A stretch of DNA of 64,000 nucleotides from positions 310,001-374,000 of the forward strand of contig VJWN01000006.1 of the NCBI GenBank assembly GCA_007644065.1, given 5' to 3'. This DNA is from Margaritispora aquatica. Its lineage: Eukaryota > Ascomycota > Leotiomycetes > Helotiales > Discinellaceae. Below are positions 1 to 64,000 of the stretch, one piece after another. The position numbers were made by a program, and so were the translations under genes. The stretch's first letter is position 1. Every line of letters begins with the position of its first letter. Below the pieces are notes generated by a model. The model was not told where the DNA came from. It saw nothing but the letters and a program-made list of their open reading frames with translations, and searched no databases.

Positions 1-1063
1 CAATTCTCATGATATCGGCCGTTTGCTCTTCCTTGACCAGAATCGAGAAAGGCTCCAGCTCAAACACAGCTGCCACTGGCTTCTGACACCGGCATACGAA
101 GCCGCCAAAATTCGCCGCTCCGATCCACTGGGACAATTTCATGCACCAGCTGCAGCAAAAATCTGCCCTTCACCTGCAACTGCAACATCTGCAAGCTGCA
201 AGCTGCACCCGTCAAGCTCACGCCTGTCCGTCATGCAAACCCAAACCCAATCAGACTCGCTCTTGACGCCTATAGGTGAGTGCCTGGCAAAGCCTATTTC
301 ACCACTTTCGCACCCCACCCCATTCCTGAGCTTGAGCTCTTCTCCAATTATCTCCCCTCGTGTTCCATCGGCTCGATGTCGTTGATTTCCAAAGCTTCTA
401 GAAGGTGTTGTGTGTTGTAACACTTCTTTCTGCCAGGCCATTTTTTTCCTTTTTGGTCCTTCCGGTTCGTGTTCCCTCGGGCTCGGGCTCAGGTATATGC
501 GCATGCACATAGCACATATGGTATGAAGAAGAAGAAGAAGAAGGAGAAGAAGAAAATGCGTTCCATTTTTATGTTCCATGTACACTCACTGATGGATGAG
601 GACTTTCATGTACGATGAGTTGCGAAATTTCTGCTTCAAAACCCTCGGTCCTACATGGCACGACATTTATCATGTTCCCACATTTGTGCTTTCGAAGCTG
701 TCGAAAACCCCTCGTGGTTGAACGTGCTGTTTCGCTGGCTATCTAGCCTTGCTACCCATATGATTACCATCCATTCATTGTCAAAATGATCCAAAACACA
801 AAGGTGATTGGTGTAAAGCATATCACCAAGTGGTCGCATGCGAGAGGCTCAATCAATACCGTCATACTTTGAATATTCAGGTGCATATGGACCGTGGGAT
901 GCAAACATTTCCCGACCCCGCACTAGTAGCAAGTCGCTTCTATTCTGACGAGGGGGTTGTGATATTACAATGGTATTGCTATGATATTGCTATTCACGGC
1001 TCGGAGATGAGACATTCAGAAAAAGCATGACCAACTACATTTGCTAATATTTTCATAGGCTAC
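1..1063. other. 5' flank without a supported gene
   Basis: Short open frames occur on both strands, but none has domain-like composition or a convincing exon structure. A GAA-rich purine tract lies at about 526-554. The last part probably holds the ATE1 promoter and 5' leader. Confidence 0.5.
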
Positions 1064-2839
1064 ATGAATGGTAGCTGTGGCTATTGTGGTAACAAATCTG
1101 GAAGTAAGTCAGGAAACCCCAAGACCATTACGTTTCACCAGAGACGACTTCCAGTACCATGCATCAAAGACAAGCACAACTGTGACTGTGACCTGAAAAT
1201 ATCAACTCGTTCAAATTTATCCCAAGTTATGTATTTACTTTTTACATCTAGGCTTCTCCTACTATGCCGCTTCCTCGTCATTGAGTCCTGAATTCTACCT
1301 TGCCCTCCTCGATCGAGGGTGGAGAAGATCCGGCACCACGCTCTACAAACCGGACCTGGCAGCATCATGCTGTCCCCATTACACAATCCGACTCAACTCC
1401 CACGAGTATCATGCGTCCAAGACCCAACGACAGACACTGAACCGGTTCAACCGACATATTCTCGGAGATGAGTACGCCAAAGAAGCAGCCAGGCTGCATC
1501 CCAAATCCCGCGAGGAGGCCAAAAAACGTAACGTCGACTTCGATTTAGTAGAGCGAGTCCACGAGCCCGAGAGCAAAACCATTGATGAAACCTCGCGACG
1601 CCCACCCGAGCCAGCCCACGAGCTAACCGTCACGCTGGAGCCGGCTGAGTTTACGGAGGAGAAATATGACTTGTTTGAGAATTACCAGCGGACGGTACAT
1701 CACGAGCCACCAGCGAAGATTAGTAGGACGAGCTTCAAGAGCTTTTTATGCATTTCGCCGTTGACGCGGGTGACGAGGACCGTGAATGGCAAAGACCGCA
1801 AATTGGGATGTAAGTCATCCGTCCCCGTCGATCACTCCCGAGATCCCGTTTCACTTGCCTGTTTGGTCGCGTGCCCTTTTTGCATTTCACATTTCACATG
1901 TTAAGATCTTACATCTTACACCTTACATCTTACATTTTACATTATGACCCCCATGGTTTTGAATTTGAATTTTCAAACTTGGCATGCGATAGTCCAAATC
2001 AAGTCAGAATGGTGGGCGATGGGCGATGGATGGTAGATTATAATTCTTAGTTGTGACACTGACTGTAATCAACAGCATACCACCAATGTTATCGCATCGA
2101 CGGCAAACTCATCGCCATCGGCGTCCTGGATCTCTTGCCCCAATGCGTCAGTGCCGTGTACTTCATGTACCACGACTCGGTGCACCAGCTCGCACTCGGT
2201 AAGGTGGGTGCTTTGCGAGAGATCGCGTTGGCAAAAGCAGAGGGCTACGGCTGGTGGTATGCTGGCTTCTACATCCACAGCTGTGCGAAGATGCGGTACA
2301 AGGGCGATTATGCACCACAGTATATCTTAGATCCCGAGTCTTATGGCTGGGATTTGTTGGACGATGCGGTGAAAAAGAGGTTGGATGCAAATAAGTATTT
2401 GAGTCTTTCAAGGGAGAGGGCTAGACTTGCAAATCCCTCTAAGCTGGAGGGAGGTTCATCTCCAGAAGCTGCTACAACCACCGAAGCGAAAGCAGAACCA
2501 AACCCATCAACAAACACATCACCAAGCGTCCACAACATCAGCGATTCCGATTCCGATTCCGACTACAACTCCGACTCTGACGGCGAAATACCGAACCCCC
2601 ACCTCCCTCTCTACGCGCGCGACATTCCGGGCATACTGACGAAATCCCAACTCCTGACCGAGCTGGATATCGATCGCATCAAGATCCGCTTACGCGGCAC
2701 CGAGGCCGAGACGGGCATGTTGGTCGGTTGGCAGCGGGTGGATATAGACGAGAAGAAGGGCGTCAAGGCGCTGGTTTTGGAGCTCGTTGCTGCGGTTGGT
2801 GTGGGGCTCGTGGAGAATATGAGGGTTGTTCTTGGTTGA
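1064..2839 (+). CDS. ATE1: Arginyl-tRNA--protein transferase (ATE1)
   Basis: Exons 1064-1103, 1252-1809 and 2076-2839 give 453 aa. ATE1 moves arginine from Arg-tRNA to N-terminal Asp/Glu (and oxidised Cys) of proteins, marking them for the Arg/N-degron pathway in cytosol and nucleus. The N-terminal ATE domain has CGYC at residues 5-8, the block DRGWRRSG near 33-40 and the CC pair at 52-53; in this family these cysteines bind a metal or Fe-S cluster. The C-terminal domain begins near residue 200 with SYHQCYRIDGKLIAIGVLDL, a family hallmark, followed by YHDSV and GYGWWYAGFYIHSC. An Asp/Ser-rich acidic stretch near residues 354-370 sits between conserved blocks and is probably a disordered insert. 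Intron 1 starts GTAAGT; intron 2 (266 nt) contains a run of TTACATC-like repeats. The 14-residue first exon is supported by the CGYC motif; an earlier start is possible but unsupported. Confidence 0.93.
1890..1944. repeat. TTACATCTTACA-type degenerate repeats in ATE1 intron 2
   Basis: About five imperfect units built on ttacatct/ttacattt lie in the 266-nt second intron of ATE1. It is simple-sequence expansion inside an intron, with no sign of function. Confidence 0.6.
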
Positions 2840-3163
2840 TGAGATGAGTGGGAGAGGTGAAGGGACGGAGCGAGGGAGATGGGAGGTGTGATGGAAGTGT
2901 AGATTTATTTTACGACTTACGAGTGATGCATGATGAGTGATGAGCTATGAGCGACGAGCTATGAGCTAGATAGACTTGTTGTGTGTGCTACCTATGCCGT
3001 GATGTTCGCTTGTATCTTTGGCAAATGGCAATCCTAAGGTATGAGAGGCGGATAGTGGACGGGAGACGGTAGACTGATCTACCTACTCTAACTTCAAAGT
3101 ATCAAGTACCAAGTATCAAGTTCTGACAAACAGTCCGGCATCGATATCGTAGCTAGTCGAGCG

Positions 3164-3375
<212 letters not shown>

Positions 3376-3767
3376 GATCTACCTCACCAAACAACAAAAC
3401 ACTGTGCCCACCTACCTACTTAGATACCTAGCTGCTGCTTCCACCTCCAAGTACTCGTATGTACCATGGGGGGAAAGAAAAGTAAAGTAAAGTGTGAGAA
3501 TGGAAGACACAATGCGATTCTGTATATTCGGCTCTCTTTCCTCTTTGTTATTTGTTTGTAGACTAAGCAAGCATCTTCGCGAGATGCTTAAAATCATTGC
3601 TCGAGTCCTCTAAGCCGTATTTGCGACCATGAGTGAGCTCAAGGTCCACAGCCATAACCCTAGGAACAGTGCTAGAGTGATCTATCTATACAAAGGTGAC
3701 GATAAGTCTTCTGAGAAACTCATGCAAAACCCATCAGCAAAAAAAACCATTATCCTCAAGTCAACTC

Positions 3768-5810
3768 TCAACCATCGACCTCCTCTCTGCTCCTCTTCCT
3801 CGCACCTGCACCCCCAGCACTTTCCGAAACCAAGATCCTCATCCTACTGACTTCTGCTTCAGCTCTCCCAGGCAGCACAGCCAACTTCCCATCCTCACCA
3901 ACCACCCAACCCTCTCTCCTCATCTTCGCCCACTCCTCTTTGATTGCATACCTGACCAACTCGCCCGCCGCATTGGCGTCTTCCTTACTATCGTGACCAC
4001 CTTTGCTTGCCTCGACATCTTCGCTTGCTGTGCCCTCAGCAACAGGAGCGCCAGCTTCGCCCATACCGCCGTGGATTTGGATGTCACGGCCTAGCAGCGA
4101 GCTCATGAGGGCTTTGAGGCCGTTTCGGAATGGTAGGCCTGCGCGATGTGGGAAGAGGAGAGCGGTGTCCACGATCGTGGGGTGGATGACTCGCATGGCG
4201 TTCAGATCGTTTTCTAGACCATGACCGATGAGTGGTGTGGACGGGGTGAGATATTTGAATAGTAGATCTCTGGCTACGGCTGGCGAGTTGACCATTTTCA
4301 ACTTTGATACGGGTGGTTTGCCAGCTGGAACTAGAGGTGTGCCTTCTGGAGAGGGTGTGAATGTGTATGGTAATGCGTTACCAAAGTCTTTGGGCCATAC
4401 TCCGGAATAGCGCGAGTTAAGATCTAGGATCAATCCAACAGGCTTAACTAGAACATCAAAAAGAGCAGTTCCTTCTGGCCAGCTCGTTGCAGTGAGACGA
4501 ATGAGTTCAAGGCCATAAGTAGTGTACCCCATTTCACCATCAACGCACACTGGTCTCTTCTCTACTTCCTTCCCATCCAAGGTAGGCGTGCACTCAAAAC
4601 CCAATACTGCAGCCAGCCTCTTCGGTTCTGAGATCTTAAAGACGTGATTTTCGCTCTTCGTGCACCCAGCTGTATCGGCAACACTCTCATTACAACACCG
4701 ATACCTCTTCTCCCTCTTGGAATTTGGTGGCTCATTTGGTCCTCGAGGCGGGAAGAATGAGCGGCCAGGATGGTAGGTACAAGCTCCCCCAGAAGCTAAA
4801 GCGCCATCACTCTCGCGTCGTTCGGGAAAGACTTGAAATCGAGACCGGCACCGATCGCACACTTCCCAACCTTTAGCGGCCTCAACACCTTTCTTTGCTG
4901 ACTCGATATCGGCTGCTGTTGGAGGAGCAATAACAAATCCTGCATGACCGAGAGTGGAGATGTGTGTCTGTAGTCGTTTCATAACCGATATCTCTTGCTC
5001 CAGAGACAAGCCTGTCTCGATGACCTTAACGGGCTCCACCTTCTTCACTACGACCTTGGGTACTTCTTTGGCTTTGACTGCAGCTAACTCCTTACTTCTT
5101 TCTTCAATCCAGGATTTAACATTCATGCGTTTATAGAACAAAATCTTGTTCTTCACTAGATTGGAGTAGATACTCGCTGACGCAGCAGCCTCCTCTTCCA
5201 TATCTAGAGCACAACTGATCAAAGCTTGGTCCGACAAAACAAGCTGCTCTTCCTTGTCTAAGGCATCTTTCTTGAGCTCGGTATTCAGGCGTACAAGTTG
5301 ATCATGAAGAGCCTTTACAAGACGATACCTCATGTCATGCTTGGCAGGAGCTGAGAACGTGAGGACACGGGGGTTCAGTCCTTCCTTTTTGTCAGGCGTT
5401 GCGACTTTGGCTGGAGTGCTGGTTGTAGCCTTGGGTAGAGATGTTGGAGCGACAGTCTGGGCTGGCGCTGCTTTGACCTGGACAGCTCTCTTGAGAGGTG
5501 GTGGTGATATAGGCCTGGAGGCAGCATAGCTAAGTGGTTTCGCATCGGGGTATGGTCGTGCGGGCGCAGAACTCTTTCTTAGCTGAGCATTTTGTATAGA
5601 TGAATCTTGCTTTCCATGATCATTGTCGATTCGCTGTCTCTTTCGTGGTGTTTCCTGATCCAGTTCAATATCAAAGTTGTCCGGAACAACGACCGTACTG
5701 TCTGCCGCATCCGTCTTCCCAGACTTGTGTTTGAAGATACATTGCGGAAGAATACAGGTCTCAGAGTAAGGACAGATTATCTCCGAGAAAAGACCTTTGG
5801 TAGTAAACAT
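3768..5810 (-). CDS. REX3: RNA exonuclease 3 (REX3/REXO family DEDD 3'-5' exonuclease)
   Basis: Single exon of 680 aa. REX-family enzymes trim 3' ends of structured RNAs; in yeast Rex3 matures RNase MRP RNA and acts redundantly on snRNAs. Residues 13-28 form a CX5CX4CX3H zinc finger (CPYSETCILPQCIFKH) typical of the N-terminus of this family. A long Pro/Ser/Lys-rich linker follows, then a Cys/His-rich module (CDRC..C..H...CC..C..H), then the DEDD exonuclease: VDGEMGYTTYGLELIRLT (motif I), HGLENDLNAMR (motif II) and GHDSKEDA (motif III). Motif I reads D-G-E where many relatives have D-C-E; both acidic ligands are kept. An in-frame ATG nine codons upstream (5837) exists, but MFTTKGLF at 5810 matches the usual family start. 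It converges on ATE1. Confidence 0.9.
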   Translation of the reverse strand: MFTTKGLFSEIICPYSETCILPQCIFKHKSGKTDAADSTVVVPDNFDIELDQETPRKRQRIDNDHGKQDSSIQNAQLRKSSAPARPYPDAKPLSYAASRPISPPPLKRAVQVKAAPAQTVAPTSLPKATTSTPAKVATPDKKEGLNPRVLTFSAPAKHDMRYRLVKALHDQLVRLNTELKKDALDKEEQLVLSDQALISCALDMEEEAAASASIYSNLVKNKILFYKRMNVKSWIEERSKELAAVKAKEVPKVVVKKVEPVKVIETGLSLEQEISVMKRLQTHISTLGHAGFVIAPPTAADIESAKKGVEAAKGWEVCDRCRSRFQVFPERRESDGALASGGACTYHPGRSFFPPRGPNEPPNSKREKRYRCCNESVADTAGCTKSENHVFKISEPKRLAAVLGFECTPTLDGKEVEKRPVCVDGEMGYTTYGLELIRLTATSWPEGTALFDVLVKPVGLILDLNSRYSGVWPKDFGNALPYTFTPSPEGTPLVPAGKPPVSKLKMVNSPAVARDLLFKYLTPSTPLIGHGLENDLNAMRVIHPTIVDTALLFPHRAGLPFRNGLKALMSSLLGRDIQIHGGMGEAGAPVAEGTASEDVEASKGGHDSKEDANAAGELVRYAIKEEWAKMRREGWVVGEDGKLAVLPGRAEAEVSRMRILVSESAGGAGARKRSREEVDG

Positions 5811-7184
5811 GTTTAAACCCAATGGTATGTGTTGCAACGTTGAGATTTATGATTCGCGAGGATGATGATATTGGGTCGTGTCACGTGGCGATTATGAAAA
5901 TGAGGTGAAGTTGTCGCGGCAGCAACAAGAGAAATAATGCAATTATTAGTCCTGGCTTATAGACCCATTGAAGAAGCTGAAACCAAGTTGATTCTTGCAA
6001 AGCAGTCTTTCGTCAGAAGCTTGCCTACGAAGGAGCTTGATGGCTGAAGCAGGGAGGAGCGACGCCAGGTAACTGAAATGATGTAACCTCGCCGGCAGAT
6101 GATCTTCATGTGCTCACAGGGCTGGTGTTTGGAAGACGAAGGAGGCTGTTTGAATAAAAGCAGGCAAAAAAGAGTTCTCTGACGTGTTAGACAGTGGTGA
6201 AATGGTGTCGAGGACTCTCAAATAGGCTGCTCCTACCAAGGCAGCTGTCCACCGTGAAGATTGGTGGCAAAGATTGGCTGACGGTTTCACAGAATTGTTC
6301 CTGCTTGCTCGAGAATGCTTATTGATGGTGTAGGCTTGAAAGCTTTCCAAGAGTTATGTTTTCATATGTGTTGAGAGTGTCTCGTCTTTGGAGTGTCGTT
6401 GGAGGTTGAACATCAACGAGATTAGCGAACGCTCGGAGCTACTTCAAGGGGCAACCAATCAAAATTTATAAGAACTTGAAATCGTGTCTAGGTATTCCTT
6501 CTGTATTATTGCATCTATACATCTTTGAATAAACAAATATCATGGTCCAAAATTACTTGGATTTGCTTCTCCTTTCAACACAGTTATTACCAAAATTTTA
6601 ACCATAGAGCTGAGACTGAAATCTCAACCCAACCTCAGTCTCAGACCTGCTTCTTTTAGGCCCCTCCTATATATATCTTTTACATTCTTGATCATCGCTG
6701 ATGAGGTTATGGCAAGTGCTACAAGTAAGTTGTCAATAATTAGACAAGCCAGTGATTAGAGTGTTGAGAGAGGAGAGCAATAAATGAAAGACAGGAAGGA
6801 GTATGAGCTACAAATAACTCCATACATCTAGCTATGTAGACCAAAGTAGGAAGAGTGTATCGAAAAGGACTTATTGGAAGTGAACTTGTTTCTGCCTATT
6901 TATTATTCTCCAGAAAAACATGACAGCTGGAATGATTTCTCACGTAGAGACCCAAGCTCTATGTTTCTCGAGCTATAGGGCCAGAAATTACCTCTGTAAA
7001 GCCCAAGTCTATGTTCAAATGAGTTCAAAATCCGATATATAATGCCCATTCATACATTAGTACCCAAGAACTCCAATACATTACCCAAGAGCGCCGCCCA
7101 ATCCAACCCACGCTCCACAAATATGCAAACATATCGAAGTCTCCCCTTTCCTTTCTACCCTCCCTCTCCTGCCCTCCTCCCCAC
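5811..7184. other. Intergenic, no supported gene
   Basis: A 1.4-kb stretch, AT-rich in its middle, with only short scattered open frames. The part next to 5810 should carry the REX3 promoter; the part before 7184 should hold the 3' UTR of the next minus-strand gene. No repeat or mobile element was recognised. Confidence 0.5.
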
Positions 7185-7969
7185 TCAAACCATCTCTCCA
7201 CTCAAAAGCCCATCATTCTCCCTCCACATCTTCTCCTCCAACTCCCTCTGCCTCTCCTCCTCCTCCCTCTCGGTCCCCTCAATAATATTATTAATATCCA
7301 GCACCTTTCCTCTGGCCTCAAACCCACTCTTGCCCACACCCGTATTAATCAGCGTTGGGCCCTTCTTGAGTCTCTCCTGCGCACTGCTGGCCTCCCCTCC
7401 ATCCGCGATGCGCTTCTGCTCCTCACGCTCTTTGCGCTCGCGCGCCCGCGCCGATTCAGCCTCCATGAGCTCGCGCTCTTGCTGTAATTTGCTTTTGCGC
7501 TCGCCCCAGCCTGAGCCGTCGCGGAGGTATGGATTTTGGCCAGAGTAGCCGATTATGCAGACGCGGCGGACGTCCTGTTGATCAATTGTGTCAGCTTCGT
7601 TCTCATAATGGGTGATTGTACGCTTCTCGAACCCTCTCCTTCCAAAACTGACTCTTTGCTACACGCAAAAAGAACGCCATAGGAAAAGTAGAAGAGATAA
7701 CTCACTTCCAGCGCGAGCAGAACATCGAACCTCTCCCTGACAAACTTGTACTCCCCCAAATCGAAATCCCTAATACCCTTCGTCCCATCGACTGTCCACC
7801 AAACAACCCGCAGGGTCCCCGCCTCGTGGAACTTCTCGACATCACCCGTCCATGCCGTCTTGAGCGTGGATTTGAGGGACGACCAATACGAATAGGCGTA
7901 CGATTCTTGCTCTTCGGGGTGCGAGTCGAAGAAGATGGCCGGCGAGCCGGGGTCGAGGGAGGATGGCAT
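7185..7969 (-). CDS. Uncharacterised small fungal protein with charged coiled-coil tail
   Basis: I do not recognise the family. Two exons, 7969-7706 and 7574-7185, are joined by a 131-nt intron (GTGAGT...CAACAG, phase 0) and give 217 aa. The N-terminal half (about residues 1-110) looks folded: MPSSLDPGSPAIFFDSHPEE, then aromatic-rich SYAYSYWSSLKSTLKTAWTG, then VVWWTVDGTKGIRDFDLGEY, then DVRRVCIIGYSGQNPYLRDG across the exon join. The C-terminal half is rich in Glu/Arg/Lys (ERELMEAESARARERKEREE and similar) and is probably a long helix or coiled coil. There is no signal peptide or membrane segment, so it is likely nuclear or cytosolic. The join is supported because both exons keep frame with no stop and both sites are consensus. 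Confidence 0.7.
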
Positions 7970-8385
7970 TTTGGTCTGAGTGAGGTAGGTAGATTATCGA
8001 GCGAGATCAATTGGGATTGTAGATCAGATCTGGGAATATGGGTAGTAGTTCTGTACAAGGGAGCGAAGGCTAGTGGGATAGGTGTGCGATTGGTAATAAT
8101 GCTAGGTGAGGTATTTACACAAAAGCACGAAAGTTGTCGGGGTGCATGAAATTGAGTGATAAAGATTCCGAGGATAATCTGAACGTCACAATCGCGACGA
8201 GCCGCACTTCCAACCGAAGATACCCTTGGGGAGGGCTAGAGTACCCATATATCTTCCACAATGCCCAACTAATATCCTATTGTCTCGTTTACATTATTGG
8301 TTTTGTCTACCAGATTCAAGAGGAAAGCGAGTTTTTATAGTCTCATCAGAGTTTGCTTTGATTGAGTCAACAGCCCAAGTACCAC
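7970..8385. other. Intergenic between two minus-strand genes
   Basis: 416 bp that must hold the promoter of the gene ending at 7185 and the 3' UTR of RIX7. No other feature was seen. Confidence 0.5.
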
Positions 8386-10785
8386 CTACATACCCCTCTC
8401 CTTCAACTTCCGATACTTTCCAGCATCTTTAACACTAGCCCTCACCTTTCCTAGTGCAACCTCCCAATCACCCGTAAGGATACTGATCTCCTCTTCTTCC
8501 CCACCAACCTCACCAGCTCTCGCTCTCGCCATTTCCCTATCAATGGCAGCAAAACCAGCCTCTTTGTGTAAGTTACCCAAGTCAGCACCACTGTACCCAG
8601 TACACCTAACATCCCTCGCAATGCGCTCTAAGCTCTCGATATCTTGTTCCGTGGCCCATGAAATAGCATTCTTGTACAATGCTCTCAGGATCTCAACTCT
8701 CTCATCTGGGGTAGGTAGATCCACAAAGACGGATGTGCCGAGACGGCCAGGACGTAACATGGCTGGATCAATCATGTCTGGTCTGTTTGTCGCCGCAACG
8801 ACATAGATTCCAGCTCTGTTGCTCAAGCCGTCAAGTTCTGTGAGAAGAGTGTTGACGACTTTGCTGCTGGCTTCTGACAAAGAGTCTTCTCTCTTCGGTA
8901 CCAACGCATCCAGTTCGTCGAAGAACAGAATACAAGGCACAGAAGAACGAGCACGTTCGAAAACTTGACGGACTGCTCTTTCGGACTCACCAACGTACTT
9001 GTTGAGGAGTTCCGGTCCTTTGATAGATATGAAATTCGCTTTAGACTCGTTTGCAACGGCCTTTGCAAGAAGTGTCTTTCCGCAACCTGGAGGTCCCCAG
9101 AGCAGTACACCAGTAGGTGCTGTGATACCAACTCTTGCAAACAGCTCTGGTCGCTTAATAGGCTCAACAATGGCCATTTCGAGCTGTTTCCGGACCTCAT
9201 GCAAGGCTCCAATATGTGCCCAAGTAGTATCTGGAATCGTAGCAAAGCCCTCTCGTTTTGCAGAGGGTTGGACTTTGGGGACTGCAGCTAAGAAATCATT
9301 GTATGTGATGGAAAAGTCGCCATCAGGTAACGGCTCGCCGGCATGACTGACCAAAGACCGTAATATCGTCAGCGCTGGTGGTGTTGTTGGTTCAACCGGA
9401 GGCTCTTCCTCGTCAATGTCCATAGCAGTGGCACTTCTTCTCTTTAATGCTTCCATCATTCGCTTCATTGCCTCCGTGCCAGCAACTGAGACAACATCAT
9501 TCAGATCTGCACCCACAAACCCAGGTGTTCTTTTCGCAAGTGTACGATAGTCAAAATCCTCAGGTAGAGTCAGCTTCATAGTCAAAGCCTTCAAAATCTT
9601 CTCTCTCGCCAGCTCGTTCGGGACACCAAGATTAATCTCCTTGTTAAAACGCCCTGCTCTCCTTAAAGCAGGATCCAGGCTATCCGGTCGATTCGTAGCT
9701 GCAATAATAATAACAGGCTTGCCACCCGTCTTTTCAAGTGCCATATCGTCCATGCAAGTGAGCATCTGAGCAACGATTCTCTTCTCCATCTCCCTCTGAG
9801 CACTCTCTCTCTTCCCCATGATAACATCGATTTCATCGATAAACACCAAACAGGGAGCCATACGCTTCGCTTCATCAAACACATCTCGAATCTTCTTCTC
9901 GGACTCTCCAGACATACCAGCTACCAGAGACGGTGCCGAGAGTGGGATAAAGGAGACCCCAATCTCGGCCGCAAAAGCATTCGCAATCATCGTCTTTCCA
10001 CAGCCAGGTGGTCCATGAAGAAGCACACCTCGAGGTGGCTGGATGCCAGTTCGGATGTACGTATCTGGATACAGCATAGGCATGGCAACGAGCTCGTTCA
10101 GCTCCTCGATAACGTTCTCCACACCTCCCAGATTCTCAAGTGAGATGTCGGTCGGTGGTGACCTATCGACATCCTTCTTAGGCTCTGCTTTCCGACGCTT
10201 GAGCTTCGGTTCTCCGTTCGCCTGTCTCTCTGCTTTTGCAGGAGACTCAATCGGTGCCTGCGCCTGAATTGGTAGCACAGGCGTAGAACTCCCATTGACA
10301 GGAGGTGTCCCAGCTCTCGAAGTCATGCCTGTAGCAGGGGCTTTAGCCCAATTCTTCAGATAGCTTCGGTTCACTATATTGTGTTCCTACTCACATTAGA
10401 TCTTATTCTCACCCAAATAATTCTTACTACAAACCTTAACCACAGGGGCTGGCTCCTCCAATCCCTCAAAATCTCCGTCTAAAGAATCGCTATCATCACG
10501 CTCTTGCTCCATAACAGCCAAGACACGGTCAATAGAATCTTCAAGCTTGTTCTTTGGCCTCCTCTTTAGGCTCGAGTTCGAAGACTTGATACTTTCATAC
10601 ACCATGGTAACAGTCAATTTTTTGCCTCCATTGGCAAGCTGTGATTGCTCTTCCGCTACTTTGCTCACAACTTGGTAAATCTACACATTGTCAGAAGTGC
10701 CCTCACATTACCACTTGAATGGTAAACTCACCTCACGGTCCAAGCTCTGCGTTAAAGACGTCCTCAATCCCCTTGAGGGCTTCAT
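8386..10785 (-). CDS. RIX7: Ribosome biogenesis AAA-ATPase RIX7 (NVL-like)
   Basis: Exons 10785-10732, 10680-10428 and 10373-8386 give 764 aa. RIX7 is a nucleolar/nuclear double-ring AAA-ATPase that strips assembly factors (Nsa1 in yeast) from pre-60S particles. Exon 1 encodes [18 protein letters not shown], and exon 2 continues [11 protein letters not shown], matching the short N-terminal helical domain of the family. A basic stretch, [11 protein letters not shown], is a likely nuclear signal. D1 has GPPGCGKT near residue 223 and FIDEID; D2 has GPPGCGKT near 525 and FFDELD, with arginine-finger regions and a GADL helix in both. The second intron (A|GTAAGAA...TATAG|TG, with TCTAATG as branch site) creates the ATG codon of MNRSYLKNW across the join. 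It shares a 366-bp divergent promoter with VPS20. Confidence 0.94.
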
Positions 10786-11151
10786 AATTAAACTTGGGAT
10801 GAATGGAGGCTCAATGATTCACGATTCGTGACATTTCAAAATTCTGATATTTGATGCCCCAGAAAAAAATTAATCGGGCACGGCGATTCAGGGATCCAAA
10901 CCCCGGCCCCCGCCATCACCGCTCTATCGATAAGGTATCCAATCAGTAATGCAAGGGTCTAACATCGCCGCCTTGAAACCGATACCGCCCTGGCACACGA
11001 GCAAGCCTCATGACGACCAACCACTCCAAGTACCTCTCAGTTCTTCAACAACATGTCTCAAGCTCCCCTCATCATCCGCAACCCTAGGACCAGACCTTGA
11101 CTTTCCTGAATATCACATCTTCAAGATTGAATATATAATATAATTGTAGCC
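10786..11151. promoter_or_regulatory. Bidirectional promoter between RIX7 and VPS20
   Basis: The start codons of two divergent genes are 366 bp apart, so this region must serve both. It contains a GC-rich core (ccccggcccccgcc, near 10900) beside the palindrome-like ctatcgataag near 10924. No specific factor site can be assigned from the sequence. Confidence 0.55.
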
Positions 11152-11937
11152 ATGGGAAACAATGGCAGCAAGATATCCGCACAGGATAAGTGCGTCCCTC
11201 CCTCAATCCCCCATCCTCAGTACAAAACCAGACACTAACTCCTTCCCCTTCTCCCAAACAGAGCAATACTCGATATGAAAAACCAACGCGACCGCCTACA
11301 CCAATACCAACGACGAATAACGGTGCTCACGAACCGAGAGAAAGAGATCGCCGTCGCGCTGCTCGCACAAGGCGACAAGCCGCGGGCGCTGCTTGCCTTA
11401 CGGAGGAAGAAGTACCAGGAAACACTCTTAGCAAGAACAGACGCCCAGCTGGAGCAGCTGGAGAAATTGACAAGTAGTGTGGAGTTTGCGCTGGTGCAGA
11501 AGGATGTGGTATTTGGGCTACAACAGGGCACGAACGTTTTGAAGGAGATTCATCGCGAGATGGGAGGCATAGAGCATGTTGAGAAGCTGATGGGGGAGAC
11601 GGCGGAGGCGGTGGCTTATCAGCAGGTATGCTTATGGGGGTTTTTTTCTTCTGATTCTAGGATCCCGGAAAGATGGTCTAAATGGCTGATTACAGGTCAT
11701 CAGAGGGTGGGTGCGTAAAGGAATATAACTAATATTTTACAGGAAGTAAGTGACATGCTCGGAGGGCGGATATCAAATCAAGATGAAGACGAAGTGGAGG
11801 ATGAGTTGGAAGCTTTGGAGGCAGAGATGAATGGTGTTCCTTTACCAGAGGCACCAAAGGGGGAATTGATTAGGAAGGAGAGGGCAAAAGAGAGGCAGCG
11901 GGAGCAAGAAGAGCAGCGAACAGCTATGCTAGCCTAG
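11152..11937 (+). CDS. VPS20: ESCRT-III subunit VPS20 (CHMP6-like)
   Basis: Exons 11152-11189, 11262-11625 and 11743-11937 give 198 aa. VPS20 links ESCRT-II to ESCRT-III and starts SNF7 polymerisation on endosomes during multivesicular body formation. The protein begins MGNNGSKIS, a clear N-myristoylation site at Gly2 that is the family mark. The basic SNF7 core follows (AILDMKNQRDRLHQYQ, ALLALRRKKYQE), then helices with EMGGIEHVEKLM. The C-terminus is acidic (DEDEVEDELEALEAEM) and ends in a Glu/Arg-rich helix. Intron 2 contains a CTAATATTTTACAG 3' site. Both introns keep frame. Length is close to the family norm. Confidence 0.93.
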
Positions 11938-12453
11938 TGGTTTTCTTATGAGTTTAATGTTTGCGTGATAAGCATTGCAAGGCGTTTCTGAGCATTGGGT
12001 GCACGTTTGGCTGAATACCCCAAATATATTAGAATCGATTATTTTCACAACTAAGTTGTATTCACATTTGAGTTTAAATGTTTGGTGCTTATATCAGAAA
12101 TTGGTTCGTAAAGCTAATGTGTTTATGCCTCCCCTCAGTATATGCATATGTATAGATATTGGACGCAGCTATTGAATAATACACGGTTTCTGCGCTCCTA
12201 ATCAGATCTCATATTTCAAACATTCATAACGCGCCGTCGACCAGCGCTCAATCATAAAATCGAGATTAAACACCGAACCATGCTTGCCCTAGGGGAGTGA
12301 ATCCCATGCCTCCTAATGCTTTGATATCAAATGCTACCACCACTCCATGCACCAAAAAAACCCCGTCCAAAACCAACCCCGTACTATGCTCTATCATATA
12401 CATCAAAATAGCCTCCCCTCTATTAACGCCAATAAATTATTTCCGCGGGATCA
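11938..12453. other. Intergenic between converging genes
   Basis: 516 bp holding the 3' UTRs of VPS20 (+) and the DUF2293 gene (-). AT-rich, with no other feature seen. Confidence 0.5.
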
Positions 12454-15403
12454 CTACTCCAGAACAATCACCTGCCGCCGCGAGTCAGACCTAGCGTACA
12501 TGGGTGGACCCGGCGGAAGCTGCTGTTGATGTTGATGTTGATGTTGAGAATGTGGTGCAAATTCGTTTCTTGCATGTGCCCTTTGATCATTGTAGTATGC
12601 AGCTGGAACGCGCACTTCACCTACATGGCCACTATATTAACTATTAGCGAATGACACCTCCGAATAGAAAATATCGATACTTACTCCGATCTCTCAATAT
12701 ATCTGATAGGAGTCTTTGCTCTGGCTGACACAGGCTGCTGGATAACTTGACCTGGACGTTCCTCGTAATATCTTACAGGAGTACTCTGCATGCCATGGCT
12801 CTGCTGTTGACCTCGATCAGAAAGAACAATGAAGTCATTATTTGATCGTTGATTCGAAGGATCAAGACGAGACTGAGAGAAACTGTGGACAAGTTCACGA
12901 GTCTGGCTTACATCATGACGATGCGAAGGTTCTTGCACAACATGATAGGCCCCACGCCCTAACTCAGATGGTAAAGCACGCTGATGTTGAGTGGCAGTTG
13001 GATGGGTCCTTTGAGCATCATTGATATAAAATGGTGGCACCTGCTGCGCGTTGTGGCTGGCGCGAGTTTCTGAAGCATATTCACCGCTGCGTGTTCTTGG
13101 AACATCAGAATGTCTAGCCAAGTGGCTAGCAGGACGTTCATCAAAAATAGGAAGTTCTTCAGCCGTGACAGGATCTATATAGATGCGCTGTCTGGACTTC
13201 GACAAACCTTGTGTGGCTTGAGGCTGAGCTCGCGAATGTCGACCAAGGAAATTTCCATACTCAACAGATGAAGTCGAAATAGGATGAGAATCAATGCTCG
13301 GAGAAGGTACAACATAAAAGTCTTGTCTATGAGAAGAAACTGGATCAACTCTGAAATGGCCAACATTGTCCTCACGGACGATGCGACGACGCTTTGGTGC
13401 TTGAGGACTATCATCATCAAGAATGATTACTTGTCTTTGTGTAGGAGAATGCATATGTTGTTCATCCACCCGCCGGACATACGACTCTTGAGGACGCCTG
13501 AAGCTACTGTGCATATCATCATGCCTGTTTACTGTTGGCGATGCAACAAATTGGGCGGTCTCAATGGAAGGCAGCGGCATATCTTGCGGATTGTGCCGTA
13601 CAGGAGAGCCTCTCACAACTTGTGGAGGCCTCTCTCTCATAGCATAAGAAGGAGTACCCGCTCGGGGTTGAGTAAAAGAATTATACATCAATCGATCAGG
13701 CTCTGCTCTCATGTTTACCTCTTCTCCACGCATGGATGGCTGCACATGTCTTGGCTGCGTATAATGTGGTTCCTTGGGCAGTTAGTATTATCGCACAACA
13801 AAAGTTTCTGCACTTACTGTTCGCATCACACCAGAGGTAGGGGCATATCGTGATTGCTCCTGTCTGTTGTGGTTTGGATGCGTTGCATAGTTGATTGACT
13901 GATTGTTAGCGAAGGCTGACATGTTCTGGCCGGGCACGACGCTTGCACGATTCGAGTCTATCCGTGGATGTGTGCTAGGACCGGAATGGGGAGCTGGAGA
14001 AGATCCAACATAGTATCTTTCTTTTCTTTGCATTGCATCGTCGTAAGCTGCCTGGTACCGGCTAAATCCTCTTTGTTTCTTCTTTTCATGTTCCTGATGA
14101 GGGGTTGCTTTCGATCTTGTTCGGTCGGAAATTGCTGTATCCGTTTCAAGCTGGACAATGATATTAGGAGCTTGCTGCTGAATATGTGGCAAACTTTTAT
14201 TCGCAACAACCTCCCGTTGTTCGTTCCGGGACACAGAATTGGATGGAGGTTCACTAGAACTTGCTGAAGTGACCTCGCCTTCTTCATCAGAAGTGTCTTC
14301 GTCGTCTGAGCTATCGTCATCCTCCCCCTCCGAGTCTGTGATTATCACCACTTCACGAAGGATTTCGTCAAGCTGGTCACGGCCCGTTTCTTCGTCGCCA
14401 CGCCACTTGATGAGTACATCCAAACACACCGGTTCAACAGCTTTGCGTGCATTGATCCAAGATGTCTCGCGAAGAAGTTTGTCGTATCTAGTATGAGTGT
14501 GTCTAATGTGGGCCAAAACAGCAAGTTGAACTCGACGTGACAGTGGGATTTCGGATTGTAATCCAACAGTTGGCTCACCATGAAACATTCCGCCCTAAAA
14601 CATCTATATCAGTTGAGACCCTTCTGAACTGGTCCTGTAGATTCATACCTTCTTGAACGCATGCTCGATAATCATTTGGCGATCTGTGTTAGGTATTCGT
14701 GGGAAAAGGTCCCTGATAGCTCCATCAGCCTGCTTGTTGATTTCTTCCTGTGATTCGGGAATGGGTTCAATAAAGCCTGGCGCTGTATTAGGCTTTGAAA
14801 TCACTGTTTCTCCAATCCAATCCTGGGCCTCCTCGATAATTGTTTCACGGAAATGGTATCCTATCCGGTATATGTGCTCAGAAATCTTCAAACTTTCTTC
14901 TTTGCCCTTGTTGGATACAATAAAAATCATCGCGCCCTGCTCTCTCGATAATTCCTTGCATTTGGACGTCAACCTGGGGTCTCCGATAGGAACAAAGCCA
15001 TATCCTGGGTGTGGTGTAATCTTGTCGGTAACCTGTGGATAGTGTCAGTTTCATCACGGTGGTGATTCAACAAAATGCTGCTGCAAACCTGATAATCCAA
15101 CCTCTTGTCCTGCTTTTCGGAATTTTCTGCAAATTCAAAATATGACTGGTACTTAGACTTGATCTTTGGGTTGTCAAGTTTGGCAATCAAATGGGACGGT
15201 GCCGGCGCATTCCAATCCGCGAAGGTGATGGCCTTCCTCTCTTTGCGCTGGGTCAGCTTGTGAAGCCGCCGTTCCTCTTTCGAAGCCTTCGAGGGCTTTT
15301 GAGCCTTTTGAGGCTTCTGAGGTTTTTGGGCCTTGGAACCCTTCTTTGCTCGAGTCCCTACCTGGCCAGCGGCAGGTATCCGCTTCTTCTTGCCACCTGC
15401 CAT
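12454..15403 (-). CDS. DUF2293-domain protein, five exons
   Basis: Exons 15403-15089, 15032-14649, 14594-13818, 13772-12685 and 12631-12454 give 913 aa. The conserved part is DUF2293, a fungal domain of unknown function: PHPGYGFVPIGDPRLTSKC, then DLFPRIPNTDRQMIIEHAFK, then LSRRVQLAVLAHIRHTHTRY, split by introns but continuous after joining. The N-terminus is very basic and Lys/Pro-repetitive (KAQKPQKPQKAQKPSK), probably a nuclear or RNA/DNA-binding tail. An acidic block, SEGEDDDSSDDEDTSDEEGE, follows the domain, then about 500 residues of disordered Gln/His/Arg/Ser-rich sequence. The last exon has no start codon: it joins GA|T (Asp) and ends with a His-Gln repeat, PPGPPMYARSD and QVIVLE-stop. 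All four introns have consensus ends (GTTTGC, GTATGA, GTAAGT, GTAAGT donors). I infer a nuclear protein; its function is unknown. Confidence 0.85.
12518..12545. repeat. TGATGT-type hexamer repeat coding for a His-Gln run
   Basis: About four copies of tgttga/tgatgt lie in the last exon of the DUF2293 gene. On the minus strand they read CAT CAA repeats, giving a short His-Gln tract. Confidence 0.75.
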
Positions 15404-15937
15404 AGACTTACCGCGTCTCAGCAATACAAATCTTCTTCTGTATGTCAAATTAGTTGGTCAGCCCAAAGTACAAGATTGTACAGTATTAGGCAAGCAAGTC
15501 TTCACAAATATCAGCGATCACTGTGTGATGCGGGTGATGATGGAGGAACAGGAGACACGAAGGTTGTCGAGAACCTCAGTAGCTCGAGCAGGGCGCTAAT
15601 TTAGCCTGACTCAACCAAGGCGTGACGAGCAAGAAGAAACCTGAGCCGAACCCAACGTTACATCATAAACCGCACTCACAAGTTAATAGACGACTTATAA
15701 TTTTCTTGAATAAATGGTAAGATATGATGAAATTTGAACAGAGATGGTTCACAGTTGAAAGGGCTTTGAATCACATCGTCTTATGCTTTAGAGATTTGGC
15801 TTGCTAAACTACCTACAAAGTTTGACCACAAGCATGCTATCATCAGACCACCTGGTTCTGTCCTTTCGTTCTCCTTACATACAGCAAAACCCCGGAAATA
15901 GCTTGTACAAGAAACCGCTTCAGAGAATGCAAAATAT
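15404..15937. other. Intergenic, no supported gene
   Basis: 534 bp that should hold the DUF2293 gene promoter and the 3' UTR of the mitochondrial carrier gene. Nothing else was recognised. Confidence 0.5.
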
Positions 15938-17162
15938 CTAATCCTCAAGCGAGTTGATATGTTTCTTAATAAACTCGAACACAGAGAAGAAAATCGAGTT
16001 CACGACACATGACCTTCCCATGGAAACGCCCAGTCCACGATACATTCTCTTATTAAAGAATTGGATCCTTGGCGCCTTCTTGAACTCCTGCCCTTTCACG
16101 TGTGTAAGGCAATTTCGCTGGTAAATACTTTTTGCTGAATCAATGGGATAGATCAAGGCCCAGCTAGCCACTCCGCAGAGGCCGCCTGCGAGTACAACTG
16201 ATAGTGGATTGCTGCTACGGGATTTGTCTCCTTGGTAGGTGGTGAGAAGCTGTTTGCTGCTTTCGTATGTCATGAAGTATATCGCAGTGCCTAGCGTGTC
16301 TCTCACTGTGTTGATATGTAAGCAAAAGCTGAGTTGAGCTAATACTGGATGGCAGCTTACGTAGATGAAGACTAAAGCCAGAATATAATCCAGCGAATCC
16401 GCGATTCCTCACTATGTTTTTAGCTGTCTTGAAGGTTCCTATATTCTGATAGTTCGATGTCGTCCCTCGCCTGCTGGTCGTTGATGAGACTGTCGAGCTA
16501 GTGCTAAGGCCATTCCGCTCAGCCATCAAAACAGACACTTGAGCACTGAGTTTGGTCAATTCAAAAGGACCTTCGCGTTGTCAGCTTGGCCACACGATCC
16601 CCATAAATATACTCACAAGCTACAACGGTGATGAAAGACCCGGCTGTTGCGCCTGCGGCACCAAAGCAAGCGATTGTGGCAAATGTTGGGTATGTTCCAG
16701 GCGTGTTAATGTGTACTAGCGGATCAAAATCAAAATGTCGTTTGAACCATGCCGCATAAGTGTACTTGGAGGATTGGTACACAGAGAAAGAGATAGTCCT
16801 GACCAAAGTTACACTGGCCATTGGTGCAGTTACACCTCGAAAGAAACCCCGAAACCTCTCGGTCTGGTATGTATGCCGTACACAATCCGTGAAGCTGTCA
16901 TATTTGTATGTCTGCATTCGTGTCTTCACAGAATCTAGGGGAAACTGTTCACAGGCATCAGCCGGTGCTTATTGTGGTATGAAGAGGGTCTTACAGCAGA
17001 AAATGTAGAAAATACACTGCTCACAGACGCAGCGATTTCGGTTCTGTACCGCTTGATCCATCTCGTCTCCTGGTCTGCACGAAGGTAGATTCCTGGAGCA
17101 ATTCCTGGCATATCCTCTTGTATATTCCCATCACGCTGACCAGGTTTCCAAGTCCAAGGCAT
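15938..17162 (-). CDS. Mitochondrial carrier family (SLC25) protein, substrate unknown
   Basis: Exons 17162-16995, 16944-16617, 16570-16361 and 16305-15938 give 357 aa. SLC25 proteins exchange metabolites across the inner mitochondrial membrane using three repeats of two helices each. All three repeat signatures are visible: FPLDSVKTRMQ, PFELTKLSAQ (weaker) and YPIDSAKSIYQ. The downstream matching helices include FRGFFRGVTAPMASV, GFAGLYSGFSLHL and MYRGLGVSMGRSCVVNS. Signature 1 begins exactly at exon 2, and signature 2 is formed across the second join (T|GT gives the Cys before PFEL). Substrate-contact residues do not let me name the solute. The first exon carries a 56-residue N-terminus; the start at 17162 (MPWTWKPGQ) is the first ATG in frame, and MPGIAPG downstream is an alternative. 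Confidence 0.88.
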
Positions 17163-17674
17163 AATTGTACGCGCAGAAGTCACAGCAGCGCTGTGAGACA
17201 ATGGTCTCGAGACCAGAGTCCTTCAACGCGGTCGAAATGTACAGAGCCAGTGATAGTCCATGAAGCCTGTCGAGCGAGGATTTGGACTGTGCTTGAAAAG
17301 TTGCAACCTTATCGGTCTGAGATTGAGAGTATTTGGAAAGAATTGAGACTGTGTACAGGATGAAAAGGGGATCGATGTTTGATTGGGGTCTGCGGGGTTT
17401 GGTGGTGGGAGGTGAAGTTTGAGTGTACAAAATGGCTTGAGCTCCAGTTCGACTTGTTCGACAAAGAAACCTACCTAAGAGCTGCAGCATTGGAGCATGG
17501 AACATGGAGCATTGGAGTTGTGGAGCAGGGGGGGTTGCAGCTCCTCCAATGCCGGTCTGCTTTATCTTTATCGGCTGCGTCATTCGCTCTTTTGTACGGC
17601 AGCCCGTGTCGCTGCTTTGAGCTTTGGAATTTCAGATTTATTTCCTTTTAATCCTCGCTTGAGATTTTCATCGT

Positions 17675-17706
<32 letters not shown>

Positions 17707-18063
17707 TTGGACCTTTGGAATCTGCACAATCGAGATTGCCAGAATTCATCATAGTCAAAGACGGAATTACAGCTGGGTATGGGGAACACCAGATGTCACG
17801 TCACGGAATGTACTCAATTGTCATGCACGATTAAAAGCATGGAAAAATAAGATCCAGGAGAAGTTTCTCCTAGACAGGTAAGATTCCTTACGATACCTTT
17901 ACAGTATCCAGAAATGAACGAAGATGAAGACGAATCTGGCTGGCCCCGACCTCAATTCACTCAGATTAACATAACAGAGTCTTCGTCTAGTACGGCAATC
18001 TATTCTGCGATTTTGCTTCAATTATCATTATTATTTTACATCTTGACTCGTCTCGGCATAGCT
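17163..18063. other. Intergenic with hexamer repeat, no supported gene
   Basis: 900 bp between the carrier gene start and the 3' end of the GT90 gene. Apart from the CGTCCT array near 17677-17705, nothing was recognised. Confidence 0.5.
17677..17705. repeat. CGTCCT hexamer array, about five units
   Basis: A short perfect run of cgtcct lies upstream of the mitochondrial carrier gene. On the minus strand it is AGGACG repeated. Simple-sequence repeat. Confidence 0.85.
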
Positions 18064-19993
18064 TTACCGCGGCTTCTGGAGATCCTCGACCCATCCTAAA
18101 GCATGCCGCTTCACATCCATGACTCTTGCATATTCCAGCAGAAGTCGGTACATGTACACTCTCATATCCTCAACTCTGAGCACCTTTTTTGCCCAATCTC
18201 TACCATCGAGGGCTATCTTCTTTGCCATCAGATCTCGACCATTGATGGTCTTGTTGCGGTGCTCAGAGTCAATTGGCACTCCACTCCCGAGAAAGAAGTC
18301 CATAATACCATAGATATCTAGAAATCGATTGTCCATTGGTACAAAGTGGTGCCAAGCTACTAGGCGGCTATCGTGCCACTCCCGGAAAATAGTCGACTTG
18401 ATCGGAAGACTCGCACTGGCGATGAAGTCTCGGTAGCGACCGGAAAAACTATTGCCGTCAACATCTACGAGGTATTTGTGCTGGTGTTGTTCTGATAGTG
18501 TCAGAACTTGACTCGGGCTAAAGAGAAAGTCTGTATAGTAGCAGGTTTTCTGGTCATCCACTCTTGGAAAGCAGTTCAAGTCATTGAAACCAGCATCCGA
18601 CCATGATTGGAGCCAATTTCCCATGGCTTGATTGACTGGTTGTGTGGTCTTGTTTAGCACTTCCAAATGCCACTGTTCAAGAGGCAAGTTCTGGATATCG
18701 ATGAAACCTGAGCCATTCGCAAAAGTGATGGCTTGACTACCATTCAGCATTGACACCAAGCGGTGACGGTGGAATCCTCTCCAATTATCCTCTTTATTGC
18801 GTCCTCCAGAAGCCAATCCTCTCCACACCATGCTATCAACCTTCTCTTCCCAAGGCACAAACTTGCCTGGTTTAAATCGGGCATCACCTCTGATATACAT
18901 CGCAGCTGGTACCAAGATCTCCGAATTCACTGTAAGCTTACTACTTCCAAACATTGGAAACAACTTATCACCGGTGGAAATGCTAATTGGTTCAATCAGA
19001 AAACCATGAAGCCCTTGCAAATCTGGCTGATGACACAGCGATGTCGATAATGTGTAATTCGAAACATAGCCCTTTTCAGTGTGTAGCATTGTGTTGCTGA
19101 TTGTCAGATTTGGAGGCATTGAGAAATCCGTTTGAACTGGTGCAAGTTGCGCCTTGCTGTCTGAAGGACATGCTTTTGCTATCCGAGGCCAAATGGGCGC
19201 TGAGCGATCCCAATTATACGGCTGAGTGTCCTTTTGATCGGCTTTTGGCAAAGCTATTTTTTGGGTTAGTCATTACATGAATGAATAGATATCTGGAAGT
19301 CTTCAGCTTACCACTAAATTTCCCAAGGGTCTCTGAGACAGGAAATATCCACCGTTCTCGTTGCTCTTTCTCCATAAAGCTATTCATATCCTCCCATGGA
19401 ATCAGAAGTCGTGGTTCATCCATCACGTTCATTGCTAAATCCATGTCAGGCAGATCCCTGGAGATGGAATTTATCAAATCCCTCCAAATTGGCATCCAAA
19501 AGTGGTCGCAATCTTTGTTCGTCCTGCCCCTCCTGATCTTCAATCCACATTCTTGGCTTCTTACATCACGCAACATTATCTTCGGATCCAATGCCCAGAG
19601 AGGATTCATATCATGGTATATCTGGTCCCACAACTCCTCAATCATCACCACTCCATGGGCATTTGCGTACTTCCACCATTTTCCAAACCCTGGAGGTGGA
19701 TGTCTTCCCCGCTTCTCTCGATACTTATGCGCCGCAGATGCCAGGTCAAATGTCTCCTTCTGCCTCAATTCTTCAAAATCTACGTTTGCTTTTGCGATAA
19801 GCGAAACAATTGGGTGCGCATCGTCCAGTGGGGTTGGTATCTTCGTAGGCGCACTCTCAGCTCCAGGTCCCGTCCATGCTATCGGTACCAGAAGCTCTGT
19901 ATCTCCATCGCGAGTGTAAATCAACAAGAGGAGGCCGAAGAAGAAGAAACTGACCAGATATGGCAACAGTCTGAGAGGTCGTAGCTGGCGCAT
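18064..19993 (-). CDS. GT90 (CAP10-like) glycosyltransferase, type II membrane protein
   Basis: Exons 19993-19312 and 19253-18064 give 623 aa, joined by a 58-nt intron (G|GTAAGC...TAG|CT, phase 1). Family GT90 includes Cryptococcus CAP10/CXT1-type xylosyltransferases and animal POGLUT; fungal members act in Golgi glycan or capsule/wall polysaccharide synthesis. A short basic tail (MRQLRPLR) precedes one hydrophobic anchor, LLPYLVSFFFFGLLLLIY, then a luminal stem. Catalytic-domain marks are WKYANAHGVVMIEELWDQIY, MPPNLTISNTM, the block MYIRGDARFKPGKFVPWEEK, DSMVWRGLASGGR, NWRGFHRHRLVSML and KYLVDVDGNSFSGRYRDFI, the nucleotide-sugar region. Several N-glycosylation sequons are present. The acceptor sugar cannot be inferred. 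Confidence 0.9.
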
Positions 19994-22900
19994 CTGAGAA
20001 CAGACGCTGAACTTGCGATCAGCATCACATTTCTAACCAGAAAAAAGAAGACTGAGTGAGAAAGAGCTCACGAAGAAATTGAAATGCGACAGCTGCGCGC
20101 AAACGATTTGGGAACCAACACGAGGTTCCACAGCTGTGCCGCAATGGTACTCTGCATCTTGCCGACAGCCTTGGTGGCTGGAACCAATGAGGAGCTAGTA
20201 TTTAGGTATTTTGTTAGTTTGGCGATAGTTGCGGGTTAGTGGTTCCGGGTAATATGTAAAGGGGAAAGTCGGTGCGGAATGCCAAGAGATGGTAAGACGG
20301 GCGAACGTTGGGGAAAATGAAGCTATTCGCGGGTGGGGCGATCTTGTTGCTCTGGAGATCTTCTTAAGATGAGATGGTGCCTAGGCTACGACCTGTCTGC
20401 CTTCCGGAGTGCTCATGCGATTCCAAGAACGGAGAAAACGTGAAAGATGTGACGAACGCGACCAAGCGAAAACTTCTATTGCCTATTTCTTTTGTCTCAT
20501 TCCCTGCATTTCCCTTCTTGCGCCATTCATTCAAGGCTGTCGAAATCCTTTACCATCAAAAACGAGAATTTAGCTGGATAGAACGTGGGGGTGACACCTC
20601 AGAGTGTTCACAAATGTCAAGTACATTAGAAAAGTATAGTTAGAAACAACGTTTTAAAAGCCAAGTCAACATACAAATAGAGGATCCGGGGAAAGTGTTC
20701 CTCAAATAATTATGATACTTCGATGCTTGGATGTTTTGTACATCAGGTAGGCTTTGGCTTTGGAGAAGATGAATTAGGGCAGCTTCGATTTTCCTTTCGG
20801 TGGTTGTACGAGCAAGGTTGCAGAAGCTTAGTCGCAAGGCGGTTGTGTTACGATTGCTGGTTTCCCTTTACTGCTGTGTTCGATTGTGACTTTTGATGGT
20901 TTTTCTAGAAGCAGGATGTACTTCTATTTATTTTTTATTCTCTTTGTGCTTCACTGCTTAGTACTTGGAAAATTTCCAGATGTTGTGTTTAGGAGTAGCA
21001 TTCGAACTTTACTTCTAAGAGATAGCTTAGACAAATCCTCAAGTATGATTCTAGTAAAGAAAGCGTTTGGAATGTTAAATTAGGACCAAATTCTACAATT
21101 ACCTGCTTGTTGTTTATCGTTATTTATACACTTCTCTAGCTACAAGTCATCCCAAAATAGGACTTCTCGAAAGTTCGAATACACTTCTTATATTATCATT
21201 CTCCCTCATGTTTGCTGTCATTACTCGTCAACACCCCAAGATATTGCAGGCTTAACTTCCGCAGAACTTTCTTTATCTCTCTCTCTCCCCTCGTGTCTTC
21301 CAAACAAAATTTTCCGTTTCAGTAGATCGTAACATGGGAAGTAGCAAGATTGATTGGCAAACCACACGCAGTGGTGTAGAAAGTCCAAATCCAATCCAGG
21401 AACTCCGACAACTCCTAATCCACTACTTTTTTGCATATCCTCAATCGGAGGTATAAGATGATGGTATTTATATAGTAGCGAATAATCGCACTGGTGAACT
21501 AGAAACACGCTTTGGGCTTCAGAGTTGAATTCTTGAATAAAGTGAGCTGAATACACCAGGAGACTTTCGTAGGCTATAAAATGCTGCCTCTTCGTTTTTT
21601 CAAAGTTGAGAGGCAAGGAGGTCGAACGTATGAGTTGAGGAAGACATCGTCTTTTGTTGAAAACTCTTTTGCTAACTGTGATTTTGCAATGTTCTATTGT
21701 TTCAACAAAGCTTGCACGTCAAACCCAACGTCCTTTCCTCACAAGAGACAAAACCTGCTATCTTTTTCTAGCTGGCCTCACTTTCTGTTGTTGTCAAGTG
21801 CCAGCCCTCCTTCCTACTACCGTTGCATACCTACCACCATTTTGAGGAATTGGGTAAGGTATTGTCGTATCTTCATCCCTGTGCTACAACTTCATGAAGC
21901 CCCAATAATCTTGTTCCAGAAGCCCAAACTTTTATTCTCAAAACAATAAGTTGCTGCAATTCGGACCCATAGGTCTTGGATCACATCTATACCAAGCTCG
22001 ATGATGAGCGGCAAGTTCTTGTGTGTGGCCATAGTTAGATATTTATCTTCTGCGTTTGCGATGAAGAAGCTGAGTAGCTGAATACCCGGCACAGGCTTTA
22101 ACTTTGTCAATGCAACCTTAGGCAAGTAAAGTGATATTGAAGTGTGGTCAAATCGATCATGAATCTCCTTGCAAACCAAAGATCAAAGCACTATGGCTGG
22201 ACTTGAAAAAGTCAGCCTCCACTCGCTTCTGAAACGATCGTCAAGGAAGTGGAAGAGTCGTCGGTGCTAGCGAATGTGGCGTTCAAAATTCTTTTTTTTC
22301 AAATGGAAGCGTAAGGAACGTAAGAACGCACTCAATCAACAGATTAGAGTTGTAGTGATTCTAGCATAGCTGGGAAAGTAGAAAAGCCATATCTGCTGTC
22401 AAGCAGCATCTTGTTGTCATCCTCGATCGTTCATCCATCTTTTCAGATCCTCAGATTCCAGTACTTAAAACCAAATTGAACTTGAAGTCGAAATCGAAAT
22501 CTATACCCTCTCCATTTGTCTTTTCCATATTCGCGTGACCAATCGCTCTTAGAGTTTCAAACACCGAGCTAGAAAGAGGCAGCTTGTATTGGTGGCGATA
22601 TATGGCAAGAAGGCTGTTTTCCATTGGGAAGGTTGCGAGCACTTCTTGTTTAAATACCGCTCACTTGCATCAGTAAAAGGGAACAAAATCAAAGAATACT
22701 TAGATGACTTAAGCACATTAAATAAAGCACCACAAACCAACCTCTTCACAACTTCGAAACATCCCACCAATCCACAAGCAAGAAAACGAACTGCTGATCT
22801 CACAGTGTATTCACTAGAAAGTTATTCGAAAATAAACATGAGAGTCTCCCAAGCTCTATAAAAACCTCACTGAGCTTCAAAGGAGAGCTACGACGCAAAT

Positions 22901-24875
22901 CCAGTTTCTCCCCGACTGGGAGGATAGTGGGAGATATATTGTGTCAAAAAACAATAATATACCAGCGGGATGCACAAGATGCACACAGAGAGGCGAGGCT
23001 TTAGGTATTGCAAGAGTACGGCGGAGAAGTGAGCAGTTGTGATTTGCGCAGGAGGAAATACGAGAAAAAGAGCAGATGTAGACTGCTGCCATCTTGATTT
23101 TTGCTGTGCTTGTTGTCATCTTCCCCAGGATACTTACACTCTCCACGGAATGTCTAGTAAATGAGCACGACGATCACATGGAAGATGCTTAGGATAGTCT
23201 CTCAAACACAGAGTAATAAAATAAAGTGCAATGAAATCCTAAACCCAAACTTAAAGCTTCGACGGAAGGCATTTCAGAGGTACGACTCCGTCTTTATTGC
23301 TCATAATCCAGCAAAGGAGCGTGATCTCATCGACTATATATATATATAAACACCACTGACTGACGATCAAGATCTCCAGTAAAAGAACAATCCCCATCGA
23401 AACATTCCTTATCAAAGGGAGCAAAGCCAAGTACCTTTACTTACTTATGGTATCCAAGCATACATACACAAGAGTAATCCGAAAGTTCAACTCAAAACCC
23501 AACTCTCGTGCTCGTGCTTCAAGTCAAAGACAAGTTCATGTCGTCGAACCTCCGCTTGGGGTGGAAAGAGATATAAGAAAAACCAACTTATGACATTCGA
23601 TATAAACGACGAGGAAAAAACAACAACAAAAAAAAGACGCAACAAGATACTCACTACCAGCGTAGCCTGCTTTGTCCAATCTCTCTCCCCCTTTCCTCAC
23701 TCGCCTGCTTCCCTCGTAGTCCATACACCTTCCTTCATCATTACCCTATCTCTTTGTTAGCAAGGTAGGTAATCCTCACGCCTCTCCTCTCATTTACACA
23801 CTCTTTCTCTCGCTGTCGACATTACTTCACCTCACTTCCTCTCATTCCGTTCTCAACTTTTACTAGGTATATCAATATCCACATGAGCTTCATACGGATT
23901 ACCTACCTAACCCACCTACCTACTCCACAACTTCCAAACAAGCTCGCTATCACCGCAGCTTGCCGTAACCAGGTAGCTTAAGCAAAGATCCCACCCCCAG
24001 GTCCTGTCTTCTTCTCTATATCTGAATCTAATTCACATCGCGGAAAAAATCTCGCAAGCAGGAGAAGAGTGGCTTATATACCACTTACCAGCCTACAGCT
24101 CTGAATACAACACCAAAGTGAATGAATGAAAACCAACAATGGTGAAACGAAATGTCGATTGACTCGCCAACTATCCCAAATATCCATCAGAGAAGAATTT
24201 ATCGCTCGACATGCATGAATCACGACACACGGCTGTGGTGTCACGAGGTAAACGCCAGATCTGATCTGGTGATGCCACCATGTCGTGCTACATTAGCTGG
24301 GACAAAGTCAGGGCAATGGCGCTTTGCCTTGCGGCTCTGCATGGAAAAAACAAACATGAAAGCGACGACTGGAAAGATAGATCATGTGAGCGAGATGAAG
24401 AGTGGATGAGTTGCAATGCAACGCCGAGTATAAAACTGTGGTAACATTGGAACTGCCGGACTTTCTAAAGCAGAAATCGTACTTGCTAAATATGGGCTCT
24501 CAAATGCTCACTACCAACAATCGAAGCAGCGCGTAGTCGTTCATCATTTACTAGGTTGGAGAGACGACACATGCTAATATACCAAAAATAATTTGAGAAC
24601 ATTTAGACTTGAAATTGAATTGCAAGAATTCAGCAGAGATAAAAAGAAAGAAAAAACATGGAGAAAACAATTCAAAACATGCAATGATTTGAAAAAATGT
24701 CCTTTATGAGAGAAAGAAGATTCGTGGTATTGTACAAAGGTCGACAGACCTGGTCCTATTCCTTGTTGTTCGAGGAAGAGGAGATCTGAATTTTGGGTCG
24801 ACTTGCGTAACCCAACGCTATCTAACCTAGAGTACAACCCATTCTAATGCTATGTATACAATGTCCACGATTCTC
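19994..24875. other. 4.9-kb gene-poor region
   Basis: I could not build a protein gene here. Open frames on both strands are short (mostly under 130 codons), lack domain-like composition and do not join through consensus introns. The stretch is AT-rich around 20600-23350, with a short (AT)n run near 23335-23350. A pyrimidine-rich segment at about 23670-23960 (ctctctcccc, acctacctac) resembles fungal promoter or leader DNA. It could hold a long non-coding RNA or a long leader, but nothing decides this. Confidence 0.45.
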
Positions 24876-25725
24876 TTACTTCGTCTCTGCTGCCAAGAAG
24901 CTATGTAGATGTTAGTATTGCAGCTGTAACGATGTGAGAGCTAGAACATACGAGATCAGATCGTTGCGGTCCTTGTCCTTCTTCAATCCACCGAAAGCCA
25001 TCTTTGTACCGGGAATGTACTTCTTTGGGTTCTCGAGGTACTCGAACTACATAATGTTAGAGAGTTGCCCTGCCTATCACAGTATTCCTAAAACTCACTA
25101 GAGTGTCATTGGTCCAGGTAATTCCCTTTGCCTTGTTGGCATCAGTGTATGAGAAACCCTCGACCTGACCAGTTTGACGACCGAACAATCCGTGCAAGTT
25201 AGGACCGATCTTGTTTCCCTCACCCTCACCGAGGGTGTGGCACTGTGCGCATCGTGTCTTGAAGAGGTTGGCACCCTTCTTAACGTCTCCTGTTGAGGCA
25301 TTTATTAGCATGCGGCTCGTCTATTTGCATATGATGAAATGAGGCGCCTGGCGCAAGCTGACGGCATAGATAGCCTTAAGGTGAACTGGTTTGAAATTTG
25401 GCAGATAAGATCGCTTCTTGATAGAAGTAGATTCGTTCCAGAGATTTAAGCTTGTGATGTAGAATTGAGCATATCGTAGGCTGTGCGATGGATAGTGCCA
25501 GGGGGCGAAGAGCAAGATGCTGCCCCTAACACCCTTCAACTTCCAGAAGCCAGGATAGTTTCAATTCCTCATCGCGCATCTTCTGCAATCGTCTCCAATC
25601 TCTCTCCCAAGTTTGAAGCCATTCCCCAATGTTTGCAGACTCAATGGCAAATACCCAGCCGGTGACGTGACCTCATCGCTCGCCCAACAGAGGGAAAAAC
25701 AATACGTACCCTCCTTGAATCCCAT
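24876..25725 (-). CDS. CYC1: Cytochrome c
   Basis: Exons 25725-25710, 25289-25099, 25046-24952 and 24900-24876 give 108 aa, the usual fungal length. Cytochrome c carries electrons from complex III to complex IV in the mitochondrial intermembrane space. The protein starts [21 protein letters not shown] binds haem covalently; the [13 protein letters not shown] block holds the axial Met ligand in an intact GTKM context; the C-terminus is FLAAETK. The first coding exon is only 16 nt (MGFKE plus one base) and the first intron is long (420 nt, G|GTACGT...CAACAG), while the other two introns are 50-55 nt. A long first intron right after the start is often a regulatory element in fungal genes, which is inference here. 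Confidence 0.97.
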
Positions 25726-26866
25726 ATTGACGATTAAAAGTGTGTATTGAAGGTGATGAAGAGGATGTAGAGTGTAGATGCTTCCGCTGTGATGAGGAAG
25801 AGTGTTTGAGACGTGTAGATAATTAGATGGTATGGAGAGGGAGAGATCAGAGGATGAGAGGAAAAAGATTTTGGCAGCTGGTTTTTGGCTTTTAGTGACA
25901 CCTTGATTTGGCGCTAGAAACTCACCAGCCACTGGGCCGGACCCGCTGTAAATATCGGGCAAATCCGGAGTCAGTGGATCAGCCAATCCGAGTTGGCTCA
26001 AAGGTCAAAGATTTCAGTAGTTCAGCCTCAGGTGGACCGGAGTCTTTTGTGATTTTCTGTCTTTCTAGCCTGGGGTTGTTAAATGTTGTGTGGCGTTCCA
26101 CCTGGGCATGTGGAAAAGGGATGGAATTATATTATGTAACACTTGGGAATCATATTATGACTTTTTCTTAGGTACTTTACATTTATTTACATTTACATAC
26201 ATTTACATACATTTACATACATTCACTCGGCTTACTGTCCCTAGGGATGTTATGTAGTGAGACAGATTGCGAGAATTTCATATTCCCTCATGCCAGATAT
26301 GTCGTCTGATTACTGTACTTCCTGTGCTGTAATGTGCGTACTTGCCATGAGTCGAGTCCAGTTAAGGAAAGTGCAGGATAATTCCGGAAAACTTGTCAAG
26401 ATCAGATCATTCGGTGCATTTGTCCATGGATTGAGCATGCAAGCGAGGGAGAAAGAGATCCGAGAAATCTTCCGGATATTGATTCTTTCTTGTACTGGGA
26501 AGAATGATCTTCCTCCCTGAGCTTGATTCTTGATTGATGATTGATGATATGAATGGAATTGACAAGAATGATCCAAAGAGGCTATTTCTATTACTTTGAA
26601 ATGTTTATACTAAATGTTTGTTTCCCAAAGAAAGTACTTCTGATTCTCTCCTCTCCCCCCTTGACTCCTCGCTCGCAAGTCGTCATAATGCTTTCAACCT
26701 TCCAGCCCCTTTCCGAACCTCGCTTCCCAACCTGCACAACCAGCTCTTCCCGTCCCCCGTAACAAAATCACTCCACTTGCAGCTTTCTTTCAACACCACT
26801 CTCAAGGTCAAGCTCAAGCTCCAGCAGTGAGCTCACTCACTCAGCACCTTAGCAAACAACCTCAAA
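25726..26866. other. Divergent intergenic region with short tandem repeat
   Basis: 1.1 kb separates the divergent cytochrome c gene and the mitochondrial membrane-protein gene, so both promoters lie here. Apart from the atttacatac repeat at 26181-26220 no specific element was recognised. Confidence 0.5.
26181..26220. repeat. 10-bp ATTTACATAC tandem repeat
   Basis: Three perfect units of atttacatac are preceded by one imperfect unit (atttatttac). They lie between two divergent genes for mitochondrial proteins. Confidence 0.9.
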
Positions 26867-27791
26867 ATGCCACCATCTACAATCCCCCGCTTCCTGCTCC
26901 CCCAGAGCTCCTCACTCTGGCGCAATCGTCTCCTCCTCTCGAAACCTTCCACCACCGCTCAATCCACAGTGCGACATGTATCACACATCAAGAAACCCAG
27001 CCGCGCTCCGCCTCCGGCGGCAGCTGGAGCAAGCAAACCAAAACCCAAAGGACCCCTCGTACTGGAGAAGCCGGCAAAGTTCAACCCACCTTCGCACGGG
27101 CAGAGACTGAGGAAAGAGGCGCCGAGGTACCCGGGTCCAATGCTCAGCGCTGAGGAGAAGGCGAGGCAGGCGACGAAGAAGTATCCCAATATGATGCCCG
27201 CACCAGATACGCTCATGGGGAAATTCATTAGGAGTCGGAGCATACATCTCTGGATTTCATTGGTATGTCCCTCCTTGCTAAAGTCGGCTGCAATGGCGAT
27301 TCAGAGAAGAAAGATGAACTAACCATATAAAGTCTACCCTCTTCTCCCTCGCTGTCTTCGTCTGGACCACGAATCTCAAGCGCACCTCGCCATTCACAGA
27401 CATGCTCCCCACGTGGAATGCCTTTTTCTCAAATCCAATCATATCGACTAGACAATTCTGGGATGTTGTGAAGATGACGCAGGAGCACATTGGAGCCGAG
27501 ACAGCGGAGAAAAGACGCAGGAGAGTTGACGATGTGGCGAAGAGGAGCGCGTATAGGAAGGCGCATGGTCTGGATAAGGATGAGGGCTTTGGTGGCTGGA
27601 CTGCGAAGAGTGATGATCAATTGCTGGGGCCGGGAATTCCAATTGGGGATATGAGTGCGGTCGCGGGTGAGGGTGCCGGAGCAAGTGTGCCTGCTGGGAG
27701 TGTGGCAGAGGGCGGTTCTGGAGCTGAGGAAGAGCAAGCACCTGTGAGGAGAGAGAGGAGGCCAATTAAGAAATGGTTGGGAATTTGGTAG
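26867..27791 (+). CDS. Uncharacterised mitochondrial single-pass membrane protein
   Basis: Exons 26867-27262 and 27333-27791 give 284 aa; the 70-nt intron is GTATGT...ACTAACCATATAAAG with a textbook branch site. The N-terminus is rich in Arg/Ser/Leu and free of acids over about 60 residues (RFLLPQSSSLWRNRLLLS), a typical mitochondrial presequence. A Pro/Ala/Lys linker and PRYPGPMLSAEEKARQATKK follow. One membrane helix is formed across the exon join (LWISLSTLFSLAVFVWTT), then LPTWNAFFSNPIISTRQFWD, a Lys/Arg-rich helix (AEKRRRRVDDVAKRSAY) and a Gly/Ala/Glu-rich tail ending RRPIKKWLGIW. I infer an inner-membrane protein facing matrix or intermembrane space. I cannot assign a named family with confidence. 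Confidence 0.78.
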
Positions 27792-27933
27792 ATTGGTCGG
27801 TTGATAGAGTGATACCCGATACGACATTGCAAGGACATGAGAACCGATTATTAAGTGGTAGAAGGACAAAAGACGATGCAATGGGTATCTTGTATTATTA
27901 AACATGTACAAAAACGCTGCACATATTGTACAA

Positions 27934-29089
27934 CTAGCCCAACTCAACAGCATCAAGCCCATCTAATACCTCCTCCGCGACACCACCATGCTCAAGCACT
28001 TTCTGAATCATAGCTGCAATCAACTTCCTCTTTGCACCTCCTCTCGGTGGCTGCCACACACCTTCCTCCACCATCGTCTCCCTCTGACTTGCAGCCTGCT
28101 CTGTAGTCGAAGCCGTGCCTCCAGTCGCCGTATTCAGCGTATTCGGTAACCCAGCCGGTGTCAACCTGGACGGTGGATCAATGGTTCTCACAGCCAGTAA
28201 TCTCAAATCCCGAACTTTCCCTTCTCCATCTGTGACCATGGCATCTTTGCCCTGGACTCTCTCGCCTACAGAGACAGCGAGCACTACTTCCGCAACGGCG
28301 AGCTCCTCTTTGCTTGGGTCGAAAATAACGCTATCCTTGACTGCCATGACGAGTAACGTGATTGGTGGCCGAGTTAGTGAATTCTGAGGGTACACAAATA
28401 CAGAGGCTTCCCAATCGTCGTCGAATAATGGATCTTCGTCTCCTTCCGACTTTAACCTTGGTAAGCGAGTCGCGAGCAGAGCCAGATGCGTGGTGAGTGA
28501 GAGGAGCGGTAATGGGTAAGAGAGTGGTTGTGAGAGCAGTAAGATCTAAGATATTATTAGCATGGTTGAAAGTAGAGTCCATGGTGTGGTGTTGTGAGAT
28601 CCATCTTACATCCAGATAAATCTTCCAATGAAACCTCGAATTGATCCACAACCTCTGTGTGAACTCTCCATCCGCCAACAACGCCTCACTCAGCAACGCG
28701 GCCAAGAACACAGGCATCGAGTCATCGTCCCTAAATCCAGGAATCTCGACATTGACATCAACCCACTCATTCAGTCCCTTCAATTTCCCTTCCTCTCCTC
28801 CAACATCAACGTCCATTCCCCGCCCGTCCTCACCATCAACGACCTGGTAATTCCTCCTCGACCTTTCGACCTCCGCCTTAATCCCCACGATCGCCTCCGT
28901 GCCATCAGCAAAGCAGATACGCGCACTACCGTTCGTACCAGGCAGGATATCGGTTTCTGCAACCAGCGGACGGAATTGTGTTGCACTGCGCCCGTCTGGT
29001 CGAATCGGTGGCGTGAGCGAGAGGGAGGAGTGGAGATAGGAAAGCTCAGCGGGTGACAGCAGCACTTGTTGCGTTGCTGAGGGCGCCAT
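27934..29089 (-). CDS. RRP42: Exosome subunit RRP42 (RNase PH-like ring)
   Basis: Exons 29089-28610 and 28545-27934 give 363 aa. RRP42 (EXOSC7) is one of six catalytically inactive RNase PH-fold subunits forming the ring of the RNA exosome, which processes and degrades RNA 3'-5' in nucleus and cytoplasm. Signature sequence at the N-terminus: LSPAELSYLHSSLSLTPPIR, PDGRSATQFRPL and ETDILPGTNGSARICFADGT, followed by IVGIKAEVE. The second exon continues ILLLSQPLSYPLPLLSLTTH and contains the C-terminal ring strands (PITLLVMAVKDSVIFDPSKE). The intron is 64 nt with a phase 0 join (LD|ILLL). The 3' end is only 142 bp from the converging mitochondrial membrane-protein gene. Confidence 0.95.
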
Positions 29090-29981
29090 TGTGTAGATTT
29101 GTGGGCTGGGCCAGTGTGTTGGTGGGATGGAGGGGCAGAGGAGGGAAATATTTACGAGAGCTTCATTTTTGTCAAACGAGGCTGTCGCAAGGCTGAGATG
29201 TGGCTGTTGGTGCCAAGCTCTTGCGACTGTGTTTTGTGATTGGTTCAGATGGGGCTGTCGGTGCAAGCTCCACCTATTGGCCCAATTCCTCTGAACTTCT
29301 TCATCTTCCATGTAGTTTCTACGAGAAGCTGCATTTGAACCATATCGTGCTATCTCTAGAACTGAAAGTTTTCGAAAGTTCGAAATAATCAAGTTCTTTG
29401 AATTCCTTTGCGATGGCAGTATCTCTGTTTCTCTGCTCTTGCCAAATGCTTCTTGTCAATATTGCTTCAAATTGGCACATGCACGGCATCAACCACCAAC
29501 TTCGAGTTAGCAAGGCAATTCGATATATCCCACCTTATTTGGCTTGAACTGGAATATCGGAGCGCTTCTATATTCCTATCGTATGACTCGGGCTGAATGA
29601 GACAGAGCTACCGGTTACTTTACAAAGCATTCTCGTAGCTCGGATGAACGTTAGGCCAAAAAGTCGCCGAGACGAAATATGGCTTGAGAGCAAGTTGTGT
29701 ATAAAGTGTGGCTCGACGAAATTATATGGAATAGACACACCAAGACATTATCTCAATTCACTTTCATTCAATCAAGCAAGCTTCCCGCCGACCTTTGTAT
29801 TCTCTCATTTCTACTGGCGTTACATTACAGCTAAGAAGTTGTCTCAATAGCTCTCGGTTAGTGGTTTCTTCTTAGCGAGCAGCGAGATGATGGCTATGTG
29901 AACCTTTTCAAGTAACACGATCATAACTCCCACTTTCTAGTTCTCATACATATTTCAACTCCAATCAGCCCTATCACCAAG
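29090..29981. promoter_or_regulatory. Divergent promoter region RRP42 / SDR gene
   Basis: 892 bp lie between the start codons of two divergent genes. A near-direct repeat, ctgtcgcaaggctgagatgt versus ctgtcggtgcaagctc, and two copies of tgtggctgttggtgc/tggggctgtcggtgc occur around 29180-29270. No known site was recognised. Confidence 0.45.
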
Positions 29982-31333
29982 ATGCTGAGAGCATTTTACA
30001 ACAACAAAATCCTTCTCCCTTCACTTCCTCCACCAGGTTCTTTCACAGGAAAGACCGTAATTGTCACAGGCGCTACAGGTGGTATTGGTTTCGAAGCAGC
30101 AAAACACTTTATCAATCTCGATGCTTCGAGCGTAATCATCACTGCACGTACAGCAGCTAAAGGCGAGGCTGCCAAATCCGCGATCGAGTCACAGACTGGC
30201 ACTGTTGGCAAAGGAATCGTGAAGGTGATGGAGTTGGACATGAGTACTTTTGAGTCGACCAAAATTTTCGCTGATAAAGTCAAAAAAGAGCTGAGCAGTA
30301 TCGATGTTGTGGTACTGAATGCTGGGATGCTCTCCACGAGTCACCATATCGGTGAAGAGGGGTACGAACAGTCGATCGAGGTCAACACGTTGAGCAGCGC
30401 ATTACTTGGTATTCTCTTACTGCCATGGATGGAGATCGCTGGGAAGAGCAAGGCCCATCTAGTCTTCGTGACGAGTGGGTTGCACAGAGGTATGATTTCA
30501 TGATTGCATTTTGGATTCTTTTCGCTGCTGGAATTTTTTGCAAGCTTTGCATGGTCTAATGAAAGAAGGTGTCAAGATCGCTCCACCAAAATGGCCACAA
30601 ACCGATGTCCTTAATTATTTCAACGACCCGAATAATTGGCCTGCAGATGGCATGTACCCCACTAATAAGCTCTTGGAGCAGTACTGTGTCAACGAAATTG
30701 CAAAACTAGCCGTCAAGCCTGATGGGACGTTAGTGACCCTTACTCAATCATCAGTACTCCCATGTCACACCTACTAACAACTGAGCAGCACCAAAGTGAC
30801 AGTCACGCCAATGTGTCCTGGTACGTTCCTTTCACACCACATATATCGAGATCTAGATATTGACAGCGAGACGCGACAGGCATGGTACGATCCGATCTTG
30901 CGCGTGAATACAAAACCAACGTCCTCATGTCAATGTTGGTTGACGCATTCATGATGATCATGAGCAAGACCACCGAGGCTGGCGCGAGATCTTACCTGCT
31001 TGCTGCACTCGAGAGCGAGAACGGGAAGTACTGCACGCATTATCAGTCTTTTGCTGATTATGAGAAGTGAGTCCTACCCTCTATTTTTGCAATTTTACAC
31101 TTAGTGGAATATGTCTAGCGTTAATGTGGGGACTTTGTGCTTGATATCTCTGTAGTGCGCGGTATCGAGATGGGTTATGCCAAAGATTGACTAACGCGAT
31201 ATACAGAGCGGTACAACATAATGTCCTTGGGCCTGAGGGTCAGAAGATGCAAGCGCAGGTTTGGAGGGAAGTCGTTACTGCCCTGAGTGCGAAGATCTCG
31301 GAGGTGAAGAGTATCGTTGGGGAGATAGCTTGA
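29982..31333 (+). CDS. Short-chain dehydrogenase/reductase (SDR)
   Basis: Exons 29982-30489, 30545-30728, 30789-30820, 30880-31066 and 31207-31333 give 345 aa. This is a classical-type SDR that oxidises or reduces a carbonyl/alcohol with NAD(P). It shows the Rossmann motif VIVTGATGGIG, an acidic DMS loop, LNAG in place of NNAG, the catalytic Ser in FVTSGLHR and the active-site YPTNK (YxxxK). PMCPGMVRSDLA after the active site is the conserved Pro-Gly loop, assembled across a 32-nt exon. The layout resembles fungal retinol-dehydrogenase-like SDRs; the substrate cannot be inferred. The second acceptor (30544, CAAG) is the least certain splice site: GAAAG 24 nt downstream is also in frame and would shorten the protein by eight residues. 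Confidence 0.85.
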
Positions 31334-31813
31334 AGTTAGCTGTAATGAGAAGTGGTCATACCAAGCAGCTTGGGAAGTTTTATTTTTTTTCATTTGGAGT
31401 TGGAGTTGGGAAGCGAGTTGCGAGCATTTTTCAATAGACGGAACTCTTCAGGAGGCAAAGTGACAGTCCTAGAACTACAGAATGCATAATTATAGAGTAA
31501 ATATACTTTGTGTTGCATATCATCCATCCTAATAGTATTATTCTGGTTTGCTATCATGTTCTGTGTATTAAATTGTGCTAAGCTTCTTCTAATTTCTGAT
31601 ACGACAGGTTTATGGGAATTCTCATGACCGAAAAGTGCCTCATGGATTCTTCATTTTATCTTCGGGCAATAATGCTCTTTCTTATTCATAACATGTTGAC
31701 AATCATTACTCCACATACTCCAGGCGTGATTTGCAAAGGATATTGCAACTTTGAGCCACCCATGCCTGCTCCCCTTCCCAACACCGACAATGCATAGCCA
31801 TCTTCCAGCCAAT
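31334..31813. other. Intergenic between converging genes
   Basis: 480 AT-rich bases hold the 3' UTRs of the SDR gene and RFC5. Nothing else was seen. Confidence 0.5.
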
Positions 31814-32974
31814 CTAGAAACCAATGCTCATATCATACTCCTCGCAAATGCGCATGAACTTCGCCACAAAAGCCTCCAGGTGAAAGATAACCTTGGTGCC
31901 CATGCGTATCCTGTGTTCGAAGAATGCACTCCATTTGATGACGTCGGCTTTGATTGCGTCATCTACTAGAGGCACTAGCTTGAAGGTGAGCGTCTTGATG
32001 ATGGTGGTCGGTGGTATGCAATGTGTGAGGAGATCGTAGAGCTTTGCCCGCACTTTCAAGATACATGCTGGTGTGTGCTCCTCTGTGATTTCTTTGGCGA
32101 TGACACTCAGGAGTGCGTCCCAATCTGGAGGTGGGATGGGCGTTGTGTCTGTGATTTTGTCGCTGGGTCTTGTTAGTTTAGACATCCGGACAGAATATTT
32201 GGTAGAACGTACTTCTGTGCGTGCACCGCCTCAAACATCAACAACGCCCTCCTCAAATTCCTTCCACTCTCCCTCGCAATCCTCTCATTCAACCCCTTGC
32301 TCACTGCCCACCCCTCCTTCTTCCCACTCTTCGCAAGCACATCACAAATCTCAACCTCACTTGGAGCCGGCACCCTAACCAGCAGCGTCCGACTCCTAAT
32401 CGGAGCAATGATATTCGCCGTGCTATTCGCCAACAGAATAAGCCTCAAATTCGGACTATATTTCTCCATCGTCCGTCTCAGCGCTGCTTGTGCATCTCGC
32501 GTTAGGTGGTCCGCCTCGTTGATCACCACGACCTTGAAGCGTTGCTTCGCGTTAGCATCGACTTGCTGTGTCTGCGCCACCTCTTTGAGCAGGTCCTGCA
32601 CCACCACGCGGTCGTAGTTGCCGACATCTGAGGGTGTGATCTCGAGGTGGTAGATGGATGCTACGATGTTGAACTCGAGCTTGCGGTTTGAGGTTGTTTG
32701 GAAGACTCGCGAGTCGATCTTGATTTTCTCTACACCGGGCCCGAATAACTCTTTCAAAGTTGCAACGATCCGTGTCTTTTTGCCAGCGCCGGAGGGCCCG
32801 TATACGAGCAGATGAGGGAAGTCGCCGGATTGTGCCTGTGGTAGTGGGTGAGTTTGTGCTAAGGGCAGGGCAGAAGAAGGGACTTACGAGCGAGCGGAGG
32901 CGTTCGGAGAGGTCATGGTGGTAGGATAATTGATCAAGAGTTCGCGGACGGTGTTTATCGACAAGGAGAGCCAT
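31814..32974 (-). CDS. RFC5: Replication factor C subunit 5 (human RFC3 type)
   Basis: Exons 32974-32888, 32835-32213 and 32168-31814 give 354 aa, identical in length to yeast Rfc5. It is a clamp-loader subunit that opens PCNA and loads it at primer ends; it also serves in the Rad24, Elg1 and Ctf18 variants. It starts MALLVDKHRPRTLDQLSYH (box II) and has a modified Walker A, GPSGAGKKT, and NEADHLT in place of DEAD, both typical of this subunit, which has lost normal ATP hydrolysis. STANIIAPIRSRTLLVRVPA matches the RFC-box region with the SRC-like motif (here IRSR). The helical C-terminal collar domain follows in exon 3. Introns are 44-52 nt and in phase with the frame. Confidence 0.95.
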
Positions 32975-33646
32975 TGGGAAGCTGTGAAGTGTGGTAAGTG
33001 AGTGAGTGAGTTGTGTTGTGGTTTGGTCAAAGAAAAGTTCAGAAACGACGTTTGGGAGAAGACGCGATGATGTGGGACGTGTTGATATCGCGTTGAGTGG
33101 AAATATCACATGACCTAGTTGCAATCTCAATGCACCTCATTCCATTTCAATTTTCTACCTACTTTACTTCACTTCTTTGCTTGATTTGAGTGTATATCGA
33201 TAATTTAATCAACTTCATTTCTAAAATTCTCGTGTTTGAGATCGCAATGGGCATCTTGCATTGCTCAAATTCGAAAGTGGTAAGCTACATACGATTTCAG
33301 GTACTGCCCTTGAATGAAGGTGAATTAGATCGGAAACACCAGGTAAATCAAAGTGCTGAGAATGGTTGATCATTTTCACTTTCATGACTCTGTTTCAGAA
33401 AATCGGACCGAACGAAGTTACATTTCAACCAACATAAAAACCAAGTTATTAATCTCATTGACATAATTGATCAATATTTTACATTCTATAGACATAACAT
33501 GAAGTGGCATCATATAGTCGCTAGTGCTGATAATCCAAAGCCCCAAACGCCTCGCTGAAAGTACAACATGTCCCATCATCATCTCATATATGTTAACCAG
33601 CTTATCTCATCGAAGCCAAGAATCCCATTCGCTCACGGACTTGACC
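32975..33646. other. Intergenic, no supported gene
   Basis: 672 bp hold the RFC5 promoter and the 3' UTR of the MFS transporter gene. AT-rich, nothing else seen. Confidence 0.5.
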
Positions 33647-35565
33647 TCACTTTCCAGCCGTAGGACTGAACTTGCTCATGCCCCTAATCTTCGCTCCATA
33701 AATGAAGAACAACACCGGTGCCGGAATCATCGCCACACACAAGAAAGCCAGTAAGCTCGTCGCCCATGCCACACCAAGCGTATGATACATGGCCGTAGCG
33801 AACAGCGGAAATCCAGCTCCAGCAAAGGATCGCAGAAACGTGTTCGCAGCAATTGCCGAATTAGCATGCCACATGTATACATCAATGATGTAGTTGAGCC
33901 CCTGCAAGAAAATCATCAAGATTCCCCATCCGATCGGGATGCCGCTAATGACCTGCGGGACCCAAGAGATGTTTGGCGAGGATGTCCACGCAAACCAAAA
34001 CAGACCGATGGGCAGAAGGATAGCGCCGAGGATCATGGGCGGGAGTCGCTCTTCTGGAATGACCTTGCCGTGCTTCTCCAGCTTTCGTGCAAATCGCGTC
34101 TTAGTAACAATGGTGATGGTGATGGCGCCGAACACGACACCGATCAAGATGCCAATGAAAGGGAGCGCACCGAGGCCTTGCGACCAGCCTCGTTCTTCTT
34201 GGAAGGAGATCGGGTAGGCTTCGAAGAATAGGTAGAGAATGCCGTAGATGAGTGCCATGTAGATGGTGAGGAGGAAGAGAATTGGCTCGCGGAACAGCAT
34301 GATGATCGGGCGGAGGAGGTAGGTGTTGACGATCGAGTGAATATCTAGTTCAACTGTGTCGAGCTTGGAGTGGATTGCCCAACTTTTAGTTTCAAATCTG
34401 ATCTTCTTTGCCCGATTCTGTAGGATTTTTGCTGCTGAAGTTTCGGGGACCAAGAATAATCCAACTGTGCCGAAGAAGGCGGCCACTATCTAATTGTTAG
34501 CATCTTGGTCAAAGGCTGGTTGAAACTACAGCTGCGAGATAGTTTGCCGAGGGAACACTGGATTGTGGAAGAAATTCGCTTACTGATTAGAGTGATCCAA
34601 GCCGTCCAACGCCAGCCAAGATAGGACTCAGTGATGAAACCACCCATAATAGGACCAGCAATCTATTATGATTATTAGCATCATTCGTCTATAAAAAGGA
34701 GAATGTTGACTCACAGGTCCAATAAATGTAGCTCCAGCAAATACACAAATGGCAACTCCTCGGTCAACAGGACCAAAGATATCCGCCAAAGCACCACCAA
34801 CAATTCCCAATGGCGCACTCGCAAATACACCTCCAAAGAATCGACATAGCATGATGGTCTCCAAGTTTTGTGCTACAGCAACTGGAATTTGAAAGATAGC
34901 GAAGAGAAAGTAGCCAATGAATAGTGGTGTCTTGCGGCCGAATAATTCAGAACCTGGTCCCCAGATCTATAAGTAAATCATATTAGCATTAATTATTGTC
35001 TATAAACATACAGACTTGAGTAGCAGGCACATACCATTGGACCAACCGCAAAACCAAGTACAAACAACGATGTCCCAAGCGTAGCAACCTCAGTCGACAC
35101 ACCATACAACTCAGCAACAGGCATCGTCGCATTACTGAAGACCGAAGAAGCAAATGTGACGCAAAAGGTCATCAAGCCCATCGCAATTGTAATCCGCCAC
35201 CTTTTAAACGCAGGCCAATTCATGGGATTTCCTGGATCGTCAGGTCCATCGAACTCGACTAGATTTGGATCCTTCTTCTCCTTTTCCTCATCTTTCTTTT
35301 CCCCGGTTGCTGGATCATCAGGCTGAACTTCTCCTTTCTCTAAATCCTTATCCACAGCACTCGAAGAGTCACTCTTGGTAGGTGTATCTGCTTCAGTGTC
35401 ATATTTCTCATCAAATTGCCGCGTCTGTGCCTGTGAACTTTCTGGCTGGGTAGCATTGGTGTTTCTCTCGGTAAGAGTCGCCATAGGGTACGTGGTGATA
35501 ATGTTCTCGACGCTGTTGGACCGTGTTGGGACTTGTGTCCGGTCTGTCTCGTAAGAGTCGCGCAT
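33647..35565 (-). CDS. MFS multidrug/polyamine-type transporter (DHA1)
   Basis: Exons 35565-35035, 34966-34715, 34662-34584 and 34485-33647 give 566 aa with about 12 membrane helices. It belongs to the drug:H+ antiporter-1 group of fungal plasma-membrane exporters (TPO/FLR1-like). A long hydrophilic acidic N-terminus (about 125 residues, with GEKKDEEKEKKDPNLVEFDG) is followed by DDPGNPMNWPAFKRW, the DHA1 entry motif. Then come GPMIWGPGSELFGRK (motif A region, formed across exon 1/2), LCRFFGGVFASAPLGIVGGA (motif C-like) and GPIMGGFITESYLGWRW (motif B/C region). Exon 4 holds helices 6-12. The substrate cannot be inferred. Splice donors are GTATGT, GTGAGT and GTAAGC; the last acceptor (GATAG|TG) forms an ATG codon across the join. 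Confidence 0.92.
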
Positions 35566-37211
35566 CTTGAATGAAGGGTATCACTTCCTTATCAACGACG
35601 AGCCCTAATTCCCAGCAAAGAAGCGGATCATATATCGACAAGGTACTACTACTACCCCTCTAAAAATTGGAGATGTTGCTTGGAAGTGGATGAAGTGGAG
35701 CAATACTTCAAACTGTTGTAAGAGAAATGTAAAGCAAAGCTTTTATATGAAAATGAAGAAGACTTAGTACGAAAGAAAAGAAAATCTTGGTATACTATAT
35801 CAATTCACCAACCTTTAACTTAGCCTGTGGACAAAAGTAATGTGCGATCAAACCAGCCCGATCTCTAAGCAAAACACCCTTTCAACCACTTAGGGCATGC
35901 TGATCAGAAGGGAGTTGGGAGAACAATTTCGAACATGACGTCTAAAATCCGTGTGCTTAGTGCGTAAACGCCACTCCACACTCCACAACTGGTGGACGTA
36001 TCCAAGGGGAGCTGAGGATGTTCGCGCTCTCGCGCTTGTCGAATCTTAAATCCAAACACCGAAGTACGAGGATAGGAAGAGAGAAACGCGATTCCGTTCA
36101 AGTGCCGGTTAACCGGCAATATAGATCTTGGCCCGCTTGTGCTGGAAGCATGGAATGTGTCTCGAGAGACACTTCGTCGCAAATTGTTCTCATGCCTATC
36201 AAACCCGCTTCATACTGGTATCTGATCTCTGTTTCCACAATAGTGTTCGGCCGAAGAGCTGTCGTCTGAAAACAAAGAAACATTGGGCAACATCAAAGTG
36301 ACAAAGAATGTACGGATACGGAGTACGAACGAAAGTGCTGGTGGGGTGGAGTACGGAGTTAAAGATCTGAATTTCTAAACACGGGAGATCGACACATGAC
36401 GTTGTCTATTGTCCTCCATCTCTTCTTTGGCAGGGCCCTTGTCCTCGAGAGAAACACCACCAAGTGGTTACTCATTGATTAGCAATTCGGACTTGGTAAC
36501 CAGCGCGAAGAGCGATTTCGCGAAAGACTTAGCAGCCGACTAAACATTATTTCTTGGGTATTTAATATCCCTGCAATACTCGTGTATCCACACCACCCTT
36601 CCTATGATGAGCGACGGAAGTGGCGTTTCTAGAACCATTGCCCAGCGTTCTCGTTGGGATTTGTACGGTTCCTTGCTGTGTGTGGTTGAGACAAGCTTTC
36701 TGTGGTTGAAGAATCTCCACGAGTATTACGATGGAGAATTTGAGCATGGATTGATTGTCTTGTCTTTGGGAGACTCTGGCAGAGACCATCACACAGTAAC
36801 ATGGAGTTGCATGTGGAGCCCATGGCAGTGTATGTTTGAAGTCCGAAGTCTTCAAGATGTCAAAATCACTCTATATCATACACTTAAATACTTCCACCAA
36901 CTAAAAATGTGTGAGAGCAAGTATATGTGAAGGATAGTTTCTAATTGCCATTGTCGATGCTATCGTTGTTTAGCAACGTATGCCCACTGCCGGAGATTGC
37001 ACACCTTCAACTCTCGTTGATGCAAACAAGTATTGGACATTTATTTTACAGTCTCTTGAATATCTGGATTTAACAGCCAGTGAGATCACCTCGAGATACT
37101 GCCTTGAATAATCCTAGGGCATCGTTGCCGAAGCTCCTAAATCATCGTTGAGACAAAGGGTGGTGACCAACCCAGTAACGTCAAGTCTGGTGCATCGGAT
37201 GATGCTCCACC
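35566..37211. other. 1.6-kb intergenic region, no supported gene
   Basis: Between the MFS gene start and the 3' end of the AIR-like gene. Open frames of about 100 codons occur on both strands near 36560-36930, but they overlap each other and lack recognisable motifs. The first part should include the MFS promoter. Confidence 0.5.
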
Positions 37212-39743
37212 TTAACTTCCACGTCCACGTCCTCGACCACGACCACGACCTCCCTTAGAGCCTCGACCTGCTCGGGTAATCATATTGGATGGTCTACCTG
37301 CCTTCTGGTTGATCCCACCACGCCCCCGACCATGGAAAGGAATCTGCGCATTGTGATGAGAATCTGAATAGGAGCGATCCGACGGCATTTCATACCGTGG
37401 ATCTTCTCCGTCGGCAAATACATTTTCATAAGCATTGCGATATGGAGCACCAGGGCTTGCAGGACGTTTTGGTAGACCATGGCTTGGTCGCGCATCTTGT
37501 CTGCCATTGAACTTGATTTGGCCACGTTCTGCAGCATGTATCTTGGGACGAATAAAACTTTCTCCATCGTCGCTACTATCCTCAAATGTTATGGGATCAT
37601 TAGCCTTTCCCTTGATACTGAAGCCGTTCTTCGCCGGTATTGAATAATCAATACCAGCGGACAAGGCACGCCTGTCGCTGGTAGGGTCTACATATTTGTT
37701 GAGATTGGGTTCAGACCATGTGAATCCGCCTGTGAGGATACGACCATTGCGCAAGCCACAATCAGGACCAAAGTGATTGCTTCCACCACAGAAATAGCAA
37801 TCAATTGGGATGTGTTTGACTGTGCGGATCCCATTCGGTTTGGGGAAGAAGCTGCGCCATATCCGATGGCACTCTGTTTCCAGATGCTCCTTTAATCCAC
37901 AGAAATCGCATTGTAGTTCGGATCTAGGAACTCCAAGCTTTTCAGGGCACTCTTCTCTTGTGTGTCCGCGCTCGCGACACTTCGAACACCGCTGACGGTC
38001 TGGGCAGCGAAACGTAGAATGACGCTCTTTACAACTCGAGCAGGAAAGTTCTGGACATTGTGCCTCATCATGCCCCAGGCTGCTGCATGCCAGGCAATGA
38101 CTAGTTGCTGTGGTTGTTTTGACTGCAGTGGAAGGGAAGTATCTTTCTTGTAATGAAAGCTGTAAATCATTCAGCTTGACGTCAACGACACCTCTATCTG
38201 ATGACGTGGAAAGCATTGATGCTTCACCGTCTTCTGACGTTTCGTCGTCTTCAATCATGATAACATCATCGTCCTCAGAATCTTCATCACGAACAACTAC
38301 ATTTGAGACAGATCCAGGCTCTGCTGTGTTTGATTGAGATGGTTGTACTGAAGGAGACAAAGCGATCCTACGCTTTGCTTCGGCTACCGCTTGCTCAAGT
38401 GTGAAAACATTGTTGTCTGGGGAAGACAAACTTTTAATGATTTTACGCCACGAGTCCTCGTCGCCATAATGATTCGTGTAAAAAAATCTGACGTAGACGT
38501 TAAATGCATTTGCGAGAGAACTTGATGCCAATGCAGACCAATCTGAAGGATTTGAAGTTAAGAAGTGCACCGCCCATTCGTTATAGGAGATTTCTGGGAA
38601 CTTAATCGGCAAACCTTGAGAATCAAAATTTGGAATTACAACAAAGCCGACCTTGCCTTTAGAGTACTTTGTAATTTGGTCGTACTTCCGAGGATACTGT
38701 GTGTCTCCATTGTAAACAAGAAGAGCTTTGTCTTTTAGAGCCGTGGGAAGTGGCCATCCATGTTGAGACATGAGCTTGCCTACTTCGAGAGTCGTCAACT
38801 CAACTTTAGCTAGAGCATTTTTTTGCTTATCTGCTTTGGTTGGTTTCACATTGGCGTCTTCTCTTTCGACATGCTGTTGAAGGCTGGGTTTCTCCTTGTC
38901 CGATTTCTGTTGCAATTCGGAATCAGCAACCAAATGCAGGCGTCTGGCATGGTTGTATGCCCCTCTTTCCTTCGAAGACAGCGCTGCAACTTGTGCTTTC
39001 TTGAGCCATTTGAATGGTGGAAGTGGTGTCTCCATGGCAGCTAGTTCTGCGAGCAACTCTTCCCTCGTTGCCTTTGTTTTCTTCCGACGTTCCCGTGGTT
39101 TCTTAGATTGAGGAGCTGATGTTGTGTCTTGCAGTTCCACATCGGATAGTATAGGCGTGACAATTGCATCGTTGCTCTCTGAGAATGTGGGATTTTGTAG
39201 CATCGTATCACTCATCTCGAGCTCCTGATCAGTAGGAGCTGCGTGGATCTCTGATATACCACCACTTAGATCTTTGGATATTGCCATTGGAATTGTGCGA
39301 CCCTTTTTGGTCCCGAACGATGTTCTTAGTCCTTTAATGGTGGCGTTATTCCAGGAAGGTTTGATAGGAGGCATTGTAGCTATTCGAGCTTCTTCCTGAC
39401 GCATGTTTTGCGCTGCTTCTTGGATTCGAGTCCCGTCTTGAGATTCTTTGGTTAATGGTGGAGTTTTGTTGTGGGCTATTATAGTTGAAGATGCATTTAC
39501 ACCAGACATGCTTGTCTCAGCTTCACTTTTCGAAGTTGATACTGCCGGCGGCGCAAAATCTGTGACTGTCTCGAATTTCGAAGATGATGGCTCGTAGCTC
39601 AATGAAGCTCCTCTGGCACGTTTGTGCAGTCCACTGTCTTCGACACCTTGTAGTTCTTGATCTTGCGTTGCTTCTTCAAAACCGCGCTTCCTCCCAGCGA
39701 GTAGTGTGCGGGAATCTTCAGAATCATCTTGGAGGCTTGCCAT
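37212..39743 (-). CDS. AIR1: AIR1/AIR2-type zinc-knuckle protein with long N-terminal extension
   Basis: Single exon of 843 aa. Air proteins are the RNA-binding subunit of the nuclear TRAMP complex (Trf4/5 poly(A) polymerase plus Mtr4 helicase), which feeds aberrant RNAs to the exosome. Five CCHC knuckles lie at about residues 548-663: CLACSSLGHDEAQC, CSSCKERHSTFRC (one residue short), CSKCRERGHTREEC, CDFCGLKEHLETEC and CYFCGGSNHFGPDC. Between knuckles 4 and 5 is IWRSF, matching the IWRXY motif that in yeast is needed for TRAMP integrity, with Phe for Tyr. The C-terminus is an RG-rich tail (GRGRGRGRG). The 540-residue N-terminus, absent from the 340-360 aa yeast proteins, has a disordered part and a folded-looking block with SKGKVGFVVIPNFDSQGLPI and NEWAVHFLTSNPSDW. 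It lies in the same window as exosome subunit RRP42, with no shared regulation implied. Confidence 0.85.
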   Translation of the reverse strand: MASLQDDSEDSRTLLAGRKRGFEEATQDQELQGVEDSGLHKRARGASLSYEPSSSKFETVTDFAPPAVSTSKSEAETSMSGVNASSTIIAHNKTPPLTKESQDGTRIQEAAQNMRQEEARIATMPPIKPSWNNATIKGLRTSFGTKKGRTIPMAISKDLSGGISEIHAAPTDQELEMSDTMLQNPTFSESNDAIVTPILSDVELQDTTSAPQSKKPRERRKKTKATREELLAELAAMETPLPPFKWLKKAQVAALSSKERGAYNHARRLHLVADSELQQKSDKEKPSLQQHVEREDANVKPTKADKQKNALAKVELTTLEVGKLMSQHGWPLPTALKDKALLVYNGDTQYPRKYDQITKYSKGKVGFVVIPNFDSQGLPIKFPEISYNEWAVHFLTSNPSDWSALASSSLANAFNVYVRFFYTNHYGDEDSWRKIIKSLSSPDNNVFTLEQAVAEAKRRIALSPSVQPSQSNTAEPGSVSNVVVRDEDSEDDDVIMIEDDETSEDGEASMLSTSSDRGVVDVKLNDLQLSLQERYFPSTAVKTTTATSHCLACSSLGHDEAQCPELSCSSCKERHSTFRCPDRQRCSKCRERGHTREECPEKLGVPRSELQCDFCGLKEHLETECHRIWRSFFPKPNGIRTVKHIPIDCYFCGGSNHFGPDCGLRNGRILTGGFTWSEPNLNKYVDPTSDRRALSAGIDYSIPAKNGFSIKGKANDPITFEDSSDDGESFIRPKIHAAERGQIKFNGRQDARPSHGLPKRPASPGAPYRNAYENVFADGEDPRYEMPSDRSYSDSHHNAQIPFHGRGRGGINQKAGRPSNMITRAGRGSKGGRGRGRGRGRGS

Positions 39744-40613
39744 CTTGAGATACCCAATGAGCGTGGGTGACCGTAGAAACGGTATGGGAAATGTGAAATG
39801 AAGGTCGGGAATCGCGAAGATCCTACAACATTAGTGAACTCTGAAGTGAGTGCAGCACTTGATAGAGATTTCAGAGTGCTGAACAATTGTTGGTACGATT
39901 AATACCCGAGCAGTCAGGACAATACAAACCTGTTGCAATTGTCGATGATAATGTAATGTTCTCGTGGGCGTGTTGTCGCGATATCCAAATCCACAAGGCT
40001 AAGGTATTATAAAATAATTTTCCCAGATGACGACGGGCAGTGTGCAGCCGGCCCGGAGTCTGCAATGACCCCGTGTACGGCCTGCGACCTGGACATTACT
40101 ACCTACCTACCTAGCTTTTTGCGGCTCATATTCAACCCTGGGCTTGTCGTACTCTATCCCATCTCAACCAACCACATATTGTACACATACACACATTCAA
40201 TACAATACAATACCATACTTCTATGCCATCCGCGGATTCTGCCCTTCAATTGAACAAGTAGACTCTTGGCTCTGTTCAGTTTTCTACCCATTCTATCATC
40301 CTGACACAAAGCTGGTACAGTATTCTTTAGTAAGTTGATTACGCTCTCTTTCATCTGCCTCGTCATTGATTTTCATTCAATTAAGATGCTGACTTGTGCC
40401 CTAGCCAGCCAAGGTCGTATTCAGAACAAAAGCCCGATAGTGTTCCTCTTCCGAATCACTTCTTGAATACAACACACGCTCTGAAGAGCGTCAACGATCT
40501 TCAAAATTTCCTCTCCGAATACCGCCAAAGTGTCTTCCCCAATACTCTTACCTCGAACCGTCTCCTACGACGCGAGCTCAAAACCTCCCCGTCCGAGTGG
40601 TCCGTATAGAGCC
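39744..40613. promoter_or_regulatory. Divergent promoter region AIR-like / ORM
   Basis: 870 bp lie between divergent start codons. The stretch 40100-40260 is rich in acctaccta and acacatacaca tracts. The ORM leader may contain an intron. No specific site can be assigned. Confidence 0.45.
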
Positions 40614-41318
40614 ATGAGCGAACAAAAGGTTGGGCGCCGGCGACGGTCTAGCAGTTTGTTATATCAGGAACCCCCCGAGACTCTAGAGCACATGAGTGAT
40701 CAGGCAGCTTTGCCCAATCTGAATGCGAACTGGGTGAATGCAAAGGGTCAGTCTTCCTGGAAGCACATGATAGTACGAAGGTGGTCCTAGTTGTTCATAC
40801 TTGAGCTTGACTTTCGGACCGGCGTGATGGACAGTTTTGCTGATATATTACGTTTAGGCGCATGGACGATACATTTGGTGTTAATTGCTTGCCTGAAGAT
40901 CCTTTTCGACATAATTCCCGGCGTCTCGCAGGAAACTTCTTGGACACTAACCAACATCTCCTACATGTTTGGTTCTTTCTTGATGTTTCACTGGGTTAGA
41001 GGCGTACCATTCGAGTTCAATGCTGGGGCATACGATAACCTCAACATGTGGGAGCAAATCGATAACGGAGCTCAGTACACGCCTGCCAAGAAGTTCCTAC
41101 TTAGTGTGCCAATCGTTTTATTTTTACTGAGCACACACTATACTCATTATGACCTGACTTACTTTACCATCAATTTCCTAGCGGTGCTAGGAGTTGTGAT
41201 TCCAAAGCTGCCCTACGTATGTTGCAGCCTTATTAATGTGGAGTCATCCAACTAACCAGTTCTACAGAGCCATCGAACCAGAGTTGGCTTATTCTCAGGT
41301 GCTCCAGACGACAGGTAG
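40614..41318 (+). CDS. ORM1: ORM1/ORM2-family sphingolipid regulator (ORMDL)
   Basis: Exons 40614-40746, 40858-41216 and 41268-41318 give 180 aa. ORM proteins are ER membrane proteins that bind and inhibit serine palmitoyltransferase, so controlling sphingolipid synthesis. The N-terminus has GRRRRSSSLL, matching the RRRRSSS region of yeast Orm1/2 whose serines are phosphorylated by Ypk1 to release the inhibition; that regulation is likely kept. The conserved core follows: NANWVNAKGAWTIHLVLI (joined across intron 1), LFDIIPGVSQETSWTLTN, MFHWVRGVPFEFNAGAYDNL, MWEQIDNGAQYTPAKKFLL and LLSTHYTHYD. The third exon is 51 nt and adds SHRTRVGLFSGAPDDR, again matching the family. About four membrane helices. 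Confidence 0.95.
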
Positions 41319-41949
41319 CACATTGATCATTGCATGGTAGGCGTTTGTAAGATATTTCGGGGGTGGCGGTCTGTTCAAGATGAATACAAGATTATACATG
41401 GCAAAACATGCCCCATGAAAGGATGTATCTAGGTCAGGAAAAGGAGTTATCGTCAGTCTTGGCTACGTCAAATCAGCATTTTAGGAGTTGGTCCTCTTCC
41501 AACTGCTCCGGGATTCCGAAAATTTGTCGGTTCGTATCTCGTTCTCCAATGATACCAACTTAAACCGATGTCCAGTATGCCCTTCCATGATGTGTCCAGT
41601 GTCTCGCTAGTACTTTCCTCCAAGGATAGTCATGACTAACTCTGGTAAGCGCTACTGGCATCAAAGTCCGTTTACAACAATGCTTAAAAAAGTTGGGTCT
41701 TGGTTGGGGTTCATCCGCCTCCCCTCACAAGACTATGAGCTTCGATCAACTATTTTTTTTATGAGGTCAAGATCTCAATTTGTGTCGTCATCTTGTGTTG
41801 GCTTCCGTCTCTTACCCTGGTGGGAGCATGTGTGGTTGTTTCGTTGTTGAATAAGCCTCTCTTTTGCTCTCCTCCCACAAATTTTCATATATTCGCTTTT
41901 CGTCCTGGCCTACAGTCAATCACTCCACGGTTAACGTTCGAGAGCAAAT
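41319..41949. other. Intergenic, no supported gene
   Basis: 631 bp between the ORM 3' end and the GPI-protein gene start, including the latter's promoter. Nothing else seen. Confidence 0.5.
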
Positions 41950-43416
41950 ATGAAGACCTCACTTCCTGTCATCGCCTTTGCGGCGCTTGTATCTGCGGAT
42001 TTGGCACCTCGCCCACACTATCTTACCAAAGATGTTGGTATTGATCCAATGCCCACTCCAATTCCTTTTCCAGATCCTGTCACTACCAGCGAGACAAAGT
42101 CTGTTTCGTCCACCGAAATTGTCAAGCTCCCTGAGTCCTCGTGGTCTTCTTCAACAGAGTCTATCTGGATTCCCACGACTCCCTCTGTCAAGCCAACGTC
42201 TGAATCGGTCCAGCCAACTTCTAAGCCTACGCCAGAGAGCACTCAGATCAAGGAAAGCAAGGAGCCAGAAAAGGCCACCACATCCGAGGAAGCGAAATCC
42301 AAGGTCACTGTCATAAGCACTGAAGTCAAGAAGACCCTCGCCACGGACTCAGAGGATTCAACATGGGCATCAACCTCGCAGCCAGCCAAATCAACTTCTG
42401 AACCCGTAAAGGAAAACATTGAATCATCGAAGTCTACCATTCTCGTTCCTACTAAGAACGAAACAACTGCTATTAAGACTTCCAGCTCTTCGTAAGTTCA
42501 TTTCAAGCTATCACTCACATCAAACGATATGTTTCTCACAGTTTAAAGCCAAGCCGTAACACCAAGCATCTCTATTGTTACCGTTACCAGCACCAGCATT
42601 GATAAGCATGGCAAAACTGTGGTGTCGACAATTACAAAGCCTTGCCCATCGACATCTACCCAAAGCTCGAAGATATACAGCCAGACAACTTCATACCCTA
42701 CCCAGTCAAGTGTTTCGTACACCACCATCACAAGCACAAAGATTGACAAGGTTGGCAAGACTGTCATTTCTACCTTAACTCAGCCTTGCCCAAAAACCTC
42801 TGCCCCTGTCACTTCCAAGGCGATCTCTTCCCAGGCCTTTTGGCCCAACACCACTATGCCAACGGTTACCGTCACTAGCACAAGCATCGCGAAGATTGGC
42901 AAGACCATCACCTCGTTAATCACAACACCTTGTCCAACTTCCACCAACCAGAGTTCAAGAAGCATCGTCACTCTCAAGTCAACAAGCATCGAGACCGTCA
43001 CTAAGCCAACTCCAACCGCTATCTCCACGAAGCAAGGCAGCATCAGCAGTTCTTTCCAGCAGTCCACAATTTTCGTTGTCAGCACACCCACCACAAAGCC
43101 AGTCATTATACAGTCAACTTCTACAGCTCAAGGCAGTGTTACTACTACCGCCCAGCGACCCACGACAAGCTCTATGAGACAAAATACTATCGTCACCAGC
43201 GCCAAGGGCAGCGTTACATCCGTTGTTCAGCCTACTACTGCCATCAGCAGCCAGCCAGCTCGAACAACCTACGCTCCATCTCCAACTGTGCCCAGCAGCA
43301 GCGCAAGCGCTAGCAGAACTGCTCCTACTGTGATTTTCACTGCTGGAGCAGCAAACCCTGCTTCTCCTGCATTTGCACTGGCTGCTGCGGGTGCCATCGC
43401 CTTCCTTGCTTTGTAA
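41950..43416 (+). CDS. GPI-anchored Ser/Thr-rich cell-wall protein with three internal repeats
   Basis: Exons 41950-42491 and 42549-43416 give 469 aa. The intron runs GTAAGT...TTTAAAG, and the acceptor lies just after an in-frame TAA. A signal peptide (MKTSLPVIAFAALVSA) and a C-terminal hydrophobic tail (SPAFALAAAGAIAFLAL) after a small-residue region (TAGAANPAS) mark a secreted GPI-anchored protein. The body is Ser/Thr/Pro/Lys-rich and likely heavily O-mannosylated. Three repeats of about 50-75 residues share TxTSTxIxKxGKTxxSxxTxPCP: STSIDKHGKTVVSTITKPCP, STKIDKVGKTVISTLTQPCP and STSIAKIGKTITSLITTPCP. Each holds one Cys, so the repeats may crosslink. No enzyme domain is visible. It is probably a structural or adhesin-like wall protein. 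The repeat motif resembles those annotated in fungal mucin-like proteins, but I cannot name a family. Confidence 0.85.
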
Positions 43417-45176
43417 ATCCTGGCCGAGGATTGACTTTGCTTGCTTGTTTTTGATCTCTGCTTTGCTTTCTTTGGCTGGATACTTCTTACTGGATTTTGA
43501 ACTATGCATATTTTGTTACATTCTACCATTCCTCCTTTTACAACAACTTTGGGACTCTCCAATTCAGAGCACATGTCCGAATTCCTACCAGAAAGAGAGA
43601 GCTGGCAACATATCTGGTAGATTAGTTTTGCTGGCTCGATCCTTATTCGTTCATTCCATGGATATTGTTTCTATTGGGAATCGGATATGGGACTTCACAT
43701 ACTTCACTCATGAGATTTTTTTAGCTTGCAAACTCTCCTCCGCCAGATCCGTATCTCATTCAAGAGCACAAAAGTCGATGACGGAAAGCGTTTGTTTGAA
43801 AGAACCCCCCTCTCCTCGAGATTTAGGGAGAAGTGCGGGGGTGTGGGTTTGGGTACAAGCTAAAATGTCGGTTATCATTTTGTTGGGTTTTGAGGATGAA
43901 CATCGCAGTTTGGTTTTTGAGGGCAAATGCCAATTTATGGTGGTGGAGGTGATGGTGGTGAATCTATTGTCGTGGGGTACATGCATCCTTGGTTCAATTA
44001 TTTGTTTCAAAGTTCAAAATTTGGAGAAGTTGTTTTCGAGTACGAGAATGTAACGTGGGTATCATCAGCAGCAATTGTGAGGGCAATTTTTCTCAGTTAT
44101 CATCCAAGATACGAGAACAATAAGGGTGGGCAGTCGGGATATTATTTTTCTTTGGGTTTTACCAAAAGTTTACAGCACTCTCTCTTTCTTGGCCACGGCT
44201 GAGTGAGTTTTGTGTGTTGATATGATAGTTCCTCTGGCTTTTGAGCCGGGCTTAATGTTTAGTATGAGATGAGATGAGCAGTTTGGATTATGCAAGGAAC
44301 TGCGTGGCTTGTGTATCTAGAGATAATTTTATGCTGCTCGTCCTCTTGATATCTATATTGGTACTGATGGGTTTTCCCCTTGTTCTTGTGAAGAGGTGCA
44401 GAGATTATACATTAAGACTCAAGGTATGAACTTAGCCCTTTGGCACTCATGTCCTGCTCATGAAGTTTCCATCTTCTCAAGTGAATCTGAAATACCCGAG
44501 TCTTGGTTTCCCTCTTGGCATGTCAGCATATTTCCGGTAGGAATCCTGTTACTCTATCTCTTTATGCTGCCTCGTGTGCATTGGACCGCCCAGGAATATG
44601 GACTGATATTCGTGGCTGAGCTTTGATCTACCGTTCCTCTTGATGAGGCAACCTTACTTTGGTTCGGAGTATCCAAGTGTCGGGACGTTCACGTTGATGT
44701 TGATGTCCTCAAGATCCCTACTAGCTCTAAGACCAGGATTGTACGAACGAACAGACCAATCACAGCGACTCGGTACACAGATCAACATTATATGGATCCG
44801 TCCCACTTTTCGCTCGGCAACCTGAAGGGGCAGCTTGTCACAATCTTTCATTATACTTCGTTCTCACTCAACTGGTCAGTTCGTTTGTACATCTTTCGCT
44901 CGGCGAAGGTTGAGCCTGCTCGATGGCACCTACAATGTGCGTACTCAGTAGGCTTCAATATCCAACGGTACGAGAAGGTATATATATATCGAGGATGTCC
45001 AACTCCATACTTCTCCTATCTCTATTCTCAATAGTCAGTACAACTCACTTCACTCATTACTTCTTTCCTTGGCTTCATTTCTCGCTCTTCGCTTCATTCT
45101 TGCAAAGAGCCGTTTGCCTTTCAGAGCATCACTTGTCAGGGATCTTAATTTCGGAACTCCATTTTACTCATCCAAA
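43417..45176. other. 1.8-kb intergenic region, no supported gene
   Basis: A 226-codon open frame runs from inside the GPI-protein gene to 44053 on the plus strand, but it looks like a chance frame: its composition lacks protein character and it begins in the shadow of the coding sequence. The remainder is AT-rich, and the last part is the promoter of the RTA1-like gene. Confidence 0.5.
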
Positions 45177-46222
45177 ATGTCAAGCTGCAAAGGTATGTGC
45201 CAACAAGATCCACAGGATTAACTATACCTGATATCTTTAGCAATTGATACGGTCGACACCCACTGGAGCTTTTGCCCCAACATTGCAGCCGCCTATGTAT
45301 TCACTGTGTTGTTCGCCATAACGACCATCGCACATCTGGTGCAAGCAGTAATATACAAGAAGTCTTATGGCTGGGTCATCATCGCCTCGGGATTTGCCCA
45401 GTTCCTCTGTTACGTCTTTCGAATCCTCAGCATCATGCATCCAGAAAGCTTCTCCCACTATGCAGCATGGTTCATTCTCATCCTAGTTGCGCCTTTGTTC
45501 ACGAATGCCTTTGTTTATATGACGATGGGGAGGATGGTGTGGAATTTTGTCGACACTGCGAAGATATATGGCATAAGCGCGTCGCGATTCGGAACTTACT
45601 TCGTTATCTTAGATATAATGTTAGTGGAGTTTCTTGCTTGTCAGAAGGATCATGCTAATGGATGTTTGTGGCTAGAGCATTCTTCATTCAAATTGGTGGT
45701 GCTGCAACAGCTGTTGGGGAGGGTAAGGCACCTGACGATGTTCTTCGATGTAAGTCAATCCTGCAAGTCAAGTTCTGTACAAATTTGAACGCTCACTAAT
45801 AATCCCAAGCGCTACACGTTTATATGATAGGAGTTGGGATCCAACAGTTCTTCATCCTCGTCTTCTTTGCCTACGCTTTCAAATTCCATGCTGTGATCGC
45901 GAAACAGGATCCCCCTTCCAAATCCTCTCCGGTTCTACGGTTGCTGTACATTCTTTATGCCACACTGGTTTTGATCTCGATACGTATCGTCTTCCGCCTG
46001 ATCGAGTATTCGCAGGGTCTCACCAGCACTATTCCGGAACAGGAGGCCTATCAGTATTGCTTGGACTCCCTACCGATGTTGGTTGCACTCGCATTGCTGA
46101 ATCTGGTACACCCAGGTGCTGTCATGAGAGGAAAAGAAAGTGATATTCCTGGTAGGAAGGAGAGGAAGGCATTGGGTGGGAGGAAGCATACGGAGGGTCA
46201 CTTTATGCTTGTGTCTCAGTAG
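45177..46222 (+). CDS. RTA1-like lipid-translocating exporter family protein
   Basis: Exons 45177-45192, 45241-45619, 45676-45749 and 45810-46222 give 293 aa with about seven membrane helices. RTA1-family proteins (yeast Rta1, Rsb1, Pug1) are fungal plasma-membrane proteins linked to export of sphingoid bases, sterol-toxin tolerance and porphyrin traffic. Family marks are HWSFCPNIAAAYVFTVLF at the start, GFAQFLCYVFRILSIMHP, a helix ending LVAPLFTNAFVYMTMGRM, the QIGGAATAVGEG loop and FRLIEYSQG followed by a cytosolic basic tail. The first coding exon is only 16 nt (MSSCK plus one base), joined through a 48-nt intron; the match of AIDTVDTHWSFCP to the family start supports it, but a different upstream start is possible. 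Ligand unknown. Confidence 0.88.
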
Positions 46223-47081
46223 GAAACAGAAAGCAGCAAGAGTGAATTTTGAGAAAGGCGGTGTTATCTTTGCGGCTAGATAGAGAAGAGGTTCTGTGTA
46301 GTAGATCGGCGTTAGAAGAGGAAACAGTAGACAGGACTATAGATTTATAAGTATTAATTTGATGTTTTTAAGCTAGGCGACGACAAGAACAAGTAGTTCG
46401 ATTCCTTTTCAGCTCCCTTGTACAATGAATGATAAGGCGGGAGCCAAACTGCCCATATATTGCTCCTTTCTCTAAAAGATCATAACTGGCTGAATAGTTA
46501 CTAGAGTAGTGTGACCGTCATTAGAATACTACGTGGACGATTTTCGTACACCGAATTTTGACGAGTTTGTCATTCCACTTGACCATACCTTTTTCCCTGA
46601 ACAACATAGACTGTAGATGTGATATGTAGAAGGGAACAGATAAGCTGTATTTCTATACATTGCCAGGAATAATACGTCATCTGGTTTGATGGACGCAAAA
46701 TCGCATTTTGAAGGAGCTGTTAGTGGTGCATAGGCCAAGAGGGGTGCTGGGACAACTGCAGGTACATGGCTCCCCGGTTGGATCTGGTGGGGCTGGTGGA
46801 CCTCGATCTTAGAACATCAACCAGCCCTCAGTTCAGCCTTCAAGTCTCTCTTTCCTTTTACATATCTTTCAAGCAATTGACGATTTATGAGAGAAGCGAA
46901 TAGACTATGAATTGTTGCTTATACTAATATTGTACAATCACGCCGTCCATATTGTCCCAACGCTATCGTTATCCGAAAATCAGATATGTCAGCAGCGGCT
47001 AAGTTCGAACATTTCCTCTAGAGGAGTACCTTCACTACAAGGAAGTGTGATTGAAAAAGAGTAAATATTCAGTCAGGCGTT
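46223..47081. other. Intergenic, no supported gene
   Basis: 859 bp with only short open frames. The end is the promoter and leader of the zinc-cluster regulator. Confidence 0.5.
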
Positions 47082-49131
47082 ATGCCTCGTGTTGCCCCTG
47101 GCGATAGGAAGAGAAAATACACGCCCAAGACAAAGACTGGATGTCATACCTGCAGGTGATGAGTTTCTTCTATCACCTGACATCGAGGTTCATAGCACTG
47201 ACATGAGGCAGGAGTAAGACAATTCGGATTCCCTGCATCAATATGCTGCTTAAAATTCTGAATTGAAGCTGATTGGATGTTAAATTACAGTCCGAAGAAT
47301 AAAGTGTAGCCAGGAGAAGCCAAACTGTTTGAAGTGCTCGAGCACAGGGCGAAAATGCGAAGGTTCAGGATACGGCGACGACTATGCAAAGACATGTTGT
47401 CCTTCAACAATATCGACAGAGTCTCTGGCACGCTTAGATATCTCTACCCCTCCCACACAATCTCTATCATGTCACGCGACAGTCAACGAGCAGGAACGTC
47501 GCTCATTTCACTTCTTCATCCAGACAACAGCACCTCAACTGTCCGGATTCTATGGCGAGAAATTCTGGAATCGTATCGTGCTGCAAGCTGCTCACTACGA
47601 GCCGATAATCCATCACTCGATTGTTGCTCTTGGATCACTTCATGAGCGATTTATGCAAAGTAATGGTGTACTTTCTGCGTCTGAGGAATTGATGTATAAG
47701 GATAACTTTGCACTTCAGCATTACAATTTTGCAATCAGAAGCCTTGTGAAGCCGATCACAAAAGAGGAGCGACCTGCTATGGATGTATGTTTGGCAGCTT
47801 GCTTGTTGTTTGCCTGCTTTGAGGTGAGAGTTTACGTGGTGAACTGTATACTATCTTGCTAACCAATCCAGACCATGCAAGGTAACTATGGCTCGGCCAT
47901 AGCGCATGTTCAGAGCGGGATCAAGATTCTGGGGGAGATAGAGTACGATGAAGAGGCAGACTCACATATCCATTCTATTCTAAGGAATGCAAGCGAGCCA
48001 CATGTTCCGATGTCCATTCTCATGGAATTCTTCATGCGTCTCGATTTTCAGATCACTGATGTAAGCTTTTCTCCAATTGTGCCGTCAACTAAGATTCCCA
48101 ATGCTAAAATTAGTGTGTAGATGATAGGAGGAGGTTCATGGACGCTTTTCAAATGCTTCTCGACCATCCGCGCACAAAGACACTACCAATTGGTATCCAT
48201 CCCAACTACATTCACTAGTCTAGCTGAAGCTCGCGATGCTTTGGAATTTCAGAGATTTAGAGCATTATACACAGTATCACAGCTCCCACTGCCCCATCTA
48301 GGAAGTGCTGCTTTCACCACTTGGTCAGCTGAGACAATCCAGGTGTTCGAGCAGTGGTCTGCTGCCCTTTCCTCTTGGGAAAAGGCCCACGAGGATTCAC
48401 TAACAGCGGTGGAGTTCAGAGGGTTGTGTGTTCTGAGGATTCTGAAAAATGTCTGCCATATTGCGCTGAGCGTCATGGGCATGGAGGTGATTGATGAGAT
48501 GCTGTGGGACATTTTCGAGAGCCAGTTTGATGATATCGTCTCGCTTGCTGAGAAGGTGCTCCTGCCCCAACCAACATCCCCCTCGACATCCATCGCGGGC
48601 ACACCTCTCCCCAACATACTACCCCAAACTAACACACAAAATCAAGCCACGTTCTCCCTGGACATGGAGATCCTCGGTCCCGTCTACGGTGTCGTGTCTC
48701 GCTGCCGGGATCCATGGATTCGCCGGCGTGGAATCGATGTGATGAAGAGCAGTGAGCGTCAAGAAGGGATGTGGAACGCCGGCTTCACGGCGAGGATTGC
48801 GGAAAGGGTGGTTCAGATTGAAGAGGAGGGCTTGGGGAAGGTGAAGTGCGCGGCGGATGTGCCTTATTGGTATGTCTTTCTGTCCTTTTTTTCAGCTCTC
48901 CCTTCTACACTATACTCTCTGCATGCAGTACTTGGCTACCATTCTCATGGATGAGTGAGCACGGAAAATGAAGCTAACAGAATATGACGCAGGGCACGAA
49001 TTGCAGACATCATGCCTACATTCGACAAAGAAGGCAAAAAGGCAATCATAAGGTACGGTCGCGTCATGGACCATGACCGGATGGGTGGAAAGCTAGTAAG
49101 GAGAACAGTGGAAGAGGTTGTGGAATGGTGA
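47082..49131 (+). CDS. Zn2Cys6 transcription factor (with 2-nt microexon)
   Basis: Exons 47082-47155, 47212-47213, 47291-47823, 47872-48060, 48121-48869 and 48993-49131 give 561 aa. It is a fungal binuclear zinc-cluster regulator: a basic KRKYTPKTKTG leader, the cluster CHTCRIRRIKC continuing SQEKPNCLKCSSTGRKC (spacing CX2CX6CX6CX2CX6C), then a fungal-specific helical middle region (ATVNEQERRSFHFFIQTTAP, HHSIVALGSLHERF, TMQGNYGSAIAHVQSGIKIL). Targets cannot be inferred. The cluster is split by 135 nt. A single GTGATG...TTACAG intron would put a stop shortly after the join. Treating the stretch as two introns (47156-47211 and 47214-47290) around the 2-nt exon GA restores frame and exact Cys spacing. 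All later joins keep this frame to the stop at 49131. Confidence 0.85.
47156..47290 (+). other. Two back-to-back introns around a 2-nt exon in the zinc cluster
   Basis: Intron A (47156-47211, 56 nt) is GTGATG...CACTGACATGAGGCAG, with a CTGAC branch site. Intron B (47214-47290, 77 nt) is GTAAGA...GCTGATTGG...TTACAG. The bases GA between them complete AGG and start ATC. An alternative twin-intron reading (inner intron GTGATG...GGAG, outer donor G+TAAGA) is also in frame but gives CX5C instead of the canonical CX6C. Confidence 0.75.
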
Positions 49132-50176
49132 TTGCGAAAAACACTTAATTTTGTTGAAACTCCCGCCTCGAGTTTAGAGGCTGTGTTGATGTCGTGTATT
49201 GGCATTTGTAGTAGAGTACCACGGCAAATGCCGTGCTTATAAAGAGGGCTTGACATAAGATAGACTTGTGTCGTTTCTGAAGCATGTGGAGGGAGCTCCA
49301 AGTATAGACGGGAAATTGGCAAGCATGACTCGCACTTGCCAGGTCCCCGAGGCATTTGTGCGATTCAACTCCAATCAATCACCATGCAATACATGGACAA
49401 CAAATAAGTCAGGCATCTTCCGCAATCCGATAAACAATGTGAGACAATTATCATGACGAATTAGATATCAATTTGACTGTCCATTGGTTTTCCCTTACTC
49501 CAACCAGCACTGCTACGTATTTTGACTTAAGCCATCCACCCATCCATCCATCCATCCGATGCCACACTATCCGCCCATTACTCGGATAACCTCTCCTCCT
49601 ATCCAGCTAAGGAATATAGCCACACCATACAACAAACATACACATAAACCAACAAACTACGACAAACCATCAAAATACCAGAAGCACAATCATCATGCGG
49701 CCACTCGCTTATTCAAAAGCACCAAACTACAATTCCAAAGAAACAACTGGAAATAAAGGAGCACCAGCAGCACGACGAAAAGTGAAGAAGAATGCTTGTT
49801 TCGTTTTTGGGGTCTTGCTCCCCTAACCCACCACTACCGATCTAAACAAGCATCCATCCAACCCATATCGCCTCATCCAATTCTTCTCCCTTCGTATTCC
49901 CTCCTATCCTATCCCAGGAAAGTATTTTCTTCGCCTTCGTACAAAACTCGAAACAAGAATGCAATCATAATAGAGGATGTCCGAAGACGTCTCGTGGTAT
50001 CTAATGAGGGGGAGAAAATGGATCGCACGCCACGCGAAGAAGGGAAAGCATTAAAACATACACATATATCGAACAATGGCTAATGGAGATATGCAAGAAT
50101 TGAAGTAGCAAAAGTTGCCTAGAAGGCGGAGAGCGTCGCGAGTAAATGGTGGAAATTTTAGGTCATAAGATGTTGA
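49132..50176. other. 1.0-kb intergenic region with ATCC repeat
   Basis: Lies between converging genes. It contains a short catcc/atcc array near 49533-49558 and no supported gene. Confidence 0.5.
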
Positions 50177-53100
50177 TCAGTGGACTTTTTTGCGTCCAAA
50201 CATGCGCTGGAAGGCGCTCGATTCCTCCTTGTGTACAGTGGGCGTGAAGGTAAGAGGTTGTGTAGCCATGCTGCTTGGTGGCTCGCTGCGCATTAAGAAG
50301 TCGGCTAGGTCGCTGGTCCTTGCTGCGGGGGTATATACAGCTTCTCTTGGCTGGTAACTCTTCTGTGAAACCTTTGTCCTCGAAGTTTGAGGCGGCTGTG
50401 CTGTTTCTGGCCTTGCAGAGTTGTAACCATTGCTATTCTGGGAGTATGAGGAGCCGTTGTTGGAGCTATACTGAGTTGTGATAGGAGTATGCGTGGGGAG
50501 TGGTTTGGAGGTAGAAGGTCGAGTGTCTGGTCCACCTCGAGACTTTGGAGGTGGTTGCGAAATGGAGTTGTTATTTCGGCCAAAGCGGGACATGATACTA
50601 GGCGAGCTGGATTTCTTCTTCAGTCCTTTGCTACCAGGGCGAGGCACGTCGGTGAAGACAGAGGTAGGAGCAATGGGCTCAGGTGGGGGTGGAACATTTC
50701 GGAGGAAGTCGGCCAAGGACTCTTCTTGGATGACTTGTGGGCGACGTCCAGTCAGGGCCTCATACTCCTCTTCCTCATCCGAGAAGTCGATAGCATACGG
50801 ATCACGGACTCGACGCGTTTTTCGCTTGGGCATTGCGTCTTCATCGTCGAAATCATTCTTTTTCTGGATTGGCAAAGGCTTGTTTCTCAGCAATGGCGCT
50901 GTAGAAGTGACAGAGCTGTTGACAGAATTGGACGCTTGGCTATAACGAGGATCAGGAAGAGAAGCATCGACAGCTTTCCCGCCAACAGCTCCTGCCATTT
51001 GATCAGAATCCATGGTGCTGCGAAATGGTGCAACCGTGCGAGGAATTCTGTGGGTCTCTTTGTCCAACTGAGGACCAGATCTAACAAAATCGATCAAATC
51101 GCTGATACTATCGCCACGAGGCACAACCGCATCACGAGCTTGAAGTCGATTGCGGCCAGCAGACGAGCCTGCACGTTGAGGTAGTGACGCAACAGCTCCA
51201 ACACGTGGAACCGTACCGCTAACATTACGAGAAGTGCCATTCGCCCCTTTGTGGGAGCTTTCACGAATGGGAAATGCAGGAAGCATCTGTGGCTGTGAAT
51301 CATACGAAGCAACAGGACCTGTGCTTCTAATGAAATTGGCAAAATCGCCCATTGAATTGCCATCGACTCGAGCGTCACGAGGTTGAGGAGCGTTGGCCCG
51401 CAGTCTTGTCCCAGTCGACGGACTTGCAGTGTTCGTTCTGGGAATCGCCTTAAAGGTTTGGGCTGATTTGACGGATGCGGCGCTGCCTACTGGTGGATTA
51501 GAGTGAAGACCAGTCAGCTTTGTGACGGATGAAGAGTGTGAACGACCAGTGCTCGGTCTCAACTCTGAGTTGTAGGCCATACTAGGTGGAAGAATATTCC
51601 GAGGCGAGTCGGGAGTCTGCGATGGTTAGAACTTAAATTCTTAGGTGGATAGAACAAATAACTTACTTCGATATTACGCATATTCTGTGGAGTCAGGGTA
51701 TATTGGATAGTCTGGTCACTACGGATGAGTTGCTCAAAGCTCTGGCTCTTGTTGTCGAGACCCGCATCTTCTTCCGACGTACGTGTCGCTCTCATTTTGA
51801 TAGAGTTCCCTGACGATTGCGATCCCGAATGATGAAGACGAATGGATCTTGATGGGCTGTCGGGTACAACCGTTTTACCTGTGTCTGGTCGAACAATTCT
51901 CGGAGGAGAATTGCGGTTGCTAGCAGAGCCGGTTCTATTTTGATGTGGCTGATCTGCAGCTCTCTGAATTTGTGAAACAGCAGAGGTTGATCCAGCAGAC
52001 AACCGACTATTAGGAGCGTTTTCAGTGTTGCTGTTGGCATCGAGACTTGGTGCGTTCTCGCTGGAGTCGTCAGAAGTGTCTGGAGCACCCTCCATCATTT
52101 CGCGCAGGGGTGTGAGAGGTGGAGCCCCATTCTCGACGCCAATAGCTCGACTACCAGATTGGGTTGGGTGTGATTGAATAGGTAGACCACTGCTCGCCAG
52201 ATCTAGGGGCGAAGAAACATACCTTGACACTGGGGCAGGGCCCAAGACAAAGGTTGATGAATGAGAGTAACTGGCAGGAGATTGTGCTGAGACATCTGGG
52301 TCATCCACAATGTAGCGCTGTGTCTCAACATCGATACCTTGCATAGCACCCGCAAAATCTGCAGCAACGGCAGTTCTTGGGCCAGACTCGCTAATGTCGT
52401 TCGCACTCACGAGTTTCTCAGCACTTCGTTCCTCAACTTCAGCAATTGATTCTCCAGCACTGTTTCTTGTACGACTGATGCTCAAAGAGGATCCGTTGCG
52501 ATAGATAGGGCTGGAATTGATACCTCTAGATATCGGACTACCAACTCGTGGGGACTGTGTGTCGATAACTGTTGAATAGATGCTGCTGGAGCGAGAAGGG
52601 CCCGGTCGACCAATTCCCATTGGATCAATGCCATCAACAGAGCCAGGCCGTGACCGTTGAGGGCTCTTCATTGATCCAACATCGATCAGTCGTAGCGAGT
52701 GAATGCTGGGTGATCTTATGCTAGATTTTCTGGACATCCCATTCGGCTCTTCCGGAGAAACTCTACCACCAAGAGATACTCTAGAGGATGTCATGATTTG
52801 CGGCTCTTCGTTCAGAAGATCCTCTTCATTCTCGAGATCTTCAATAGGAGCTAAAGCAGTGACTTGTTCATGTACACTTGCGACAACACCACTTACCAAT
52901 CCGTTTGAGTTTACAACTTTAGTCTCTTCTGAAACTACCACTTCCTTCTCATCGATAATGTTAGCTGCTTCCAAATCGTTATCCAGGTGGGATTGCTCAG
53001 ACTTCGTCTCGGGCATGACATCTGTGATGCTGGCAAATTCCTGACCAGAAGTCTTGGCTCGCTTTGGTGAAATGTAAACGTTTGGAGTTGGTGATGGTAG

Positions 53101-54384
53101 TGAACTGGAACGTTTTCTTGTGGTTTGTGGTCTGATAAATGGATCTAGAGGTGAAATGGGTGTAAGAGGCACGTAGTTTGACATATCAAAGCTCTTTGGC
53201 CGGGGGAGTATGTGGTAACCTAGGTCGTCTTCTGACTCCTCTTCGTCGCCTTCGTCGTCGCTCTGTACAGCCAGTCCAGGTATCTCAATTTCAGCAATAT
53301 CATTTTCAGTTTCTGGGAGTGGCAGATTGGCTGCTAGTTCAGACTCGGCCAATACAGCGGCTAAAGATGGTCTTCTTTCCTCGTCAATTGGCATTTCTGC
53401 AACAAGACTTGGTGCCCTGCTTGCTGAAGGTTGAGATAGCAGAGATTCGCGTGAAAACGAGCGGGCCATGGAAATTGATGTGTTTGGTGTACGCACACGC
53501 TTCTTCCAGCCCCTCCACAGCCGACCAAGAGTTCGATCCATAGCAACCTTCTCCACATCATGCTCCTCAACGACTACACGCTCCGCAATGTCAGACGGTG
53601 TGCTCATTCCATCCTTATCTTCCCGTTCATGCTTCGTTCTCAGTCTGTGATATGCAGCTTGGCCTGCCACAATCAATACCTGCTCACCCATGAATTCTAG
53701 GATGGATGTAAGAAAAATGGCTACTGCAGGAGAAACAGCGTCTGGGTTGTACGAGTCCCGGTTGCTGGTTCCTGGCGGACCGTCCAAATGCTCCTGCTCT
53801 GTATAGTAGTCTTCATCTTCTTCCTCCATATCTCCTAGAGAAGAATACACCATGCATCGAAGTCTAGTCCTTTTCCAAACCAGCTCTAAATCCCAATCCC
53901 CACTGGCCTCGAGACTGTTATGTATGGCTAATAAATCCTCGTCGTCACCTCCACCCAAGTATTCGTTCAATTCCTGATCCGCGCCATTGATGGCTCCCGA
54001 GGCAAGTTTCGGCTTCAAGACTTCGCTGACAGCAGGTCGCAAGGCTGCCAAGGAAGTTGATCGAGAAATAGAAAGGAAGTTGAATAAAAGTTGGTCCAGA
54101 AACCGATTGACCAATTTGAGGGACTGTGGTGCTACCAATGCAGTCTCTCCCGAAGGCTCAATTCCATGCTGGTCAAACCAAGTATCCGCTTGACTATCAT
54201 GGTCATTTGTAACAATTTGTGATGCTGCAGATGCAGCAATAAACCCAGGATCGGGTGAGACGGTGACAGGAGGAGAGAGCAAACCGCCATAGCCTTGCAG
54301 AGATGGCCTATCGCTAGAAATGCTTTGTGATCGTTTCGATCGCGGAGAGGGAAATCCAGTTATCACTGTGAGCTCTGGCGCCAT
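50177..54384 (-). CDS. Large fungal protein with histone-fold-like segment, function unknown
   Basis: Exons 54384-51667 and 51616-50177 give 1385 aa, joined by a 51-nt intron (GTAAGT...CATCGCAG, phase 0). The 5' part starts MAPELTVITGFPSP. Residues about 90-150 (SLKLVNRFLDQLLFNFLSIS, LAALRPAVSEVLKPKLASGA) and about 215-250 (SPAVAIFLTSILEFMGEQVL, IVAGQAAYHRL) look folded; the second closely resembles the central helix of histone H2A (AVLEYLxAEILELAGNAA), so a histone-fold pair is possible. DRTLGRLWRGWKKR follows. The rest, over 1000 residues, is Ser/Pro-rich and disordered, with repeated short blocks in the second exon (DFANFIRSTGP, DLIDFVRSGP, SLADFLRNVPP, DLADFLMRSEP), an apparent recurring linear motif. 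It ends AFQRMFGRKKVH. I know no function; I infer a nuclear or scaffold role at low confidence. Confidence 0.8.
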
Positions 54385-57300
54385 ATTGGAAGCCACAAAG
54401 TATTTGGCAGCGCAGTGCGCCTGTATGTTCTTGTGTATTTTTGTATATATATCCCGTGTTTCGGCAGATTGTGAATCATAGATGGCTCCAAAGTAATGGT
54501 GTGGTCAAGATGGCCAAAGATATATTACTCAGAGCTGAGATGTTGGGTCACGGAATGACAACAAACAGACGATCTGTGTCAACGGATTTGATTAGCCTTT
54601 TTTCCGTTCGTTGAAAATCGAGGACAGATGACAAGATCGCAGAGCCAGAGGATTTCGAATTGAGTGGATTGCTACAGGATTGTGTTCTCTGAGTTTTGCA
54701 TTCCCCTCCACAAAGACACAAGAAGAACCAGCCAGTTCGCAATATGCTGCACTGCTCATCCAATCTGTGCTACACAAAGCGCATGGGCATCTCGTGGTCC
54801 CCCAAGAATTGTAGGTAGGCGGAATGTGTCGTTGAAGATATCGATAGGTGGAACCAAATCAACCGGCATTCTTCAGCACAATGGCTGGTGGGCGATGTAT
54901 AGACTTGTTTGCAATTGGACAGTGAAGAATTAAAACACACCTGAGGTATCAAACGAGTTGCAATTGCCATTCAGTGAAGGAGGGTCGTAGAGGGAGAATA
55001 AGGTAATTGATACAGAGCATAAAATGTGAAGGGCAAGGTGTTGCAAATGGCGAGTGATATCTTGCGCTGCAAGACCGTTGAGGGAGGGGAAAAAGTAAAG
55101 AAGATCTTGAAGGTGAGGAATGAAGATCTCAAAGTCTCAGTGTTTGAGCGTTGCTTCGAAGCTGAGCAAGCTGAGAAGCTGAGTCGCTGGGTCGCTGAGT
55201 CGTTGGCTGAACTTGACCTTACCTCCTTCCTTCTTCTTTCCTGTCGGGTGGTGTGGTCTTTCCTGTCCGGAGTATGTAAGAGTACGGCACTTCGACTTCT
55301 TTCGGAGGTCTGCACCTTTTTCTGTTAGTGCACCAAGCCGATATGGGCGGGAAACGGAGGGTGTTAGCCCGATGAGGAATAGTCCGAGAAGCGAGCTGCC
55401 AAACTCAGGGGCGGATTCCAATAGTGCTGATTTGGGTCGTGGGTGCCCTGGGTCGTCTTGGGTCGAGTGGATACTCCGGATGCTGGAGGATCATACAGAA
55501 TACAGTACCAGCAAATTTGTTCCCAAATTGTGGCTTAGGTTCGGAGAATAAGAACGATACAAAAGTCTTCGAGCCCCCCGCCGGAAGAGAGAAAGGTCGA
55601 GATGCATCTCCGATTTTGTTTACCAAGATTGGAAGACTTGTGGGGAGTGTAACGAGAGGTGTACTGAAGTAGCTAGCCGAATTCTATACACATGATATTG
55701 GAGGTGGACCATGCCATGTTCACAATGGGCAGTATCCGATCAGTCAAGGTATTCTAACATTCCCATTTATTTGAATTGCACAGAGGTTGCTACGTTTTGC
55801 CTCACATTCATCATTGTTTGAGGTGGCATTTGCGAAGTGGTGTTTATCAAGAATCGTAATCTTTCAAGCTAAAGCTTTGACTAGGCTCGGCCACCCTCGA
55901 GCATCTTCATTTGTCTGCTTTAGGAAAAGGAAGATACCGAATACTCAGCGCAGGAAGCTAGGCTGCACACTATAAGAACGTGATGAAGGCTTCCCGAGCC
56001 AATGGGTAGTAGGCAATGGAATTTTCATCTAGAGCTTTTCCCAAAGCAAATAATTGACCAGTACTTTGGGAGTACGGTTATGATCCGATTATAATCGGGA
56101 CAGAACTTACTATAACCATAGTAGAACCTGACCTACGGAAATTAGACAAGTATTTTTCTGTCTCGTTTATAAAAGAATTGCTTTTCTTACAAGTCTCTAT
56201 ACTCCAAGTACAACGCATCTCGAACATATTTGGTATTTCAGTACCCAAGAGACATTGCCCGATCATTCAAATGTGTATCAACAACACATGGACCATACCC
56301 ACCCTAAATCTTGATACGTGCATTTGGGCGTCCCATCTCAATCAGCTGTCACTAGAGTGGAGATATCAGCTAGAAACTAGGGAACGGCGGGACTGACGAC
56401 GAGGAGGATCCCTGAATAGCTACTTCATGAGCAAGCTCAGAGTACCTAATGCAGATGTAATGCAAGTCAATCGTGCTAATCCAAGCTACTGCAACACTAT
56501 ATCCCTTACTTCATCGTGCCCCGCGAATCATTGCCACAAGTCAGCTGTACCACTCGGACGAATGATCAGACGGGAAGGCAAAAGTTCCAACAGAGCGGAT
56601 GTCAAAGCACAGTAGGCATGACGCCTTTTCTGATACTCGAAGCAAGGACGACAAAGAGTGTTTCTAATCTATCTTGCAGGTGTAAAAAGTAGCTTTAATA
56701 TTACTACTACTTGGTCCTGTATCACAAACATAGGTGTGCATTGCACATTGGTGCTATTGCAGCAGCATGCAATAGTAGCGGCCGGTGAGTCTAGTCAGAC
56801 TTGGGCAAGGCTCCGTAGGAATATGTTCCACAACACTGCTGTCGGAGTACAACATATAAAAATCGGTGAAGATTGTTGATCCAGATAGTGCAGTAGCCGC
56901 AGATTGTTCGCCAGAAATCTAGATGCAATTCTTAGCAGCCCAACATCAAAACGAAGAGGCAAACATGAAAACTGATAGGTTCTCGATTGTCCATACAATT
57001 ATCGGCTTCGTCCCAAGTTTTCCCAACAGAGGCACGTCCCGAATTTGGCGGAAGACCGCGAGAGGTGGTTGGTGAATTCGATTGCAGTAGCTCCGAATGC
57101 CCGGGTTTTCAGGTACCATTCCATTCTACCAGCTTTGCTTGACAAAGGGGAACAAGCCAGGCATGCACTCATGCCAGCGCAAAAAAATTGCCAAATTCCC
57201 AAGGGTTTATTGGATGGGCAAATAAAGAGCCGACCTGTCACAGGCGACACTAAACTGCGTATCCTTGATACCATGTACATGCAGGAAGTATCTCCGTACC

Positions 57301-58849
57301 TCACTTCACATTCCTCGACCTCACCCCGTTCCGATATGTATCAACGACTCTCATCACCATCATCACTACCACCACCTCCATCTTAATGTAAATTGTATTG
57401 TGCAAGAGAAAAGCATGTCTGTCTTCCCGAGTCAGGATTCGGCAGCATGCATTCAGGATAGGGAAGCTCGCCGATGAAGATCATGTCTCACAGTTACCAA
57501 CGGCAGCGTGCAGACGAGAAAACGGTCTCCTGCCCAGCACTGAATGCACAATAAGACCTATCAAACGTTTTATCCTAATATATTCTGTCAACTCTCATCT
57601 GTCATGTTCCAATTGAGAAGCGGAGAGATGAGCCCTCTGCGGCTTTCCTTGTCAGCGGCTGTACCGCAATAAGAAGGACCTGTGAGAGAGAGGTGGAAAC
57701 CACGCTGTTGTTCACATTTCTAAATTCTTGCAGCCATGCAAAGTCACTGTTTTCAATCAATGTCATGTGCGTCTGGGTGCTATTTAAGCTTTGGGGCCAA
57801 CCTCACTCAAGGCAAGGTTGTAGCAAGACAGACAGCAAAACAACTTTATAGTGTGTTAATTGTCGATAGAAGTTCGGAAACTCTTTGGGGGATGTATCGA
57901 CAGGTTTCTGCACCAGTAGGTAGCAATCCCTTATCTATTCTACCTTTTCATTTTTAGCTTTTCATCTTCAGTCGAAGTGGCCACAATATGAATATATTAC
58001 AACATTGAATGGGGATTGTCACCTGCAAACAAGCGGCTTAATCACTTCGAGTTCGTTTATCATAATACCAATCATATACATCGAGTCGAGGTTTCCACCA
58101 ATTCTCTCTTGATTCATTTTTTCTTTCTCTCTCTCTCTCTTTAGAATCTCAAAATTTGGGTAAATCTTATATATAAGCAATCGCAATGGTAGAACTCGGT
58201 CAAGCGAGGTTGTTTACTGCTATATTTTGACAATACAATTAAATACCCAGATATTGCGATCCGTACTCACTGTCATCAGATGCCCTTCGATCTCTATGCC
58301 TTTCAACTTTATCATACATTTGTCTTGTGTCCCCTTCATTTGGCAACGTTGTTATGCCTCGGTGAGTCTGCAATCAAACTAGGTGTATCTCTTGAAGAGC
58401 ATGACGATGAGTGTCGTCAGGCGAGCTCTCATATGCATGATATTTATCGCATTGGAGGGTTTTATTGAAAGCTGATGGCCATGTAATGCAATAAAACATC
58501 TTACACCACAAAACTCCTACGTTCGGAGAGTGCAAGGCGGATTAAGAAGGAACGTCAGATTATAAAGCACGGCATCTACTTTCCTACCCGCTGAACTTCT
58601 GTCCGCTATTACCAGAAGCGGGCTAAAAACATTTCACGAATCGAAAGAGGCAAGTACTTTCAGGCCTTTGATATCATTTACGATGAATGGTCTGTCGTCA
58701 TCAAATGGTGTGTCAAATATCTTCATTCGCATCATTTCAGCGCCGTCGCTGTTGTATAACGCCCAAACCATCCAGTGAGGTTCAAGAATCCTTCCAGAAG
58801 CACAACCAAGCTCAAGCTCAATGCTCCTCCATCATCCACATAGTCAAAG
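54385..58849. other. 4.5-kb gene-poor region
   Basis: No protein gene could be built. Open frames are short and lack motifs or consensus intron joins. The start should contain the promoter of the 1385-aa protein gene. A CT microsatellite lies near 58117-58140. No mobile-element ends were recognised, though strongly mutated repeats would be hard to see by eye. Confidence 0.45.
58117..58140. repeat. TC/TTTC microsatellite
   Basis: Short pyrimidine microsatellite (tttctttctctctctctctc) in a gene-poor stretch. Confidence 0.8.
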
Positions 58850-59620
58850 TTAAGCATTCCGAAGGATTTGCTCTCGCTTTACCGCCTCCCACTCGGAAAC
58901 TCCGACTCTCTCCATCGCAGCAGCCTGGAGACTTCTTCCGTCGCTGAATCCATTCAACCCCTCTTCCCATTCCTTCCGCAATAGACACATTTCGTATGCT
59001 AGGTCATTGTCGTCGAGGGTGAGATGTTGAATGCGACCCACTATTCCCGCGCTCAAAGTTTTTTCTCGCGACTTATTCTTGAGCGAGGATACGAGGCTAA
59101 CAAACGTTGAATTGCGGCTGAAGTCTTGCAAGGTTTCTCCCACAAATGTCGTTGCCTCGTCGCCTGTCAAAGGACGAGACAAAGCATAAATACGTCCCTT
59201 GGAAAACCCCTCCAGATATGCTAGCTCGCATCTCAGTCTCCACTCAATCTCGTGTTCCTGTCCATCCATTTCCATGATGTTGCATGCCTCCGTCATAAAG
59301 ATCTCCCATTTCTGTCCCATGCTCGTCTTCAGTCTCTGAGCGCGAACTTCCAAACAAGAAGGGCACCACCGTGGATACAGAACGAGCAGCATATGAGGAA
59401 TATCTTGAGCGGTGCCAGCAATGACTTGGTTGCCGAGCGCGATGCGAATTGAAGAATCGTGCAATGCAGGATCAAAGGCATGTAAGAATCCCACATGGAT
59501 ATGCTCGATCTGTTCTCTGGATTCTGGCATCGTCATTGAAATGGCGAATGTGTGTTGTACGCTTTTGGGAGATTTCATATCCACCTCTATGAATTCTGGG
59601 AATCGGTGCAGGAAAGCCAT
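58850..59620 (-). CDS. WCPSC-motif protein A, uncharacterised fungal family
   Basis: Single exon of 256 aa from the first ATG (MAFLHRFPEF at 59620); an upstream exon is possible because the frame stays open to 59665. I do not recognise a named family. The centre has LLVLYPRWCPSCLEVRAQRL, with a CPSC pair after a strand of hydrophobics; then CELAYLEGFSKGRIYALSRP; and a helical, charged C-terminus (SLQAAAMERVGVSEWEAVKR). The same blocks in the same order occur in the gene at 60163-60888, so the two are paralogues in the same orientation about 540 bp apart. WCPSC resembles a thioredoxin-like CxxC or a half zinc site, but the surrounding sequence does not look like thioredoxin. No signal peptide or membrane segment. 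Confidence 0.75.
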   Translation of the reverse strand: MAFLHRFPEFIEVDMKSPKSVQHTFAISMTMPESREQIEHIHVGFLHAFDPALHDSSIRIALGNQVIAGTAQDIPHMLLVLYPRWCPSCLEVRAQRLKTSMGQKWEIFMTEACNIMEMDGQEHEIEWRLRCELAYLEGFSKGRIYALSRPLTGDEATTFVGETLQDFSRNSTFVSLVSSLKNKSREKTLSAGIVGRIQHLTLDDNDLAYEMCLLRKEWEEGLNGFSDGRSLQAAAMERVGVSEWEAVKREQILRNA

Positions 59621-60162
59621 CTTGAGATTCGTCAATTCAAGGCTTCGAATTTCCGAGTCGTTCAAGTTTTAATGCGATAAGATCTTGGACGAGGTAAGCC
59701 AGGTGTTCCAATTCGACTTGTGGAAAAGAAACGTCATGATCCGATCGAACAAAATTTCGCGAAAAGTAGGCTCTACCTAAAAGGCAATATGAGCATGAAT
59801 TCCCTATATTGAGTAGTGATTATGACTCAGTATCGACAGACAGGCTTAATATTGTCATGAAATCAGGCAGTTAAATGACAAATTTACTTCTAGATTGGCA
59901 TCACGTGGATGCGCCCCTGAGTTCCTTAAGCGAGGCGAAGTGGAGTTTGAATTTTGGGCTACTTTGAATCCCTTACGAGAATACGAAGCTATTCAAGGAA
60001 TGGTCTCAAATCAATTGGGGAATAAAGTTTTGAGGTATGTCTATTTCCTTGTTTAGTATCCCAACGCCAATTGCATCGCATGGTGGTAAATTCCGTCACC
60101 AGTAACTGCTCTTACAGATCGCAACCAATGTCCTTCGCATAGCCTCCAAGGCCTCCTCGCAT
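59621..60162. other. Spacer between the two WCPSC paralogues
   Basis: 542 AT-rich bases with no supported feature; includes the promoter of paralogue A and the 3' UTR of paralogue B. Confidence 0.5.
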
Positions 60163-60888
60163 TCACAGCAGAGCCCGCGCGAAGATATCTCTTCTTCTTC
60201 TCTCATCGACTTCCTCAGCCCCTGCCTTCTCCGCAGCGTCTTGCAAATGCTCGCCATCACTAGAATCGCTATCCTTTTCTTCCGAAATCAAGAACCCCAA
60301 GTTCATAGCATCAGTAAATATGTCTAGCTCTATTGTCAATTTCTCAAAGCTCTCTGAGATACTATCCATTGTATCAGCAGCATAATGAGACAATGTCAAG
60401 CGGTCAAGAGCAGAATTCAAGTCGACATTTTTTCCGAGGTCATTCTCGAAAGCAAGACTCTGATTATCTCTCAGAGGGGCGGATAGAGCTTCGATGCGAC
60501 CACTCAGGATGCCTTTGTGATAGGCAATGAGAAGTTCCAATCTGTCTTGATTATTCTCCGAGTTGTCGTTATTTTGCCAAAATCGTGTTTGAATGTTGGG
60601 TAGTCTTTCGAACATTCTTCTAGTTAGGGCATCGCTCCGAAATGACAAGCAAGAGGGACACCATTGAGGGTGGAAAACCAAAAGAACATCAGCAAGAGTT
60701 CCATCAGGTCTAAGGATATTGGAATCCAATTCCACCGAAATGTGCTCGTGCAGATGAATTTCGTAGAGATGGCGACACGCCGCATGAATGTGAGGCATGA
60801 AGTTGTGGAGGTTGTGAATTTCTTGGGCCACAGTTCGTCGGCTAGTGGTTGGACCCTGTGGTCGATTGAGGCGTCGATGCGGTGCCAT
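60163..60888 (-). CDS. WCPSC-motif protein B, paralogue of the neighbouring gene
   Basis: Single exon of 241 aa from ATG 60888 (MAPHRRLNRP). Shared blocks with the neighbour: LLVFHPQWCPSCLSFRSDAL, LLIAYHKGILSGRIEALSAP and a charged C-terminus, LQDAAEKAGAEEVDERRRRD. The N-termini (about 60 residues) and the region between shared blocks differ greatly, so the duplication is old or diverged fast. This copy has a more acidic C-terminal third (SEEKDSDSSDGEH). The keeping of WCPSC and the GRIxALSxPL block in both copies suggests these are the functional core. Function unknown. Confidence 0.75.
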   Translation of the reverse strand: MAPHRRLNRPQGPTTSRRTVAQEIHNLHNFMPHIHAACRHLYEIHLHEHISVELDSNILRPDGTLADVLLVFHPQWCPSCLSFRSDALTRRMFERLPNIQTRFWQNNDNSENNQDRLELLIAYHKGILSGRIEALSAPLRDNQSLAFENDLGKNVDLNSALDRLTLSHYAADTMDSISESFEKLTIELDIFTDAMNLGFLISEEKDSDSSDGEHLQDAAEKAGAEEVDERRRRDIFARALL

Positions 60889-62399
60889 CTTGAAACTTGC
60901 GTACAAGACAGAAGTTCGCTGAGGACTTTGCAGGGCAGATAACCGAGGACGAAGTGAAATCCTACTCTTGGTAGCGACGTCCCAGATTTCTTTTGGAGGA
61001 GGAGGACAATGCCAGCGACTGCGAGGACAAAGTATGGCGGAAGGCGAACGTCAAATTTTTTTTGGGGGGGGAGGGGTGATGCAACCGGGTCGGACCACGA
61101 GGACGATGTCCGCGGAAGTTGGCAGATTTGACGTTTAAACCCTTCAAGGGACAGGGCCGGTTTGGATGTTGAGGACGATGTTGGCGAAGTTTGGCGAGAC
61201 TGGAGTTTGGAAACTTGGGGAAAAGGAAGCGATATATATACCTCGAGATTTCTGAGATCTGTGATTCACTGCCATATTCACTGTTTGATATCATAACTCG
61301 AATCAGGCAATAATTACACTCATGCAGGCATTGCGATGCACTTACACGTGACATTTTGCTGATTCACAAGTGTTCACCTCTTCGAAAAGGTGACACGCTG
61401 GAGCTCAGATTCATTGTATTATCCTTATTGGAAGTAGATCGTTAAGTAGACCTTTTTCTTGATCAGAGAAGCGTGTTTCTATTGTACATCTCTAACTAAA
61501 GCTACAACTGCGCATCAAGCGAGATACCATTCTTGGGCTTTGGAGTTATTAAGCTTGAGTATGTTAGGAATTTCCAGGAGTTAGAAAAAACGCAAGTCTA
61601 TAGTAAAAAGTCGAGCGTGTTAATTAAGCGGGCAGTAGACATATTATGATATTGACTTTATTGATAGCGGCATGAATCTAGTTGACATCAAGAGGAAGGA
61701 TGACAACATACCACGGAATGACACGAAAGAGAAGGATGAAAGCTAGATTCGATAAAATCGCAATACATCCAAAGTGAAATTTAAACTAGGGATAATATCG
61801 AAAATGCAAATGTTCAATGGTCGGGAGTCTCGTACTTCTGTAAAACTCTTTGTATAGGTCGTCTTTATTCCATTGATTTGCACGACAATGCATACCAAGG
61901 TCCATTCGATACTTGATCCGTATCAAAGGAATCCTTTATACAAAGGCTTACTTTTTGAGTGCTCGATATAATTCTCGAATTTATCGAAATATCAACCAAT
62001 TAGGCAAAGCCGAACCTGTTCAGCTTCTAAGAAAACATCTCAATTTTATGGTTCTTTCCTTCTAAGTACTTTATGAAACAGAACTAAGAGCAAAAATATG
62101 TTATGTTGCCACTGAATCCAATTTTGGAGAGTTCCGGAGTGCTTATTTCGTGAACATGAGCGAGTAGGGAGATAGAGATAACTCTCTTAGGGTGCGCATG
62201 ACGGTCTATATGTTTGTTGGAGTCTGGTGCACATCAATCGGGATCTAAGGTACGTATACCTGAGGTTTATTCGACAGACACTCTCAGTAGCATTCATCAA
62301 TGAGGTCCAAAGGAAACAACAAAATGCTACTTGTGCCACACTGTTCTCATCGTGTAGTGCCGCACGCACAACAAGTTAAGAACAGGCATTGACAATGTC
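60889..62399. other. Gene-poor AT-rich flank
   Basis: No supported gene. The first part contains G-rich tracts (ttttttttggggggggaggg near 61060) and three loosely similar segments around gaggaca/gaggacgatg and ggcgaag/ggaagttgg at about 61010, 61100 and 61172, possibly a degraded tandem repeat. The rest is AT-rich. Confidence 0.45.
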
Positions 62400-62730
62400 T
62401 TCTAGACAATTGGCGCACCTTAAGATCCAGTCCTTCATTATTTCGCGGACCTTACAATCCAACTTCTCCCAAAGGCAGTTTGACATTCATTGAACAATAC
62501 GGCCGCGGAGGCATTTATCGGTTGGCGCACCTTAATATTCCAAAGCCGCACATCAGAAGATATATGAACGGCACGAACCCTAAAACTATCATAACCTCAC
62601 TTGATATATATTCGACACATTTCTGCGGAAACATTGACTGAATGGCGCACCCAAAGTTTGACAACCATACCTCTAAAGATATGTCAACTCCACAAACTTC
62701 AAAACTGCCGTAACCTCAGTCCGAACGGCC
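62400..62730. repeat. Diverged direct repeats with TGGCGCACC core
   Basis: Three copies of a tggcgcacc core lie at about 62411, 62523 and 62643, spaced about 115-120 bp. Flanks also match: cggaggcatttatcggttgg (before copy 2) against cggaaacattgactgaatgg (before copy 3), and catAACCTCAC (62590) against cgtAACCTCAG (62710). This is a degraded tandem array; a reverse-orientation ggtgcgcatg occurs near 62191. Origin unknown. Confidence 0.65.
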
Positions 62731-63357
62731 ATCTTTCCAATCCACCTTGGTTTAAATTGAAGGTTTTGACAAGCTGGTGGAACTTTGATGTATTAGAACC
62801 TCGCACTGGACATTTATGAGTTAAAAGACATGTTGGCGACGCATAAAGGTAGCATTCCATTCAAGTGTTCAGATCATGCGCGAGATACTAGATGACTGGA
62901 TGTTTTTCCCTTGCGTCTGAGGTGATTTCAAATTGAACTCACTAGTGATTGAACTAATAGTACATGATTCTAAGGATTTCAATTTCATTCTTGAGGAGAA
63001 ATGAAGAATGAATTCCTTTCTCTGAGATAAGTCAAATATCTGCAAACGTCCACAATCTGAGGATGAGGTAAAATAATACTAATATTACTATCTTACCTCG
63101 AGATCAGAAATTTCATCCCAAGTAGTTACCTGACTACCCGTCAAATAACAATACAGTCTAAATATCTGTAAATCTTTTAAAGTTCATCCTCCAAAGAAAA
63201 GACCCGTCGGTCCAATTGCGGTTGGGTTCTCGCTTAAAAAAAAGTTTGCACGCAGAGATTTTGCCATTCCTTTCCCCCCCACCTCAGTAACATTTCCTTT
63301 TCAACACAACATTTCGATGTAAAATAAAGCAAAAAGAATATAATCGAGTGATTATTA
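62731..63357. other. AT-rich flank upstream of the tRNA locus
   Basis: No supported gene. An aaaaa tract at 63331-63335 lies just beyond the 3' end of the minus-strand tRNA and would be an oligo-T RNA polymerase III terminator. Confidence 0.5.
63331..63335 (-). terminator. Oligo-T Pol III terminator for tRNA-Arg
   Basis: A run of five A on the plus strand (T on the minus strand) lies about 22 nt past the 3' end of the tRNA, at the usual place for a Pol III stop. Confidence 0.6.
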
Positions 63358-63486
63358 TGACCTACGCAGGGCTCGAACTAGGTTGAAAATCAGTCTTGAA
63401 TTCTAATTGAGTAGAGGAGGAGTTAGAAGCTTACCCTGCAATCTCTTGATTCGTAGTCAAGCGCCTTACCATTGGGCCAGCAGGCC
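63358..63486 (-). tRNA. tRNA-Arg(ACG) with a 57-nt insertion in the T arm
   Basis: Read on the minus strand, bases 63486-63435 and 63377-63358 form a complete 72-nt tRNA. The acceptor GGCCTGC pairs with GTAGGTC (two G-U), the D arm is GCC/GGC, the anticodon stem CTTGA/TCAAG holds loop CTACGAA with anticodon ACG (Arg), the variable loop is AGATT, the T stem is GCAGG/CCTGC, and the T loop is TTCGAGC. The A box is TGGCCCAATGG; the spliced B box would be GGTTCGAGCCC. The anticodon loop has no intron. Instead, 57 nt separate base 53 from base 54. All stems are intact, so it is either a functional gene with an unusual intron or a tRNA gene broken by insertion. CCA is not encoded, as normal for eukaryotes. 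Confidence 0.85.
63378..63434 (-). other. GT...AG intervening sequence in the tRNA T arm
   Basis: The 57-nt insert starts GTAAGC and ends AACCTAG, with a CTGAT element 16 nt before the end. It has the size and ends of a fungal spliceosomal intron. Its exact removal restores a perfect T stem-loop; a one-base shift (GGTAAG...CCTA) is equivalent because of the flanking G. Confidence 0.75.
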
Positions 63487-64000
63487 AATGATTTATCATT
63501 GTTGATTGATGTTGGTTGCTTCGATACTTGCGGATATAAAGGACCATGGATCGAAGTCATTCTTTCTCTTCCTCCCCCTCTCGCTTATACCATCAACACA
63601 ACTGTCGATGACCATCAGCGCGTAAGGTCGCCAACACTTCTATTGCGTTGCCAGTCTCTACCAAGGAATTTCTGTTTATCCCTTATTTTCTCGTCGTTCT
63701 TTGAAAGTCTAATGTAGACTGTCGCCAATATTCTTTATAGTTCTTTTTCTTGATGTTAATTGAACTTCATCGTTGTACAATGCACTTGCGTTGTATGATA
63801 CATCAATGGACTTCTAAATCCTATAGACACATCTAGAATCCAGTAGTCTCCGGATTCAATGTTTGTCAGACATGTCTCGAAACAGTAAAGCAAACCAAGG
63901 AAACAAGAAGAGCTTCTATTCCAAGCCTTCCTCGCTAGGTGATAGACCAATGCCAGCCCGTGAACGATGACTTGTTGCACCACTTCCTTGAGATCAACAG
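63487..64000. other. 3' flank without a supported gene
   Basis: 514 bp upstream of the tRNA on its strand. Short open frames only. Confidence 0.5.

Follow-up and report, generated by a model that had tools for sequence, protein, structure and literature searches.

In nuclear tRNA genes, introns are taught as a single class, for which a protein endonuclease does the cutting and a ligase the joining. A tRNA-Arg(ACG) gene of Margaritispora aquatica, located near one end of the 64,000-nt window analyzed here (the whole stretch of DNA, belonging to contig C46), raises the question of whether this class is the only one, since its T arm is interrupted between tRNA positions 53 and 54 by a short GT...AG sequence. 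What kind of insert this is, how it could be removed, and whether the gene that carries it can work are the points addressed below.

The insert of the window gene runs from 63434 to 63378 (GTAAGC...CCTAG) between G53 and U54, and has the sequence GTAAGCTTC...GACTGATTTTCAACCTAG. The exon/insert junction is ambiguous by one base, which can be read either as G53 or as the last G of the insert. Excision of the insert in silico leaves a 72-nt cloverleaf that ARAGORN identifies as tRNA-Arg(ACG). In the raw 64-kb window, neither ARAGORN with its intron option off nor Rfam gives any match, as expected from the interruption of the gene. The first-pass annotation had described a 57-nt GT...AG insert at 53/54 of a tRNA-Arg(ACG), starting with GTAAGC, ending with CTAG and containing a CTGAT element. 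The insert itself is borne out, ARAGORN without the intron option calling the gene only after its removal, and the three sequence elements are all confirmed on the minus strand (Table 1).

Table 1. Features of the interrupted tRNA-Arg(ACG) gene in the window, and the two intron-containing U6 genes of the same genome.
Feature	Position	Strand	Details
Interrupted tRNA-Arg(ACG) gene	63358..63486	minus	129 nt; 72 nt without insert; ARAGORN
5' exon, running from the acceptor strand into the 5' strand of the T stem (through tRNA position 53)	63435..63486	minus	52 nt
Insert at 53/54, spliceosomal-intron type	63378..63434	minus	57 nt; 5' splice site GTAAGC, 3' splice site CTAG
Branch-site-like CTGAT	63389..63393	minus	branch A 12 nt before insert end
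3' exon (positions 54-73), from the T loop through the 3' strands of T stem and acceptor stem to discriminator A	63358..63377	minus	20 nt
Box B of unspliced gene, AGTTCGAGCCC	63369..63379	minus	its first AG doubles as 3' splice-site AG of the intron
Intact box A at positions 8-18, TGGCCCAATGG	63469..63479	minus	identified from sequence
T-run, candidate Pol III terminator, TTTTTGCTTTATTTT	63331..63335	minus	by eye
U6 gene L090	C48:1672708-1672815		TTTGGTC^GTAAGT...GCTGACATGTCATAG^AATTTG; 53-nt intron
U6 gene L091	C23:2147951-2148056		CAATTTG^GTAAGT...GCTAACGTGAGTGTTAG^AAACG; 50-nt intron

The search for further copies covered one genome, the 42.36-Mb assembly in 49 contigs to which the window belongs. 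Arg copies were located by querying the assembly at the DNA level with the gene of the window, a search that made no demand on splice signals and that a strongly diverged intact copy could escape. Five Arg(ACG) loci were found, on contigs C46, C1, C14, C9 and C47, and each of them is interrupted at 53/54. No uninterrupted tRNA-Arg(ACG) was found in the assembly by the DNA search or by exact matching of the anticodon arm. The anticodon-arm string GACTACGAATC has 14 exact matches in the genome, and the five Arg genes are the only tRNA genes among them; exact-pattern scans for this arm in genome-contig and viral-contig collections gave no match. ARAGORN calls Arg(ACG) in all five copies once the insert is removed. 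The first-pass annotation had named, as evidence that would speak against its reading, several uninterrupted Arg(ACG) copies elsewhere with this copy absent or decayed in relatives; in the one genome searched, every copy found is interrupted and the exons are nearly the same throughout.

Over the 72 nt of the exons, four of the five copies are identical, and the C14 copy differs by two bases, one in the 5' exon (52 nt in every copy) and one in the 3' exon. The inserts measure 57, 61, 54, 55 and 54 nt. Comparison of their interiors in all 10 pairs gives shuffle z values from -0.9 to 3.9, with seven pairs below 2 and three at 2.8-3.9. The three higher values all fall among the C46, C1 and C14 inserts and point to shared descent of at least these three sequences, so that the five Arg inserts do not count as independent trials. 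At the sequence level, the combination of near-constant exons and diverged inserts is the pattern of working genes with removable introns. The starts of all five Arg inserts have GTAAGCTT in common (63434-63427 in the window), which extends three bases past GTAAG, CTT included, and the rest is mostly diverged.

The same site is also occupied in a second tRNA family. The pattern GTAAGN{30,60}YAGTTCGANYCC occurs at 10 places in the genome (7 in the mirrored control), corresponding to the five Arg genes, two Lys(CTT) genes on C24 and C49, and three places judged by eye not to be tRNAs. Searching with an uninterrupted Lys gene recovered six genes for tRNA-Lys(CTT). In four of them the T arm, GTGGGTTCGAGCCCCAC, is intact, and the other two are interrupted; occupied and unoccupied 53/54 sites thus coexist in one genome. 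Each of the two interrupted Lys genes has a 54-nt insert between GTGGG and TTCGA. Both also have an intron in the anticodon region, recognized by the intron option of ARAGORN in the C24 gene and by comparison of copies in the C49 gene, where ARAGORN leaves it unmarked. With the 53/54 insert removed and the intron option on, ARAGORN calls Lys in both genes; with the option off and the anticodon-region intron still present, it calls the C24 gene His(ATG). Neither Lys insert has another match in the genome at E values up to 1, which leaves a burst of one mobile intron unsupported.

A wider search, with a GTRNG pattern, returned 20 rows (16 in the mirrored control): four Arg genes, the two Lys genes, and 14 rows at 12 other places that are not tRNAs by eye. 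The C14 Arg copy escaped this search because it has CTAAA in place of CTRAY. Another wide GTRNG pattern gave 18 rows (20 in the mirrored control), and in the 13 that were inspected in context no tRNA was seen by eye, the rows outside this inspection being C1:88478, C3:372452, C3:372465, C6:984272 and C45:1650306. These pattern searches are bound to given splice signals, T loops and position, and tRNAs with others may escape them. Judged by its sequence context, the 53/54 insert of the window gene exceeds a chance occurrence, the same site being filled in all five Arg(ACG) genes found and in two Lys(CTT) genes.

All seven inserts (five Arg and two Lys, 54-61 nt) start with GTAAG and end with YAG, the Lys pair having come from the first pattern above, which itself requires GTAAG and YAG. 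A branch-type CTRAY lies near the end of six inserts, where shuffling would lead one to expect it in 8-12% of cases per insert, and the seventh, from the C14 copy, has CTAAA, which makes a weaker branch site. The distance from the branch A to the end of the insert is 12, 12, 12, 12, 11, 12 and 12 nt, that is, 12 nt in six inserts and 11 nt in one. The exon bases preceding the 5' splice site of the inserts are AGG or GGG and not MAG, the usual exon end at this position.

For comparison, introns of host protein genes were collected by spliced alignment demanding GT and AG, and 11 were kept from four genes (four from actin, five from two ARPs and two from RIX7), the poor alignments of L125 (three introns) and L127 (two introns) being left out. 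These 11 introns are 47-140 nt long and carry GTRNG in 10 cases, YAG in all 11 and CTRAY in eight, with three lacking it; their branch-like A lies 9-15 nt from the end, most commonly at 12. Actin intron 1 opens with GTAAGCTC, as does the C49 Lys insert. The anticodon-region introns of the host served as a negative control, drawn from 61 tRNA-family matches (21 on contig C38 and 40 elsewhere) obtained by scoring 62 of 1722 candidates. In ARAGORN's reading, 27 of the 40 tRNA genes outside C38 have such an intron, and none of the 27 is of the form GTRNG...YAG, even when shifted by 1-3 nt, a tolerance adopted because some ARAGORN anticodons (SeC, stop) are clearly wrong. In their sequence, the insert signals match those of the pre-mRNA introns of the host and differ from what its other tRNA introns carry. 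Two other approaches to the host introns were uninformative, a coding-bridge scan for their consensus giving no splice-site signal and a signal scan of 158,910 bases giving 240 matches against 279 in the mirrored control. A self-splicing element was also considered and rejected, the inserts being 54-61 nt long and weakly folded.

An intron in the T arm falls within the internal promoter, and the first-pass annotation had concluded that the insert breaks box B. This turns out not to be so. The box B consensus begins with R52-G53, and A52-G53 is rebuilt by the AG that closes the insert; the resulting AGTTCGAGCCC contains the ten-mer AGTTCGAGCC. The unspliced box B reads [T/C]AGTTCGA[G/T]CCC in all seven interrupted genes, and the ten-mer is present in six of them, as it is in the intact elongator Met gene L056. 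Box A and box B are 100 bp apart in the window gene and 97-123 bp apart in the seven interrupted genes, within the range of 43-125 bp found among the other tRNA genes (measurable in 32 of 40). Each of the five Arg genes is followed, at up to about 30 nt and as read by eye, by T-runs of 5-9 that resemble those of other tRNA genes, and no run longer than four T occurs inside any of the seven interrupted genes. The Arg(ACG) genes therefore bear the marks of Pol III tRNA genes, namely a cloverleaf after insert removal, boxes A and B and a T-run, and are predicted to be expressed. Position 53/54 can therefore hold an AG-ending intron without spoiling box B, and such a renewal of box B may explain why this position was occupied in two tRNA families. 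Behind many of the 40 other tRNA genes, a T-run is followed by GCN or a similar triplet and by a second T-run (e.g. TTTTTTTGCATTTTT), an arrangement that may represent a double Pol III terminator.

Three options had been left by the first-pass annotation for the insert: a protein-type intron removed by the spliceosome, recognition of a new cleavage site by the tRNA splicing endonuclease, or a dead copy. The first is strongly supported by the sequence, and we consider it very probable that the 53/54 inserts are major-class spliceosomal introns residing in Pol III tRNA genes and removed by the spliceosome. The second would call for a bulge-helix-bulge, whose geometry consists of a four-pair central helix between two bulges. 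The folding test that had been suggested for the junctions was run, and none forms: the central helix reaches at most two of four pairs in each of the seven genes at shifts of -1, 0 and +1, and the outer and inner helices 0-3 of four. The inserts also fold no better than their own shuffles, with z from -0.80 to 1.48 across the seven and none notably better. Moreover, cleavage by the endonuclease would leave GTAAG, YAG and the fixed branch spacing unexplained, the anticodon-region introns of this host lacking the GTRNG...YAG form in every case. An ectopic intron cut at 53/54 by this enzyme is thus very unlikely here, even though the endonuclease should be active in a host where anticodon-region introns are so frequent, and even though a 53/54 intron with hBHBh' motifs is described for tRNA-Ile(UAU) of the red alga Cyanidioschyzon merolae (PMC9602550).

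It could also be that the interrupted genes are dead or unused, and that CGU, CGC and CGA are read by another tRNA or by an intact copy absent from the assembly. An assembly in 49 contigs could indeed miss a gene, and the tRNA listing is partial, as given by the fraction of candidates scored. Yet the five exon sets are near identical, no intact ACG gene was found, and most insert pairs stay below a z of 2; such preservation of exons and splice signals alone is not expected of dead copies. The T-runs behind all five Arg genes and the shortness of those inside the interrupted genes likewise argue against disuse, which we regard as highly improbable. A further reading comes from ARAGORN itself, whose intron option gives the window gene a normal anticodon-region intron of 39 nt near 37/38, together with an odd long variable region. 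It appears in only one of the five Arg copies and in neither Lys pre-gene, and the 39-nt intron would delete TCAAG, the perfect partner of CTTGA, as well as the T stem GCAGG/CCTGC. Because the strand that pairs with CTTGA would be lost, we treat this reading as spurious, and its probability as close to nil. The inserts lie at 53/54 and so do not occupy the position one nucleotide 3' of the anticodon, the canonical 37/38.

Under the spliceosomal reading, Pol III would transcribe the gene by way of box A, which is intact, and of a box B whose A52-G53 comes from the intron. U1 would then bind GTAAG and U2 would bind CTRA(Y/A), with the exons ligated at YAG|UUCGA, and removal of the intron by the spliceosome would restore the T loop. 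The predicted spliced product of the Arg genes is ...GCAGG joined directly to TTCGAGCCC without the insert. Processing of the two Lys precursors would be shared, with the 53/54 intron falling to the spliceosome and the anticodon-region intron to the tRNA splicing endonuclease and ligase. The spliceosomal identity of the inserts rests on their sequence, from which we infer transcription, spliceosomal excision and the order of these steps.

Splicing of Pol III transcripts seems to take place in this host, as both U6 genes found carry introns of the mRNA type (GTAAGT...CTRAC...TAG), located at different sites (Table 1). In the search for U6, 47 of 2801 candidates were scored, and the introns were read by eye, guided by the 5' end of U6. 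The two U6 introns have CGACGCTRAC in common at the branch site. As for the demand placed on the interrupted genes, eukaryotic CGT and CGC codons are read by an I34-containing tRNA-Arg(ACG). CGT accounts for 13 of the 19 Arg codons of actin and CGC for two, compared with 9 and 1 of 48 in the RIX7 ORF. Given the share of CGT in actin, demand for the ACG tRNA should be high, and no source of it other than the five split genes was found. On balance we lean toward a scenario in which the spliceosome is an obligatory tRNA-processing enzyme in this lineage, with all tRNA-Arg(ICG) depending on it, some Lys precursors requiring two splicing systems, and 53/54 entered more than once because the AG end rebuilds box B.

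Several known systems share some of these properties. Canonical eukaryotic 37/38 introns also reside in nuclear tRNA genes, and two Lys genes here hold both kinds, but the 53/54 inserts differ from them in position, splice signals and fixed branch spacing. The C. merolae tRNA-Ile(UAU) intron has the same insertion point in the T arm of a nuclear tRNA gene; it possesses a bulge-helix-bulge (PMC9602550), whereas the present inserts lack one and carry spliceosomal signals. The fungal U6 introns, as presented in a 2017 paper, are short GT-AG introns in a Pol III small-RNA gene that use the pre-mRNA splicing machinery (PMC5832005). Here the interrupted RNA is a tRNA, whose promoter boxes are internal, whose fold is strict and which has a splicing pathway of its own, and the intron lies inside box B and restores it. 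The same paper describes GT-AG introns in another small structured RNA, the fungal U3 snoRNA, where in some genomes, two Leotiomycetes among them, one paralogue has the intron and another lacks it (PMC5832005); the hosts in the present case are tRNAs and not a snoRNA. According to this paper, frequent interruption by an intron is known for no small structured RNAs other than U3 and U6 (PMC5832005).

Among the papers listed in searches of the open-licence literature, none was seen to report a tRNA gene that holds a spliceosomal intron, and a subscription paper or preprint could exist. The word stem 'spliceosom' is absent from a review on tRNA introns (PMC4090602) and from the tRNAscan-SE 2.0 paper, which describes a search for noncanonical introns in archaeal tRNAs (PMC8450103). 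If the proposed reading is true, two splicing worlds would be joined, with the supply of the main CGU-reading tRNA dependent on the spliceosome and one Lys pre-tRNA passing through both splicing systems. The precedent set by U6 would also be widened to Pol III genes whose promoters are internal, and the rebuilding of box B through the 3' AG would be a simple constraint that may explain where such introns settle. Such genes can escape gene finders, as ARAGORN without the intron option finds none of the seven unspliced genes, so that genomes seemingly devoid of Arg(ACG) are worth re-examining.

Elsewhere in the window, the ORF at 8389-10386 on the minus strand encodes RIX7. Among the 120 of 7995 matches listed, its best named relatives are from Hyaloscypha variabilis (85%), Stipitochalara longipes (84%) and Coleophoma crateriformis (84%), the first two of which belong to the Leotiomycetes, order Helotiales. 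Two tRNA-like loci, L063 (C48:685604-685748) and L075 (C12:788952-789105), read GGAGA[AG]GTAGCTTAG... and have anticodon-region inserts of 72 and 81 nt according to ARAGORN. The 21 tRNA matches located on C38 include several in two equal-score sets about 33.7 kb apart, and this contig is probably mitochondrial DNA assembled with an overlap.
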